Source: Halobacteriales archaeon QS_9_68_17 (GTDB lineage: Archaea > Halobacteriota > Halobacteria > Halobacteriales > Natronoarchaeaceae). From it: 64,000 nucleotides of DNA. The DNA lies in the NCBI GenBank assembly GCA_003023565.1, contig PXSA01000039.1, forward strand, positions 29,720 through 93,719, given 5' to 3'. How positions within the stretch are numbered: position 1 is the first letter of the stretch; each line of letters starts with the position of its first letter. Position numbers and translations under genes: made by a program. The notes below the pieces were generated by a model. The model was not told the DNA's origin. It saw nothing but the letters and a program-made list of their open reading frames with translations, and did not search any database. Positions 1 to 64,000 of the stretch are shown here, piece after piece.

Positions 1-2
1 GC

Positions 3-414
3 GACCGGGCCGCGCTGGACGGGACGCCCGTCTCGACCACCGACCGGTCGTCGCCGGACGAGTGCACGCTCCTCTCGGGCTACGACCCGAACGGGGCGTT
101 CCTCTCGCACGGCTACCAGGAGACCCGCGGGGTACACAGCCTCGGGTCGGCCGCGCTCAGCCTCCGTTCCCTCGCGAGCGGCAGCGCCGACGCGCAAGAA
201 TACGACACCTCCCCCTGAGACGTGACAGCCGGCGTCGTCATCGCCCGCGAGGCCGGTGCCGCGCTCACCGACGCGGACGGCGAGCGCTACGGCCCGCTCG
301 CGCCCCACGACGCGCGGGCCGAACCGGTCGGGTCGAACGGTCCACGACGCCCTGTTCCGTCACCTCGACGACGAGCAGGACCTGCGGTCGGCGGAGCGCA
401 CCAGCGCCGACTGA
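3..414 (+). pseudogene. Inositol monophosphatase family protein, 3' part, decayed
   Basis: Frame 3 reads ...YDTSP*DVTAGVVIAREAGAALTDADGERYGPL. The stop (TGA 216-218) sits where the family has W in SPWDV. A later frameshift leads to VHDALFRHLDDEQDLRSAERTSAD*. 5' end is outside the window. Confidence 0.7.
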
Positions 415-495
415 CCCGGGGACCACCGCGTTTCCCGCGCTCGATACCGACAACCGCCGTCCCGCAGCGCCGTCTCCCTTCTGACGCCGCGACGG

Positions 496-1836
496 TCACT
501 GCGGGCGAGCGAGGAACTCTCCCCGCCCCGGCTCGGAACGAACGTCGTGGTCCCGGGCGATGACCTCGCCGCCGGCGATAACGGTGTCGACGCGAGCGCT
601 CCACTCCTGCCCCTCGTACGGCGTCCACCCGCCCGCGAACCGGAGGTCGTCCGCCGAGACCTCGAACCGCTCCTCGCGCACGAGCGCGATGTCGGCGTCG
701 GTCCCCACCCGCAACGATCCCTTTCGCGGGTAGATGCCGGCCTCGCGCGCCGGCCGGGCGCAGACGAGTTCGCGCAGTCGCGGCCAGGAGATCCGGTCCT
801 CGTGAACCCCCTCGCTGACGAGGAACTCCAGCGTCGTCTCGATGCCCGGGAGCCCGGCGTACGGCTCCCAGATGTCGTCCCAACCGCGCTCCCGGTCCTC
901 GCGGTACGTGGGGAAGTGCTCGCTGGCGATCAGGTCGATCGTGCCGTCCCGAACGGCGGTCCAGAGCCGGGCGACCTCCGCGGGGGACTTCAGGCTCGGG
1001 TTCACCTTCAGGAACGGCCCCTTCTCCGCCACGTCCTCCTTCGAGAACGCGAGGTAGTGCGGGCAGGTCTCCAGCGTCACCGGGACGTTCGCCCGCGACT
1101 CGAACCGCTCGCCCTCCCGCGCGCCGCTGCCGCTGGAGACGTGAACGACGTGGAGCGGGCAGTCCGCGTACTCCGCGAACCACCCCATCCGGCTAATGGC
1201 GTCGAGTTCCGCCTCCAGCGGGCGGGAGTCCATGTACACGTCCGGGTCGGTCCCCGCTATCGACGCCCGGGCGTGGTCGAGGATCCCCTGCGTCTCGCAG
1301 TGGACGCGGACCTTGCCGCCGGCGTCTCCCACCTGTTCCATCAGGGAGACGATCGTCCCGTCGTCCGCGAGATACGGTTCGGCGGTGAACGTTTTGAAGT
1401 CGGGCGTCCCCGCCGCCAGTATCCCCTCCACGTCGACGTCCGGGTCGTCCACGTTGCCCGCGACCAGCCCGAAGTCGACGTGTGCGAGGCCCTCGCAGTC
1501 CGCCCGCTTCGCTCGGAACGACTCGGGGGAGGTGATCGGTGTCTGCGTCGGGAGTTCGACGACGGTGGTCACCCCGCCCGCGGCGGCGCTCGCCGTCTCC
1601 GACGCGAAGTCGATGCCCTCGGGGAACAGTTCCGGGTCGTGCATGTGGTTGTGTACGTCGACCATGCCGGGGAGCGCGACCATCCCGTCGGCGTCTATCA
1701 GGTCGTCGGCGTCGCCGCGGTCGCTTGCCACGTCGGGGCCGACCGCCGCTATCCGGCCGTCGTCGATCGCGATCGACCCGGGCCGCACGCCGGCCGCGTC
1801 GACGATCCGGGCGTTCTCTATAAGTCGATCCGTCAT
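496..1836 (-). CDS. Dihydroorotase/allantoinase/hydantoinase-type cyclic amidohydrolase
   Basis: MTDRLIENARIVDAAGVRPGSIAIDDGRIAAVG...GMVDVHNHMHDPELFPEGIDFASETASAAAGGVTTVVELP; metal-binding HxH and C-terminal amidohydrolase motifs. Confidence 0.85.
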   Translation of the reverse strand: MTDRLIENARIVDAAGVRPGSIAIDDGRIAAVGPDVASDRGDADDLIDADGMVALPGMVDVHNHMHDPELFPEGIDFASETASAAAGGVTTVVELPTQTPITSPESFRAKRADCEGLAHVDFGLVAGNVDDPDVDVEGILAAGTPDFKTFTAEPYLADDGTIVSLMEQVGDAGGKVRVHCETQGILDHARASIAGTDPDVYMDSRPLEAELDAISRMGWFAEYADCPLHVVHVSSGSGAREGERFESRANVPVTLETCPHYLAFSKEDVAEKGPFLKVNPSLKSPAEVARLWTAVRDGTIDLIASEHFPTYREDRERGWDDIWEPYAGLPGIETTLEFLVSEGVHEDRISWPRLRELVCARPAREAGIYPRKGSLRVGTDADIALVREERFEVSADDLRFAGGWTPYEGQEWSARVDTVIAGGEVIARDHDVRSEPGRGEFLARPQ

Positions 1837-2015
1837 GGTAGGGTTCGGGACGCGGACGACCAAAACAGTTGGCGATCGCTGGGAAGGGGCCTTCTACCCG
1901 CCGGGACGTGTGGCTCCCGGTGGCCGAACGTGGCCCCGATGTGCGGCCGTTTGCCGGCGCTTCGCGGTCGTGGAGCGGAGATAGTTTTTTGACGCGTGCC
2001 ATTTTCTGCCACGGT

Positions 2016-3314
2016 GTGATACTGAACGCAGGCACGCTCGTCACCATGAACGACGAGCGCGCGGTCCGAGAGGAGGTCCACGTCGTCGTCGAGGGCGGTG
2101 AGATCGTCGAGATCGCCGACGGGTACGAGTCCGGCGAGGACGCGGTCGACGCGCGCGACGAGGTGGTGATCCCGGGGCTGGTGAACTGTCACACCCACAT
2201 GTACGCGCTCCCGATCCGCGGCGCACCGCTTACGGCGTCGCCGCGGAGTTTCTACGAGGCGCTGGTCGACATCTGGTGGGAGGTCGACGAGGCGTTCACG
2301 ACGCGCGACGCCCGTCTCTCCGCGCTCGGTTCCAGCGCCGAGATGCTGGAAAGCGGCGTCACGACGTTCTGTGACAACTACTCCGGCCCGAACACGCTCC
2401 CCGGTGCGCTGGACGCGGTCGCCGACGGCGTTTCGCGGACGCCGATCCGCGGGATGATCACGTTCGAGACGACGGCGCGGAACTCCGAGTCCGAGGCCGT
2501 GGAGGGGGTCGACGAGAACCGGCGTTTCATCCAAGAGGGGGAGGGGGAGTACGACCGCGTCAGCGGTCACTACTGCCTCCACACCCTGTTTACGAACACG
2601 GGGAGCGTCGTCGACGAGTGCGTCACCCGCGCGGTCGACGACGACCGCCTGCTCCAGATCCACCTGGAGGAGGGACTGGTCGACGTCCACGACTCCATCA
2701 GGGAGTACGGGGAGCGTCCCGTCCCGGCGCTGGAGTCGATGGGCTTTTTCGACGCGGACGTCGTCGCCGCACACTGCGTCCACTCCACCGAGCGGGAACT
2801 CGAAGTCCTCGCGGACCACGACGTGTCGGTCGCGCACAACCCCTACTCGAACATCAACAACGCGGTCGGCATCGCCGACGTCGAGACGATGGAGGACCTC
2901 GACATGACGGTCGGCATCGGGGACGACGGCTGGGACCCCGACATGTTCGAGACGATGCGGTCCGCCGTCGGCATCCACAAACTGAAGCAAAACGACCCGA
3001 GCGGGTTCGACATGGCGAAGGCTCTGGAGTGGGCCACCGTCGGCAGCGCGTCGGTGCTGGGCATGGACGACCGGGTCGGCAGCGTCGAGGTCGGCAAGCG
3101 CGGCGACTTCGTCACGCTCGATCTGGGTCCGAACCCGGTGCTTCCCGGGAGCGCGCCGTACTACATCGTCAGCGCCGCGAGCAGGGCCGACGTGACCCGG
3201 ACTATCGTCGACGGCGAGGTCGCGTACAGCCCCGATGACGGTGTACGCGGAGTGGACGGGTCGGACATGGAGGCCGTGGGCGAGGCGAGTGCGGAACTCT
3301 GGGACCGCCTCTGA
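2016..3314 (+). CDS. Amidohydrolase family protein (AtzA/TrzA/SsnA-like deaminase/chlorohydrolase)
   Basis: VILNAGTLVTMNDERAV...GLVNCHTHMYALPIRG...VVAAHCVHSTERELEVLADHDVSVAHNPYSNINNAVG...GIGDDGWDPDMFE; GTG start likely. Confidence 0.85.
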   Translation: MILNAGTLVTMNDERAVREEVHVVVEGGEIVEIADGYESGEDAVDARDEVVIPGLVNCHTHMYALPIRGAPLTASPRSFYEALVDIWWEVDEAFTTRDARLSALGSSAEMLESGVTTFCDNYSGPNTLPGALDAVADGVSRTPIRGMITFETTARNSESEAVEGVDENRRFIQEGEGEYDRVSGHYCLHTLFTNTGSVVDECVTRAVDDDRLLQIHLEEGLVDVHDSIREYGERPVPALESMGFFDADVVAAHCVHSTERELEVLADHDVSVAHNPYSNINNAVGIADVETMEDLDMTVGIGDDGWDPDMFETMRSAVGIHKLKQNDPSGFDMAKALEWATVGSASVLGMDDRVGSVEVGKRGDFVTLDLGPNPVLPGSAPYYIVSAASRADVTRTIVDGEVAYSPDDGVRGVDGSDMEAVGEASAELWDRL

Positions 3315-3560
3315 GGTCGGCCCCGGTCAGCGTCGGTTTCGCGGTCCCGGTGCGCTCCCGGCGTGGTCGCCGCGATATTTTACACACTAAGGGCGTACAT
3401 TATCGGTCGGCCCTCGATCCGCGGTTCCGGCCGGGGGACCTAACGGGCCGACTTCGTTAACCGGCGGGACCGCCCCCGGCCGGCGACGGTCCGACGGCGC
3501 GGGTCCGGGGCGTACACGCTTCGTCAAGATTTATGACCGTCGCGGGGCGAACGTGGCGTG

Positions 3561-4202
3561 ATGGCAACTGATCCCGGATGCAAAGTGGACACGGCAGTGG
3601 AGCGGTACGGGTTGGCGTCGGCGGATCCGGTGTACGAGACGATCGACGAGGGCCTGCTCAGGCGCTGGAAGGGCGACGACGACCGCTCCTCCACGGGCTA
3701 TCGGTCGCTCACGGAGTGGTTCAACAAACGGCTGCTGAAGCAGGTGTACGACGAGCACGGCCGGGAGTCGCTCGGCGCGCGCGTCGACAGCGATTACGAG
3801 GCGTTACGGAGCGGCGACGACCTGCTGAGCGAGGAGACGGTCGAGAGCCTCCGGTCCGACGGCGTCGACGCCGAGCGGGTCCGCGACGACATGGTGTCGT
3901 GGGGGACGATGCGAACGCATCTACAGGAGTGCCTCGACGGGGAGAAAGCGCCCCAGGCCGCCCGGACGGAGTGGGAACGGGAGAGCATCGAGAAGGCCCG
4001 TGAGGTGACCAGAGAGAAGGCCGCATCGGCGCTGTCCTCGCTCGCGACGAAAGGAGAGATCGATGGGGTCGATTCGGCCTCGGTCGAGGTGCGGATCCAG
4101 ATCAGTTGCGGGCACTGTCCGACGCGCGTTCCGTTCGACGTGGCGGCCGAACGGGGCTACGTCTGCGAACAGCACGGCCGAACGCACGCCACGACCGACT
4201 GA
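3561..4202 (+). CDS. rdfA: RdfA-like protein (rod-determining factor A family)
   Basis: MATDPGCKVDTAVERYGLASADPVYETIDEGLLRRWKGDDDRSSTGYRSLTEWFNKRLLKQVYDEHGRESLGARVDSDYEALRSGDD with a C-terminal CGHC...C motif; immediately upstream of an SMC-related gene. Confidence 0.75.
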   Translation: MATDPGCKVDTAVERYGLASADPVYETIDEGLLRRWKGDDDRSSTGYRSLTEWFNKRLLKQVYDEHGRESLGARVDSDYEALRSGDDLLSEETVESLRSDGVDAERVRDDMVSWGTMRTHLQECLDGEKAPQAARTEWERESIEKAREVTREKAASALSSLATKGEIDGVDSASVEVRIQISCGHCPTRVPFDVAAERGYVCEQHGRTHATTD

Positions 4203-4207
4203 CGACT

Positions 4208-6004
4208 ATGACATGGAACATCGACATCGAGAACGTCGCGGGGATACTGAGCGGGAGCGCGACGATCGAACCGGGCCTGAACGCCGTCCGGGGATCGAAC
4301 TGGCAGGGCAAATCCAGCTTCATCGAGGCCGTCAAGACGGCGCTCGGGACGTCGACCGAACTCACCGAGGGCGAGGAGCGCGGCGGGGTCACGCTCCGGA
4401 CGCCGGACCGGGAGGTCGCGGTGGATCTGGTCCGGGAGAACGGCACCGTGCGGCGGTCGGGGACGCCGTATCTCGACGAGGAGTACGACACCGTCCGGGC
4501 GGAGTTGTTCGCCTGCCTCGACGAGCGAAACGCGGTCCGCGGGGCGGTCAGACGCGGGGAGAACCTCGAAGACGTGCTGATGCGCCCGCTCGACTTCCAG
4601 AACATCGACGAGCGGGTCGCGGACCTGAAGCGCGAGCGCGAGCGGGTCTCCTCGGAGCTCTCGGGGGCCAGAGAGGCGAAGAAGCGCCTCCCCGCGGTGC
4701 AGGAACAGGTGACGCAACTCGAAAAGGAGATCGACGAACTGCGGGAGAAACGCGAGGAGGTCGCGTCCGGTGACGCCGACAGCGACCCCGACGGCAGGGA
4801 CGAGACGGCGCGACAGCAACTCAACGGGGCCCGGACGGAACGGAGTCGGGCCGAGAGCCGGGTCGACCGACTGGAGGGGACCATCGAACGGACGAAGGAT
4901 CGCCTCGAAGAGCGACGCTCGGAGCTGGAGTCGCTCGAGATCCCGGAGGACGACGTGGAGGGTGAACTCGCGGTGGCCCGGGAGGAACTCCAGCGGATCA
5001 AACAGGACGCCGAAGTGCTGCAGTCCGTCTACTCCGCGAACGAGATGGTGCTAACGGAGAACCGACTCGACCTTCTGACGGACGTCGAGCGGGAGTTGAC
5101 CGGCGACACGGTCACCTGCTGGACCTGCGGGAGCGACGCGCAGCGAGCGGACCTCGAGGAGCGTCTGGACGCCCTCGGCGACGAGATCACCGGACTCCGG
5201 GCCGAGACCGAGCAGTACCGCGACCGGGTCGAGGAACTAGAGGCGCGACGGGAAGAGATCAAGCAGGCGGAGCGGCGGCGACGGGACCTGAAAGCGGAGA
5301 TCGCGGAACTGGAGGAGACGCTCGCGGACCGGCGACAGAGCCTGTCGGACGCCGAGGACCGTTTCGAGGCGGCGGACGAACGCGTCGAAGAACTCTCGAA
5401 CGCCGTCGACGAGGCGGTCGAGGAGATATCGGACGTCGAGAGCGAGATCAAGTATCGGGAGGCCGAACTGAAGGACACGCGGGACGAACTCGCGGCACTG
5501 GAGAACCGGGCCGAACGGGTCGAGACGCTCGACGCGGAGAACGAGCGGGTCCGGACGGAGATCGAGGCGCTTCGCAGCCGCAAAGACGAGATCAAGCGCC
5601 GAACGCGGGAGGCGTTCGACGATGCAATGGCCGACGTCCTGTCGCGGTTCGATACGGGGTTCGAGACGGCCCGGCTCACCTCCGAGTTCGGTCTGGTGGT
5701 GGCCCGCGACGGCCGCGAGGCCAGCCTGGACGCCCTCAGCGAGGGGGAACTCGAACTCATCGGGTTCGTCGCGGCGCTGGCCGGCTACGAGTCGTTCGAC
5801 GTGGGCGACGCCGTTCCGCTCCTCCTCGTCGACGGCGTCGGGGGGCTGGCGGACGACAACCTCCACACGCTGATCGACTACCTCCAGGACCGGACGGAGT
5901 ATTTCGTCTTCACGGCGTACCCCGAATACACGGCGTTCGAGGGGAGGGGGATCGACCCCGATGGCTGGGAGGTCGCGACGGACAGACAGGTCACCGCGGA
6001 CTGA
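4208..6004 (+). CDS. Archaea-specific SMC-related (Rad50-like) coiled-coil ATPase with CxxC hook
   Basis: MTWNIDIENVAGILSGSATIEPGLNAVRGSNWQGKSSFIEAVKTAL (Walker A), long coiled coil, hook VTCWTCGSDA, LSEGELELIGF, VPLLLVDGVGGLADDN. ORF-track start at 4106 is 5' over-extended. Confidence 0.85.
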   Translation: MTWNIDIENVAGILSGSATIEPGLNAVRGSNWQGKSSFIEAVKTALGTSTELTEGEERGGVTLRTPDREVAVDLVRENGTVRRSGTPYLDEEYDTVRAELFACLDERNAVRGAVRRGENLEDVLMRPLDFQNIDERVADLKRERERVSSELSGAREAKKRLPAVQEQVTQLEKEIDELREKREEVASGDADSDPDGRDETARQQLNGARTERSRAESRVDRLEGTIERTKDRLEERRSELESLEIPEDDVEGELAVAREELQRIKQDAEVLQSVYSANEMVLTENRLDLLTDVERELTGDTVTCWTCGSDAQRADLEERLDALGDEITGLRAETEQYRDRVEELEARREEIKQAERRRRDLKAEIAELEETLADRRQSLSDAEDRFEAADERVEELSNAVDEAVEEISDVESEIKYREAELKDTRDELAALENRAERVETLDAENERVRTEIEALRSRKDEIKRRTREAFDDAMADVLSRFDTGFETARLTSEFGLVVARDGREASLDALSEGELELIGFVAALAGYESFDVGDAVPLLLVDGVGGLADDNLHTLIDYLQDRTEYFVFTAYPEYTAFEGRGIDPDGWEVATDRQVTAD

Positions 6005-6232
6005 GTGCCGGTCGGTCCGGCGGCGTCTGTCGGATCGTTCCCGCGTACCCGTCTTCCCGGGATTCGACCCGCATCGAGGCGTCCGCGGTCGACGACCTGT
6101 CGGCCGTCTCTCACGAGGACGGCGTGTCGGTGCGGTCCCGAGCCAGCCGGTCGATGGGAGCGCACCGGTCGTCTCCCCGAACACGCGAGGGGAAAGAACG
6201 TTGCCGATACACTAAGCCAATAGTAGGGTACT

Positions 6233-6583
6233 GTGGACGGTCAGGACGTGGTGATTAGAGTCGTCCGACGCGGAGGTCAAAACGTCGACACCGGCGAGCG
6301 GATGGTCGGCGATAACGACGAGGTCACCGCCGACCTCTCCATGACGGGCATGGAACTCAGAGACGAGGTTTCGATCGAGTCGGAGGCCTTCGACATCGAA
6401 AACGGTCGCGTCGACGTCGACCTGTCGGTGAGCGTTCCGGTCGGGGACCGGAGCCACGCCCGTCGTCTCCTCGCGGAACTGAACCTGGTCGACCTCGTGA
6501 CAAGGCGTCTCGGCGGGGACCGGATCACCGTCTCTCCGTCGGAGACACAGCGCCGGATCGACATCGACGGCTCCGCCCGTTAG
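6233..6583 (+). CDS. Hypothetical protein (116 aa) downstream of SMC-related gene
   Basis: Intact ORF MDGQDVVIRVVRRGGQNVDTGERMVGDNDEVTADLSMTGMELRDEVSIE..., co-directional with rdfA/SMC. Confidence 0.6.
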   Translation: MDGQDVVIRVVRRGGQNVDTGERMVGDNDEVTADLSMTGMELRDEVSIESEAFDIENGRVDVDLSVSVPVGDRSHARRLLAELNLVDLVTRRLGGDRITVSPSETQRRIDIDGSAR

Positions 6584-6834
6584 TCCGACAGCGCCCAGCC
6601 GACGCTCCGGCCGGATAGCTACGCCTATGGCTTCCGGCGACGGACGACGCCGACGCTTCGCTCTTCGGGACCCGTCTCGTCGCGTGACCGCCCGGCCCTC
6701 CGCCGCGTCACCGCGAGACGCGCTCTCTTCGCGCCCGGCGACCGTCCGGCCGGTCGGCGGTTACGGCCGGTCCGCGTGATGGTTCGCCGACATGAGGGGA
6801 AACGTTATTGCCATGTGTAACTATACCACGGTCA

Positions 6835-7674
6835 ATGGCAACGATCAGAGTACGGGACTGGACGAAAAAACGGATCGACGGGATACTCGAAGCGGAGTCG
6901 CACTCCTCTCACGACTCCGTGATCAAATCGCTGCTGAAAGACCGCGAACTGGCGCAGTTCGCCGGACAGGGCGTCGACGGTCGAGACGCCGCCGAGGAGT
7001 CGCCGCGACCGCCGGCGGACAGGCCCTTCGACGACCTCACGGTCCTCGACGAGATGCGGCACGCCGACAACGGCATCCTCTTTCTGTGGTGCCCGAACTG
7101 CGGTAACGAGTTGGCCCATCTCACCCTGGAGAACCCGGTCGACCTCTCGATCCTCGAGATGGAGTGTCAGCGGTGTCTCACTCACCTCGACCAGCACGCG
7201 CTCATCGCCATCGAGATCGGCTATCCGATCGAGGAGAAACTCGTCGACGACCACCTCCAGGACGACCTGAAAGCGTGTGTCATCGACTACTGGGACCGCA
7301 CCCTCGAACAGCGCACCGAGGCCGCCGCGGACGAGGAGCCAGACGTCGAGCAACTCGTCTGGCAGTTCGACCAGTACGTTCGCAACTTCCAGTGGGAGTG
7401 GCCGACCGACGTTCCCGCGGTCGGCTTCGAAGGGGGGTCGACGTACCGGAACGAGGCCACCGGCGAACTGATCGAAGCGATGGAACCGGTGACCGAGCAC
7501 CGAAACGCGCTCGACTCGTTCGAGGTCAGACGCTACCCAGAGGGCGCGGACCCCGACGACGCCGAGACCGAGACCATGGATAGCACCGCGGTCGCGGACC
7601 TGATCATCAACCGGAGCCTCTCTCTGGTCGAGGCGACGTCGCCGGACACCGCGAGTCCGCCGGACCGAGCGTAG
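6835..7674 (+). CDS. Hypothetical protein with N-terminal RHH-like segment and CPNC/CQRC zinc-ribbon-like motif
   Basis: MATIRVRDWTKKRIDGILEAESHSSHDSVIKSLLKD... then FLWCPNCGNELAHLTLENPVDLSILEMECQRC. Confidence 0.7.
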   Translation: MATIRVRDWTKKRIDGILEAESHSSHDSVIKSLLKDRELAQFAGQGVDGRDAAEESPRPPADRPFDDLTVLDEMRHADNGILFLWCPNCGNELAHLTLENPVDLSILEMECQRCLTHLDQHALIAIEIGYPIEEKLVDDHLQDDLKACVIDYWDRTLEQRTEAAADEEPDVEQLVWQFDQYVRNFQWEWPTDVPAVGFEGGSTYRNEATGELIEAMEPVTEHRNALDSFEVRRYPEGADPDDAETETMDSTAVADLIINRSLSLVEATSPDTASPPDRA

Positions 7675-7777
7675 CCCGTCTCGCGCCGGTCGCTTTCCGC
7701 CGGGCGGCCGTCATCGGTTCCGTTTCGCTGAGCCGTCGAGACTCAGGCGTCCGGGACGCACCGGTGGTCCGATCGGC

Positions 7778-7987
7778 TCATCGGAGCCCGAGGACGTTCA
7801 GCAGGTCGACCCCGACGCCCAGCCACTCGATCGCCTTGTATCCGAGATAGATGCCCACGATCCCCAGTATGCCGGGCAGCTCCGGGGGTGCGGGGATCGG
7901 GACCCCCAGGAGCGCGAACAGCGCTCCCGCTAGCACGCCCGTGAACAGCGCGAGGACCGCTATCGTTCCGTCCATCCGTACCTTCAT
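7778..7987 (-). CDS. XapX domain-containing small membrane protein
   Basis: MKVRMDGTIAVLALFTGVLAGALFALLGVPIPAPPELPGILGIVGIYLGYKAIEWLGVGVDLLNVLGLR. Confidence 0.75.
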   Translation of the reverse strand: MKVRMDGTIAVLALFTGVLAGALFALLGVPIPAPPELPGILGIVGIYLGYKAIEWLGVGVDLLNVLGLR

Positions 7988-8844
7988 ACCCGCTGCTTCG
8001 CGATAAAGTAATTGCGGTGCGACGGGTTGACGCGCGAGTCCTTCGGCCGCGAACGGCTGTGGCGTCCCGGAGCGTTCGACCGTTGCTTCTAGAGACTTCA
8101 CGAACGATCTCTTGCCGAAATCCCGGTTGCGTATCCGCGCCACCGCGACGCCGAACGGCGAGGGGTTCGACTTCGAGCTCTAATCGCCGAGTCGCAAGCG
8201 GACGGTATCGAGGCGTTAACGCCGATCGAAACCGATCCCGACGTCGGTACTGCCGACGGAACGAGAGCTTTGCCGAAACCTTACAGCTGCTCTGGAGCTA
8301 CCATACGAGTTCGTCCTAACCGGACGGAGGACTCCTGGGTGTGGAGGCCGCTCGACGCGGTGGGGCGGTCGACGGCCGCGACGACCCGCGAGCGGACGGC
8401 GGACGACCGGGGCGTCGATGCCGGACCCGTATCACTGCCGGAACCCCCACTCTCCCCCTTACGGCCGTAACGGTTTCTCGTCAACCTTTCATCGATCCGG
8501 CCAGTGGGGAGTCGTGCGCGTCTCCGAACATTGGAACTTCGGTGAACCGAACACGACAGACGGGCGGATGCGCGTGCGCGGATGCCGACGCCGGGTAGGG
8601 GGACCATTGCACGTCGTGTCGTCGCGTTCTTTCCCACCGCGCTATTTACAAGATCACGCGTGTAAATATTTTGACTCCGGACGGCATGGACCCGATCGCG
8701 GACCTCGTCCTCTCGTGCGGCGATAGGGCGGATTCCTATCGGTATCGAGAGGGATACTGTGACGTTCAAACGGGGAAGGTAACTAGGTAGGTTGACCGAT
8801 GTTACCGTCCGACCCCTGCCGGCGGACGTGGTCGGTCCGGGAAG

Positions 8845-10062
8845 CTAGAAGCCGGACGTTCCCTCGAGCCGGTGTTTCTCCGCCACCGATTCGTTTAGTT
8901 CGACCCCCAGCCCGGGGGTTTCGGGGACCTCGATGACACCGTCCCGGATCAGCGGCTCCTCACGCTCCGTCAGGTCGTCCCACCAGTCGACTTCGAGGGC
9001 GTGGTACTCCAGCAGGTCGAAGTTGGGGATCGTCGCGCCGAGGTGGACGCAGGCCATCGTCCCGATCGGACTGCAGACGTTGTGCGGGGAGATGGGCATA
9101 TAGTTCTCCTCGGCCCGGTCGGCGATGCGCGTCGTCTCCGCGAGGCCGCCGACGGTCGTCGGATCGGGGGTGACGATGTCCACGCCGTGGTCGTAGATCA
9201 GGTCGGTGAGTTCGTGGACGCGGAACCGGTTCTCGCCCGTCGCGACCGGCGTGTCCGTCGCCTTGGTGACCTCGATCTGGGCGGACGTGTTCTCCGGAGG
9301 GATGAGGTCCTCGAGCCACATCAGTTTGTACTCCTCGAGCTCGTGAGCCAGACGCTTCGCGCTCTCGACGGAGTAGTCCCAGTGACAGTCGAACGCGAGG
9401 TCGACGTCGTAGCCGATCTCGTCGCGGACGGCCTCGACGATCTCGCGTTTCCGCTCGATAGCGCCGTTCGATAGGCGGCCGTTGAACGGGTCGTTCTCGT
9501 TGTCGTCGGGCAGGTCGAGGTCGAACTTGATCGCGTCGAAGCCCATGTCGGTCACCCGGGCCGCCTCCGCGGCGTAGGCCTCCGGCGAGTACGCCTCGGC
9601 GTCCGCGTAGGCGGTCGCCCCGTCCTCGACCGCGTACGCTTCGCCGGCGTGGCAGTCGCAGTACATGCGGACCTCGTCGCGGTACTTCGACCCGAGGAGC
9701 TGGTACACCGGCAGGTCGAGGATCTTCCCGGCGGCGTCCCAGAGTGCGACCTCGATCCCGGAGGCGGCGGTCACGACCTTGCCGGTGGTGCCGCCGTGGC
9801 CGGACATCTCCTGGACGATGAGTCGGAACAGGCGCTCCGGGTCCAGCGGGTTCTCGCCGACGAGGAACCGCGTCGTGTACTCGACGAGTTCGGGGACGCC
9901 GCCGCCCCGATACGACTCGCCGATGCCGGTGACGCCGGCGTCGGTCTCGACCGTTATCAGGTTCCACTCGAAGTTTCCCTCGACGACGCAGGTCTTGATG
10001 TCGGTTATCTCCACGTCGCGGTCGGACTCGCGGTTCTCGACCCGGTCGGAATAGTCTCTCAT
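8845..10062 (-). CDS. Mandelate racemase/muconate lactonizing enzyme family (enolase superfamily; sugar-acid dehydratase-like)
   Basis: ...AIKFDLDLPDDNEN...DLAFDCHWDYSVESAKRLAHELEEYKLMWLEDLIPPENTSAQIEVTKATDTPVATGENRF...ISPHNVCSPIGTMACVHLGA. Confidence 0.85.
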   Translation of the reverse strand: MRDYSDRVENRESDRDVEITDIKTCVVEGNFEWNLITVETDAGVTGIGESYRGGGVPELVEYTTRFLVGENPLDPERLFRLIVQEMSGHGGTTGKVVTAASGIEVALWDAAGKILDLPVYQLLGSKYRDEVRMYCDCHAGEAYAVEDGATAYADAEAYSPEAYAAEAARVTDMGFDAIKFDLDLPDDNENDPFNGRLSNGAIERKREIVEAVRDEIGYDVDLAFDCHWDYSVESAKRLAHELEEYKLMWLEDLIPPENTSAQIEVTKATDTPVATGENRFRVHELTDLIYDHGVDIVTPDPTTVGGLAETTRIADRAEENYMPISPHNVCSPIGTMACVHLGATIPNFDLLEYHALEVDWWDDLTEREEPLIRDGVIEVPETPGLGVELNESVAEKHRLEGTSGF

Positions 10063-11180
10063 GTCTCGGTCTCCGTCCGTTCGTATCGCCGCAGCGCGTC
10101 TTCGTCGAGCGGTACGCCGTGGCCGGGCCGGTCGGGGAGCCCGATCGTCCCGTCGCTGTCGGGTTCGAGCGGCTCCGCGACCACGTCGTCGAACACCTTC
10201 ACGTCCATGTCGCGGTAGAAATACTCGATCCAGAGGCCGTTCTCTATCGCGCCGAGCAGCGACGCGTGTAGGTTCCAGTTGTAGTGCGGCGCGATCGGAA
10301 CGTCGTACGCCGCCGCGTGGTTGGCGATCCTGAGCCACTCGGTAACGCCGCCGCAGACGGTCGCGTCCGGCTGGAGGATGCTCGCCGCCCCTCGGTCGTA
10401 CAGCGACGCGAAGCCGTGCCGCGTCCCCTCCAGTTCGCCCGTCGCGACGGGGTACGAGAGCGCGTCGTTCACGGTCGCCATCGTCTCCACCCTGTCGATC
10501 ATCACCGGCTCCTCGATGAAGTACGGGTCGTGGGGCTCGAACGCCCGGCACGCGCGGACGGCTTCGGGCGCGCTCGACCACACGCCGTTGGCGTCGAGCA
10601 GCAGCGTCCGCCCGGGGCCGATCTCGCCGCGGACCGCGGCGACGCGCTCCGCCTCCTCGTCGACGGAGCGCCGCCCGACCTTCATCTTGACGACGTCGTG
10701 GCCCTCGTCCAGATACCGCCGCATCTCCTCGCGCAGTCCCTCGTGACCCTTGTCGTCGCGGTAGTAGCCGCCGCTGGCGTACGAAGGGACGGACTCCGCG
10801 TACCCCCCGAGTAGCTTGTGCAGGGGCTGGTCGGCCGCCTTCCCCTTCACGTCCCAGAGGGCGATGTCGACGGTCGATATCGCGCGGAGCAGCAGGCCGG
10901 CCCGACCGATCTGGACGGTCCCCTCGTACATCTCGTGCCACAGTCGCTCCGTGTCACGCGGGTCCTCGCCGACCAGCATCGGTTCGAGCAGCGACTCCAC
11001 CGCGTCGGCGACGAGTTCCGCCCCCTCGTAGCCCAGCGTGTAGCCGACGCCTTCGTGACCGCTCTCGGTGCGGACGTGCGTGACGGCGTGGTCTCGGTAC
11101 GTCAGCGTCCGGTTGGAGAACGACACCGGCTCCTCGAGCGGGATCCTGATCGGATACGATTCCACGTCCGTGATCTCCAT
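10059..11180 (-). CDS. Second enolase-superfamily (MR/MLE) enzyme, 4-bp overlap with downstream paralog
   Basis: MEITDVESYPIRIPLEEPVSFSNRTLTYRDHAVTHV...VVKMKVGRRSVDEE...LLLDANGVWSSAPEAVRACRAFEPHDPYFIEEPV...IAPHYNWNLH. Confidence 0.85.
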   Translation of the reverse strand: MEITDVESYPIRIPLEEPVSFSNRTLTYRDHAVTHVRTESGHEGVGYTLGYEGAELVADAVESLLEPMLVGEDPRDTERLWHEMYEGTVQIGRAGLLLRAISTVDIALWDVKGKAADQPLHKLLGGYAESVPSYASGGYYRDDKGHEGLREEMRRYLDEGHDVVKMKVGRRSVDEEAERVAAVRGEIGPGRTLLLDANGVWSSAPEAVRACRAFEPHDPYFIEEPVMIDRVETMATVNDALSYPVATGELEGTRHGFASLYDRGAASILQPDATVCGGVTEWLRIANHAAAYDVPIAPHYNWNLHASLLGAIENGLWIEYFYRDMDVKVFDDVVAEPLEPDSDGTIGLPDRPGHGVPLDEDALRRYERTETET

Positions 11181-11279
11181 ACCGTAGGGGGCATGGATGT
11201 TCGTAAATAAAAGCTTGCACGGGCAAGTGTTGCCTCGGGGCATCGTTTACAACGGTCGCTCCACAAGGTCCCGAAAACG

Positions 11280-12578
11280 ATGGAGTTCCCTGCGCGCTCC
11301 GACGTAGACCACCTCGTCGACCCGCAGCCCCTCCCCCCGTTCGCGCGGGTCCGGTACGAACCGCCGTCGGAGACCGTTCCCGACCCCGCTGTGGCGGCCC
11401 GTTCGGAGCTCGATCGACTCCCCCTCGACGACCTCGACGCGGGCGCGACGGTGGCCGTCGGCGTCGGCAGCCGCGGTATCCACGCGATGGACGAGATAAC
11501 GGCCGCCGTCGCGTCGGCGCTCGACGAGCGCGGCTTCGACCCGGTCGTGGTGCCCGCGATGGGGAGCCACGGGGGCGCGACGCCCGAGGGACAGCGGGAG
11601 GTCCTGGAGTCGCTCGGCGTCGCCGAGGAGCGGGTGGGCGCGCCGATAGACGCCCGGCTGGAGGCGGAGCGGCTGGGCGAGGTGACGGTCGGCGGAACGA
11701 CCACGCCCGTCTACTTCTCGACGGCCGCCCTCGAAGCCGACGGCGTGCTGGTGGTGAACCGGGTCAAGCCGCACACGAACTTCACCGGTCCGGTCGAGAG
11801 CGGCCTCTGCAAGATGACCGTCGTCGGTCTCGGCAAGCAGCGGGGGGCGAACGCCTTCCACTCGACGGCGATCGAAGAGGGGTACGTCCCCACGCTGGAG
11901 GCTGCGCTCGATACTGTCGTGGACGCCGCGCCGCTCCTCGGCGGGATCGCGCTCGTCGAGAACTTCCGCGACGAGACCGCTCACGTCGAGGCGGTACGCC
12001 CCCGAGCGTTCACCGACCGCGAGCCGGAACTGCTGGAGCGCGCCTACGAGGAGATGGCGACGCTCCCGGTCGACGAGATCGATCTGCTCGTCGTCGACGA
12101 ACTCGGCAAGGAGATATCGGGCGCGGGGATGGACACGAACGTCATCGGACGGTACCGCGTCCTGAACGCCGAAGACCCGGAACATCCGGACGTCAAGCTC
12201 ATCTACGCGAGGGGGCTCACCGAGAAGACGAAGGGCAACGGCAGCGGCATCGGGCTCGCGGACGTCACCCGGCGGGCGGCGATAGACCAGCTCGACCTCC
12301 GGAAGACGTACGCGAACGTCCTGACCAGCGGTTCCCTCGCGAAGGCGAAGCTCCCGGTCGTGGCCCCGGACGACGAACTCGCGATCCGGGTCTCGCTGTC
12401 CGCCCTCGGCGGCTACGATCCCGGGACGGTGCGGATCGTCTGGATCCGCAACACGGAGGACCTCGCCGAGCTGCGCGTCTCCGCCCCGCTCGTCGACCGA
12501 CTCCCGGAGGACGCGACCGTCCTCGGCACCGAAACGCTCGCGTTCGAGGACGGCACGCGGTCGTTCGACAGCGGCTGA
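11280..12578 (+). CDS. LarA/DUF2088-like (lactate racemase N-terminal domain) protein
   Basis: VAVGVGSRGIHAMDEITAAVASALDERGFDPVVVPAMGSHGGATPEGQREVLESLGV...VNRVKPHTNFTGPVESGLCKMTVVGLGKQRGA; divergent from enolase genes. Confidence 0.8.
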   Translation: MEFPARSDVDHLVDPQPLPPFARVRYEPPSETVPDPAVAARSELDRLPLDDLDAGATVAVGVGSRGIHAMDEITAAVASALDERGFDPVVVPAMGSHGGATPEGQREVLESLGVAEERVGAPIDARLEAERLGEVTVGGTTTPVYFSTAALEADGVLVVNRVKPHTNFTGPVESGLCKMTVVGLGKQRGANAFHSTAIEEGYVPTLEAALDTVVDAAPLLGGIALVENFRDETAHVEAVRPRAFTDREPELLERAYEEMATLPVDEIDLLVVDELGKEISGAGMDTNVIGRYRVLNAEDPEHPDVKLIYARGLTEKTKGNGSGIGLADVTRRAAIDQLDLRKTYANVLTSGSLAKAKLPVVAPDDELAIRVSLSALGGYDPGTVRIVWIRNTEDLAELRVSAPLVDRLPEDATVLGTETLAFEDGTRSFDSG

Positions 12579-12665
12579 CGCCGTCCGCTGACCGCCGACC
12601 GCGGCGCTGTCGATTGCCCCAACGGAAACGTTTTCACTCCTGTATTAAGTGAGCACGGATGTACC

Positions 12666-13454
12666 ATGGATCTCAACGTAGAGGGCAACGCAGCGCTCGT
12701 AACTGCGTCGTCGAGCGGTCTCGGGAAGGCGTCCGCGAAGGCGCTCGCCCGGGAGGGCGTCGACGTGGTGATCAACGGCCGGGACGAGGAGCGACTCGAC
12801 GAGGCGAGATCGGAGGTCGAGGCGGTGGCGACGGGCGAGGTCGTCGCCCGACCGGGAGACCTCACTGACGAGGACGACGTCGCGACGCTCGTAGAGACCA
12901 CGGTCGACGAGTTCGGCCGTCTCGACCACCTCGTGACGAGCGCGGGCGGGCCGCCCTCGGGACCGTTCCTCGACATCGAGGACGAGGACTGGTACGAGGC
13001 GTACGACCTGCTCGTGATGAGCGTCGTCCGACTCGCGCGGGAGGCCGCGCCGCATCTCCGCGAGGACGGCGGCGGGACCATCGTGACGATCACGTCCCGC
13101 AGCGTCAAGGAGGCCATCGACAGCCTCGTGCTCTCTAATTCGGTTCGGATGGGCGTCATCGGGCTGGAGAAGACGCTCTCGAAGGAGTTCGCTCCGGAGG
13201 TCCGGGCGAACGCGGTCCTGCCCGGCCCCCACGAGACGGCGCGCATTCGGGACCTCGTCGACCAGGCCGTCGAGCGGGGCGACTACGACTCCTACGAGGC
13301 GGGGATCGACGACTGGGCGGCGAACCCGCTCGAACGGATCGGCGACCCGATGGAACTCGGCAACACCATCGCCTTCCTCTCGTCGCCGCTCTCGGGCTAC
13401 GTTAACGGGACTGCGATACCGGTCGACGGCGGTTCGACGGGAGCGAACCTGTGA
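12666..13454 (+). CDS. SDR family oxidoreductase
   Basis: MDLNVEGNAALVTASSSGLGKASAKALAREGVDVVINGRDEERL...; C-terminal FLSSPLSGYVNGTAIPVDGGSTGANL. Confidence 0.88.
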   Translation: MDLNVEGNAALVTASSSGLGKASAKALAREGVDVVINGRDEERLDEARSEVEAVATGEVVARPGDLTDEDDVATLVETTVDEFGRLDHLVTSAGGPPSGPFLDIEDEDWYEAYDLLVMSVVRLAREAAPHLREDGGGTIVTITSRSVKEAIDSLVLSNSVRMGVIGLEKTLSKEFAPEVRANAVLPGPHETARIRDLVDQAVERGDYDSYEAGIDDWAANPLERIGDPMELGNTIAFLSSPLSGYVNGTAIPVDGGSTGANL

Positions 13455-13780
13455 GACCCGTCGACTTCGACGAGGTGACGGCGGACGAACCCCATGAGGG
13501 GTGGCGTCTCTCTGGCGGGCAGCGACCGGTTCAGCTTCGAGTGGTTCGAGAAACCGCCGGGTCACGGTTCCCCGATAGACGACCACGAGAACGAGCAGGT
13601 GTGTCCCTGTCTCGCCGGCGAACTCGCCGTCGCGACCGAGGACGAGGTGACGCTCACCGAGTACGACCCGGTGCTGCCCGAGTCCCCCGTGCCCCACCGC
13701 GTCCAGAGCACCGGCGACGAGACGGCGGTCGGCCTCGACGTGTTCGCGCCGGGCCGGTCGTTCGACTTCTGGACCGAGAG
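13451..13780 (+). pseudogene. Cupin-domain protein with frameshift
   Basis: VRPVDFDEVTADEPHEG in one frame continues after about 13490 in another as GVSLAGSDRFSFEWFEKPPGHGSPIDDHENEQVCPCLAGELAVATEDEVTLTEYDPVLPESPVPHRVQS...GRSFDFWTE. Confidence 0.6.
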
Positions 13781-13782
13781 CA

Positions 13783-14061
13783 GTGAGGTACCTCGCACGC
13801 ACCGCCGAGGGAGGCCCGCGGCTGGGGGACGACGAGGGGTTCGTCCCGCTCTCTTCGGCGGATCCGGCGCTCGATAGCGTTCGGGAGGCGCTCCCACAAG
13901 CCGCCGCGGGGACGCTCGCCGACGTTGACGCCGCGCCGGCCGACAGGGTCGACCGCAACGACCTCCCGCTCGGGCTGCCGCTGGAGCGGTTCGGGAAGCT
14001 CCGCCCCTTAGCGTGGGGGGGATGTCACGATGAGCGAGTAGCGGCGACCGAACGGGGATAA
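13783..14061 (+). pseudogene. Fumarylacetoacetate hydrolase family, N-terminal fragment
   Basis: VRYLARTAEGGPRLGDDEGFVPLSSADPALDSVREALPQAAAGTLADV...DLPLGLPLERFGKL then abrupt end before the catalytic domain. Confidence 0.6.
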
Positions 14062-14179
14062 CGACCCGCTGTCGACTCTGATTCATGGCGCAAACGTCGC
14101 CAAAAATATCGTTCGTGTACGGATTATGGGAAAAGAACAGGTAGATTGTTAAGCATTCCCATTAATACAATGGACGCTT

Positions 14180-15223
14180 ATGGCAGATGACGGCACGCAG
14201 CGGCGAGATTTCCTGTACGGCGCGGCGACGGCGAGCGCTCTCGGCCTTGCTGGCTGTATCGACCCCAGCGGTGGCGGCGGCGACGACGGCGACACGTCGC
14301 TCCGCGTGGGCACGTCCGCCGGCGGGACGCGCGACGTCGGACTCGCCGTCGAGCGCGCCGTCAGCGAGCACAGCGACGAGATCGATTACTCGACGGTCGA
14401 GAGCCCGGGGTACATCGGGACCATCTACCGGATGGCGCAAGACCAGTTCAATGCGGGGATCACGGACAACAACTCGCTGACGAAGGCGCTGGACGACCGG
14501 GGCAGCTTCGCCGACGAGTCGGTCGACCGGGTCCCTCACTACGGGTTCTTCGCGTTCCCCTACAGCATCTACATCGTCGCCCGTAGCGAGACGGACATCG
14601 AGACGTTCGACGACCTCGCCGGTAAGAACGTGTATCCGGCGGAACCGGGCTACTCGACGCGCGCGACGACGCTCGACGTCTGGTCGCAAGACCCGACGGC
14701 GGACGTCTACGACGAGATGAACATCATGGACATGGGCGTCAGCGACGCCCCGGGCGCGATGGAAGAAGGCCGGATCGACGCCGCGATCGCCTACGGGACG
14801 CCGGGCGTCAGGTACACGGGCTGGGTGACGGAGTACGACGCCCGCGTCGACGTCTCGTACGTCGAGCCGACCGAGGCGCTGATCGAATCCGTCGAATCGT
14901 ACGGCGGTGCCGGCACCCGGCGGACCCCGTACGACGAGTGGAGCTTGGAACAGGACATCGGCACCGACGAGGTGCTCACCTGGGACCTGGAGGTCAACTA
15001 CACCTTCAACCCCGATGCCAGCGAGGACGCGGTGTACGAACTGTGCCGGGTCGTCGACGAACACACCGACACGGTCAACGAGGCCGAGGAGCAGTTCAAC
15101 GACTTCGAGTCCACCGAAGACATGCACGCGTCCGCGATCGAGCGGATCCCGGTCCATCCGGGTGCCGCGCAGTACTACCAGGACAACGACGCCTGGGACG
15201 ACAGCCTCGAGGTCGGAGACTGA
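14180..15223 (+). CDS. TAXI family TRAP transporter solute-binding lipoprotein
   Basis: Signal/lipobox RRDFLYGAATASALGLAGC, then SLRVGTSAGGTRDVGLAVERAVSEHSDEIDYSTVESPGYIGTIYRMAQDQFNAGITDNNSL. Confidence 0.88.
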   Translation: MADDGTQRRDFLYGAATASALGLAGCIDPSGGGGDDGDTSLRVGTSAGGTRDVGLAVERAVSEHSDEIDYSTVESPGYIGTIYRMAQDQFNAGITDNNSLTKALDDRGSFADESVDRVPHYGFFAFPYSIYIVARSETDIETFDDLAGKNVYPAEPGYSTRATTLDVWSQDPTADVYDEMNIMDMGVSDAPGAMEEGRIDAAIAYGTPGVRYTGWVTEYDARVDVSYVEPTEALIESVESYGGAGTRRTPYDEWSLEQDIGTDEVLTWDLEVNYTFNPDASEDAVYELCRVVDEHTDTVNEAEEQFNDFESTEDMHASAIERIPVHPGAAQYYQDNDAWDDSLEVGD

Positions 15224-15292
15224 GCACCGTTCGCCGACCAGCCTGCGACCGAACCCTTCGCAAGTGGGGACAAACGATACAAACACAGACAC

Positions 15293-17368
15293 ATGAGCCA
15301 ACGAACTGAGCAGCGGAGTAGCTTGGTGACCAAGGCCCTCAAAGGGCTGGATACAACCGTCACCGCGTCGGCGATCGTCTTCTGGGGGATCGTACTCGGG
15401 TGGGCGTACACACAGGCAATGTCGCGGGTCAAGTACGGCGTGATCTTCGTCGGAGCCGTTCTCACGGTCTACGCCATCGACCAGTCGCGACAGGCGCTCG
15501 ATGAGGGCGATAAACTCGACGCGGCCGTCCTGTTGCCGGCGTCGATCGTGCTCATCACGGCGTCCGTGTACTTCGCGTCGAACTTCAGGCAGGTGTACGT
15601 CATCCAGCAGGGCTACGCCACCGAGCACGAGTACATGCTCGCGCGTCTCATCATCGTCTCGATACTGTATCTCACCTGGCGCGAGTTCGGGAACCTGTTT
15701 CTCGGACTCGTCGGCGGCGTGATGATATACGGCGTGTTCGGCAACTACATCACCGGTATCCTCGGGCACGGGGGGATGACCGAACTGACGCTCCTACAGT
15801 CGCTGGTCACGGACCTGTACGGGTTCTACGGGAGTCTCACGCAGCTCACCGCCGCCTGGATCGCGCCGTTTCTCCTGTACGCGGGCCTGCTGTTCGCCTA
15901 CGGGGCTTTCGACCTGATCCTGCGCGTCGCCATCGAGTCGGCGAAGTACATCAGGTCCGGCGTGGCGCAGACGGCGGTGCTCGCGTCGACCGTCATCGGG
16001 TCGATCAACGGGTCCTACACGGCGAACGCGGCCATGACGGGGTCGTTCACGATCCCTACGATGAAAGACAGCGGGATGGCGAGTCACCGCGCGGCCGCCA
16101 TCGAGGCGGTCGCCTCGACCTCGGGACAAGTGCTGCCGCCCGTCATGGGCGCGTCGGCGTTCGTCATGGCGTCGTATCTGGGCGTCGCGTATCTCGACAT
16201 CGTCGTCGCGGGCATCTTCCCGGCGGCGATCCTCGTTGCCTCGATCGGCATCGCCGTCCACTACGTCGCGATCAGCGACACGAGCAGTCAAGAGATGGAG
16301 TTCTCCGAGTTCTTCGACGAGGCACTGACGCGCTCGGAGAAGGTCGCCGAAGGGATCCGGTTCGGCGTCCCCTTCCTCGTGCTCGTCTACCTGCTCGGCG
16401 TCGTGCAGTTCACGGTGATGACGGCAGCGCTGTGGACGATCGTTGCGATGATCGCGATGGGCGTCGCCGTCCCGGTCCTCCGATCGATCTACGACTGCGC
16501 GGTCGGCGGCGTCTCCTGGTACGAACCGAGGAGCGACGACGGTCTCAGGCAGTTCCTCCCGGCTCCGCTTCGGACCGGGTTCCGGTTCCGCCCGGTGAGC
16601 CAGTTCTCGACGGAGTTCTGGAACACCGTCTACGGCTTCCGCCGCGGCGCGATCATCCTCGCGCCCATCGCGATCATCCTGGTGGCGGTCAACGGCGTCA
16701 TCGACATCTTCAGCGTGACCGGCGTCCCGAACAAGATCGCCTTGCTGCTCATCGACCTCTCGGGCGGCGTGCTGTTGTTTGCCGTCCTCCTCGGGATGCT
16801 CGTCGCCATACTGATGGGCATCGGGATGCCGACGGTCGCCGCGTACGTCATCGTCGCCATCCTGATCGCGCCGACGTTCATCTCCGACTTCGGTATCCCC
16901 GAAATAACGGCCCACTACACGGTGTTCTACGCCGCGATCCTGGCGGGCATCACGCCGCCGGTCGCCACGGCGGCCGTGGTGACGGCCGGTATCGCCGGGG
17001 CGAACTTCTGGCGCGTCTGCGGGGCCGCGATCAAGATCGCCGCGCCGCTTTTCGTCCTGCCTATCGCCTTCGTCTACAACCCCGGACTCGTCTCTATGAC
17101 GATCGACACGACGACCGTGGTCGCCGGCACGCTCGTTATGTTCGGCGCTATCACCATCATATACGGCTTGAACTACCCGTTCCGGATGGATGCCGGGCGT
17201 CGTTTATCGCTCCGGTCTCTCCTGACGGTCCTCGGGGTACTCATCATGACGCATCCGAACAGGCTGTTCAAAGCCGCCGGGATCGCGACGTTCGCCATCG
17301 TCTTCGTCGGCGAGAAGGTCGTGGTGCGCGGGCTGAAGCTCCCGTTCCTCGAAGGGGTGGGACAATGA
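15293..17368 (+). CDS. TRAP transporter fused permease subunit (TAXI type)
   Basis: 691 aa multi-TM; VIGSINGSYTANAAMTGSFTIPTMKDSGMASHRAAAIEAVASTSGQVLPPVMGASAFVMASYLG; MGIGMPTVAAYVIVAIL. Confidence 0.9.
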   Translation: MSQRTEQRSSLVTKALKGLDTTVTASAIVFWGIVLGWAYTQAMSRVKYGVIFVGAVLTVYAIDQSRQALDEGDKLDAAVLLPASIVLITASVYFASNFRQVYVIQQGYATEHEYMLARLIIVSILYLTWREFGNLFLGLVGGVMIYGVFGNYITGILGHGGMTELTLLQSLVTDLYGFYGSLTQLTAAWIAPFLLYAGLLFAYGAFDLILRVAIESAKYIRSGVAQTAVLASTVIGSINGSYTANAAMTGSFTIPTMKDSGMASHRAAAIEAVASTSGQVLPPVMGASAFVMASYLGVAYLDIVVAGIFPAAILVASIGIAVHYVAISDTSSQEMEFSEFFDEALTRSEKVAEGIRFGVPFLVLVYLLGVVQFTVMTAALWTIVAMIAMGVAVPVLRSIYDCAVGGVSWYEPRSDDGLRQFLPAPLRTGFRFRPVSQFSTEFWNTVYGFRRGAIILAPIAIILVAVNGVIDIFSVTGVPNKIALLLIDLSGGVLLFAVLLGMLVAILMGIGMPTVAAYVIVAILIAPTFISDFGIPEITAHYTVFYAAILAGITPPVATAAVVTAGIAGANFWRVCGAAIKIAAPLFVLPIAFVYNPGLVSMTIDTTTVVAGTLVMFGAITIIYGLNYPFRMDAGRRLSLRSLLTVLGVLIMTHPNRLFKAAGIATFAIVFVGEKVVVRGLKLPFLEGVGQ

Positions 17369-17592
17369 GTTCACCGGACGAGCCGCCGGAAGAGATGGTC
17401 GACACCGAAGACGTCAGCGGACTCGACGAGTTGGTCCCGCCACGGCTCATGCCGATATGGAGCCGCGTCCGGCTGATTCAGGACTTCCGCGGCGCGCACG
17501 GCAGGACGTACGTCAAGGTCATGGAAGCGATCATCGCGGTCGTGCTCACCGTCGGCTACGTCTACTGGCTCTCGCTCTACCTCGCCGCGTGA
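17365..17592 (+). CDS. Small membrane protein translationally coupled to TRAP permease
   Basis: ATGA overlap with permease stop; MSSPDEPPEEMVDTEDVSGLDELVPPRLMPIWSRVRLIQDFRGAHGRTYVKVMEAIIAVVLTVGYVYWLSLYLAA, one C-terminal TM. Confidence 0.7.
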   Translation: MSSPDEPPEEMVDTEDVSGLDELVPPRLMPIWSRVRLIQDFRGAHGRTYVKVMEAIIAVVLTVGYVYWLSLYLAA

Positions 17593-17631
17593 CCGCCGGC
17601 CGAGGCGACCCGGTCCCGCTTTCGCTCCGGG

Positions 17632-19110
17632 TCACTCCTGCCACTTCGCCGCTCGCTCGACGTCGTGCGGAACGTGGTTGTCCTGCTCTCTGACGCTTTC
17701 GAGGTAGTCGTGGAGGTCCGACCGGAAGGAGGGGTGGGCGCACTCTTCGATGACCGACGCTGCACGTTCGACCGGGCTCAGTCCCCGCACGTCGGCGACG
17801 CCCTGCTCGGTGACGAACACGTCGACGTCGTGTTCCGTGTGGTCGACGTGGAACGTCATGGGAACGACGCGCGAGACCGCGCCGTCGTCGTGCGTTGACG
17901 GGAGCGCGCAGACGGTGACGAGCGAATTGCGGTTGAAGTCTCCCGACCCGCCGACGCCGTTTATCATGCGCTTCCCGCCGACGTGCGTCGAGTTGACGTT
18001 TCCGTAGATGTCGAACTCGATGGCGCTGTTGACGCCGACGACGCCGAACTGGTCGATGAGCCCGGGGTGGTTCGAGACGTCCGCGGGCCGCATCACGACG
18101 TCCTCGGCGTAGCGCTCGACGTCGTCGAACAGCCGTTCCTGTCCGGCGTCCGTGAGCGCGAGCGCGGTCGCGCTGGCGCTCTCCAGGCGGCCGGCGTCGA
18201 GCATGTCGAGCAGGCCGTCTTGGATGAGCTCGCCGAAGTACACGACGTCGCGGCCGCCGAAGTCGAGCCCCCCGAGTTCCCCCATCAGCGCGTTCCCGAG
18301 CGAGCCGACGCCGAACTGGAGGTGGACCGCGTCCTCGAACGCCGGCGACCGCTCCATCTCGCCGACGAGGAAACCACCGAGGTTGGCGGCGATCGCGAGG
18401 TCGTCGTCCGTCGGGTCGCGGAAGCTGTACGTCGAGTCCGAGCGGTCGGTCTCGACGACTGCGTCGAGCTTCTCCGGGGCGAAACGCACGGACGACCGTC
18501 CGATCCGTTCGCCGGGGTCCGACAGCGGGACCGGTTCGCGGTTCGGCGGCGCGCCGGGCCGATAGACGTCGTGCAGCGCCTGGAGTTCGAGCGGTTGCTC
18601 TCGGTTGAGCTCGACGACTAGGTCGTCGGCGGCGTCGACGAACGCCGGCACCTGCCCGATCGACGTCGAGGGAACGAACCAGTCCTCCCCGACGGCGACG
18701 GCCTCGACGACGGCGACGTCCGGGTCGACCAGCCCCCCGTACTGGACGTCGTCGGCTATCGATGACGCGTTTCGGTCGAAGAACGCTATCTCGCGCCTGT
18801 TCGTGGACGCTCGCGCCGCGGCCGAGAACTGATACGTGGAGCGACGGGCGACTGCGCCCGACTCGACGAGCGCGACGTCGATCTCGTCGCCGACGTTGCC
18901 GCTGTGTACCAGCGTCAGCCCCAGGTTCCGGTCGCTGTCGGCCAGCGCGAGCGGCACGTGCTTCGGATAGCCGACACTGCCGAACCCGCCCGTCAGCACG
19001 GTCGCGTCCTCGTGGATCCGGCCGGCGGCGGTCTCGGCGTCGGTAACCGGCAGTTCGCCGTGCAGTCGGTGTTCGACCGGTCCGCGGTCCGGCGGACGTT
19101 TCCGGCTCAC
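17632..19110 (-). CDS. Acetyl-CoA hydrolase/CoA-transferase family protein
   Basis: TVLTGGFGSVGYPKHVPLALADSDRNLGLTLVHSGNVGDEIDVALVESG...FGVGSLGNALMGEL...EFDIYGNVNSTHVGGKRMINGVGGSGDFNRNS. Start set to the GTG before SRKRPPD. Confidence 0.85.
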   Translation of the reverse strand: MSRKRPPDRGPVEHRLHGELPVTDAETAAGRIHEDATVLTGGFGSVGYPKHVPLALADSDRNLGLTLVHSGNVGDEIDVALVESGAVARRSTYQFSAAARASTNRREIAFFDRNASSIADDVQYGGLVDPDVAVVEAVAVGEDWFVPSTSIGQVPAFVDAADDLVVELNREQPLELQALHDVYRPGAPPNREPVPLSDPGERIGRSSVRFAPEKLDAVVETDRSDSTYSFRDPTDDDLAIAANLGGFLVGEMERSPAFEDAVHLQFGVGSLGNALMGELGGLDFGGRDVVYFGELIQDGLLDMLDAGRLESASATALALTDAGQERLFDDVERYAEDVVMRPADVSNHPGLIDQFGVVGVNSAIEFDIYGNVNSTHVGGKRMINGVGGSGDFNRNSLVTVCALPSTHDDGAVSRVVPMTFHVDHTEHDVDVFVTEQGVADVRGLSPVERAASVIEECAHPSFRSDLHDYLESVREQDNHVPHDVERAAKWQE

Positions 19111-19400
19111 GGTCGCTCGGTGCTGTTCCGCACGCTGGTGCGGGGGAGCGTTCGTAAGCGGGGCTGTACGACGGTCGGCGGTAGGACTCGGGTTTCCACC
19201 GTGGTCGATCGGTTCATGGTTGCTGTGGCGCGTCACGGTCGGACGCTCGTCTCCCTGCAAGACCGCGTCCGAGCCGTCAGTGTCGGAAGCCTCGACGGCT
19301 ACTTACGGGGGCGGCACGGAAAAACCGCCATCCTCCCGGCACCGCCTCTTCTCTCGTCCGGTTCGCCCGACCGGACGGACCGCGTGACCGCGGAATCAAC

Positions 19401-19407
19401 TTATATA
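19401..19407 (+). promoter_or_regulatory. TATA box of leaderless enoyl-CoA hydratase transcript
   Basis: TTATATA about 24-30 bp upstream of ATG 19431. Confidence 0.5.
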
Positions 19408-19430
19408 CGCTCACGCATACCACACCGAGT

Positions 19431-20219
19431 ATGGCGACGTACGACGAGATCGGCTACGCCGTCGAAGACGGCATCGCCACGATCACTCTCGATCGACCGG
19501 ACGTGTACAACGCCTTCACGCGCACTACGGTGCTGGAACTCAACGACGCTATCCGCACCGCAGGAGCGGACGACGACGTGTACGTCGTGATACTGACGGG
19601 GTCGGGCGACGGGTTCTGCGCCGGCGCGGACACGACGGCGATGCCCGACTGGGACGAACAGTCCCCCGAGGAGTACGGCGCGTTCCTCTGGCTCATCCAG
19701 CAGGTCGTCGGGAACCTCCGGGGGATGGCGACGCCGTCGATCGCTGCCGTGAACGGACCCGCCATCGGCGCTGGCTGCGACTTCGCGCTCGCCTGCGACC
19801 TCCGTGTCGTGGGACACGAGGGAGTCATGCGCGAGGGGTTCGTCGACATCGGCCTCGTCCCGGGCGACGGCGGCGCGTGGCTCCTCCCCCGGCTGATCGG
19901 GGAGTCGAAGGCGCGGGAGTATCTGCTGACCGGCCGCGACGTCGAGCCCGAGGACGCGGTCGACATCGGTCTCGCGGTCGAACGGACCGACGACGCCATC
20001 GCCGCGGCGCGCGACCTCGCCGCCGAGATCAGGGACAAGCCCGCGACGGCCGTCCAGCACACGAACAGGCTCGTCGACCCGGAGATGGGGTTCGCGGAGT
20101 ACTGCCGCCTCGCCGCGGAGTACCAGTGGGAGTGCGTGATCGATCCCGAGCACCAGGAGGCCGTGGCGGCGTTCAACGAGGGGCGCGAACCGGTGTACGA
20201 CCGCGGGCTGAACGATTGA
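19431..20219 (+). CDS. Enoyl-CoA hydratase/isomerase family protein
   Basis: MATYDEIGYAVEDGIATITLDRPDVYNAFTRTTVLELNDAI...FCAGAD...AAVNGPAIGAGCDFALACDLRV. Confidence 0.9.
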   Translation: MATYDEIGYAVEDGIATITLDRPDVYNAFTRTTVLELNDAIRTAGADDDVYVVILTGSGDGFCAGADTTAMPDWDEQSPEEYGAFLWLIQQVVGNLRGMATPSIAAVNGPAIGAGCDFALACDLRVVGHEGVMREGFVDIGLVPGDGGAWLLPRLIGESKAREYLLTGRDVEPEDAVDIGLAVERTDDAIAAARDLAAEIRDKPATAVQHTNRLVDPEMGFAEYCRLAAEYQWECVIDPEHQEAVAAFNEGREPVYDRGLND

Positions 20220-20250
20220 CGCTGCGAGCGCGACCGTGGGCCGACGGGCG

Positions 20251-21396
20251 TCAGCGCTCCGAGACGGCGGGGACGCCGTCTTCTTTCAGCGACCGCGCGA
20301 TGGTGTTTCGCTGCATCTCGTCCGTCCCGGCCGCGATTCGCCGGCCGCGCGTCAGGCGATACAGGTATTCGAGCGGATGGCCGCGCTGATACGCCCGTGC
20401 ACCGACGATCTGGACCGCCTCGCTGACCACTCGTTCGGCCATGGCCGAGCAGTGGAGCTTGGCGACGGACGTCTGGAGGCGATGCGGGGCCGAGTGGGAC
20501 CCTTGCTCGCTCGCCCCCGCGGCGCTGCTGTACACGGTCGACGCCGCCGTCTCGATCTGCCGGTACATCTCGGCGAGTTTCCACTCGATCCCCTGGAACG
20601 CCCCGATGGGCCGGCCGAACTGCTCGCGCTCGGCCGAGTACTCCAGCGCCGTCTCCAGTCCGGCGACGGCCCACGCCGTCGTGAGGACGGAACTCCCCAA
20701 CCGCTCCCAGTTCAGCGACACTAACTGTTCCTTGAACGCCTTCTCGCCGCGGGTCAGTACGTGCGACTCCGGCACCGCCACGTCGTCGATAGTGAAGTGA
20801 GTCTGACTGTAGCCGGCCATGTTCGTGTACTCCTGTTCGACCTCGACGCCCGGGTCGGTCAGATCGAGCACGATGGACCCGAGCCCCTCCGGGAACCGTA
20901 CCCACGTCACCGCGGCGTCGGAGAAGGGAACACCCCCGACCCACGTCTTCTCGCCGTTGCACACGAGATCCCCGTTCTCCTCGGTCACCTCGGTCGTCAT
21001 CGACCCGACGTCGGACCCCGCTTCCGGCTCCGAGATAGCGATGGAGACGTGCCCCTCGCCGGCCGTCACGTCCGGCAGGTACTGCTCTTTGACCGTCTCG
21101 GAGCCGAACAGGTCGATGGCCCGCGGCGCGACCATGCTCTGCATGTAGGTGAACCACCCGGTGTCGGGACACACTCTGCCGACGGCCTCCGTCACGAGCA
21201 TTGCCGCGACGTCAGATACGCCCTGGCCACCGTACTCCGCGGAAACGGACGGACACAGCAGGTCAGCGTCGGCCAGCGTCTCCATGTTCTCCCACGGCAT
21301 GTCGCCTCGCCACGTGTACGCCTCGCCGGCGAAGTCGGCGGCGACCTCCTCCGCCCGTTCCGCGAACTCGCGTTGCTCTCTGTCGAGGACTTGCAT
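20251..21396 (-). CDS. Acyl-CoA dehydrogenase family protein
   Basis: AISEPEAGSDVGSMTTEVTEENGDLVCNGEKTWVGG...EREQFGRPIGAFQGIEWKLAEMYRQIE...QIVGARAYQRGHPLEYLYRLTRGRRIAAGTDEMQRN. Confidence 0.92.
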   Translation of the reverse strand: MQVLDREQREFAERAEEVAADFAGEAYTWRGDMPWENMETLADADLLCPSVSAEYGGQGVSDVAAMLVTEAVGRVCPDTGWFTYMQSMVAPRAIDLFGSETVKEQYLPDVTAGEGHVSIAISEPEAGSDVGSMTTEVTEENGDLVCNGEKTWVGGVPFSDAAVTWVRFPEGLGSIVLDLTDPGVEVEQEYTNMAGYSQTHFTIDDVAVPESHVLTRGEKAFKEQLVSLNWERLGSSVLTTAWAVAGLETALEYSAEREQFGRPIGAFQGIEWKLAEMYRQIETAASTVYSSAAGASEQGSHSAPHRLQTSVAKLHCSAMAERVVSEAVQIVGARAYQRGHPLEYLYRLTRGRRIAAGTDEMQRNTIARSLKEDGVPAVSER

Positions 21397-21498
21397 CGTG
21401 CTACCGTTTCGCACGATCCGTGATAAATGGGCGGTCGGAGGCGCGCTCCGCCGCTCGGGTATCGCCGCTCCCCGTCGGTCGCCGCGAGCTACTCCCCT

Positions 21499-21879
21499 TC
21501 ACTTCTCGGCGTACTCCTCGATAGGCGGCGAGAACGTGTCGACGAGTTCCGTGTGTTCGACGGCCCCTCTCACCCCGTGACGCACTCCTGGACCGACGAG
21601 GAACGAGTCGCCGGCCTCGAGGCGGCGCTGATAGTCGCCGAACAGCTCGACGGCGCCTTTCACCACGTACACGGTCTGTCGCGTCTCGTCGTGCTCGTGC
21701 TCGGGGAAGACGGCGCTCTCCTCGACGGTGTAGTGAACCATCATCACTTCCCCGTCGGTACAGAGGACTCGCCGTTCGATCCCGTCGTATGCCTGCTCGA
21801 CGTTCACCGGGTCGTCCCAGTCGCCGACCGCGAGTCGCTCGGGGGGCTCCATGGGACGTTCTGGCGCGCCGAGCGTCAT
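21499..21879 (-). CDS. Cupin domain-containing protein
   Basis: VMMVHYTVEESAVFPEHEHDETRQTVYVVKGAVELFGDYQRRLEAGDSFLVGPGVRHGVRG. Confidence 0.8.
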   Translation of the reverse strand: MTLGAPERPMEPPERLAVGDWDDPVNVEQAYDGIERRVLCTDGEVMMVHYTVEESAVFPEHEHDETRQTVYVVKGAVELFGDYQRRLEAGDSFLVGPGVRHGVRGAVEHTELVDTFSPPIEEYAEK

Positions 21880-21909
21880 AAACCACGCGGCGACCGACGC
21901 CTTCGACGC

Positions 21910-22290
21910 CAGCGTCTCGGCGATCTGCTATCCGAACGGGAGCGACGGCGTCAGGCCCGGCGAAACCGCGTTGAGGGTTGTACGGCGTTCCCCGTCTCGC
22001 TAAACAGCGGGTCCCTGACGAGCGTTCCGTCGTCGCTCACGAGCCGGGCTCGAATGCCGGCGTAGCTCTCCGTCAGGCAGTCCGAACGAACTTCTGGGAC
22101 CAGCCGCTGGGACGCTTCGGTGAACTCGCCCTTTCGATAGGACTTGGTCAGCCCGGGCCACGGAGAGCACCGTCCGCGAGGCGAGGTGCTTGGCGACGGA
22201 CAGTCCGACGCGCCCTCCCCCGACGGCGGCGACGCCGCGGCTCACCATGCGGTACGATATCGCGGTACGTCGACCGTCTCCTCGTCGATA
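21910..22290 (-). pseudogene. FAD-dependent oxidoreductase (L-2-hydroxyglutarate oxidase-like) remnant, internally deleted
   Basis: Minus frames give AAVGGGRVGLSVAKHLA (N-terminal FAD motif) joined within a few tens of bases to C-terminal LTKSYRKGEFTEASQRLVPEVRSDCLTESYAGIRARLVSDDGTLVRDPLFSE / LNAVSPGLTPSLPFG. Confidence 0.5.
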
Positions 22291-22447
22291 CCGTTCGCTT
22301 CGTCCGTGCTGACGGAAGGGACGATTCCTTAGCGCCGCGGCCGGTGCGGTCGCAGTCACTCGCGGTGTTCGGGACGCTCCCCCGCCGTTCCGCGGTTCCT
22401 CGACCGGTCGCCGCGGGAACGCTCGACATCATCGACCGAGTGAACTA

Positions 22448-22482
22448 CCCCACCCTACGCGCTTCGCGCGTTGAGGGTGGGG
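22448..22482 (-). ncRNA. IS200/IS605-type right-end hairpin, presumed 3' part of TnpB reRNA/omega-RNA
   Basis: CCCCACCCT ACGCGC TTC GCGCGT TG AGGGTGGGG: perfect 9-bp outer arms and 6-bp inner arms; the tnpB stop codon lies inside it. Confidence 0.6.
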
Positions 22483-23576
22483 CTTCCCCGTTCTATGACG
22501 CGACTTGCAGATACCACACGGGTATCCGTAGCGGTCGCAGTCTCCGGGGGCGTGGATTCGGCCTGTCCCATGCCTAATTCAGAAAAAGCGCGTTGAAGGA
22601 TGTTCTTCGCGGCGTTCGCGTCCCTATCGTCCTCGTACCCACACGACGGACACGAGTGCTCGCGCACCCAAAGGGGTTTGTCGGTTTCGACGCCGCAGTT
22701 GCTACACTCCTTGGTAGTGCCACGTGGGTTAACTTCTACGAGGTGCGTACCGGCGCTCTCAGCCTTGTATCGCAGTGTCTCGATGAAGGTTCGCCACGCG
22801 GAATGTGCCGTGTTTCGACTGTTCCGGTCCTGTTGCATCATGCCGCGAACGTCCAAGTTCTCAACCGCTACCACGTCGTAGTTCGAGACGTAGTAGCGAG
22901 CGAGCTTGTGGAGAAAGTCGCGGCGCTTTCGCTTGATACGGTCGTGACAACGGGCGACGACCACCCGTTGCTCCTCGTAGTTGTTCGACCCCTTCTCTTT
23001 GCGCGAGAGGGTCCGTTGTTCGCGCCGTAGCCGCTCGCGTTCGTCCGAGAGGTCCAACGACTCGACAGCAGTTCCGTCAGTGTCATGGGCGTATTTCAGG
23101 ATACCCACGTCGATACCGACGGTATCCTTGGGGTCGATTGTCTTGGGAGCGGGCTTCTCCGGTTGTTCGTCGGTTTCGATACCGAGAGTAGCGTACCAGT
23201 TGCCCGTGGCGTCCCGCTTAATGCAGACCTGTTTGATGGTCGCGTTCTCAGGAACTTCACGGTGGTACGCTATCGGTATCTCTCCAATTTTGCTCAGTTG
23301 AAGTCGGTCCCGTCGCGTGTCGGTTTCGATGAGCTTGAAGCCGGATTGACTGTAGGTGAACGACTTGTACCAGCCTGCGCCTTTCCATCGGAGAGCGCCG
23401 ACTTTGTACCCATTCTCCTTCTGTGCAGAAAGCGTCCGAAGGTTGGAATACAGACGCTCTACGACGACCTGAAGAACCTTCGAGTGGACCTGTTTCAGTT
23501 CGGGCCACTCACGTTTCAGGTCGGGGAGCGTGTTCTTTTGGGAGTATTCCGAGGGTACGTCGTTCTCCTCCGAACA
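22455..23576 (-). mobile_element. tnpB: IS1341-type TnpB (RNA-guided endonuclease/transposase OrfB), N-terminally truncated
   Basis: DLKREWPELKQVHSKVLQVVVERLYSNL...TVGIDVGILKYA...VVAVENLDV...TTKECSNCGVETDKPLWVREHSCPSCGYEDDRDANAAKNILQ. RuvC D/E/D and zinc finger present; the usual N-terminal segment is absent. No TnpA nearby. Confidence 0.85.
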
Positions 23577-23634
23577 CACCCGACGACGAGGCGAGAGGGC
23601 CAACGTTTTCTCGCTCCGACGCGACGAGTTCCGT

Positions 23635-23883
23635 ATGGACGCAAGCGAAGTCGCGGACCTCATCGAGGCGGAACTGCCCGACGCCGAGGCGAACGTGACA
23701 CATCCCCGCGGCCCCGACGACGAGGACCACCTCGCCGCGTTCGTCGTCTCGCCCGCCTTCGAGGGGAAGTCGCTCGTCGAGCAACACGAGCTCGTCTACG
23801 ACGCTCTCGACGAACACATGACGACGGACATCCACGCGCTCGAACTGAAGACGTACGCGCCCGGCGAAGCGCCCGAGCGGTAG
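23635..23883 (+). CDS. BolA family protein
   Basis: MDASEVADLIEAELPDAEANVTHPRGPDDEDHLAAFVVSPAFEGKSLVEQHELVYDALDEHMTTDIHALELKTYAPGEAPER. Confidence 0.8.
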   Translation: MDASEVADLIEAELPDAEANVTHPRGPDDEDHLAAFVVSPAFEGKSLVEQHELVYDALDEHMTTDIHALELKTYAPGEAPER

Positions 23884-24333
23884 GGCGGCTCGCGCGACGC
23901 GCCCGGGATCTTCCTTGTACCGGAAGCGCCCGCCGTCCCTCGCCTACACACCTCTATCGATTTGTTCGACGCGGGGTGTGGCCCTCGCTGCCGAGACCAC
24001 GAGAGCCGGGTCGGCGACCGGTCACTCGGTCGGTCACGCTCGGTACCTGCACCGTCTTTGGACAGAGGACCTACTTATATATTCTGTGTAATAGACCGCG
24101 GTCGCCGCACGACTACGTTCGTCTATCGGCGGGTCGGTACCGAAAGGTAGCTGACCGGCAGACGCGATCCCCGCGGACGCGAGAGCCGAACGTTGCCCCG
24201 GGGGCGCGCGTTTCGGCACCGAGCGTCGACGTCCGAACGACTCGTCGCCGCACAATAGGGAACGGTACGCGATCGTACCAGTAACGTAGTACTATTATAA
24301 ACTTCTAACAGGTGTGCCATCGCCTGCACCGGT

Positions 24334-25926
24334 ATGGTACCGAACACCACTAGACGGGGGCTGCTCTCGGCCATCGGCGCGATGACCGCGACGGCCTCGT
24401 TCGCGGAGGCGGAACGGGGCGGCATCGAGGCAACGCAGGGGCGCTCGCGGGATCGCTCCGGGGACCCCGTCTCGATCCCGGACGGCGTGCAGACGGGAGA
24501 CGTCGTCGACGACCGGGCTATCGTCTGGAGTCGCGCTGACCGGCCGGCCCGGATGTTCGTGGAGGTGGCGACCGACGAGTCGTTCGACCACGTGCGAACG
24601 GTCCGTGGCCCCGCGGCGCTGTCCGACACCGGCTACGCGGTCAAACTCGACCTCCACGGGCTCCCGCGGGGGGAGCGGATACACTATCGCGTGGTGTTCG
24701 AGGACCTCGCCAACCCCGGCGAGCGGAGCGACCCCGTTCGGGGGTCGTTCCGGACGCCGCCCGAGGAGGCGCGTGACGTCCGGTTCGTCTGGGGGGGCGA
24801 CGTCGTCGGACAGGGCTGGGGGATCGACCCCGACCGGGGCGGGATGCGGACGTTCGAGACGATGCGCTCGCTCGACCCCGACTTCTTCGTCCACTCCGGC
24901 GACGCCGTGTACGCGGACGACCCGCTCCCGGAGGAGATAGAACTCGACGACGGCACCACGTGGACCAACGAGGTCACGCGGGCGAAGTCGGAAGTCGCCG
25001 ACCGCCTCGACGAGTTCCGGGGCAACTACAAGTACAACTTCGTCGACGAGCACTACCGGAACTTCCTCGCCGAGGTGCCGATGATCGCCCAGTGGGACGA
25101 CCACGAGGTCGTCAACAACTGGTACCGCGGTGAGACGCTCCCGGCGGACGACCCGCACGACGTGAAAAGCGTGAACCTCCTCGCCGCCCGCGGACAGCGA
25201 GCCTTCGAGGAGTTCATGCCCGTCCGCTCGCGACGCGGTCCCCGGAACGGGCAGTACGCGCGCTTCCGGTACGGGCCGTCGCTGGAGGTGTTCCGCCTCG
25301 ACCTGCGGAGCTACCGCGGCCCCAATACCGCCACGCTCGACGACGAGCGCGGCCCCGAGACGGCGCTGCTCGGCGAGCGACAGCTGGAGTGGCTGAAGGA
25401 GTCGCTGGCGGCTTCGGACGCGACGTGGAAAGCGGTCGCGTCCAGCGCCCCCATCGGCCTCGTCGTCCCCGACGACGAACTGTACGAGGGCATCGCGAAC
25501 GAGGACGGGAAGCCCCGAGGACGGGAGTTCGAGATAGCGGACCTCCTCTCGTATCTGCGTTCCGAGGGCGTCGAGAACGTCGTCTGGTTCACGGCGGACG
25601 TCCACTACACCGCGGCGCATCACTACAGCCCCGAGCGGGCGCGGTTCTCCGATTTCGTCCCGTTCCGCGAGTACGTCGCCGGCCCGCTGCACGCGGGGAC
25701 GTTCGGCCCGAACGAACTCGACGACACCTTCGGACCCGAAGTCGTCTTCGAGAGGTCCCCGCCGGAGGGAGAGGCGAATCTCCCGCCGAGCGAGGGCCTG
25801 CAGTTCTTCGGACAGGTCGACATCGCCGCCGACACCGAGCGGATGACGGTCCGGTTGCGACGGCGCGACGGGACGGTCCTTCACACGGAGGAACTGGACC
25901 CCAGCCGGTACGGTCGACTCGACTGA
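24334..25926 (+). CDS. Alkaline phosphatase D (PhoD) family protein, Tat-exported
   Basis: TRRGLLSAIGAMTATASF; VQTGDVVDDRAIVWSRADRPARMFVE; VWGGDVVGQGWG...HSGDAVYADDPL; IAQWDDHEVVNNWY; WFTADVHYTAAHHY. Confidence 0.9.
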   Translation: MVPNTTRRGLLSAIGAMTATASFAEAERGGIEATQGRSRDRSGDPVSIPDGVQTGDVVDDRAIVWSRADRPARMFVEVATDESFDHVRTVRGPAALSDTGYAVKLDLHGLPRGERIHYRVVFEDLANPGERSDPVRGSFRTPPEEARDVRFVWGGDVVGQGWGIDPDRGGMRTFETMRSLDPDFFVHSGDAVYADDPLPEEIELDDGTTWTNEVTRAKSEVADRLDEFRGNYKYNFVDEHYRNFLAEVPMIAQWDDHEVVNNWYRGETLPADDPHDVKSVNLLAARGQRAFEEFMPVRSRRGPRNGQYARFRYGPSLEVFRLDLRSYRGPNTATLDDERGPETALLGERQLEWLKESLAASDATWKAVASSAPIGLVVPDDELYEGIANEDGKPRGREFEIADLLSYLRSEGVENVVWFTADVHYTAAHHYSPERARFSDFVPFREYVAGPLHAGTFGPNELDDTFGPEVVFERSPPEGEANLPPSEGLQFFGQVDIAADTERMTVRLRRRDGTVLHTEELDPSRYGRLD

Positions 25927-25952
25927 CGACTCGCGCCGCCGGCGGGCCGGCG

Positions 25953-26117
25953 TTACCGCTGTGACCGGTTGACAGTGTGGCCATCACACTCCGGACAGTC
26001 GTCGTGGCCCTCCTCGAACGTCCGACCGCAGTCCATGCAGAAACAGCCCGGCACGGCGTCCAGTTCCTCCCCTGTCAGCAGCCCGCTGAGCACTGATGAC
26101 AACATCGTTTCCCGCAT
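25953..26117 (-). CDS. Small zinc-ribbon protein (54 aa)
   Basis: Not in ORF track: MRETMLSSVLSGLLTGEELDAVPGCFCMDCGRTFEEGHDDCPECDGHTVNRSQR*; paired CxxC motifs. Confidence 0.65.
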   Translation of the reverse strand: MRETMLSSVLSGLLTGEELDAVPGCFCMDCGRTFEEGHDDCPECDGHTVNRSQR

Positions 26118-26225
26118 TGTTCCTGGTTTCTACGTTCAGCAATAAAAAATTAATCCCTCAGTGATCGCTCCGGCTGTCAGCGTCAGAGCTTTCGGGCGTG
26201 ACCGCGGTCGGGCCGCCGCCCCGTC

Positions 26226-26611
26226 CTACACCGAGATGTCGACCTCTCGACCGATCACGTAAGCCTCGTAGCGGAACACGAGGAAGACGCCGGCTATCGA
26301 TCCCCAGAGGGCGACGGCGAACAGCGTCTCGCCGCGAAGCCGGGATCGAGCAGGGCGGCGTTCGCGACGCCGTCGTGAACCGCGCCGGCACCGCCGGGAG
26401 AGAACACCGCTCCGGCGAAGACGACGAGCAGGGGGAAGACGGTCAGCGCTTGAACGGTGTCGGTGAGCATGCTCGCTCGCAGTCCGCCGTCGCCAGTGTA
26501 GAGGAGGACCCGGCCGACGAGGACCGCGGTCCGCCACTGCGGGACGCCCACGACCAGCGCCAGCGCCCGCGCGATGCCCGTCACGCCGTGCGGAAAACCA
26601 TCAACGCTCAC
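26226..26611 (-). pseudogene. Sodium:solute symporter family, C-terminal fragment with frameshift
   Basis: YTGDGGLRASMLTDTVQALTVFPLLVVFAGAVF...NAALLDPGF in one frame continues as GETLFAVALWGSIAGVFLVFRYEAYVIGREVDISV in another. Confidence 0.55.
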
Positions 26612-27365
26612 CCCGCTCCGCGGCGGCGCGGCCGGTGGAGACGCCCGCCTCGTTCGCTGTGTCGGGGGCGTAGGCGGCGTCGAAGAAGGCGACTTCGAGG
26701 TCGACGGTCCGGCGGAAGAGACGCTCGATCCGCCGCCTGCGACGCGGCGACGCGGCCGCGCCCTCGCGGTCGAGTTCGCGGCGCAGGAAGCCGACGACCG
26801 GCTCGAACCCGGCCCCGGTGTGGAGGTCGATCCACTCGGCGAGGTAGAACCGGTCCGGCGTCTCCGCTGCGGCGCTCGCCCACTCCAGATACGCCCACTC
26901 CGCCGGCACGAGCACGGCGAGCGTCTCGGCGTACCCGCCCTCCCGCGCCGCCCGCTCCAGCAGGTCCTCGAACGCGCGGGTCGTCGCCGTCAGGTCCGTG
27001 CAGTCCGCCGCGGTGACGCCGAGCGCGTCGAACGACCGCTCGAAGTAGTCGTTCTCGTCCGCGGTGAGCGTCCCGAGGAAGTCGACGAGGCGTGACTTCG
27101 CCGCCATCTCCGGGGCCTCTCCGACGGCGTGGCCGAACACGCCGACGAGCGTCTCGACGAAGGCGTAGTCCTGCACGAGATAGCGCCGGAAAACGGCGTC
27201 GTCGAGGTCGCCGCCCGCGAGTTCCCGGGCGAAGCGGTGCCCCGTCGCGTCGGTCCACGCGGGTTCGGACCGCTCCCGGAGCCAGTCGGTGAAGCGGGGG
27301 TCCTCGCGGTCGGCGGCGTACTCGCCGAACGTCCCGGGAGCAGTCTCGCGGTCGTCGGCGCTCAC
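26601..27365 (-). CDS. TenA family protein lacking the PC[MYW]W cysteine
   Basis: FTDWLRERSEPAWTDATGHRFARELAGGDLDDAVFRRYLVQDYAFVETLVGVFGHAV...LAVLVPAEWAYLEWASAAAETPDRFYLAEWIDLHTGAGFEPVV. GTG start overlaps upstream stop. Confidence 0.8.
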   Translation of the reverse strand: MSADDRETAPGTFGEYAADREDPRFTDWLRERSEPAWTDATGHRFARELAGGDLDDAVFRRYLVQDYAFVETLVGVFGHAVGEAPEMAAKSRLVDFLGTLTADENDYFERSFDALGVTAADCTDLTATTRAFEDLLERAAREGGYAETLAVLVPAEWAYLEWASAAAETPDRFYLAEWIDLHTGAGFEPVVGFLRRELDREGAAASPRRRRRIERLFRRTVDLEVAFFDAAYAPDTANEAGVSTGRAAAERGER

Positions 27366-28027
27366 ACGGACCACCTCTCCTGTCGCCACGCGGCGTCCCA
27401 GAACTCGTACTCGTAGCGCGCGGAGGTCCGGAACAGGTCGCGGTAGCGCTCGCGGTCGCGCTCCGACGCCTCCGCGGCCACGTCGTCCATCAGGTCCTTG
27501 CACCAGGTCGTGAGTTCGGTGAACTCCTCGCCGGAGTACGTCTCGATCCACTCGGCGTATCGGTCGTGGTCCGGGACGCCCCGCTCGGCGAGGCGCTGCC
27601 CGGTGACGTTGAACCCCCACATGCACGGGAGGAGCGCGGCGACGAGGTCACCGAAGGTCCCCTCGTCCGCGGTCCGGACGAGGAGATCGGTGTATGCCCG
27701 CGTGGTGGGCGACGGCTCCGTCGCTTCGAGTTCGTCCTCGTCGATGCCGAAATCGGCGGCGTATTCGCGGTGGAGGTCCATCTCGGTGTTGATGGTCGAG
27801 TCCAGCAACTCCGCGAACGTGCCCATCCGTTCGAGGTCGGGGGCGCTCGCCGCGCCGTGTGCGAACACCCGCGAGTACTCGATCAGGTAGACGTAGTCCT
27901 GACGCACCCAGTACCTGAACGGCTCCTCGTCGAGCGTTCCCTCCCCCAGCCTTCGGACCATCGGGTGATCGAGCGTCGCCTCCCAGACCGGGGCTCCGAT
28001 CCCGCGTAGGTCGTCAGTGAAGCTCAT
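27362..28027 (-). CDS. tenA: TenA family protein (thiaminase II-like)
   Basis: MSFTDDLRGIGAPVWEATLDHPMVRRLGEGTLDEEPFRYWVRQDYVYLIEYSRVFAHGAA...ALLPCMWGFNVTGQRLAERGVPDHDRYAEWIETYSGEEFTELTTW. Confidence 0.85.
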   Translation of the reverse strand: MSFTDDLRGIGAPVWEATLDHPMVRRLGEGTLDEEPFRYWVRQDYVYLIEYSRVFAHGAASAPDLERMGTFAELLDSTINTEMDLHREYAADFGIDEDELEATEPSPTTRAYTDLLVRTADEGTFGDLVAALLPCMWGFNVTGQRLAERGVPDHDRYAEWIETYSGEEFTELTTWCKDLMDDVAAEASERDRERYRDLFRTSARYEYEFWDAAWRQERWSV

Positions 28028-28376
28028 GGTCGGGGATCATCCCTCGACCGTAATATAATTGAGCGGTATTACCCGATTATCACCGCGACCGTTCGCTCCA
28101 TTCCCGATGGCTTCCGCTCGCCGAGCGCCGAAAGACGCTCGCCCCGGATGACCTCGAACACCCCGCTTTGGCGGCGTAGTTCGCCCGCCCGACGTCGCCC
28201 TGCTTCGACTACGCTCTCGACGTTCACGAGGCGGCCGGCGTCCGCGTCGCGGAGGACGTACGGGTCCATCCGGTCGAACGTCCGTCGCGTTCGAGGGCGC
28301 TCCCTGCACTGACGGTGAGAACAGACAGGCAGACCGACTGTGTCTCCATAGACCGCCAGCGCCTGCTGTGGAACTA

Positions 28377-28781
28377 TCAGCCTTCGACGGGGACGGAGGG
28401 GCCGGGCTCGTCGGCGTACTTCTCGCCGAACTCGCCGATCAACTGTCCCATCTTCGCGCACCAGTCGTTCGGCATCCGCTGTGTCTCCTGAGTGATCTCC
28501 TCTGCGTCCCACGGGCGGTGGACGTGGTAGTTGCCCCCCTGGTCGTAGTTCACCTGCTCTTTCAGAACGAGGCCGGCCTGCATCAGTCGCTGGACCGAGC
28601 GATAGGCGGTCGAGCGCTCGCGGTCTATCTCCTCGGCGACCTCGTCGACGGTCAGCGGTTGGTCCGTTTCGTTCAGCAGCCGAAACACCGCTTTGTCCAT
28701 CTCTTTGGGGTCATGGAAACACCCAAGCAGTCCCTCGCACTGCATGTCCTGTCGGAGCATTTCGCTCATCGAGTCGGTCAT
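28377..28781 (-). CDS. Winged helix-turn-helix transcriptional regulator (TrmB-like)
   Basis: CFHDPKEMDKAVFRLLNETDQPLTVDEVAEEIDRERSTAYRSVQRLMQAGLVLKEQVNYDQGGNYHVHRPWDAEEI. Confidence 0.8.
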   Translation of the reverse strand: MTDSMSEMLRQDMQCEGLLGCFHDPKEMDKAVFRLLNETDQPLTVDEVAEEIDRERSTAYRSVQRLMQAGLVLKEQVNYDQGGNYHVHRPWDAEEITQETQRMPNDWCAKMGQLIGEFGEKYADEPGPSVPVEG

Positions 28782-28899
28782 TCGTTACCGAACTTAAACA
28801 GCGGTCGCTCGAAAGTATTTGCATGGTCGATACAATACTGCGCTCGATCCGCCGAACCGCCGCGCCGGTGGGAGAGACACCTCCGTGAGACGAGGCGGG

Positions 28900-29031
28900 T
28901 CAGTTCTCCGAAAAGCGGAAGTCGGTCCCGTCGCAGTCCGGACACGATTCCCAGCGTTTCGGCTCGGGGGTCGAATCGCTCTCGGACAGGAGCGTGAACC
29001 CACACTCTGCGCACTCGATGTAGTTTCCCAC
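28900..29031 (-). CDS. Small zinc-finger protein (43 aa)
   Basis: VGNYIECAECGFTLLSESDSTPEPKRWESCPDCDGTDFRFSEN*; the track's longer ORF upstream of this looks non-coding. Confidence 0.5.
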   Translation of the reverse strand: MGNYIECAECGFTLLSESDSTPEPKRWESCPDCDGTDFRFSEN

Positions 29032-29643
29032 GGATCGTACCAGTCGGTCTACCGAGGTAGGTTCACCGCCTAGACAGTTTGGGCCGCCGGAGACGGGTCT
29101 CGACGGGACCCGCAGGCGTCCCCGACGCCGTGGCGAGCGGTCGGCCCGCTTTCGTCCCCCGGCTTCGTTTCGACGGTCGTCACCGAGAACGCGTTCGGCC
29201 AACTCCGGGCCGCGGGCGTGTCCGAGGCTGACAGCATCGAGTACCACGGCCGCGCCGACCGGGCCCGGTGCGAGTACTGCGACCGGCGGGTCGACGCGTC
29301 CCCCGGACGGACGACCGGTCACCGCCGCTGTCACGCCCGCGGCGGACCGCCGGGTCCGGGCATCGTGCTCGCGGGGGACCCGCCGGCGCGTCACGGCCGC
29401 CTCGCCGCGTACGCTCGCGCCGAGAAGTGCGACGCCTGCGTCGCCGCCGGAACGCGACTCGCGGTCGACCCGACGGCGGGGAGCGCCGTCCACGCCGTCG
29501 AGACGGGGCCGACCTCGTCGTGGTGAGCGAGCGCCCGACGGCGATGGACAGTGACGCCGACTTCCGCCCGGCAGGACCCGACCACGGCGATCGCTCGGTT
29601 GCGCGACCCGGTGGCGATCCTGCGGTGACCGTTTCCGACGCGC

Positions 29644-31368
29644 CTAACTCGTCGGGTCCTCGGTGCGGTCCCGGAGCTCGGTCCGTCGGATCTTGCCGGT
29701 GACGGTCTTCGGTAGTTCGTCGACGAACTCGATCTCTCGCGGGTACTCGTGGGCCGCGAGGTCCTCCTTGACGTGGTCCTGTATCTCCTCGACGAGCGAC
29801 TCGGACGGTTCGTACTCGTCGGTGAGGGTGACGTAGGCCTTCACGATGGTGCCGCGCTGTTCGTCTGGTTTGGGAACGACCGCTCCCTCCGCGACGGCGG
29901 CGTGTTCGCCCAGCGAGGACTCCACCTCGAAGGGACCGATCCGGTACCCCGAGGAGATGATCACGTCGTCGGCGCGGCCCTCGAACCAGAAGTAACCGTC
30001 CTCGTCCGTGTGCGCGAGGTCGCCCGAGAGGTACCACTCGCCGGCAGACTCGCCGTCTGCCGAGGTCCGCGTCGCGTCGTTCCGCTCACCGCCGTCCGGC
30101 CCCTCGACGAAGCAGTCCGTGGTCTTTTCGGGTTTCTGCCAGTACTCGGCGAAGAAACACGGGTAGTCGCCGCGCTGGGCTATCTCGCCCGTCTCGCCCG
30201 GCGGCAGGCGCTCGCCGGTGTCCGGGTCGACCACGTCGGCCTCGATGCCGGGGAGCGGTTTCCCCATCGATCCCGGCTTGACCGCCATCGACGGGTAGTT
30301 GGTGATGATCATGTTCCCCGTCTCGGTCTGCCCGTACGTGTCGTGGATGGTCACGCCGAGGGTCTCCTCGCCCCACTCGACGACGCCGGCGCTGAGCGGT
30401 TCCCCGATAGAGAGGGCGTGGCGGAGGTCGAGCGAGGCGTCCGCGAGGGTTTCGTCGTTCGTGCGGAGCATCCGGTAGGCGGTCGGCACCGAGAACAGCA
30501 CGGTGATCGGGTATTCGTCGAGCAGGCCGGCCCAGGCCTCGGCGTCGAACTCGCCCTCGTAGGTGAACAGCGACGCGCCCCAGAACCACGCACCAAGCGT
30601 GTTTATCGCGCCGGTGAGCCAGCCGAGGTCGCCGGTCGACCAGTAGAGGTCGCCCTCCTGCAAGTCGACGGCGTACCTCTGGGTCGCCGCGACCCCGGCG
30701 ATCCACCGCTGTTCGTGCAGGACGCCCTTGGCGGGACCGGTCGTCCCCGACGTGTAGTAGAGGAGCGCGTCGTCCTCGCCGCCGGTCTCGGCGGCGTCGT
30801 ACTCGCGGTCGGCGGCCTCCGCGACGCCGTGATAGCTCAGGTCGCCCGGCCTGAGGCCGGTGCCGTCGTCGCTGACGACGACTACGTGTTCGACCGAGGG
30901 TGCGTCTTCGAGGGCTTTCCCCACGGTGTCGCGGTTCTCGGGCGTGGTGACGACGACTTTCGCGTCGCAGTCGTCGAGGCGGTAGGCGATGCCGTCCGGC
31001 CCGAACCGTTCGTTGACGGATCCCCACACAGCGCCGCGCTTGAGCGTGCCGACCATGGCGACGTAGTGCTCGGGGATCCGCGGCATGTACGAGAACACCC
31101 TGTCGCCCTCGTCGACGAGGTCGTCGAGGACGTTCGCGAAGCGGTTCGACCGCTCCGATAGTTCCCAGAACGTGAGTGTTTCCCGCTCCCCGTCCGTCCC
31201 GTGATAGTACAGCGCGACCTTCGACCGGTCGTCGGCGTGTCGGTCGACCGTCTCGTGGGCGACGTTTAGCCGCTCGGGGGCCTCCCAGTCGGCGGCCTCG
31301 TTCAGGTCGTCCCACGAGAAACTCCGACGCGCGTCGTCGTAACCCTGTAGGTTGGCATTACGTGGCAT
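29644..31368 (-). CDS. AMP-dependent acyl-CoA synthetase / acetate-CoA ligase
   Basis: LLYYTSGTTGPAKGVLHEQRW...DTYGQTETGNMIITNYPSM...GEWYLSGDLAHTDEDGYFWFEGRADDVIISSGYRIGPFEVES...ELPKTVTGKIRRTELRD. Confidence 0.92.
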   Translation of the reverse strand: MPRNANLQGYDDARRSFSWDDLNEAADWEAPERLNVAHETVDRHADDRSKVALYYHGTDGERETLTFWELSERSNRFANVLDDLVDEGDRVFSYMPRIPEHYVAMVGTLKRGAVWGSVNERFGPDGIAYRLDDCDAKVVVTTPENRDTVGKALEDAPSVEHVVVVSDDGTGLRPGDLSYHGVAEAADREYDAAETGGEDDALLYYTSGTTGPAKGVLHEQRWIAGVAATQRYAVDLQEGDLYWSTGDLGWLTGAINTLGAWFWGASLFTYEGEFDAEAWAGLLDEYPITVLFSVPTAYRMLRTNDETLADASLDLRHALSIGEPLSAGVVEWGEETLGVTIHDTYGQTETGNMIITNYPSMAVKPGSMGKPLPGIEADVVDPDTGERLPPGETGEIAQRGDYPCFFAEYWQKPEKTTDCFVEGPDGGERNDATRTSADGESAGEWYLSGDLAHTDEDGYFWFEGRADDVIISSGYRIGPFEVESSLGEHAAVAEGAVVPKPDEQRGTIVKAYVTLTDEYEPSESLVEEIQDHVKEDLAAHEYPREIEFVDELPKTVTGKIRRTELRDRTEDPTS

Positions 31369-31657
31369 ACACCGGGACGATGCCACCGGATCACTCATAA
31401 TTTACGACGGACGAGGACGTCGAACGCCCCCCGTCACGACCCACCGCGGGAGCGGATTCGCTGTCGCCCCCGACTCCGTGCCGTCGGCGGTCGCGACGCG
31501 GCCGCTCACCGCCCGAAATATAGGCTTTCGGACGGTTTCGAGCCGGATACCGCGGCATACCACCGGTGTTTAAGCCGACGCGACACACTGTATCCCGTAC
31601 CGACAGCGCTGAGATTCACAACCACCGCCGACCGCTATCGCCCGACTCGAACCAACG

Positions 31658-32050
31658 ATGGACTCCACGGGACCGTCCCACGATTCGCCCGTCCCGCCCT
31701 CCGACTCCGATATCTCACCGGACGCCTTCACCGTGCTCTGGTGTCTGGACCACGACGAAACGACCAGCGACGAGCTGGTAAAGCGGACGACGCTGGCCTA
31801 CGACGCCGTTATGGACGCGCTCGACGCGTTGCAGGACGCCGGATACGTGGAGGTCATCACGGAGGAAGAGCCGATCGACGTCCCCCTGCAGGTCGGGTCG
31901 CTGACCCGCACTGTCGCCGAGGCGTGGCCGCGCGACCGAGGGGAGGAGTACCTCACGGAGATGTCGACGACGGCGCTCCCGCAGACGTGGCTGGACGAGT
32001 ACCTGATCGGGAGCTATCAGGAGTACCTCCGTCGCCACGAGGAGGAATGA
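31658..32050 (+). CDS. Winged-helix DNA-binding protein
   Basis: DISPDAFTVLWCLDHDETTSDELVKRTTLAYDAVMDALDALQDAGYVEVITEEEPIDVPLQVGSLTRTVAEAW. Confidence 0.65.
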   Translation: MDSTGPSHDSPVPPSDSDISPDAFTVLWCLDHDETTSDELVKRTTLAYDAVMDALDALQDAGYVEVITEEEPIDVPLQVGSLTRTVAEAWPRDRGEEYLTEMSTTALPQTWLDEYLIGSYQEYLRRHEEE

Positions 32051-32108
32051 GTCGCTCTCGGCGCTGACGCCCCCACGCCCGCCGGGTCATGGGTACCGGG
32101 GGTTCTCG

Positions 32109-32444
32109 CTATCGTTCCGACCGGGATCCCGTCCCGTAAAAAAGGCGCTTCGCGTTCGCGGACGCCCGTCCCGTTCGGGTGGACGGAGCGTCGAGACGCC
32201 ACCCGGGGTCTCGGCCCGTGCGGTCGATGCGACCGGACCGGCAGGCCGGGCAGTAGTCGGGCGTGACAGCCGTGTTCCGGGGAACGTAAACCGCGCCGCC
32301 ACGCTCCACGCACGAGTCGTTGAGGACTGTCGCGCAGTCGCCGCAGACGGTGAAGTCGTCGACCGTGAGACCGCGCGGGGGTTCGAGTTGTTCGTCCAGC
32401 ACGTACTCGTCGATGACTGCCTGATAGTTTTGGCGCGGTTTCAC
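32109..32444 (-). CDS. Hypothetical CxxC zinc-finger-like protein
   Basis: MKPRQNYQAVIDEYVLDEQLEPPRGLTVDDFTVCGDCATVLNDSCVERGGAVYVPRNTAVTPDYCPACRSG. Confidence 0.45.
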   Translation of the reverse strand: MKPRQNYQAVIDEYVLDEQLEPPRGLTVDDFTVCGDCATVLNDSCVERGGAVYVPRNTAVTPDYCPACRSGRIDRTGRDPGWRLDAPSTRTGRASANAKRLFYGTGSRSER

Positions 32445-33181
32445 GTCGATCCGCCTAGTACCATGGGACTAGGTATCGAACATCTGTCGGGTGCGAAGCC
32501 GGGAGTCGACCCGCTCGCTCCGCGAGACCGGGCCGAGTCGCGCTTACCCGTCTCGGAGGACGGATCACTCTGGACTGTCGGTGACCCGCTCGACGACCGG
32601 CACGTCGCTCTCGGGGGTGTCTCCGGCGCTGGCGGAACGGCGCGGTTGCTCTCTGATGTGCCGCCGAGAACCGATCGGTCCCGGCCTCGGCTTTCTCGAA
32701 GACGCGGAGGACCTCGATCGCGTGCGGATCCGCGTCTTCGGGGACGTGCAGTTCCATCTCGATGCGGTCGAGCATCACGTCGTGGAGGACCCACTGTTCC
32801 TCTCTGGTCGGGTCGAGTGCGCCGTCTCTGTGTGTTCCGGGCGGCCATCGATCCGTGTGAACTCGACTCAACTCATGGGCTCGGCGCTTGAGACGGTGAT
32901 GCCGACGTGTTTTACCTCGGCCGCTCCCGGCGGTGCGGGCCGTTTCAGCCGGTATAGACGACCTTATCGAGTTCCCGGTCTCGCGGTCAGGTCCGGTGCT
33001 CGGCTACCGGCAATGACTCACGCCAGGGTCCGGATCGATCCCCTCTCTGAACACATACAGCCACCGGCCGATGGTTCGGTCCGCCTCTCGCGGGCGGCAC
33101 TCACTCGACGCAAGCGGTGGTCGCGTGACCATACCGCCGGTTCGAGTGTCCGGAAAAAAGAACGTCGCGGCGTTTCGCTCG

Positions 33182-36100
33182 TCAGTTGCGGCGGCGAAGC
33201 GCGAGCAGCGACGCGCAAAGCAGCGCGACGAGCGCGACGCCGACGCCCATGCCGGGTTGACCGAGCGAGTTGGACTCGTCCGGGTCCTCGGAGTCGTCGG
33301 AGGCCCCGGAGTCGTCGGACGTGGCGGTCGTGCTCTCCGCTGCGTCGCCCGACTCGTCGGTCCGAACGGACGCGACGGAGAGGTCCGTCGTTTCGCCGTT
33401 GACGCCGACCGTCATCGTGCCGGCGCTCGACAGCTCGTGGTCGAACGAAACGGTCGTCGTCGCTCCGGCCGGGAGGCTCACGTTCTCGGTCGCGACGACG
33501 GAGCCGTCGACCGTCAGGTCGGTGCGGACCGTGCCCTCGGCCCGGCCGTCGTTCGCGACGGTCGCCGTGACCTCGATCACGTCGCCGGCCTTGACGTCGG
33601 TGTCGTCGACCGTGACGTCGGTCACGGCCATCGCCGGCCGATCGACGCCAGCCGCGACCGTCGATAGCTCCGTCAGGTTCGCGCGGAACTCGTGCGCCGA
33701 GCCGTTCTGGCCGACGTACCTCACGTCGACCCGCTCCCAGGAGCCGTTCGTCGCCCGGTAGAGCGAGACGTCGTCCGTCTCGGCGTCGGTCCGGTTCAGC
33801 GCGCTCCGCTCCACGGAGAACGTGATCGAGACGCTACGCAGGTCCTCGTCGCTCACGTTCGGGTGGTCAACGGTGAGGAACGCCTGCGGCGCGAAGCCGT
33901 CGTCCTCGACCGTCGGCGCGGTGACGTTCTCGGGCGCGTCGGCGCTCGACTCGACGGTCATGTCGTAGTCGCCCGCCGCGTCGAACGTCGCCGCCATCCC
34001 GTCGAACGTCGTGTTCTCGGTCTCGTTCTCGACGGGGAACGTCATCGTCGCGCGGTCGCCGGACTCGGCGTCGGTGACGGCGATCTCGATGACGTCGCCG
34101 TCGGTGACATCGACGGCGGTCTCGATCGACGACTCGTCGGACGAGTCGCCGCCGTCGGTGCCACCGGTGTACCCGCCGGTGTTGCCGCCGTCATTGCCGT
34201 CGGAGCCATCGCCACCACCGGAGTCGTCACCCTCGTCCGTCGCGACAACCTCGACCCGCGTCGACATCGTCCGTTCGTTCCCCTCCTCGTCCCGCAGCAG
34301 CACCGTCACGGTGTGGGTGCCGGACTCGTCGAACGACACCGTCGCGCGGTGGCCGTCGGGACCCTTCTCGCCGTCGAAGTACCAGTGGACGTGCGCGACG
34401 CCGCTCTCGTCGTGCACGTTCGTCACGTTCACGTCGAACTCGTCGCCCGCATGGACCTTCTCGGGCGCGTGGAGGTCGGCGCTCGGGGCGTCGTCGTCGG
34501 GTTCCGTGACCTCGATGCTCACGGACGCCGAGTCGGTCCGTCCCGACGCGTCGACGACGGTGACGTTCGTGGTGAAGGTCTTCGGCCGGTTGTACACCTT
34601 GACCGTCGTCGCCTCGGTGGTGGTCCGGTCGACCTTGCCGTCGTCGTTGAAGTCCCAGCGGTACTCGACGATGCCGTCGTCGTCGGTCGACGCGCTGGCG
34701 TCGATCTCGAAGGTGTCGTTCACGACGACGGTCTCCGGCGCGGTGACGGCGGCCGTCGGCGGCGCGTCGTCGCCGTCATCGTCGTCTTCCTCCACCGTCA
34801 CGGTCCGTTTCGCGGTGTCCGTCTGTCCGGCGGTATCGACGACGGTGACCGTCGTCTCGTACTCGCCGGCGCTCCCGTAGGACTTCTCGGTCGTGGCCGA
34901 CTCTGTCGTGCGGTCGACCGTGCCGTCGCCGTCGAAGTCCCACTCGTAGCTGTCGATACCGTCGTCGTCGGACGACCCGCTCGCGTCGAAGGCGACGGTC
35001 TCACCGACCGACGCGCTCGTGGGCGACGCGTCGAGATGCGCGGACGGCCCGGCGTCTTCGGACCCCTCGACGACCTCTACGGTCGCGGTGTCGGTGTCCT
35101 CGTTGCCGGCGGAGTCGGTGACGGTCAGGGTGACCTCGTAGGTGCCGCTCTCCCCGTAGGCGTGGTCCACGCTCGCGCCGGTCGCCGTGGTGCCGTCGCC
35201 GAACGTCCACTCGTAACTCTCGATATCGCCCGAACTGTTCGAGCCGTCGGCGGTGAACGTCTCGTTCACTTCGACGCCGGCCGGTACGTCAGCCCGGGCG
35301 TTCAGCGGTTCGCCGACGGAGACCGTCGCGGACGCGGTGCCCGTACGGCCTTCCGAGTCGACGACGGTGACCGTCGCCGTGTACTCCCCGGCGCTCCCGT
35401 AGGACTCCTCCGTCGTGGCCGACTGGGTCGTGCGGTCGACCGTACCGTCCCCGTCGAAGTCCCAGCGGTACTCCGCGATGTCCCCGTCGTCGTCGGTGGA
35501 GTTACTCGCATCGAAGGTGACGGTTTCGCCGACGGTCGCGTCCTGTGGGCTCGCGTTGAGGTCCGCCTCGGGCGCGGAGGGACAGCCACCGGTCCCGACC
35601 GTCACGGGCTGGGACGTGTCGAGCGCGGTCGCAGCGCCGTTCTCCGTGTCGTCGGGCGTCCGGACGTTCCACGTGTCGATCGTCCCGCCGTCGTAGCGAC
35701 CGTCCGGGTGGTCGTGGTGCGCGTCCTCGTTGAATTCGGGGTCGACCGTCATGCTGAAATCGGACCCCTGCGGCGCTCGGAGCGCGCCGCCGTCCGTGCG
35801 GTTGACCGCCCAGAACCAGTCGACGTGGCTCCGGTCACCGGAGATGGTGAAGTTGTCGTAGTTGGTGCCGCCGCTGTACTCGTCGTCAGCGACGGCCCAC
35901 TCGCCGCCGGAGGGGACGCCCGTGATGTTGAACGTCACCTTCCCACCGGAGTCGTCGCCCTCCAACTTGTCGTGGATGACGACGAGACTGACGCCCTCGG
36001 TCCCATTGTAGAGGAACATCTGGGTCGTATCGTTTTGCTGGAACTCGGTCGTTCCGTAGGAACTGAACTCCCCGGTCGGATCCGTGTCCGAGGCCCGGTA

Positions 36101-36316
36101 GTCGTAGAAGTCCTCGACAGAGGTCGTCCCGTCGCCGAACGACTGGACCTCGAAGCACTCGCCGTCCTGGCTGACCGCGAACGTCGACGCGTCGCCGGCG
36201 GCCGCTTCGGCCGTGCCGACGAACCCGAGCGCCCCGACGTTGACTGTCGCGAACACCGACGCGACCATCAGCAGGGCGAGGCCGGCGGCGCGGACCCGTT
36301 CTCGCCGCGTCGTCAC
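33182..36316 (-). CDS. Surface protein with about 4-5 PKD/PKD-like repeats, CARDB-like domain and PGF-CTERM-like anchor
   Basis: Repeated ...VGETVTFDASNSTDDDGDIAEYRWDFDGDGTVDRTTQSATTEESYGSAGEYTATVTVVD...; N-terminal signal MTTRRERVRAAGLALLMVASVFATVNVGALGFVGTAEAA; C-terminus QPGMGVGVALVALLCASLLALRRRN. Confidence 0.88.
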   Translation of the reverse strand: MTTRRERVRAAGLALLMVASVFATVNVGALGFVGTAEAAAGDASTFAVSQDGECFEVQSFGDGTTSVEDFYDYRASDTDPTGEFSSYGTTEFQQNDTTQMFLYNGTEGVSLVVIHDKLEGDDSGGKVTFNITGVPSGGEWAVADDEYSGGTNYDNFTISGDRSHVDWFWAVNRTDGGALRAPQGSDFSMTVDPEFNEDAHHDHPDGRYDGGTIDTWNVRTPDDTENGAATALDTSQPVTVGTGGCPSAPEADLNASPQDATVGETVTFDASNSTDDDGDIAEYRWDFDGDGTVDRTTQSATTEESYGSAGEYTATVTVVDSEGRTGTASATVSVGEPLNARADVPAGVEVNETFTADGSNSSGDIESYEWTFGDGTTATGASVDHAYGESGTYEVTLTVTDSAGNEDTDTATVEVVEGSEDAGPSAHLDASPTSASVGETVAFDASGSSDDDGIDSYEWDFDGDGTVDRTTESATTEKSYGSAGEYETTVTVVDTAGQTDTAKRTVTVEEDDDDGDDAPPTAAVTAPETVVVNDTFEIDASASTDDDGIVEYRWDFNDDGKVDRTTTEATTVKVYNRPKTFTTNVTVVDASGRTDSASVSIEVTEPDDDAPSADLHAPEKVHAGDEFDVNVTNVHDESGVAHVHWYFDGEKGPDGHRATVSFDESGTHTVTVLLRDEEGNERTMSTRVEVVATDEGDDSGGGDGSDGNDGGNTGGYTGGTDGGDSSDESSIETAVDVTDGDVIEIAVTDAESGDRATMTFPVENETENTTFDGMAATFDAAGDYDMTVESSADAPENVTAPTVEDDGFAPQAFLTVDHPNVSDEDLRSVSITFSVERSALNRTDAETDDVSLYRATNGSWERVDVRYVGQNGSAHEFRANLTELSTVAAGVDRPAMAVTDVTVDDTDVKAGDVIEVTATVANDGRAEGTVRTDLTVDGSVVATENVSLPAGATTTVSFDHELSSAGTMTVGVNGETTDLSVASVRTDESGDAAESTTATSDDSGASDDSEDPDESNSLGQPGMGVGVALVALLCASLLALRRRN

Positions 36317-36743
36317 GACTGCTCACCCCGTTCCGTCGCTGTCCGTCCGTCGCGGACCCGGTTCATCACAGCCTGCGATAGGCTTTCCCCTACACGGCCT
36401 ACGCCGCGGTCGAGTGTGGCGGCCGACGGGGCCGCGAACCCCTCGTGGTCGACGCTATCATACGCTCCGATCCCCGTGTTCCGATTCATGACATCTCCGC
36501 TCCGACGTTTGCTTTAGGGCACACATTGTAATGGACCATATTCGGAACACTAAAGCGGCGTCTACGCTGCCGGTACGAGCGTTTTAACGCCCATTAGTGA
36601 CTGTATACCCGGAAACTCGACGCCCCCGCGTTCGATCGTCTTCCGTTACCCGTGTCCGGTTCTAGGCACCTACTACTGTCCGGAACCGGTAGGGAGATCG
36701 ATGCGGCAAAACATTAAAACACTGTCAAAAACGCGTGCCGTGA

Positions 36744-37409
36744 TCAGTCCACGTACTCGTAGCCCCACTCCGACAGCGTCTCGGCGATGGCCTCGGCGTC
36801 GGCGGTTGCGACCATCGCTTCGCGGACGTCGAGTTTCTTCAGTCGCTTCTCGCGGACGTCGAGTTCCTCGGCGACGGCGGCGATGATGTCGTCTTCAGTC
36901 TTCGAGTACTCGTCGCGCAGGAAAAACTGGTGGACGTTGTCCCTGTCTTCCTTGACGCGGGACCGTCGAAGCACCCACGGGATGTCGCGTGACTCCGCGT
37001 CGTTCTCCCCCTCCCCGCTCGCCGTCGCGCTATCGTCTCGACCCGACCCCCGGCCCGCTTCAGCCGTCGGTCGCTCGTCGGACCGCGGACTCTCCGCTCC
37101 CGTCGACTCGGTCCCGGACGACTCCGCACCGCCCGACTCTGTTCTCGCGGTCTCGTCGGTTGAAGCGTCGTCGCTGCTTGGACGTCGCTCGTCTTCCACC
37201 GCGTCCTCGGCCACCACGCCTGCGCTCCTCTCAGGTCCCGGTCGGTCGGGCTCCGCCGTCGTTCCCGCTGCTTCGGTCCCGGATCCGGAGACCGCAGAGG
37301 CCTCGCTCCCTTCGGCGGACGCCGCGTCGTCCGTCTCCTCGCTCGACCCCTCGTCCGCTTCGTCGAACGGGTCGTCCGCGAACGGGTCGTCGCCCGCGCC
37401 GGACTTCAT
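36744..37409 (-). CDS. Acidic partition-associated protein coupled to parA
   Basis: ATGA overlap with parA stop; low-complexity D/E/S/T N-terminus, then conserved-looking IPWVLRRSRVKEDRDNVHQFFLRDEYSKTEDDIIAAVAEELDVREKRLKKLDVREAMVATADAEAIAETLSEWGYEYVD. Confidence 0.7.
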   Translation of the reverse strand: MKSGAGDDPFADDPFDEADEGSSEETDDAASAEGSEASAVSGSGTEAAGTTAEPDRPGPERSAGVVAEDAVEDERRPSSDDASTDETARTESGGAESSGTESTGAESPRSDERPTAEAGRGSGRDDSATASGEGENDAESRDIPWVLRRSRVKEDRDNVHQFFLRDEYSKTEDDIIAAVAEELDVREKRLKKLDVREAMVATADAEAIAETLSEWGYEYVD

Positions 37410-38254
37410 TCGAACTCACCCTCTATCTCGGCCGCGAGGTCGTCGTATTTGCCGAGCGTCTCCAGTTCGTACTCCCCGTTCGGCTCTCGCTCGTCCTCCA
37501 GCACTCCGTAGGCGGAGGTTCGGTAGTCCCACATGTTCTGCATGAGGCTGGCCCGCTCCTTGAACACCACCGGCATGTGGAACTCGGAGGACTCCAGTTC
37601 TTCGAGTCGGGCCTGCTGCGTGTTCGTTCGCTTGAACCCGACCGGCACGACGCCGAGGACGCCCACCCGGATCCCGACCTCGCTCTCCAGTCCCGACACC
37701 AGGTCGTCGAGTCCGCGGATGCTGAGAGCCCCTTTCCCCGAGAGCTCGACCGGCAGGAGGACCGACCGCGTCGCGAAGATGGCGTTGTTCAGCGCGTCGC
37801 CGGGCGTCGCCTGCGGGTCGCAGACGATCACGTCGTAATCGTCGGGAACGTCGTTCTCCTTCAGCACCCGGAGGAGCTGCTCGTGTTTCGGCCACTCGAA
37901 GTCGCCCTCCGGATGCATGTCTTCCTCTATCTCGGCGGCCTTCATCAGGTTCCGCGTCAGGTTTTCGAGCATGTTGTGACTCGGTATCACGTCGACCCCG
38001 TTCTCCTCCGTCTCGCGGACCAGGTCGCGGAAGTCGCCTTTCGGCCGCCCGATGAGGTGCCGCACGATGTTGTCCGCCGTGCCGTCGGAGCGCTCGTCGT
38101 CCACGTCGAACAGGTAGCTCAGGCTCCCCTCCTGCGGGTCGAGGTCGATGCAGAGCACGTCGTGACCGTTCCGCGCGTGCGAGACCGCGAGGTTCGCCGC
38201 GGTCGTCGTCTTGCCGACCCCGCCCGCCTCGGAGTACGTCGTGTACGTCATCAT
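37406..38254 (-). CDS. parA: ParA family partition ATPase
   Basis: MTYTTYSEAGGVGKTTTAANLAVSHARNGHDVLCIDLDPQEGSLSYLF...YDVIVCDPQATPGDALNNAIFATRSVLLPVELSGKGALSIRGL. Confidence 0.9.
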   Translation of the reverse strand: MMTYTTYSEAGGVGKTTTAANLAVSHARNGHDVLCIDLDPQEGSLSYLFDVDDERSDGTADNIVRHLIGRPKGDFRDLVRETEENGVDVIPSHNMLENLTRNLMKAAEIEEDMHPEGDFEWPKHEQLLRVLKENDVPDDYDVIVCDPQATPGDALNNAIFATRSVLLPVELSGKGALSIRGLDDLVSGLESEVGIRVGVLGVVPVGFKRTNTQQARLEELESSEFHMPVVFKERASLMQNMWDYRTSAYGVLEDEREPNGEYELETLGKYDDLAAEIEGEFE

Positions 38255-38314
38255 GACTGGACAGAACGATCGAAGGGATATAAAACCTGCTCACACTTAG
38301 CAGTACGACTTTTC

Positions 38315-38353
38315 AGTAACACTGAATAGTTACACTGAACAAGTACACTGTAG
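38315..38353 (+). repeat. Iteron array 1: 3 x 13 bp, upstream of parA
   Basis: AGTAACACTGAAT | AGTTACACTGAAC | AAGTACACTGTAG. Confidence 0.75.
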
Positions 38354-38543
38354 GATTCACTTGTTGGGTACCACTGTACGGGTTGGCTGAGCAGGGAGCG
38401 CCCTCGATAGTCCCGCTCGGTACCGCTAAGCGGCGGTTCCGGGGATGGATGCTAATCACCTGTTCCACGCAAGGCCGCGGGTGGACAGCGGCAGGGGACG
38501 GCGTGGTCGCCGTCCACCGTACTCCGGAGGATGCGTCCTGTTC

Positions 38544-38582
38544 AGTAACACTGTACAGTTACACTGAACAGTTACATTGAAC
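38544..38582 (+). repeat. Iteron array 2: 3 x 13 bp, upstream of parA
   Basis: AGTAACACTGTAC | AGTTACACTGAAC | AGTTACATTGAAC, exact 13-bp period. Confidence 0.8.
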
Positions 38583-38626
38583 CGGCCGGTTCGGTGGCGC
38601 ACGCGCGGTCCGTGCTCGGCGGAGGA

Positions 38627-39874
38627 TCAGCGACCGACTTCGCGGCGGACGACCCACAGCAACACGGCACCGGCCCCCGCCAGCGCCGCGAGCACTACCC
38701 ACCCGTGGCCGTACGTCGCCGAGTCCGCGAGGTGGCCGAACAGCGGTGGGACGGCCAGACCGCCGACGTTGATGGCCGTCTGGCCGCCGGCGGAGGCGGC
38801 ACCGACGTCGTCGGGGTCGACGAGTTCGCTCAGGCAGGAGTAGTAGACCCCGGTGCTTCCGAGAACCGTGGCACCGAGGCCGACGAACGCGACGGCGGCA
38901 CCGGACACGGTCGCCACGCCGACCGACAGTGCCGCGAAGATGAGCGCCGCGGCGGCGACCTGCGCGAACGCGACCGTCGCCGCACCGCGGGGACCGCCGA
39001 GACGGTCCGCGAGGCTCCCGGCCCCGACGCGGCCCGCGCTTCCGGTTACCTGCGTCAGCGCGAGCACGACGCCGCCGACGGCGGCACCGGCCCCGACCAC
39101 GTCCTCGACGTAGAGGATGACGTAGCCGAGCATCGTGTAGATGGTCGCCCCGACGAACAGGCCGGCGGCGACCAGCAACAGGTACGCGCGGTCGTCGGCC
39201 GGTCCCGAGAGGTCCGGCCACTCGAAGCGGCGCTCGCCGCCGCTGCCGTCGTACAGTAGGGCGAACGCGGCGGCGTAAGCGACCGCTATCGCGGCGACGG
39301 TCCAGAACCCCGCGCGCCAGAACGCGAGGGCGGCGACGCCGGTCACGACGACGGAGGCGGCCCCGCTCCCGGCGGTGACGCCCACCTGCTTGATCCCCAT
39401 CGCGAGGTTCTCCCGGCCGCGGGGTGCCGCCGAGACGATGCCCTTGTTCGAGGCGGGCATCGCGGGAGCGTACGCCGCGCCGAGGAGTCCGCCCGCGACG
39501 AGTAACAGCGGGTACGTCGGCGCGGCCGTCACGAGAATCGCCCCCGTCGCCAGCGCGAGCAAGGCGGCGACCATCACCGAACGCTCACCGAGACCGTCGA
39601 CCGCCGCGCCGCTGGGAAACAGGTTCAGTGTGTAGCCGAGCGTCGCGGCCGTCAGGAACAGGCCGACGAGCGCCCGCGAGAGGTCGAACCCCGTCCGGAC
39701 GAACGCCGTCGCGGCGAAGACGCTGTAGTAACAGAGGCTCGCGGCCGTCTGCCACGCCGCGACGACGAGGACCGATGCGACCGTCTGAACGGCGCGTCCC
39801 GGAACTGCGGCGACGGAGACGCCGACACCTTGTCGAACACTGTTCGCGCTCGCGGAATCATCGGGAGTTCCCAT
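38627..39874 (-). CDS. MFS transporter
   Basis: Multi-TM; TAASLCYYSVFAATAFVRTGFDLSRALVGLFLTAATLGYTLNLFPSGAAVDGLGERSVMVAALLALATGAILVTAAPTYPLLLVAGGLLGAAYAPAMPASNKGIV. Start set to MGTPDDSAS. Confidence 0.85.
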   Translation of the reverse strand: MGTPDDSASANSVRQGVGVSVAAVPGRAVQTVASVLVVAAWQTAASLCYYSVFAATAFVRTGFDLSRALVGLFLTAATLGYTLNLFPSGAAVDGLGERSVMVAALLALATGAILVTAAPTYPLLLVAGGLLGAAYAPAMPASNKGIVSAAPRGRENLAMGIKQVGVTAGSGAASVVVTGVAALAFWRAGFWTVAAIAVAYAAAFALLYDGSGGERRFEWPDLSGPADDRAYLLLVAAGLFVGATIYTMLGYVILYVEDVVGAGAAVGGVVLALTQVTGSAGRVGAGSLADRLGGPRGAATVAFAQVAAAALIFAALSVGVATVSGAAVAFVGLGATVLGSTGVYYSCLSELVDPDDVGAASAGGQTAINVGGLAVPPLFGHLADSATYGHGWVVLAALAGAGAVLLWVVRREVGR

Positions 39875-40179
39875 CGGGACTGGCGTTCGGACGACGCGCC
39901 TATGGGGGTATCGCCCCCGGCGAAGGACGCGGGGTTCTCCCGACGCGACGTAGAAAGTGCTGTGCTGTTCCATATCAAGTCGTCGAACGTATGGAACGCG
40001 GCACCGACCGGGAGAGCGTGAGGCCGCTGAGCGGGCGGGTCGCCCTCGCCGTCGGTACGTGGAACCGCCCTCCGCGAACGACTTCCTCACTGGGCGACGG
40101 TCCCGGACCCGGTCCGGGTGGTTCCGAACCAGCTACCGATACGGACAGCGTTTAGTCCCCGAGGTCGGTTGTACCGACA

Positions 40180-42000
40180 ATGGCCGATTCAGACGCAGAC
40201 GACCTCTCCTCCGAGGAGTCGGTCCGGGACGCGGTCGAGATGTCTCGAAGCGGTGCTCCCGCTGTCGGACGGGTCGTCCGCGACCGGTTCTCGACCGACG
40301 AGGTGTTCCAGCGCATCGTCGCCGCCGCGGACGAGGAGATAACGTCGGGAAGCCGGGAGCTGTTTTTCAGCGCCCTGGCCGGCGGGTTCGCGATCACCAT
40401 CACGTTCATGCTGCTGGTCTCGATGACGGCGACGACCGGCGGCGATCCCGTGTTGAGCGTCCTGCTCTACCCGCTCGGATTCACATACATCATCATCGGC
40501 GGGTATCAGCTGTACACGGAGAACACGCTCCCGCCCGTCGCGCTGACGCTCGAACGCCTCGCCAGCATTCCCGCGCTCCTGCGCAACTGGACCGTCGTCC
40601 TCGCCGGGAACTTCACCGGCGGCGCGCTCGGCGCGGCCGCCCTCGCCTTCGGCGGGGTGCTCTCGCCGGAAGCGGCCACCGTTGCCGCGGACCTCGGAGA
40701 GAAAGGCGTCGAGACCGGCTGGTGGCCGCTGTTCTCGAAGGCGGCGTTCGCGGGCCTGATCGTCGCGGGCGTGGTGTGGGTCGAGTACGCGGCGCGCGAC
40801 ACTATCTCCCGGCTCGTCGTCGTCTACATCGCCTTCCTCGCTATCCCGCTCGGCGGGCTGTATCACTCCGTGGTTTCGTTCACGGAGATGACCTATCTCG
40901 TCCTCCACGGCGACCTCGCGGTCCTCACCGGCCTGACGCAGTTCGTCCTGCCGGTGTTGCTCGGGAACACCGTCGGCGGGGTCGTGCTCGTCACCGTCGT
41001 CAACTACTTCCAGACCACCGAGGAGCGCCTCGAGTCCGCCCGGTTCGACGGCGGCGACCGTCAACTCTCGCTCCGGGAGTGGCTGTACGGCGGCTTCGCC
41101 GGGAGAGCGTACGTGCCGCTTATCGACACCGTGGAGGAGACGTCCGCGTCCACTCCCGAGTCCTACCGCATCGTCGTGCCCATATCGAACCCTCGAACCG
41201 AGACGCAGGTCGTCGAGTTCGCCTGTCAGCTAGCCAGCGAGAAGGCCGAGGCCACCGTCCACGTCGTCCACGTCATACAGGAGCCGGAGCGGATGTCACG
41301 ACGGTACGGCACCGACCAGAGCCGCAGGATCATCGAGGAGTCGGACCGGCTGATGGACGGCATCAGGGACACGACGGAACGGTGCGGTGTCGACTGCGAG
41401 ACGTCGACCGTCGTCTCCCACCGGTCTTTCGAGGAGATATTCGACATCGTCGGCCACGAGAACGGGAACCTCGTCGTGATGGGGTGGGGTGACAACCGGC
41501 TGTGGGACGCCGCCCGGACCGACCGCACGCTGAGCGACCTGACGACCAAGCTCCCCTGTGACTTCCTCGTTCTCAGGGGCCGCGACCTGGACGCCTCGCG
41601 CGTGCTCGTCCCGGCAAGGGACGACCCCAATTTCGACCTGAGCGCCGAGGTCGCGCGGTCGTTCCGGACGGTCACCGGGTCGGACGTGACGCTCATGAAC
41701 GTCGTCGACGGACCCGGTGAACACGAGGCCGGCGAGCGGTGGCTCGCCGACTGGGCCGCGAAGCACGACCTCGCCGACGCGAACCTGCTGACCGACGACT
41801 CCGGCGACGTGGAGGCGGCGATCGCTCGCGAGTCCGCGGAGCACACCCTGCTCGCCATCGGCGCGACCGACCGCGGGCTGCTCTCCCGGTTAGTCAGGGG
41901 GTCGCTCCAGCTGGACGTCGTCAAGGAGGTCGACTGCTCGGTGCTGCTCGCCGAGCGGGGGAACCGGGGCGTCGTGTCGCGTCTGCGCGACCGACTGTAG
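40180..42000 (+). CDS. Formate/nitrite transporter (FNT) fused to two universal-stress-protein-like domains
   Basis: N-terminal FNT: SRELFFSALAGGFAITITFMLLVSMTAT...NWTVVLAGNFTGGALGAAALAF...GNTVGGVVLVTVVNYFQ; C-terminal USP-like YRIVVPISNPRTETQVVEFACQLASEKAEATVHVVHVIQEP...NLVVMGW and SRVLVPARDDPNFDLSAEVARSF...LLAIGATDRG. Confidence 0.85.
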   Translation: MADSDADDLSSEESVRDAVEMSRSGAPAVGRVVRDRFSTDEVFQRIVAAADEEITSGSRELFFSALAGGFAITITFMLLVSMTATTGGDPVLSVLLYPLGFTYIIIGGYQLYTENTLPPVALTLERLASIPALLRNWTVVLAGNFTGGALGAAALAFGGVLSPEAATVAADLGEKGVETGWWPLFSKAAFAGLIVAGVVWVEYAARDTISRLVVVYIAFLAIPLGGLYHSVVSFTEMTYLVLHGDLAVLTGLTQFVLPVLLGNTVGGVVLVTVVNYFQTTEERLESARFDGGDRQLSLREWLYGGFAGRAYVPLIDTVEETSASTPESYRIVVPISNPRTETQVVEFACQLASEKAEATVHVVHVIQEPERMSRRYGTDQSRRIIEESDRLMDGIRDTTERCGVDCETSTVVSHRSFEEIFDIVGHENGNLVVMGWGDNRLWDAARTDRTLSDLTTKLPCDFLVLRGRDLDASRVLVPARDDPNFDLSAEVARSFRTVTGSDVTLMNVVDGPGEHEAGERWLADWAAKHDLADANLLTDDSGDVEAAIARESAEHTLLAIGATDRGLLSRLVRGSLQLDVVKEVDCSVLLAERGNRGVVSRLRDRL

Positions 42001-42115
42001 GCGGCTCGCCCTCGCGACCCGGGAAACCCCCGAGGTTGGCCGTCATGACGCTATTCAAGTCGGCGCGCCGCCTACTGTCGCCCATGACCGCGCGATCGAC
42101 CCCGGAGGCGGCGAC

Positions 42116-42769
42116 GTGACCGGACCGCACCAGGACCAGCCGCTCGTGACCGCCGGCACGCCGCTCGACGCGGCGGAGGCGGCCGTCGTGCTGGTTCACG
42201 GCCGCGGAGCCACCGCGCGGGGCGTCGTCCGCATGGCCGACGAGTTCCACGAGCACGGCGTCGCCTTCCTCGCACCGCAGGCCGCCCGCAACACGTGGTA
42301 CCCCGACTCCTTTCTCGCGCCGGTCGAGCGCAACGAACCCGGCCGGTCCTCCGGCCTGCAGGCGATCCGCGACGCCGTCGCGAAGGCGAACGACGTCGGA
42401 ACCCCGACGGAGCGTGTGATGCTGCTCGGCTTCTCGCAGGGGGCGTGTCTCGCCAGCGAGTTCGTCGCTCGCAACCCGCGGCGCTACGGCGGCCTCGCCG
42501 TCCTCTCGGGCGGTCTCATCGGTCCCGACGTCGATCCGGCGGGGTACGAGGGATCGGTCGACGGGACCCCCGTGTTCCTCGGGTGCGACGACGAGGACCC
42601 GCACATCCCGCTGGAGCGCGTCCGCGAGACGACCGCGGCGTTCGAGCGCCTCGACGCCGACGTGACCGAGCGGATCTACGGGAACCTCGGCCACGGGGTC
42701 AACGGCGACGAGATCGACCACGTCTCGGAGATAGTCCGGGGCCTACTGGAGACGCGGTCGACCGGATGA
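42116..42769 (+). CDS. Phospholipase/carboxylesterase (alpha/beta hydrolase)
   Basis: AAVVLVHGRGATARGVVRMADEF...RVMLLGFSQGACLASEFVARNPRRYGGLAVLSGGLIG; GTG start. Confidence 0.88.
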   Translation: MTGPHQDQPLVTAGTPLDAAEAAVVLVHGRGATARGVVRMADEFHEHGVAFLAPQAARNTWYPDSFLAPVERNEPGRSSGLQAIRDAVAKANDVGTPTERVMLLGFSQGACLASEFVARNPRRYGGLAVLSGGLIGPDVDPAGYEGSVDGTPVFLGCDDEDPHIPLERVRETTAAFERLDADVTERIYGNLGHGVNGDEIDHVSEIVRGLLETRSTG

Positions 42770-43500
42770 CGACACCCGGTCTCCACCACGTCTCCGTCAT
42801 CGCGGGCGACCCACAGGCGAACGCCGACTTCTACGTCGACACGCTGGGGCTTCACTCCGTAACACGGACCGTAGACTTCGACGAGAAGTTCATGTACCAC
42901 CTCTACTACGGCGACGCCGCGGGAACGCCGGGAACGCTGCTGACGTTTTCCCGTTCCAGCGCGCCGAGGCGGGGCGACTCGGCAAGCCCCAGCCCCGGTC
43001 GACGGCGTTCGCGATCCCCGAAGGGTCCGCCGCGTACCGGTACGACCGTCCGATTCGCGGGGCGTGGACGCCCCGACCGAGCGGTTCGACGAGACGGTCG
43101 TCGCCTTCCGCGACCACGACGGCGACCGCCTCGAACTCGTCACCGCGGACTCGCCGCTCCCGCGAACCACCGACGGGTCCGTCCCGGAGCAGCACGCGAT
43201 CCGCGGCTTCCACGGCGTCACGCTCCGCTCGGCGAACGTCCATCACACCGCCAGCGCTGGCGGTTCCAGGTTACGACCTGATAGACCAGGAGAGAGACCG
43301 CGTCCGCCATCGCGCGCCCGGCGACGCCAGCGTCGTCGACCTGCTCGACGTCGACGCGGAGGACGGGAAAGAGGGGGCCAGCACCGTCCACCGCGTCGCG
43401 TCGGGCGAGATACGGACGGACGAAACACTGCTCGTGAGCCGTCCTCTCCGCGATGAGACCGCCGACACCGACCCTCGTCGAGAGCGATGGGACCCTCGAC
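42766..43500 (+). pseudogene. VOC family ring-cleaving dioxygenase-like gene with multiple frameshifts
   Basis: MTTPGLHHVSVIAGDPQANADFYVDTLGLHSVTRTVDFDEKFMYHLYYGDAAGTPGTLLTF then other frames: PTERFDETVVAFRDHDGDRLELVTAD...EQHAIRGFHGVTLRSANVHHTA. Confidence 0.7.
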
Positions 43501-43698
43501 GCGAAACGCGGTATCACGGATCGAACATTCTCATGGTATGCTTCTAGCTGTGAGGGTTGTATGACTATCATAGAGAGCGCTACACGATACCCCTGTCGCG
43601 CTCGGGCGGATGTCGCTCCGATCCGCGGGCGTTAGAGTCCGGGCGTCCGCGGCGGTCCGCGATCCCTTTGCGAGGGGGTGCCGATCCTTCCATCGTCG

Positions 43699-44304
43699 AT
43701 GTCCACGGAACTAGGTCCGCTCGCTCGCGAGGTCGTACTCACGGCCCACGATCTCCCGGCCCGCGACCGTTCTCACGCCGATCGAGTCCGCGATCTATCC
43801 GCTCGTCCGGCGACTCACTGCGGTGGCACCGTCGACACCGAGGTTCTCGCCGGCGCGGTCTGGTTACACGACATCGGCCGCCCGCTGGAGCGAACGGGTG
43901 ATATCGACCACCACGACCGATGGGTCGCGGCGGCAGCGGCGGAGTTGCTCGAAACGGAAGGGGTAGCACCCGGTCGGATCGACGCCGTCGAGCGCTGTAT
44001 CAGGTCGCACAGTATCCGGTCCAGTTCCCCCGAACCGGAGTCGGTGGAGGTCCGACTGCCCCTCAATGCGGACAAGTTGGACGCCGTCGGGGCGCGCGGA
44101 CTGGTTAGGTCGCCCTGTATCGTCGGCGAGCGGTCGAGAAGGGCGGGCGAGACGTACGCGGTCATCGACGACGCGTCGGTGCCCGGCGTGCCGTCCGCCG
44201 ACTGTCCGGACATCTCGCTTCTCCGTGAGTGGGCGCGAGAGCGACTGGATCACCTCTACACTGCTCCCGACCGTCGGATCGGCGAGTCCCGCTGGCGCTT
44301 GTGA
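43699..44304 (+). CDS. HD domain phosphohydrolase
   Basis: SHADRVRDLSARPATHCGGTVDTEVLAGAVWLHDIGRPLERTGDIDHHDRWVAAAAAELLETEG...LPLNADKLDAVGARGL. Confidence 0.8.
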   Translation: MSTELGPLAREVVLTAHDLPARDRSHADRVRDLSARPATHCGGTVDTEVLAGAVWLHDIGRPLERTGDIDHHDRWVAAAAAELLETEGVAPGRIDAVERCIRSHSIRSSSPEPESVEVRLPLNADKLDAVGARGLVRSPCIVGERSRRAGETYAVIDDASVPGVPSADCPDISLLREWARERLDHLYTAPDRRIGESRWRL

Positions 44305-44475
44305 ACGAGTTCTTCGAGCAGTTCGACCGCGAACCAGGCCCCGACCCGAGGACCCGATCCGGTCGAAGCGTTCTCGAATACTGATAGTCGACCGCTCACG
44401 GAGCGGAGCTATCAACCCTCCGGTTATCCAGCTCCCGATATATGTCGGCCACCGAAGCCGCGATCCCTCCGACGG

Positions 44476-44562
44476 CTATCGGTACATCGGTTCCGACCGC
44501 TCCGCCGACTCGTGGAGCGCCTCGATGACCCGCATGTCCCATAGACCGTGACGGCCGTCGGG
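44476..44562 (-). pseudogene. Gfo/Idh/MocA oxidoreductase C-terminal remnant
   Basis: Minus strand reads DGRHGLWDMRVIEALHESAERSEPMYR*, resembling the C-terminus of the intact homolog at 46331-47413 (DGEHGLVDIEAIKAVYEAAETESTVELD*). Confidence 0.55.
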
Positions 44563-44603
44563 AGCGCGGCGACGGAGAGCGTTCCGGGCGACTCCGGACG
44601 CGA

Positions 44604-45779
44604 CTACTCGTAGACGTGCTTACTCCCGGTCTTGTTCGCTTCGATGTAGTCCCAATCGTACTCGACGCCGAGGCCGGGACCGTCGGGAACCGCCACGGTG
44701 CCGTCGTCGTCGACGGCGTCCATCATGTCGGAGTAGCCGCCCTCGTACACTGGCGGCTGCGTGTTCTGACAGAGCGGGTGGACGAGCGCCATCTCGTAGT
44801 AGTTGGAGTTCCGGCAAGCGGCGATGCAGTGGCGCTGCGCGGGGCCGGGCGCGTGGAACTCCACGTCGAGGCCGTACGCCTCCGCCATCCGTGCGACCTT
44901 GATCGCGCCGGTGATGCCGGCGTCGTACTCGGGGTCGGCCCGCAGGAAGTCCGTTCCTTCGTTCCGGGCGAAATCCGACTTCAGCTCGAGACCGCGGACG
45001 TGCTCCGTCTGGAGGATCGGCGTTTCGAGCTTCCGCGCCAGTTTCCGGTGAGCGTGCTGGGAGATGCCGCCGTCGCGGTAGGGGTCCTCGTACCAGAAGA
45101 AGTCGTGTTCGTCGAGCGCCCGCCCGAGTTCGAGCGCGTCGGCGAACGTCTCCAGTTCGCAGGCGGGGTCGTGCATCAGGTCCACGTCGTCGCCGACCGC
45201 CTCGCCGACCGCGTTGACGGCCGCGATCTCGCGGTCGAGGTTGCGGAGCTGGTCGCCGCCGCCCCAGCCGTGGATCTTGAAGCCGCCGAAGCCGCGGTCG
45301 CGACACTCCGCCGCGAACTCCGCGAACGCCTCGGGGGAGTCGAGGCCGCCGGCGTCGTCGCCGTGATAGGTCGACGCGTAGGCGGGGATGCGCTCCCGGT
45401 AGGTCCCCAGTAGCTCGTGGATCGGCGCGTCGTAGCGCTTCCCGGCGTAGTCCCAGAGGGCGATGTCGATCGGACCGATCCCCATCCGGTCGTACTTCCG
45501 CAGCGCGCGCTTGATCTCGGACCAGTGTTTCTCGCGCTTGAGCGGGTTCTTCCCGACCAGGTACTTCGCGATGATGTTGTACTGCGCGGCGGCCGGGGAG
45601 TTCGCGCCGACGTACTCGCCGGTGATCCCCTCGTCGGTGTGGATCTCGATCCCGAACAGCTTCCGCGTCGTCGTCTCGCCGGGCTCGTACACGAGGTTGA
45701 ACCCGTACTCGTCCGTCCCGACGTCCTCCAGCGGGTACTCGAACTCCGTGCTCTCTATCCTGGTTATCGTCGGTGCCAT
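44604..45779 (-). CDS. Enolase-superfamily sugar-acid dehydratase-like (mandelate racemase family)
   Basis: MAPTITRIESTEFEYPLEDVGTDEYGFNLVYEPGETTTRKLFGIEIHTDEGITGEYVGANSPAAAQY...GFGGFKIHGWGGGDQ...DLMHDPACELETFADALELGRALDEHDFFWYEDPYRDGG. Confidence 0.85.
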   Translation of the reverse strand: MAPTITRIESTEFEYPLEDVGTDEYGFNLVYEPGETTTRKLFGIEIHTDEGITGEYVGANSPAAAQYNIIAKYLVGKNPLKREKHWSEIKRALRKYDRMGIGPIDIALWDYAGKRYDAPIHELLGTYRERIPAYASTYHGDDAGGLDSPEAFAEFAAECRDRGFGGFKIHGWGGGDQLRNLDREIAAVNAVGEAVGDDVDLMHDPACELETFADALELGRALDEHDFFWYEDPYRDGGISQHAHRKLARKLETPILQTEHVRGLELKSDFARNEGTDFLRADPEYDAGITGAIKVARMAEAYGLDVEFHAPGPAQRHCIAACRNSNYYEMALVHPLCQNTQPPVYEGGYSDMMDAVDDDGTVAVPDGPGLGVEYDWDYIEANKTGSKHVYE

Positions 45780-45862
45780 GCGGCTCAGTTCCGTCGAACA
45801 GGTAATAAAGCTGTCCACCACGCCCGAGGGCGATCTCGAGCGGGCCTCGCGCCGCCGTCCCT

Positions 45863-46320
45863 TCAGTCCCCGTCGAGCGCGCCGATACGGCGGATCCCCG
45901 GTTCCGATAGCCGGAACGAACAGTCGACGTGCGGCGGTTCGATGCCTCGCGGATGCACGTGGGAGACGGCGTGCTCGTGCAGTACCTTCGGATCGGCACC
46001 GACGCCCTGCCACATGTCGTGGTGTGAGGGGACGAGCCGAGACAGTTCGAGTCGGTCCGCCGCCTCGGTCACCTGATTCTCGTCCACATACCAACGCGTT
46101 CGCTCGCCGTGACCGATGTCGTACTCGAGTATCTCCCGACCGAACCGAACGCCATCGCGCCCACGTCGGCGTCGAACGCCGCGGCGACGGACCCGAACGC
46201 GTCGGCCCTTCCCGGACGAACCAGTCACCCCACGTGGAACGCGACAGAGGGCGTGACCGTGGCGCGTCTGAACGAACGCGTCAGTGCCGCGGGCGGGCCT
46301 GCGTGGGCGAGCGACGTCGT
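45863..46320 (-). pseudogene. UlaG-like MBL-fold lactonase remnant
   Basis: GREILEYDIGHGERTRWYVDENQVTEAADRLELSRLVPSHHDMWQGVGADPKVLHEHAVSHVHPRGIEPPHVDCSFRLSEPG; upstream frames give STWGDWFVREG and RADAFGSVAAAFDADVGAMAFG. Confidence 0.5.
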
Positions 46321-46330
46321 CGACCCGCCG

Positions 46331-47413
46331 TCAGTCGAGTTCGACCGTCGATTCGGTCTCGGCGGCCTCGTACACGGCCTTGATCGCCTCGATATCGACC
46401 AGTCCGTGCTCGCCGTCGGGGTACGGTTCCTCGCCGGCCAGCAGGCAGTGCGAGAAGTACTCGAACTCCTCCTCCATCTGGTCTATCTGCTCGAAGTCGA
46501 TGTCGAACGTCGTCCCGCCCCGAGAGAGGGTGAGCGCCCGGTCGTCCCACGGGTAGAACGCGGGCTCGACCCGGACGCGGCCCTCGGTTCCGACGACGGA
46601 GACGTGACTCGCCATGTGGGCGTTCTGGCTGGCGGTACAGACGGCGTACACGTGGTCCGGGAAGTCCAGTTGGAACGCGCCGTGCTCGTCGGGGACGTCC
46701 TCGAACTCCTCCTGTACCGACGCCACGGTGCCGCGGACCCGTTCCGGGTCCTCGCCGAGCAGGAAGCGACTCGTGTTCAGCGGATAGAGACCGACGTCCA
46801 TGACCGCACACCCGCCCGACAGTTCCCCGTCGAGACGCCACTGGTCGGGGTCGGGAACGAGTTCGAGGATCGGTTCGGTCATATTGCCGTTGACGAAGAC
46901 GGGGTCGCCGATGACGCCGTCGTCGATGAAGTCCTTCGCGCGCCGGACCGCGGGCTCCGTGTGCATCCGGTACGCGACCATCAGCGTCGCGTCGTGCTCG
47001 TCGCAGACCTCGACCATGCGCTCGGCGCGGTCGACGGTCGCCTCCATCGGTTTCTCACACAGGACCGCCTTGTCGAGCCCCGCCGCGGTCTCGACGAACG
47101 GGAGGTGGCGCGCGTTCGGCGTGACGACGTAGACCGCGTCGTACGCGTCGCTTGCCGCCCCCTCGTGGAACTCGTCGTACGTGATGGCGCGTTCAACCGT
47201 CGGGGACTCCTCGGCGGCCCCGGCCGCTTTGTCGCGGTCACCGCTGACCAGGACGGTCGTCTCGCAGAGGTCGCCGTTCGCGACCGCCGGCATCGCCTGC
47301 TCGCGGGTCCACCAGCCGACGCCGACCATCGCGAACCGGACCGGGTCGTCCGTCTCGGTGATCTCCTGCCAGTCCCGTCGGTCGAAGTCGTCGGCGAGCG
47401 CGTCTACTGCCAT
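46331..47413 (-). CDS. Gfo/Idh/MocA family oxidoreductase (sugar dehydrogenase candidate)
   Basis: VRFAMVGVGWWTREQAMPAVANGDLCETTVLVSGDRDKA...DAVYVVTPNARHLPFVETAAGLDKAVLCEKPMEATVDRAERMVEVCDEHDATLMVAYRMHTEPAVRRAKDFI. Confidence 0.88.
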   Translation of the reverse strand: MAVDALADDFDRRDWQEITETDDPVRFAMVGVGWWTREQAMPAVANGDLCETTVLVSGDRDKAAGAAEESPTVERAITYDEFHEGAASDAYDAVYVVTPNARHLPFVETAAGLDKAVLCEKPMEATVDRAERMVEVCDEHDATLMVAYRMHTEPAVRRAKDFIDDGVIGDPVFVNGNMTEPILELVPDPDQWRLDGELSGGCAVMDVGLYPLNTSRFLLGEDPERVRGTVASVQEEFEDVPDEHGAFQLDFPDHVYAVCTASQNAHMASHVSVVGTEGRVRVEPAFYPWDDRALTLSRGGTTFDIDFEQIDQMEEEFEYFSHCLLAGEEPYPDGEHGLVDIEAIKAVYEAAETESTVELD

Positions 47414-47481
47414 GTCCCGACCCTCTCGCCCGCCCGTAATAGGCGTTACGTTGCCGTGGTAACGGTAACCAACAGCACGGC

Positions 47482-48261
47482 TCAGGCCGGCGTCTGTTCG
47501 CTCTCTTCGACGCCCGAGCGGCCGCTCACCATCCGCGAGACGACCTCGTCTCGCGTGACCGTCTCGGCGTCCAGAACGCCGGCGTCGTGGCCCTGGTGCA
47601 ACACCTTGATCCGGTCCGCGACGCGCTGGAGGTACTCCAGGTTGTGCGAGATGAGCAACACGGAGATACCGCGGTCGCGCATCTGCTCGATGAGTTCCAG
47701 CACGCGGTCCGCGCCCTCGACGGACAGCGCGCTCGTCGGTTCGTCCATGATGACGATGTCCGGGTCGGAGAGCAGCATTCGCGACACCGCGACGAGTTGT
47801 CGCTGTCCGCCCGACAGACCGCCGACGGTCTGGTCCGGAGCGACGTCGATCTCGAGGTCGTCCAGTAGCTCACCGGCACGGTCACGCATCGCCGACTTGT
47901 CCAGCAGGCCGAACACGCGGTCCGGTCCGATCATCTCCTCGCGACCGAGGAACACGTTCCGGGCGACGGTGAGGTTCGGCGCGAGCGCGAGGTCCTGGAA
48001 CGTCGTCTCGATCCCGTGTGCCTTCGCGGCCCGGGGGCTGTCGATGACGACCGCTTCGCCGCGGAGACGGATGGTCCCGTCGGTCGGTTCGTGGGCCCCC
48101 GCCAGACACTTGATCAGCGTCGATTTCCCCGCGCCGTTGTCGCCGACGAGGCCCAGTACCTCCCCCTCGCGAAGCGTCAGATCCACCCCGTCGAGCGCGA
48201 TTATCTCGCCGAATCGCTTGTGGATCTCCCGCATCTCGACGACTGTGGCTTCTGTTGACAT
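47482..48261 (-). CDS. Sugar ABC transporter ATP-binding protein (single-domain, FrcA-like)
   Basis: GLVGDNGAGKSTLIKCLAGAHEPTDGTIRLRGEAV...VGGLSGGQRQLVAVSRMLLSDPDIVIMDEPTSALSVEGADRVLELIEQMRDRGISVLLISHNLEY. Confidence 0.92.
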   Translation of the reverse strand: MSTEATVVEMREIHKRFGEIIALDGVDLTLREGEVLGLVGDNGAGKSTLIKCLAGAHEPTDGTIRLRGEAVVIDSPRAAKAHGIETTFQDLALAPNLTVARNVFLGREEMIGPDRVFGLLDKSAMRDRAGELLDDLEIDVAPDQTVGGLSGGQRQLVAVSRMLLSDPDIVIMDEPTSALSVEGADRVLELIEQMRDRGISVLLISHNLEYLQRVADRIKVLHQGHDAGVLDAETVTRDEVVSRMVSGRSGVEESEQTPA

Positions 48262-48328
48262 GCGTAACCGGTTCGCGGGAAACGGGTAAACCCTTACGGT
48301 CGCCCCGACGCGGGTGTCATCACCCGAA

Positions 48329-48336
48329 TTTATATG
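48329..48336 (+). promoter_or_regulatory. TATA box of permease transcript
   Basis: TTTATATG about 24-31 bp upstream of ATG 48360. Confidence 0.45.
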
Positions 48337-48359
48337 AACAATGGTAGTCATCTGTAACC

Positions 48360-49343
48360 ATGGCAACCGAGCCCACGGCGACCCCCAGGTCGGTCTCCGA
48401 CTACGTCTCCGTCGACACTCTCGGTCGGTACGGTCCGATACTCGGGTTGATAGGGCTGTACTCGTTTTTCGCGGTCAACACGGCGAACTTCCTCTCGTAC
48501 CCCAATCAGCTGAACCTCTTCCGACAGGTCTCGATCATCGGTATCCTCGCTGTCGGGAGCACGTTCGTCATCCTCTGTGCGGAGATAGACCTCAGCATCG
48601 CCGAGATGATGGAGTTCACCGGGCTGTTCATCGCGTCGCTCGCGACGGGCGGGTTGCTCTCCAGCGCGGTCCCGGTCCCGCTCGCCGTCCTCGCCGGGTT
48701 CGGTGCCGCCGTCGTCCTCGGAGGCATCTCCGGGTTCGTGACCAGTCGGTTCGGCGTCCCTTCGTTCATGACGACGCTGGCGATGCTGTTTCTCGCGGAC
48801 GGGTTCGGACAGATCGTCTCCTCCAACCGGCCGATCATCGGCCTGCCCGACGCGTTGCTCCGGCTCGGAAGCGGGAGCACCTTCGGCTTCCCGAACATCG
48901 TGATCACCTTCCTGCTTCTCCTCGCGGTGTCGCAGTTCGTGCTCTCGTACACGCGGTTCGGCCTGTACCTCTACGCGGTCGGCGGCGACGCCGACGCCGC
49001 CGAACTGATGGGGATCGACGTGCGGTTCGTCCGGATGGGCGTACTGGTGCTCTCGGCCGTCTTCACCGTCGTCGCGGGTATCGTGATGATGGGTCGCATC
49101 GGGAGCGCGACGCCCAACATGGGGTCGAACCTCCTGTTGCCGCCTATCGCCGCGGTCATCCTCGGCGGGACCGACCTGTTCGGCGGCCGGGGGAACATGA
49201 TCGGCACCCTCATCGGCGTCCTCATCCTCGGATCGCTGTCGAACGGCCTCAACCTGATGGGCATCGACCCCTCCGGTCAACTCGTCGCGCAGGGCATCGT
49301 CCTCATGGTCGCGGTCCTCGCAAACGTGGCCGGGGACCGCTAA
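48360..49343 (+). CDS. Sugar ABC transporter permease (RbsC/FrcB type)
   Basis: FRQVSIIGILAVGSTFVILCAEIDLSIAEMMEFTGLFIASLA...RFGVPSFMTTLAMLFLADGFGQIV...GIDVRFVRMGVLVLSAVFTVVAGIVMMGRIGSATPNMG. Confidence 0.92.
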   Translation: MATEPTATPRSVSDYVSVDTLGRYGPILGLIGLYSFFAVNTANFLSYPNQLNLFRQVSIIGILAVGSTFVILCAEIDLSIAEMMEFTGLFIASLATGGLLSSAVPVPLAVLAGFGAAVVLGGISGFVTSRFGVPSFMTTLAMLFLADGFGQIVSSNRPIIGLPDALLRLGSGSTFGFPNIVITFLLLLAVSQFVLSYTRFGLYLYAVGGDADAAELMGIDVRFVRMGVLVLSAVFTVVAGIVMMGRIGSATPNMGSNLLLPPIAAVILGGTDLFGGRGNMIGTLIGVLILGSLSNGLNLMGIDPSGQLVAQGIVLMVAVLANVAGDR

Positions 49344-49430
49344 ACGCGGCCTGCGACGGTAACTTCACGCCGTCGACGCGCTCCGACTCACCGGTATAAC
49401 TATAAACGAGCCAATGTAATCGATCAGTGC

Positions 49431-50405
49431 ATGCCAACACACACCAGCAGGCGGTCCGTGTTGCAGGGGGCGACAGCGGCCGGGGTTGTCGGCCTCGGGG
49501 GTTGTCTCGGTCTCGGTAGCGGAGGCGACGACGCGGAGAACCAGACGGCGCTTTCGGTGCCGACGCTCGAGTTCACGTTCTTCGCGCGGATGCAGAACGC
49601 GTTCGACGACGCCATCGACGAGCGCGACGACCTCGGGGGGTCGTTCTACGATGCCGGCAATTCGCAGGAACAGCAGGTTTCGGACCTCGAAACGCCGGTC
49701 TCGCAGGGGGTCGACTTCATCATGGTCGCCCCCATCACCGCGGAGGGTATCAGCCCGGTCGTGGAGCAGGCCAACGAGGCCGACATCCCGATCGTGACTA
49801 TCGACCGAAACATCGCCGAGGGCGACGCCGCTACGTACGTCGCCTCCGACAACGTGGAACTCGGTCGCCGCTCGATGGAACTGTGCCGCGGGTTCATGAG
49901 CGACCTCTCGGACGCGGACGAGTACAACGTCGTCGAACTGCAGGGAACGCAGGGCGCGAGCGTCACCAACGACCGCGCCGAAGGCGCGAGCGAAGCGATC
50001 GACTCGGCGGACGACCTGACCCTCCTCGACAGTCAGGGAGCCGACTTCTCCACGGAGGAGGCCGTGAGCGTGATGGAGGACTTCATCACGAGCCACGGCG
50101 ACGACATCGACGGCGTGTACGCCCACAACGACCTGATGGCGCTCGGCGCTCACCAGGCCGTCAGCAACGCCGACATCGGCGACGTTGCGACCACCGGCAT
50201 CGACGGGAGCGAGGCCTGGGTCGAAGAGATCCAGGAGGTCGACCACTACGGGACCCTCGCTCAGTTGCCCGAGGAGATGGTCCGCCAGAGCATCGACTAC
50301 GGCTTGCAGGCCGCTGACGGCGAGGACCTGGACGATTACTATCGGATCGAGGGACTGGAAGTGACGAGCGAGAACGCCGGAGACTACCTCGACGAGTACT
50401 TCTGA
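49431..50405 (+). CDS. Sugar ABC transporter substrate-binding lipoprotein (RbsB/FrcB type)
   Basis: Lipobox VVGLGGCLGLG; SQEQQVSDLETPVSQGVDFIMVAPITAEGISPVVEQANEADIPIVTIDRNIAEGDAATYVASDNVELGRRSMELC. Confidence 0.9.
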   Translation: MPTHTSRRSVLQGATAAGVVGLGGCLGLGSGGDDAENQTALSVPTLEFTFFARMQNAFDDAIDERDDLGGSFYDAGNSQEQQVSDLETPVSQGVDFIMVAPITAEGISPVVEQANEADIPIVTIDRNIAEGDAATYVASDNVELGRRSMELCRGFMSDLSDADEYNVVELQGTQGASVTNDRAEGASEAIDSADDLTLLDSQGADFSTEEAVSVMEDFITSHGDDIDGVYAHNDLMALGAHQAVSNADIGDVATTGIDGSEAWVEEIQEVDHYGTLAQLPEEMVRQSIDYGLQAADGEDLDDYYRIEGLEVTSENAGDYLDEYF

Positions 50406-50479
50406 CGCGGCCGCCCGACCTCGACCCCGGCCTCTACGCGGCGTCGGTCAGCGAAAAACGACGGCACGCCGAACCGGTT

Positions 50480-51919
50480 TCAGTAGTTGTCGTACACCGT
50501 CTTGCTGATGGTGTAGAAGTCGAGTCCGGCGTCGCCCTGTTCGCGGTAGGTCTCGCTGGAGGAGTCTTTCACGCCGCCGAACGGGACGTGGAGTTCCAGA
50601 CCGGTCGTCTTCTCGTTGACCTTCACGACGCCGGCTTCGACCTCGTCGACGAAGCGGTTCGCTTCGGTATGGTCGTTCGTGACGATGCCCGCCGAGAGAC
50701 CGTAATCGACGTCGTTCGCGACAGTGAGGGCCTCCTCGTAGCCGCTGACGGGAACGACCGACAGCACCGGACCGAATATCTCCTCCTGAGCGATCCGGTA
50801 GTCGGGGTCGACGTCCGAGAAGACGGCGGGTTCGACGAAGTAGCCCTCGCGGTCCAGCGCCGCGCCGCCGGTTTCGAGGGTGGCACCCTCGCGCTGACCG
50901 ACGTCGACGTAGTCGACCGTGCTCTCGAGTTCGGACTCGCTGACGTGCGGACCCATATCGGGGTCGTCGAGACCATGACCCGGTTCGATGACCTCGGCGC
51001 GGTCAACGACCGCGTCCACGAACTCGTCGTAGACGCCCTCGTAGACGATGGCGCGAGAGCAGGCGGTACAGGCCTGTCCGGTGACGCCGAACGCGCCGTC
51101 GGTGACGACGTCCGCGGCCTCCTCGACGTCCGCCTTGTCGGAGACCACCGTCGGGTTCTTCCCGCCCATCTCCATCTGGACGCGCTTGCCGTCCTCGGTC
51201 GCCGTGTCGTACACCTGCTCACCGACCTTCGTACTACCCGTGAACGAGACGGCGTCGACGTCGGGGTGGCTCGCGATGGTGCCGCCCACCTCGCTCCCCG
51301 GGCCGGTGACGACGTTGAGCGCGCCGGCCGGCAGGCCGGCCTCGTCGAGCGCGTCCGCCATCTCGTGGACCACGCCGGGCGCGAGCGACGCGGGCTTGAT
51401 GACCACCGTGTTCCCGGCCGCCAGCGCGGGCGCGGTCTTCCAGGCGGGGATGGCGATGGGGTAGTTCCACGGGGTGATCAGGCCCGCGACGCCGACCGGT
51501 TCGTTTCTCGTGTAGAGGACCGTGTCCCGCGAGCTAGCGCCTTTGACCATGCCGCCGAGGTCGCTCGCCTTCGCGCCGTAGTAGTCGAAGATATCGATCG
51601 CGCGCTGGACCTCGCCGCCGGCCTCGGCCCGCGTCTTGCCCTCCTCGCGCACGAGCAGTTCCGTCAGTTCCTCCTTCCGTCCGGCCAGTACGGCGCTCGT
51701 CCGCGAGAGGACGCGGCCGCGTTCCGGACCCGGCGTCGTCCCCCACTCCTCGCTCGCGGCGGCGGCGGCCTCGACGGCCGCTTCGGTGTCGTCCGCGTCG
51801 GACTGCGGGTAGGTCGCAACGGCCTCGTCGGGATCTGCGGGGTCGTACGTCTCGAACGTCTCTCCCGTACTTGCTTCTCTCCGTTCGCCGTCCACGTAGT
51901 TCAGGCGCTCGTCTGGCAT
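50480..51919 (-). CDS. Aldehyde dehydrogenase (2-oxoglutarate semialdehyde dehydrogenase candidate)
   Basis: GLITPWNYPIAIPAWKTAPALAAGNTVVIKPASLAPG...VSFTGSTKVGEQVY...EMGGKNPTVV...GVTGQACTACSRAIV...EEIFGPVLSV. Confidence 0.92.
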   Translation of the reverse strand: MPDERLNYVDGERREASTGETFETYDPADPDEAVATYPQSDADDTEAAVEAAAAASEEWGTTPGPERGRVLSRTSAVLAGRKEELTELLVREEGKTRAEAGGEVQRAIDIFDYYGAKASDLGGMVKGASSRDTVLYTRNEPVGVAGLITPWNYPIAIPAWKTAPALAAGNTVVIKPASLAPGVVHEMADALDEAGLPAGALNVVTGPGSEVGGTIASHPDVDAVSFTGSTKVGEQVYDTATEDGKRVQMEMGGKNPTVVSDKADVEEAADVVTDGAFGVTGQACTACSRAIVYEGVYDEFVDAVVDRAEVIEPGHGLDDPDMGPHVSESELESTVDYVDVGQREGATLETGGAALDREGYFVEPAVFSDVDPDYRIAQEEIFGPVLSVVPVSGYEEALTVANDVDYGLSAGIVTNDHTEANRFVDEVEAGVVKVNEKTTGLELHVPFGGVKDSSSETYREQGDAGLDFYTISKTVYDNY

Positions 51920-52047
51920 ACGTGCGAGAGTCGTTCCGTACGTTCAAAACGTTTTGCGATCGGCGATGCCAGAACGCCTCCCGGGCGGGTCGCGCTGCCA
52001 TCCGCGCCGACGGGAGTTTTATGACGAACTGGCACGTCGTCCCCTCC

Positions 52048-52911
52048 ATGCGATACTTCCGTCTCCCCGACGGCGACGGCTCCCGCCTCGTCGCCGCCGC
52101 CGACGACCACGCCTACGACCTGACCGCCGCGAAACCACGTCTCGACGACTTCGGCGACCTCGCCGCCGCGGCGGACGTCGCGGGGACCAGCGTCGACGAG
52201 GTGGCCGCCGGACTGACCGACGATGCCCCGACGATCGAGCGCGGGTCGCTCTCGGAGGCGCTGCTGCCCGTCGTCCCGGAAGAGGTGTGGGCCGCGGGCG
52301 TCACCTACGAGATCAGCGAGGCCGCACGGGAGGAAGAGAGCGGCATGCCTGAAGTCTATCTGGACGTTTACGAGGCCGAGCGTCCGGAGATCTTCTTCAA
52401 GGCGACCCCCGGTCGGACGGTCGGTCCGAACGAGGCCGTCGGCGTCCGCGAGGACTCCTCGTGGAACGTGCCGGAACCCGAACTCGCCGTCGTCACGTAC
52501 GACGGACGGATCGTGGGCTACACCGTCGGCAACGACGCGAGCAGCCGCGAAATAGAGGGCGATAACCCGCTCTATCTCCCGCAGGCGAAGGTGTACGACC
52601 GGTGTTGCTCGATCGGTCCCTGCGTCACCGCCGCGGAGGCCATCGATCCCCACGACCTCGCGATATCGATGGAGATCCGACGCGACGGGGAGGTCGTCTA
52701 CGAGGACGAGGCGTCCACCAGCGAGATGGCCCGGACCTGCGAGGAACTGGTCGACTGGTGGCGCGCGCACGACGTCGTGCCCGAACTGGGCGTCCTGCTC
52801 ACCGGCACGTCGCTCGTCCCCGAGGAAGGGTTCACGCTCCGGCCCGGCGACGTGGTCAGTATCAGCATCGACGACGTGGGCGAACTGGTAAACCCCGTCG
52901 TCGAAGTCTGA
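52048..52911 (+). CDS. FAH-fold 2-keto-3-deoxy sugar-acid dehydratase candidate (XylX-like)
   Basis: MRYFRLPDGDGSRLVAAADDHAYDLTAAKP...WAAGVTYEISEAAREEESGMPEVYLDVYEAERPEIFFKATPGRTVGPNEAVGVREDSSWNVPEPELAVV...GNDASSREIEGDNPLYLPQAKVYDRCCSIGP. Confidence 0.82.
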   Translation: MRYFRLPDGDGSRLVAAADDHAYDLTAAKPRLDDFGDLAAAADVAGTSVDEVAAGLTDDAPTIERGSLSEALLPVVPEEVWAAGVTYEISEAAREEESGMPEVYLDVYEAERPEIFFKATPGRTVGPNEAVGVREDSSWNVPEPELAVVTYDGRIVGYTVGNDASSREIEGDNPLYLPQAKVYDRCCSIGPCVTAAEAIDPHDLAISMEIRRDGEVVYEDEASTSEMARTCEELVDWWRAHDVVPELGVLLTGTSLVPEEGFTLRPGDVVSISIDDVGELVNPVVEV

Positions 52912-53439
52912 CGACCGGTGCCGTTCATCAGCAACGAACTCGAATCGACTCACTCGGCCCGCGCTCCGCGGTTCTGCCGTCGAGTCGTTGCGGGCGCGAG
53001 ACCCGCCTCACGGACGAAGCGGCCGCTACGGCGGCGTTTCGTTGGGGGACGCGGACCCCACAGAGGACGTTCGGTTCCGAGACGACGGCGTTCGGTACGA
53101 ACAAACGCACTATCGGGATGGACGGTACGATGTGGAGGCCCCACGTCGACAGCACGGCCGTCACACGACGGCCGAGACGACGTATCAGTCGAGCGGAGTT
53201 CCGCGTTCGACACGTGACGAGAGTTCGTCAGTGAGGCATCCGACGGGTGACGCGGCGACAGCGAAAGCGAGCGAGTCGGTCGATTCGCGGGTCCGTCCGC
53301 CCTGTATTACAAAGTTACGCTTGTAAAGATATGTCCGGCGGGTAGGCGGGGGTCGACCCGTCTGCGCACCCGTTCGGGCGGAGCGTTCGGGAGCAGTGAA
53401 ACCCGAATCTATTTGTGAGCCACACCCCTTGATTCGGCT

Positions 53440-55383
53440 ATGAAACCGGCTACACTCTCCGTCGAGAACATCGGCGGCATCGAGTCCGCGGAAGCGGAAC
53501 TGCCGCCGGGGGTAACGGTCCTCGCCGGGCCGAACGCCTCGAACAAGACGTCGTTCCTGCAGGCCGTGATGGCCGGACTCGGGAGCGACCAGGTCTCCCT
53601 GAAAGGAGACGCGGAGGAGGGCCGCGTCGAACTGGGCCTTCATGAGGAGACGTACGGACGCTCGTTCACTCGGACGGGCGCGGGCGTCTCGTCTTCCGGG
53701 GACCGCTACCTCGACGATCCGGAACTCGCCGATCTGTTCGCCTTTCTGCTGAAGTCGAACGAGGCCCGCCGGGCGGTCGAGGCCGGCGCGGACCTCCGCG
53801 AACTCATCATGCGTCCGGTCGATACGAACGCGATCCAGGACGAGATCGAACGACTGCAGGAGGAGAAGTCCGGACTCAACGACGAACTGTCCGAGTTGCA
53901 GTCGTTGAAACAGCGCCTCCCCGACCTCGAAGGGCGCCAGCAGTCCGTCGAGGACGACATCGAAGCGACCCGCGAAGCACTCGAAACCGTCGAGGAGGAA
54001 CTCGACGACGTGGACGCGTCCGTCGAGGACCGCCGCGAGGACAAGAACGAACTCGAAGAGAAACTGTCCGAACTGAGCGAGGTGCGCTCCGAGTTAGAGG
54101 ACGTACGCTACGACATCGAGACGAAGCGCGAGAGCCGTGACTCCCTGCAGGAGGAGCGACGCGAACTCGAAGAGCGCGAGGCGGAACTCGAAGCCGTCCC
54201 CGAGACCGAACTGGAGACGCTGGAGGAACACATCGACGACCTGCGACGACAGAAGCAGTCACTCGACGCCGAGATCAGCGAACTGCAGAACACGATCCGC
54301 TTCAACGAGAAGATGATCGACGACGCCCGAGAGGGGACGCATCCAGCGATACCGACCGCCACCGACGGCGGCCAGTCGGGCGCGGTCACCGACCAACTGC
54401 TCGGGGGAAATCAGGAAACCGTCTGCTGGACCTGTGGCTCCGAGGTCGACATCGACCGGATCGAGGACACCCTCGAGAACCTCCGGCACCTGCGTCGGCA
54501 GAAACTCGACGACAAGGACGACCTCGAAACCGAACTCGACGAGTACAAGGAGCGCAAGCGCGAGTACGAGCGCCAGCGGACAAACGCCGAGCAGGTCACC
54601 CAGCGGATCGCCCGGACGGAGACGGAGATCGAGACGACCGAGAGCGCGCTCGGTCGGCTCACGGACCGGCGGGACGAGTTGATGACGGAAGTCGAGCGTC
54701 TGGAGGCCGAAGTCGAGGAACTGGAGTCGGAGACGTACGAGGAGGTGCTCGACCTCCACCGGAACGCGAACGAACTGGAGTACGAACTCGGTAAACTCGA
54801 GAGCGAGCGCGACGACCTCGGGGACGAGATCGAGGAGGTCGAGGCGGAGATCGAGCGCGAGGACGAGGTCGAGTCCCGCCGCGAGGCGATCCAGGACGAA
54901 CTGGTCGACCTCAGGACGAAGATCGACCGGATCGAGGCGGACGCCGTCGAAGAGTTCAACGAGCACATGGACGAGGTGCTGACGATCCTCGACTACGAGA
55001 ACATCGAGCGCATCTGGATCGAGATCGTCGAGACGGAGGTCCGCGAGGGCCGGCGGAAGGTACAGCGGAACGCGTTCGAACTCCACGTCGTCCGCAGTAG
55101 CGACGGCGGGGTCGCCTACGAGGACACCGTCGACCACCTGAGCGAGAGCGAGCGCGAGGTCACCGGACTGGTGTTCGCGCTGGCGGGCTATCTGGTCCAC
55201 GACCTGTACGAGCAGGTGCCGTTTATGATCGTGGACGCGCTGGAGCCGATAGACTCCGACCGCATCGCCGCGCTGGTGGAGTACTTCGAGTCCTACGTCG
55301 ACTACCTCGTGGTCGCCCTCCTGCAGGAGGACGCCGAGGCGCTGGAGGTCGACCACCACACCGTCTCCGAGACCGGCGCGTGA
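53440..55383 (+). CDS. Archaea-specific SMC-related protein (orphan paralog)
   Basis: MKPATLSVENIGGIESAEAELPPGVTVLAGPNASNKTSFLQAVMAGLGSDQ; long coiled coil; hook TVCWTCGSEVD; LSESEREVTGLVFALAGY; VPFMIVDALEPIDSDR. Confidence 0.85.
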   Translation: MKPATLSVENIGGIESAEAELPPGVTVLAGPNASNKTSFLQAVMAGLGSDQVSLKGDAEEGRVELGLHEETYGRSFTRTGAGVSSSGDRYLDDPELADLFAFLLKSNEARRAVEAGADLRELIMRPVDTNAIQDEIERLQEEKSGLNDELSELQSLKQRLPDLEGRQQSVEDDIEATREALETVEEELDDVDASVEDRREDKNELEEKLSELSEVRSELEDVRYDIETKRESRDSLQEERRELEEREAELEAVPETELETLEEHIDDLRRQKQSLDAEISELQNTIRFNEKMIDDAREGTHPAIPTATDGGQSGAVTDQLLGGNQETVCWTCGSEVDIDRIEDTLENLRHLRRQKLDDKDDLETELDEYKERKREYERQRTNAEQVTQRIARTETEIETTESALGRLTDRRDELMTEVERLEAEVEELESETYEEVLDLHRNANELEYELGKLESERDDLGDEIEEVEAEIEREDEVESRREAIQDELVDLRTKIDRIEADAVEEFNEHMDEVLTILDYENIERIWIEIVETEVREGRRKVQRNAFELHVVRSSDGGVAYEDTVDHLSESEREVTGLVFALAGYLVHDLYEQVPFMIVDALEPIDSDRIAALVEYFESYVDYLVVALLQEDAEALEVDHHTVSETGA

Positions 55384-55419
55384 GGGCTGACCCCGCCGTC
55401 GCCGACAGGTCGCCTCGCC

Positions 55420-55688
55420 CGCTCGGAAGCGACCCTCCGTCTCAGTGCCCTCGAAGGAGGCGACGTTGACGACGACGAGGGTGAGCAGCAAGACCGCGGA
55501 GGGCAGGCCGAACGCGAGCGACAGTCCGCGTCGGTCGGCGAGCGGTCGAAGCGGTCGCCGGCCCACTTCGTGGCGAACAGGCCCGCGAGGGTCAGCGAAA
55601 GACCGACCACCGCGACGTGTGCCCCTCCAGGTACCGACGTCGGAACGAACAGTAGTCCGTAGCCGAACACGGCCGCTCCGAGGAGCAC
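55420..55688 (-). pseudogene. Small membrane protein with a frameshift
   Basis: VLLGAAVFGYGLLFVPTSVPGGAHVAVVGLSLTLAGLFATKWAGDRFDRS continues in a second frame as LADRRGLSLAFGLPSAVLLLTLVVVNVASFEGTETEGRFRAGEAT. Confidence 0.55.
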
Positions 55689-55880
55689 CGCTAGTACGCC
55701 GAACGACCTATCGGTCTAGATCGAGGTATTTTTGTCACGGAGGAATAAACGACGGGCGACACGGTAAAGCTCCGTATGTGCGCTGCTACGCGGCGACACA
55801 GGTCGTCCGCTCTCGACGTTCGACGTACGTACCGGCATCGACCACTGGAGACGGCGTTTCGGACGACGCGGACCGTTGAC

Positions 55881-56651
55881 TCAGACGTGTTCCCGGGGGA
55901 GCAGCGCCTCGAACTCCCGGTCGTTCAGCCAGTCACAGAGCGCGACGAGTTGCTCGCAGGCGGTTTCGAACATCCGCTCGCCCTTTTCGGCGGTGGCGTC
56001 GGTCTGGTCACCGAGCGCGCCGTTTCCGGTGTTGTCGGCGGCGTCGTAAAACGTCCGGGCACCGTGGACCACCGTCCCCGCCTCCGCGACGCTGGCGATG
56101 CCGCCGTCCCGGGCGTCCGCCAACCGCTCCTCGTGGACGAGTTCGGGCGCGAGATACTGGACCAGCGCCGTCTCCTTCGGTCCGGCGTGGGGGCCGTTCT
56201 GCGCGAACAGGTCGTCGACGAGGTCGGGGATGCTATCGTTCCACATCCACTCGATCGCGTAGGCCTCGCGGTCCGCTCTGAGCCGACGGCCGACCTCGCG
56301 GAGATGCGGGACGTTGCCGCCGTGTGCGTTCACGTAAACGACCCGGTCGATCCCGTGGTAGGTGAGGCTACGGGTGAGCGACTCGACGTACTCGCGAAAC
56401 GCCGTCGGACTCACCCACATCGTCCCGTGGAACTGGCGGTGATGGGAGCTGACGCCGACGGTCACCGTCGGCGTACGGAGGACGCCCGCGCGGTCCGCCG
56501 CCTCGCGGGCGAACGCTTCGGCGATCAGGTGGTCGGTCCCCTCCGGCAGGTGCGGTCCGTGCTGTTCCGTCGACCCGAGCGGGACGAGCGCGAGGGATTC
56601 GGTCTCGAAATACGACCCCAGGTCCGGCCATGCTTCGTCGCCGAGGTACAT
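55881..56651 (-). CDS. Creatininase family protein
   Basis: LALVPLGSTEQHGPHLPEGTDHLIAEAFAREAADRAGVLRTPTVTVGVSSHHRQFHGTMWVSPTAFREYVESLTRSLTYHGIDRVVYVNAHGGNVPHL. Confidence 0.9.
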   Translation of the reverse strand: MYLGDEAWPDLGSYFETESLALVPLGSTEQHGPHLPEGTDHLIAEAFAREAADRAGVLRTPTVTVGVSSHHRQFHGTMWVSPTAFREYVESLTRSLTYHGIDRVVYVNAHGGNVPHLREVGRRLRADREAYAIEWMWNDSIPDLVDDLFAQNGPHAGPKETALVQYLAPELVHEERLADARDGGIASVAEAGTVVHGARTFYDAADNTGNGALGDQTDATAEKGERMFETACEQLVALCDWLNDREFEALLPREHV

Positions 56652-56727
56652 GTTGCCCGTCTAACGGCCTCGCGGTGCATTAACGATGGGGCCTTGGAGA
56701 GAGTCGGTCAGCGTCGGGCGGGTCGTA

Positions 56728-58107
56728 TCAGTCGTCGGCGCTGCTGCGCGCTTCCATCATCGACGCGGCTCTCCCGGCCCAGCCGCCCCAGTGGAAGCCG
56801 ACCGCCACCACCGCCATCGACCAGACGTAGTGGAGCACGACGCCGGCGTAGACGCCGACGACGCCGTAACCGAAGACGACGCTCGCGAGGTAGGAGAAGC
56901 CGAGGAAGAAGCCGAACAGCCCCGTCACGCGGGCCAGCAGGGGCGTCCGCGTGTCGCTGCCGCCCTGCAACGCGCCGGAGAGCGCGACGAACACGGCGAG
57001 GAACGGCGCTGCGACGCCGTACGCCCGCGCGAACCCGGTGCCGTAGGCGAGCGTGGCCGGGTCGTCGGTGAACGCCTGCGCGACGACTTCCGCGCCGAGG
57101 ACCAGCGCCGCCCCCAGCGCCCCGACTGTCACTAGCCCGAGCGCCGCGGTCGCCCAGCCGTCGTACCGCGCCTCGTCGGCGTCGCCCCCGCCGAGGGACT
57201 GGCCGACGACGATGCTCGCGCCCACGTTGTAGCCGCGTGAGAGCGGACTGGTGAACTGCTGGTAGACGCGGCGGCCGACCTGATAGCCGGCGTGGACCTC
57301 GGTGCCGAACGCGACGAGCAGGGCGTTGAACGGGAACTCGGCCCCCGCCTCGGCGACGCCCTCTCCGATCTTCGGCAGGCTGATCCGGAGGAGTTGTTTG
57401 GCGATAGTGAGGTCCCGCGGTCTGGAGAGTCCGGCGTCCGTGTACGAACTCGCGATAGCGAGCGTCAGCGCGACCGCCGTGAACGCGTTTCCGAGGGCGG
57501 TCGCGAGGCCGACGCCCACGATGGCGAGTTCGGGGAACGGGCCGATGCCCAGTCCCAGCGCGACGCTCGCGACGATGTTGAGCCCGTTCGAGACGCCGTT
57601 GACGTACATCGGCGTCCGGGTGTCGCCGGTCCCCTGAAGCGCGCGTGCGGCGACGAGGCCGACGTGCCGGGCCGGACTCGTCGCGAAGACGATGGCGAGG
57701 TACGCCCCGCCCATCCGGGCGACCGAGCCCGGCGCTCCGAGGAGCGCTATCGCCCACTCCCCGAGGAGGACGCCGAAGACGGCGAACGGGAGGCCGCTGA
57801 GGAGGCCCAGCAGGAGCGCCTGCGCGATGGCCTCGTCCCTCGCCCCGGTCGCGTCCCGCCCGGTGTCCTGACTGGAGAGCGCGATCCCGCCCGCCCCGAG
57901 GCCGAGTCCGATCCGGAGTGGGAGTCGCGCGTACAGGTCGGCGAGGCCGATGGCGCTTATCGCCGCGGGCGAGAACAGCCCCGTCACGACGATGTCCACA
58001 GTGCGCATCAGCGTCCGGAGGACGTGTTCGGCCGTGACGGGCCACGACAGCGAGAGGACGCGCCGCCAGACCGCGAACAGTCTCGTTCTCGCGGGGACGA
58101 GGGACAC
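56728..58107 (-). CDS. MATE family efflux transporter
   Basis: WPVTAEHVLRTLMRTVDIVVTGLFSPAAISAIGLADLYARLPLRIGLGLGAGGIALSSQDTGRDATGARDEAIAQALLL; 12-TM pattern. Confidence 0.9.
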   Translation of the reverse strand: MSLVPARTRLFAVWRRVLSLSWPVTAEHVLRTLMRTVDIVVTGLFSPAAISAIGLADLYARLPLRIGLGLGAGGIALSSQDTGRDATGARDEAIAQALLLGLLSGLPFAVFGVLLGEWAIALLGAPGSVARMGGAYLAIVFATSPARHVGLVAARALQGTGDTRTPMYVNGVSNGLNIVASVALGLGIGPFPELAIVGVGLATALGNAFTAVALTLAIASSYTDAGLSRPRDLTIAKQLLRISLPKIGEGVAEAGAEFPFNALLVAFGTEVHAGYQVGRRVYQQFTSPLSRGYNVGASIVVGQSLGGGDADEARYDGWATAALGLVTVGALGAALVLGAEVVAQAFTDDPATLAYGTGFARAYGVAAPFLAVFVALSGALQGGSDTRTPLLARVTGLFGFFLGFSYLASVVFGYGVVGVYAGVVLHYVWSMAVVAVGFHWGGWAGRAASMMEARSSADD

Positions 58108-58308
58108 GGTCGATGGTCGTCCCCTCGGCTGTTGATGGTTCCGGAATCGGCAGCGCGTACGCCGGCGGCTCGTTCACCGCCGGCGAGCAGTCGTCCCGTG
58201 ATCGCACCGCATGCGGGCGATCTCCGACCGGTTCCCCGCGGGTTGGCAATGCATACCATGAATTAAAACACAGTATTTAATTCCCTTGGGTTATTAGCAG
58301 AGACATCG

Positions 58309-59754
58309 ATGGCATCGACCGACTCACCGTCGTTCGAGACGTTCGACGCGGACCGCCACCCGTCACTGGGACGGGCGCTGGTGCCGGTTCTCGGCGTCGT
58401 CGCGTTTCTCGGTATCGGGTCGGGGTATCTGAAGCTCGACCCGCACGGACCCCTGCTCTGGAGTATCGTTCTCACCGGCGTCGTCGGCCGGTACTGGCTC
58501 GACTTCTCATGGGACGACCTGTACGACGGGGTCGCCCGGAGCCTCCTGATGGGGCTGGAGGCGATCCTCATCCTGTTCGTCATCTACGCGCTCATCGCCA
58601 CGTGGGTCAGCGCCGGTACCATCCCGGGACTGATGTACTACGGCCTGTCAGTGCTCACGCCGCGGGTGTTTCTCCCGGCGACCGCCCTGCTCGCCGCGGC
58701 AGTGGCCTTCTCGGTCGGGTCGTCGTGGACCACTGCGGGCACTCTCGGCGTCGCGTTCATCGGGATCGGTTCGGGGCTCGGTATCCCCGCGCCGATGACG
58801 GCCGGTGCGATCCTCACCGGCGCGTACGCGGGGGACAAGCAGTCGCCGCTGTCCGACACGACGAACCTCGCGGCCGCCGTGACGAACACCGACCTCTACG
58901 ACCACATCCGCGGGATGCGACTCGGGACCGCTATCGCGCTCGGCGTCTCGGTCCTGCTCTACGCGGCGCTCGGCCTCCGCGCGGGCGGAGCCATCCCGGC
59001 CGGCCGCGTCGAGACCATCCGGACCGCGCTCGCCGGGTCGTACGAGCTCTCCGCGCTGGTGTTCGTCCCCCTGCTCGTCACGTTCGGCCTCGCCCTGTAC
59101 GGCTACCCCGCCCTCCCGACGCTCGTCGCCGGCGTGTTCGCGGGCGTCGGCACGACGGTGCTCCTCCAGGGGGCGTCCTTCACGGCCGCGTGGGACGTGT
59201 TCCTCTACGGTACCAGCCCCGAGACCGGGGCCGACATCGTGAACGACCTCCTCGCGAGCGACGGCCTCTCCGGGTCCGCGTGGACGATAAGCGTGGTCGT
59301 CGCGGCGCTGTCGCTCGGCGGTCTGCTCGAGGAGACGGGCGTCATCGCCGTCCTCGCACACCGCCTCGCGAAGGCGGTGTGGAGCCGCGGGTCGCTCGTC
59401 GTCGGGACGGGCGCGTCCGCGTTCGCCGTCAACCTGTTCTCCGCACAGCAGTACATGAGCATCGTCGTCCCGGGGATGACGCTCCGCGACCTCTACGACG
59501 AGTACGGCTTCGACAGCACGATGCTCTCGAAGGCCATCGAGTCCGCCGGGACACCGACCGGGGCGCTCATCCCGTGGCACGCCGGCGGCGTCTTCATGGC
59601 GACGGCGTTGAACGTTGATACGCTCGCGTACGCCCCGTACTACTTCTTCGCGTTCCTCTCGCCGGCGGTCCTCGTCGCGATGGCGGTCACCGGCAAGGGG
59701 CTAACTGCCGGTGCCCCGGACCCCGACCCGGCAACGGTTCCCTCCGACGACTGA
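58309..59754 (+). CDS. Na+/H+ antiporter NhaC family protein
   Basis: FSVGSSWTTAGTLGVAFIGIGSGLGIPAPMTAGAILTGAYAGDKQSPLSDTTNLAAAVTNTDLYDHIRGM. Confidence 0.9.
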   Translation: MASTDSPSFETFDADRHPSLGRALVPVLGVVAFLGIGSGYLKLDPHGPLLWSIVLTGVVGRYWLDFSWDDLYDGVARSLLMGLEAILILFVIYALIATWVSAGTIPGLMYYGLSVLTPRVFLPATALLAAAVAFSVGSSWTTAGTLGVAFIGIGSGLGIPAPMTAGAILTGAYAGDKQSPLSDTTNLAAAVTNTDLYDHIRGMRLGTAIALGVSVLLYAALGLRAGGAIPAGRVETIRTALAGSYELSALVFVPLLVTFGLALYGYPALPTLVAGVFAGVGTTVLLQGASFTAAWDVFLYGTSPETGADIVNDLLASDGLSGSAWTISVVVAALSLGGLLEETGVIAVLAHRLAKAVWSRGSLVVGTGASAFAVNLFSAQQYMSIVVPGMTLRDLYDEYGFDSTMLSKAIESAGTPTGALIPWHAGGVFMATALNVDTLAYAPYYFFAFLSPAVLVAMAVTGKGLTAGAPDPDPATVPSDD

Positions 59755-59897
59755 GTCGGTCCCCGGTCCGCCTCCGCGGCCCCTCCCTCCGTATCAGCGC
59801 CGACCGCGGGGTCCGAAGCCGGTTCGGAACGGCGTTCGCGGACCGTTCCGTCGTCGCTCGGAGAAAGCATGCCGCGATCGCTTCGTCGCCCCGTAAC

Positions 59898-59913
59898 TTT
59901 AGGACCGCCTAAA
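59898..59913 (+). promoter_or_regulatory. Iron-box-like palindrome 1 (DtxR/IdeR/SirR-type)
   Basis: TTTAGGACCGCCTAAA. Confidence 0.65.
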
Positions 59914-59933
59914 CTTCGAAGCACTTACAAAGG

Positions 59934-59949
59934 TTTAGGCGAGCCTAAA
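59934..59949 (+). promoter_or_regulatory. Iron-box-like palindrome 2 (DtxR/IdeR/SirR-type)
   Basis: TTTAGGCGAGCCTAAA, ending 5 bp before ATG 59955. Confidence 0.75.
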
Positions 59950-59954
59950 TAGTG

Positions 59955-61085
59955 ATGACAGAAACAGACGACACGCGGTCGACTCGGCGACAGGTACTCG
60001 CGACTGGCGGTGCGCTGGCGGCCACCGGTCCGTTAGCCGGATGCCTCGACTCCGCCTCCGGGGAGGACGACGACCCCTCGGGGTCGTCCGACGGCGCGTA
60101 CTCCGTCTCGATGGAACCGGTCGGCGAGGTGACGTTCGACGCCGTCCCGGAGACCTGGGTCGCCAACAACGGTAGCTGGGCGGACATGGGTGCCGCGCTC
60201 GGACTGGAACCGCCGGAGGGCCTCTGGCTGTCCAGTCGCTACCACACGCAGCACTACGACGAGGTCGACGGGGTATCCGTCGACAAGGGAGAGATGGTGA
60301 GCTTCTTCGACCAGGGGGTCGACAAGGAGCTTTACTACGATATCGACGCGGACGTCCACGTGATGGACCCCAACTTCCTGCTCAACCGCGCCGACAAATG
60401 GGACGAAAGCGACGTGGAGGAGGTCGAGAACGCCACCGGGCCGTTCTTCGGGAACAGCATCTTCTCGCGGGGGTACCCGTGGCACGAGGACTACCCGTAC
60501 TACACGCTCTACGAGGCCTTCGAAAAGCTGGCCGAGGCCTTCCAGCGCACGGACCGGTACGAGGCGTTCGCCTCGCTGCACGACGAGTTCCAGTCGACGC
60601 TCTCGGACGTCGTCCCGCCCGAAGACGAGCGCCCGTCCGTCGCCGTCGTCTGGGCCGGCGAGGACGACCCCGAGACGTTCCTCCCGTACGTCATCAGCGA
60701 AGGGACCAGCTTCAAGCAGTGGCGGGACCTCGAGGTCGGCGACGCGCTCGCGGAGACCGACGTGAAGGACTTCCACAGCGACCGCGGCGAGGTGGACTAC
60801 GAGACGCTGCTCGACGTCGACCCGGACGTCCTGCTCCTCCGCGGACAGGAGACCAAGACCGCAGACGGGTTCGCGAACACGGTACGGTCGTTCATGGAGG
60901 ACCACGACGTCGCCAGTTCGATGACCGCGGTCCAGAACGGTGACGTCTACCGCGGCGGTCCGCTCTACCAGGGGCCGATCACGAACCTCGTCCTCACCGA
61001 GCGCGCGGCGCGGCAGGTGTACGGCGTCGAGGAACGGCTGTTCGACAGGAGCGAAGTCGCCGACATCGTCGCGGGAGACGTGTAG
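59955..61085 (+). CDS. Iron-siderophore/cobalamin-type ABC substrate-binding lipoprotein
   Basis: TRRQVLATGGALAATGPLAGCLDS; GEVTFDAVPETWVANNGSWADMGAALGLEPPEGLWL...VDPDVLLLRGQETKTADGFANTVRSF...RAARQVYGVEERLF. Confidence 0.85.
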   Translation: MTETDDTRSTRRQVLATGGALAATGPLAGCLDSASGEDDDPSGSSDGAYSVSMEPVGEVTFDAVPETWVANNGSWADMGAALGLEPPEGLWLSSRYHTQHYDEVDGVSVDKGEMVSFFDQGVDKELYYDIDADVHVMDPNFLLNRADKWDESDVEEVENATGPFFGNSIFSRGYPWHEDYPYYTLYEAFEKLAEAFQRTDRYEAFASLHDEFQSTLSDVVPPEDERPSVAVVWAGEDDPETFLPYVISEGTSFKQWRDLEVGDALAETDVKDFHSDRGEVDYETLLDVDPDVLLLRGQETKTADGFANTVRSFMEDHDVASSMTAVQNGDVYRGGPLYQGPITNLVLTERAARQVYGVEERLFDRSEVADIVAGDV

Positions 61086-61221
61086 ACTACCACGCCGCTT
61101 CGAGGACGGCTTCTCACTCGTCGTGGGTCGGATCGGGGCCTGTCGGCGCGTTCGCTTCGTCGGCGGGGTCGTTCATAGAAGACACGTTGACGTCAGTCTC
61201 CGAGCGGTTCCCTGTTTCCGG

Positions 61222-61260
61222 ACCCGGTGTTACGCGGTAGTGTAACCCGTCAGTGTAACT
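61222..61260 (-). repeat. Third, degenerate 13-bp iteron-like array (minus strand)
   Basis: Minus strand: AGTTACACTGACG | GGTTACACTACCG | CGTAACACCGGGT, 13-bp phasing, resembling the arrays at 38.3 and 38.5 kb. Confidence 0.45.
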
Positions 61261-61659
61261 GGTGGTCTTGCTGAACACAGTATTAGATATCATTCCAGTG
61301 TTCGGTCGATAGCACTGGCCGGTACAGTAGTCCCGCCGAACGACCGTATCGATAAGATGACGGTTGACGGCTCTATTTACACCGGTAACCACGTAAAGAG
61401 GCTTCCTGGTGTTCGACAGGGAAGAACAGACCTACCCGATCGGATAGCCTCGGTTGCTACCGAGTGGTAGCACCGAACCTGAGATGGGTAGGAACCAGGT
61501 CGTTCGCCATCATCGAACAAATCGTATCGGAACGACCACAGAGGCCGGTCAGTGAGGCGAACTCGGAGGGTACACCGGTCCGAGACGGAACCGACCAGCG
61601 ACAGAGCGCGTCTAGGGAGGATGTGATACATTTACGTGGTTACGGTTCACAGGAGAACT

Positions 61660-61980
61660 ATGCAGGAAACGGATATCGAAGAGGCTGCCGAACGGAGCGA
61701 CGACTTGCCGGAGGCCGACGAGGTGTACGACCCCGACGAGTCGGTCCCGCTCACCGACCTGTTCGACGGCGACTTCGTCCGCGAGCGGACCCGGTTCGAG
61801 TCGTTCGACGAGATGGTCGCAGCGAGCCCCAGCGACGCCGAAACGGCGGACGACCTGGGAACGGTGCGCCACGGCGAGTGGGACGACTTCGTCGCCGAGG
61901 CGACCGACTTCGCCGACGGGGAGGAACTGGTGATGGCCGCCCGGGACGACTGGGTGGCGAAGAAACTGGACCTGGCCTGA
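61660..61980 (+). CDS. Hypothetical acidic protein (106 aa)
   Basis: MQETDIEEAAERSDDLPEADEVYDPDESVPLTDLFDGDFVRERTRFESFDEMVAASPSDAETADDLGTVRHGEWDDFVAEATDFADGEELVMAARDDWVAKKLDLA. Confidence 0.7.
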   Translation: MQETDIEEAAERSDDLPEADEVYDPDESVPLTDLFDGDFVRERTRFESFDEMVAASPSDAETADDLGTVRHGEWDDFVAEATDFADGEELVMAARDDWVAKKLDLA

Positions 61981-62048
61981 GTCGACCGCCGAACGCGTTT
62001 TCGCTCGAAGTCATACCGGGGCCGTCGTTCGAGCGGCTCGGGCGTCCG

Positions 62049-63278
62049 TCAGTAGTTTCCGGTCGAGACGATCGGCGGGGTGTCGTGCGGCCCGTAGGGC
62101 GCGTCGTCCAGCCACTCCCCGGCGGTCTCGAAGCGGTCGGCCAGCGACGCGGCCGCCTCCTTCCGCAGCACCGTCACGGGGTCGTCCCCCTGGAGGTACT
62201 CGAGCGCCTGGCCGGCGGCCCCGAGGTTGAACTCGGCGGCTTTCTCGCGGCGCGCCGCGTACAGTTCGACCTCGTCTCGGGCGACCGCTTCGGTCCGCGC
62301 GTCAAGCGCCACGGCGACGGCCGACGCGGCCTCGTCCGCGTCCGCGATACCGGAGTTCATGCCGCGCGCGCCGAAGGGCGCGAGCAGGTGGGCCGCCTCG
62401 CCGGCGAGCAGCACGCGACGGTGGTCGTCGACGAAGGTGTCCGCCATCACCTGGAGGAACCGGTACGAGGACACCCAGGTCAGGTTGTCCTCGTAGCGTT
62501 CGCCCATGATGTCGCGGACGAACTCGCGCATCCGGTCGTCGCTGACGAGCTCCTCGGGGTCGTCGCCCTCGATGCACTGGATGTCGAGCCGCCAGCCGCC
62601 GGTGAAGGGGACGAGCAGGACGTTCCGACCGTCGGCCGCCGGCGCGTCGTAGTGGAAGACGCGTTCGAGCGGCCGGGGGTCGTCCTCGGTCTCGTCGATA
62701 TCGGCGATGATGAAGGAGTTCTCGGACTGGTCGCCCTCGAAGTTCGCCCCGATCTCGTCGCGGACGGCCGACCCTCCGCCGTCCGCGCCGACCAGGTACT
62801 CGGTCTCCCACTCACGGCCGTCGTCAGTCTCGACGCGGACCCCGTCCGCGGTAGAGTCGACGCCGACGACCTCCGCGTCCCAGTGGATATCGACACCGAT
62901 CGACTCGAGCGCGTCGAGCATGTACCGCTCGGTCACGACCTGCGGGACGCTGGTGAAGTGGGGGATGTCTCCGGACCCGCCCGGCGAGTCGTACGTCCGG
63001 TTGAACACTTCCTTCCCGCGGAACAGCGTCCGCCGCGTCGGCCAGACCAGTCCCTCCTTGACGAGGTCAGACCCGAGGCCCGGGTGGATCCGTTCCAGCG
63101 TCCCGAGCGTCGATCCGTGGACGTAGATGGCGCGGCTCCCGGACCGGTCCCGATCCTCCGGGTCGGCTTCGAGGATGGTGGCCTCGACTCCCCGCGCGTG
63201 TAAGGCTAGCGCCGCCGTCATGCCCGTCGGTCCGGCACCGGCTACCAGCACCGGAGCCTCGGTCGTGTCACCATTCAT
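62049..63278 (-). CDS. FAD-dependent monooxygenase (UbiH/PHBH-like)
   Basis: APVLVAGAGPTGMTAALALHARGVEATILEADPEDRDRSGSRAIYVHGSTLGTLERIHPGLG...EYLVGADGGGSAVRDEI...RRVLLAGEAAHLLAPFGARGMNSGIADADEAAS. Confidence 0.9.
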   Translation of the reverse strand: MNGDTTEAPVLVAGAGPTGMTAALALHARGVEATILEADPEDRDRSGSRAIYVHGSTLGTLERIHPGLGSDLVKEGLVWPTRRTLFRGKEVFNRTYDSPGGSGDIPHFTSVPQVVTERYMLDALESIGVDIHWDAEVVGVDSTADGVRVETDDGREWETEYLVGADGGGSAVRDEIGANFEGDQSENSFIIADIDETEDDPRPLERVFHYDAPAADGRNVLLVPFTGGWRLDIQCIEGDDPEELVSDDRMREFVRDIMGERYEDNLTWVSSYRFLQVMADTFVDDHRRVLLAGEAAHLLAPFGARGMNSGIADADEAASAVAVALDARTEAVARDEVELYAARREKAAEFNLGAAGQALEYLQGDDPVTVLRKEAAASLADRFETAGEWLDDAPYGPHDTPPIVSTGNY

Positions 63279-63508
63279 GTGTGATGTTGTCGTATTGCGT
63301 TACCACCGTCATAGCACTTGTGGTTGGAGTTCCCGGGAGGCTCGAGTGGAACCCCGTTCGATGATACCGAACACTTCGGCCGCGAGCCGTCCGCCAACAG
63401 TCGATACGATCCGGAGATGGCAATCCCCCCCAGTGTACTCCTCGGGCGGCGACCGATTGGCTTTCGCGGCGGGGTCAGATATTTCCTCCGCGAAACGGAG
63501 GTGGAGCC

Positions 63509-64000
63509 ATGCGCAGACCGTTCGAGGGAACCGCTCCCGTCGTGGCAGAGAGCGCGTACGTAGCGGAACCGACCGTCCTCGTGGGCGACGTCACCGTCGC
63601 CGAGGCGTCGTCGCTGTGGCCGTTCGTCTGTCTCCGCGGCGACCGCGGAGCCGTCGAGGTGGGTGCGAGAACGAACGTACAGGAGTTCTCAATGCTTCAC
63701 GGAGCGACGCTCGGCGACGACGTCACCGTCGGTCACGGCGCGGTGGTCGACTTCGCCACCGTGGAAGACCACTCGCTGGTCGGCATGGGCAGCCGCGTGA
63801 TGGGCGGCGCGACGGTGGAGTCCGACTGCATCGTCGCGGCGAACGCGGTCGTGTTACAGGGGCAGACGGTGCCGGCGGGCCACGTCGCGTACGGCGCGCC
63901 CGCCGAGACGAGGCCGATCACGGACGACCAACTCGAACAGATCGACAGTACCCGAGACCACTACGTCGACCTCGGGCGTCGGTTCGCGGGTTCGGAGGCC
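63509..64000 (+). CDS. Gamma-carbonic anhydrase-like left-handed beta-helix protein (runs off window end)
   Basis: MRRPFEGTAPVVAESAYVAEPTVLVGDVTVAEASSLWPFVCLRGDRGAVEVGARTNVQEFSMLHGATLGDDVTVGHGAVVDFATVEDHSLVGMGSRVMGGATVESDCIVAANAVVLQGQ; open at 64000, so absent from ORF track. Confidence 0.85.
   Translation, partial: MRRPFEGTAPVVAESAYVAEPTVLVGDVTVAEASSLWPFVCLRGDRGAVEVGARTNVQEFSMLHGATLGDDVTVGHGAVVDFATVEDHSLVGMGSRVMGGATVESDCIVAANAVVLQGQTVPAGHVAYGAPAETRPITDDQLEQIDSTRDHYVDLGRRFAGSEA

Follow-up and report, generated by a model that had tools for sequence, protein, structure and literature searches.

RdfA proteins and the SMC-related ATPases of the Sph/ASRP family have been associated with cell-shape, gene-conversion and chromosome-architecture phenotypes, the mechanism of which is not settled in that literature. 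A close described system is the RdfA-Sph3 pair of Haloferax volcanii (HVO_2174-HVO_2175), in which adjacent, co-directional genes encode members of the same two families as those described here. This rdfA-SMC pairing has already been published for Haloferax, with 78-84% adjacency and rod-shape phenotypes (PMC10869688), so the partnership is not new. A precedent for an ASRP acting on DNA architecture is the coalescin ClsN of Sulfolobus, which belongs to the same family and has a zinc hook; unlike the module considered below, it acts genome-wide and is not bound to one gene cluster, and no RdfA, HTH or RHH partner is described for it in the coalescin literature (PMC9389158, PMC9764264). Here we describe a four-gene module, present in a 64-kb window (the whole stretch of DNA analysed) from a Halostella genome, that adjoins a molybdenum-hydroxylase/purine-catabolism cluster. 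The four genes, which come from haloarchaea, probably serve that cluster as a dedicated control or DNA-folding device, and not cell shape or defence in general.

Four co-directional ORFs, coding for an RdfA, an ASRP ATPase, a 116-aa product and an RHH-like/zinc protein, were found at positions 3561-7674, as had been predicted. The first, rdfA (ATG at 3561, stop at 4202, plus strand), encodes a 213-aa protein that scores 150 bits against PF21811 (7.7e-44; gathering score 27) and carries the anticipated C-terminal Cys motif, here CxxC...CxxH. Its structure model is of low confidence (pLDDT 52) and a PDB sequence search gave no match. In the RdfA tree, module and canonical proteins split at 100/100, a phylogeny that makes the module RdfA a separate subfamily from the rod-determining canonical clade. 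The second ORF (ATG at 4208 to 6004, plus strand) encodes the Rad50-like coiled-coil ATPase with a CWTCGS hook of the original prediction, which can now be named: this 598-aa protein scores 468 bits against the ASRP model NF045487 (curated cut-off 300) and has Walker A (GSNWQGKSS), coiled coil, zinc hook (CWTC, followed by G), signature (LSEGE) and Walker B (LLLVDG) in the ASRP order. Walker A and the hook are intact in the motif alignment. Because the Walker B Asp is followed by Gly, as here, or Ser instead of the usual catalytic Glu, nucleotide hydrolysis may be slow or absent.

That the two families are the same as in Haloferax, where a rod phenotype is on record (PMC10869688), would suit a cell-shape pair like RdfA-Sph3 whose neighbours are there by chance. 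We regard this as very unlikely, because the module RdfA lies in a separate clade, canonical ASRPs have a different Walker A that lacks the GK, and the neighbours are not random. The link to cell shape drawn from the Haloferax RdfA homologue is not supported for the module pair, which falls outside the shape clade. Furthermore, the 20 canonical RdfA loci examined are, unlike the module, without HTH or RHH partners, palindromes or a purine cluster (0/20), and only one of 20 loci of a sister RdfA subfamily has purine-cluster neighbours.

The SMC-like ATPase also raises the idea of an anti-plasmid or anti-virus defence of the Wadjet or Lamassu kind, since a PADLOC search detects similarity to LmuB at 1.9e-17. 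The matched stretch (residues 134-445) is, however, mostly coiled coil, no nuclease or effector is present, and the metabolic context is constant; the same search with RdfA, the HTH protein and the RHH protein returned no match and no JetD- or LmuA-type partner. Defence is therefore a most improbable function. A DNA-linked role, which had been suggested for the locus, is plausible, but the defence or plasmid-restriction part of that suggestion is not supported, as ASRP alone gives PADLOC matches and these indicate no defence system.

The fourth gene (6835..7674, plus strand) encodes an intact 279-aa protein that begins MATIRVRDW and is 75-82% identical in congeners. Its two predicted Cys pairs, CPNC and CQRC, are kept in 13/13 aligned homologues. 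The assignment to the RHH class is weak at profile level: stand-alone relatives match VAPB_antitox at 1.8e-4, below the cut-off, and a low-confidence model places a strand and two helices at the N-terminus (E4-9, H11-20, H26-35). The C-terminal domain alone is modelled confidently (about 90). A PDB fold search found nothing below E 0.2, and a PDB sequence search gave no match. PHROGs yielded no matches for the locus.

The order rdfA-asrp-hth-rhh, in genes of common descent, is syntenic across several genera and rearranged in others. Conservation thus extends to all four genes rather than to rdfA and the SMC gene alone, which bears out the proposal that they belong together, and they are not random neighbours. 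In this Halostella, rdfA, asrp and rhh are under purifying selection.

To the left of the module is an SsnA-like amidohydrolase gene (2016..3314, plus strand; TIGR03314 SsnA at 3.6e-74, below the cut-off), which occupies the same position in other genera; its ORF is open from 1869, and the start at 2016 was set by 432-aa homologues. Divergent from it, in a conserved arrangement, is a gene for an allantoinase/dihydroorotase-like amidohydrolase (496..1863, minus strand; NF004839 allantoinase at 4.9e-85, below the cut-off). These genes belong to a cluster with SsnA-like, allantoinase, XdhA, SelD, YqeB and YqeC proteins, usually of the selenium-dependent type (SDMH). YqeB, YqeC, SelD and the hydroxylase subunits are all encoded on the same contig as the module, which identifies the cluster here as SDMH; most of it lies to the left of the window, and it was missed in the original prediction for that reason. 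The same cluster is known from Haloarcula marismortui, where it is flanked by the module on pNG700; the sections available of the reports on that system (PMC2276186, PMC2432076) do not name rdfA, asrp, hth or rhh as its members, and a literature search for rod-determining factor together with xanthine found no paper linking the two.

The linkage of module and cluster is strong. Among 300 genomes, all 23 with yqeB have the RHH gene, which is found in 26 in all (hypergeometric 1.7e-31, uncorrected for phylogeny), and the module-type RdfA occurs in the same 26; inside six genera, presence and absence of yqeB and the RHH gene match. One could argue that the module does an unrelated job and merely travels with a purine/SDMH island that spreads blockwise between megaplasmids, and its location, mostly on secondary replicons, and its patchy distribution within genera are in keeping with this. 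Against such hitch-hiking, the link holds where gene order in the island has been reshuffled, as in Haloarcula, in which rdfA-asrp has relocated to the opposite end of the island. The module also stands beside hydroxylase genes in two genomes without yqeB (G086 and G178), the HTH gene alone does so in two others (G136 and G285), and palindromes are found at both cluster ends. We consider hitch-hiking unlikely.

These palindromes are a previously undescribed feature of the module rdfA promoter, and the original prediction had not mentioned them. Their 21-bp consensus, TTAACAGACTnAGTCTGTTAA, precedes rdfA at 27/27 module loci, against 0/37 promoters of canonical or sister rdfA genes, so that it is specific to the module and was rejected as a general RdfA site. 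In the window the site is TTTACACACTAAGGGCGTACA (3379..3399; matrix score 24.5 bits), 182 bp before the rdfA start and the only one of at least 11 bits within the 64 kb. A degenerate second palindrome, CTAACGGGCCGACTTCGTTAA (3440..3460; 9.2 bits), 121 bp before rdfA, matches the second site of congeners in position. Searches of five whole genomes found the palindrome in three places only in each, the third copy being 40-45 kb off, in front of a deaminase gene that lies at the opposite end of the purine cluster. Haladaptatus, N. halophilum and Natronococcus showed no such distant copy, and the hydroxylase operons themselves have no palindrome. The HTH protein is disfavoured as the palindrome binder, because the site occurs in a genome in which no HTH gene was detected (G052), and G136 and G285 have the HTH gene but no site nearby. 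Since palindromes stand only before rdfA (or hth) and the deaminase gene, the RHH and HTH proteins might be plain local regulators of those two places, with RdfA-ASRP having no architectural role there. This would leave the constant membership of an SMC-like ATPase and RdfA unexplained, and we judge it rather improbable.

We see about an even chance that the four genes form a pathway-dedicated, autoregulated SMC-like regulatory/architectural module of the adjacent molybdenum-hydroxylase/purine cluster. The mechanism that we infer is as follows. A sequence-specific module protein, most likely the RHH-like protein and possibly RdfA, would bind the palindromes, control its own operon and recruit a complex of RdfA and ASRP. 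Through DNA bridging that depends on nucleotide, this complex would hold or compact the roughly 40-kb cluster. The cluster could then be switched as a block, akin to the action of the ASRP coalescin on poorly transcribed Sulfolobus domains, with the HTH protein as a putative cluster-specific transcription factor. For binding upstream of its own genes there is a precedent in the SegAB partition system of Sulfolobales, in which the RHH domain of SegB recognises a pair of imperfect palindromes ahead of its own cassette (PMC12284271). The likeness is one of description; SegA is a ParA-type ATPase and the module ATPase is SMC-like. A megaplasmid partition or maintenance module would likewise fit the frequent plasmid location, the RHH-like protein and the palindromes ahead of the operon, but none of the four conserved genes encodes a ParA/SegA-type ATPase, one copy (G075) lies on a 3.3-Mb contig, and within genera the module tracks the hydroxylase cluster; partition is accordingly a far-fetched alternative. 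A more specific and quite tentative form of the regulatory/architectural reading, which we hold improbable, is a cluster-scale loop, in which module proteins would occupy the end palindromes and RdfA-ASRP would tie these together, so that the genes of the ~40-kb stretch are insulated or silenced as one loop. If true, archaea would have in it a pathway-specific equivalent of anchored SMC loops. With its tie to one catabolic cluster, its two likely DNA-binding partners and a defined 21-bp site that occurs about three times in a genome, the subfamily offers a small system for a direct test of what RdfA and an SMC-like ATPase do: the target cluster and the sites are known, and growth on purines gives a simple phenotype.

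The third gene of the window (6233..6583, plus strand; homologous start probably GTG at 6248) is an internally deleted remnant of a two-HTH protein. The 116-aa product had been taken for a protein of unknown fold; it was rejected as a small protein in its own right, because in three other Halostella genomes, where the gene order is identical, this slot is occupied by a full-length 309-373-aa protein, and the deletions can be mapped. They comprise 41 bp between TTAG repeats together with 1 bp that restores the frame, a further 15 bp in frame, and about 0.7 kb with the frame kept; what is lost is the N-terminus, the nearly invariant HTH in the middle and one half of the C-terminal HTH. Full-length members of the family measure about 300-380 aa, and matches to HTH_50 (4e-5) and Sigma70_r4 (5e-5) appear in some of 12 members; a PDB sequence search gave a single weak match (8vd6 at 4e-4). 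The dN/dS of the remnant (0.47-0.56) is barely above that of intact homologues (0.37-0.54), which suggests that the truncation may be recent or that the remnant may still be of use.

The four open reading frames of the original prediction are present in the window as claimed; its source genome (G000; 2.88 Mb in 42 contigs, 89% complete) belongs to the genus of Halostella pelagica DL-M4. The first, rdfA (3561-4202), encodes a member of the Pfam RdfA family and the second, asrp (4208-6004), an archaea-specific SMC-related protein (ASRP). The latter had been described as a Rad50-like coiled-coil ATPase with a CWTCGS hook; the hook stands, as a CWTC zinc hook, but the Rad50 identity is rejected, since the product reaches 468 bits against the ASRP model but stays below 50 bits against Rad50 models. 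Its further motifs are Walker A (GSNWQGKSS), signature (LSEGE) and Walker B (LLLVDG), and the residue following the Walker B aspartate in module ASRPs is Gly or Ser, which counts as a weak point for the mechanism considered below. The fourth gene, rhh (6835-7674), is intact and encodes a 279 aa protein with the predicted RHH-like N-terminal start and two CxxC pairs, both of which are conserved. The dN/dS values of the window rdfA, asrp and rhh genes (~0.15-0.27) indicate purifying selection. A second ASRP, of canonical type (53440-55383; 671 bits), lies among catabolic genes, and no RdfA partner for it was found in the incomplete genome. Canonical haloarchaeal ASRPs (L123-L142) carry the Walker A sequence GRNATNRTS, without the usual GK, whereas those of the module and of a sister RdfA-ASRP subfamily have an intact NWQGKSS.

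The third frame (6233-6583), previously taken as a 116-aa protein of unknown fold, is by sequence comparison a truncated hth gene. In three congeners with identical four-gene order the same slot holds a gene for a 309-373 aa protein, in which the N-terminal part is followed by a nearly invariant HTH block (AYKDPDALxAVYExYDTFPEMTEALGVDVTSETVRRYMVEYDIHDP) and then, after a variable linker, by another HTH-like part. The window copy has lost 41 bp between TTAG repeats close to the start, 1 bp whose loss restores the frame, 15 bp, and ~0.7 kb that includes the HTH block; dN/dS of the remnant is 0.47-0.56.

The two downstream genes are not random neighbours of a conserved rdfA-SMC pair, because the four genes adjoin or recur together in several genera. 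A full-length RHH gene is present in 26 of 300 Halobacteria genomes. All four genes adjoin in Halostella, Haloterrigena, Natrinema, Haladaptatus (with hth inverted), Actinarchaeum, genome G075 and Haloarcula salina; in other Haloarcula, rdfA-asrp-rhh and hth-rhh occupy opposite ends of a ~40 kb stretch, G086 and G178 keep rdfA-asrp-hth together with rhh ~19-27 kb off, and G052 has rdfA-asrp and a convergent rhh, with no hth detected in that genome. Module-type RdfA, defined by a score of 290 bits or more against its own profile, occurs in the 26 RHH-gene genomes and beyond them only in G095 and in G080, where mocA, a deaminase gene and a MoeA-like gene lie next to it. Trees in which the controls were top-scoring matches of the Pfam model, sister clades being left out, separate module from canonical proteins with support of 100/100 for RdfA and of 82/89 for ASRP, where some control rows are not ASRPs. 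In the sister subfamily (L143-L162) a conserved ~298 aa protein lies nearby in 8 of 20 loci. Stand-alone proteins of 42-46 aa (L052-L054, position 1501) match the RHH protein N-terminus and weakly resemble VapB antitoxins.

Module loci adjoin genes of molybdenum hydroxylases and purine breakdown. Here the neighbours are SsnA-like amidohydrolase and allantoinase-like genes (496-3314) and, directly left of the window on the same contig, two sets of FeS and XdhA-type subunits, YqeB, SelD and YqeC; annotated examples of module plus cluster are pNG700 (Haloarcula marismortui), pHTUR01 (Haloterrigena turkmenica), Haladaptatus halobius, Natrinema halophilum, Natrinema sp. DC36 and pHH400. An above-cut-off yqeB is found in 23 of the 300 genomes, all 23 with the RHH gene (hypergeometric 1.7e-31, phylogeny ignored), and presence and absence are also concordant within six genera. 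The RHH genomes lacking yqeB (G075, G086, G178) all have hydroxylase subunit or mocA genes adjoining the module. At 20 canonical RdfA loci no hydroxylase, yqeB, selD, ssnA or mocA gene was found, and in the sister subfamily just one locus of 20 had any.

A 21-bp palindrome (consensus TTAACAGACTnAGTCTGTTAA) lies ~95-225 bp ahead of the rdfA start codon. Halostella, Haloterrigena, Natrinema and Haladaptatus have it as a pair spaced 52-67 bp, the other loci as a single copy. It is present in 27/27 module promoters, 16 of which were used in matrix building and some of the remainder of which are close relatives or the same locus, against 0/37 other rdfA promoters. A whole-genome pattern search allowing one mismatch gave exactly three places each in G001, G003, G190, G202 and G264; G192 had one, and the module-less G004, G201, G207 and G012 had none. 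The sites of G000, G002, G128 and G163 are too divergent for this pattern. The rdfA pair accounts for two of these three places; the third lies 40-43 kb off (~44.5 kb in G001 if the replicon is circular), where it precedes a 5'-deoxyadenosine deaminase gene at the opposite end of the cluster. Natrinema sp. DC36 has the same arrangement, and pNG700 carries a pair ahead of hth and, 38 kb away, a single site ahead of rdfA. Only the rdfA pair was found in the 49 kb inspected in Haladaptatus, N. halophilum and Natronococcus, and no palindrome was found at hydroxylase operons. Of the two palindromes in the window, one is good and the other degenerate; the far end of its cluster would fall outside the contig.

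Common descent of the module, its linkage to the cluster and its module-specific sites are demonstrated. The palindromes would be bound by a module protein. The HTH protein is an unlikely binder, because G052 has the site without hth and G285 and G136 have an HTH protein without the site; in these two (L102 and L103, respectively) the homologue sits next to genes for hydroxylase FeS and Mo subunits, and rdfA, rhh and the palindrome are absent. We favour the RHH protein as candidate binder by analogy with SegB, which uses an RHH domain at a pair of palindromes in front of its own cassette (PMC12284271). RdfA is also a possible binder, since G080, which has no RHH gene, carries a strong palindrome (L160:5372-5392; 28.8 bits) 3.6 kb upstream of its rdfA-asrp pair. 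A TATA-like element directly precedes rdfA, and the position of the palindromes upstream of it would suit activation or anchoring better than simple blocking. RdfA-ASRP would most likely bridge or compact the purine cluster, given the role of coalescin, the Sulfolobus ASRP, in organising domains of low transcription (PMC9389158, PMC9764264). Besides the residue after the Walker B aspartate, the lack of palindromes at the hydroxylase operons and of a distant one in some genomes weakens this proposal.

The RdfA-Sph3 pair, its synteny and cell-shape phenotype (PMC10869688), Sph roles in gene conversion (PMC11276520) and the selenium-dependent molybdenum hydroxylase cluster of Haloarcula marismortui (PMC2276186, PMC2432076) have been published; no mention of the module turned up in the searched portions of the last two papers. 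Open-licence papers joining RdfA-Sph work with the hydroxylase cluster were not found, although absence there is not proof. Distant from the module, the window holds a ParA-like gene (37406-38254) that is followed by a small partner gene (36744-38254 together). In several genera, small proteins (~50-65 aa) with a ribosomal protein S17e annotation are encoded next to the deaminase gene or to genes of the module (L163:8438-9747, L168:8103-10840, L169:8494-10856, L170:1246-2231, L121:8433-8630) and may be further small module components.
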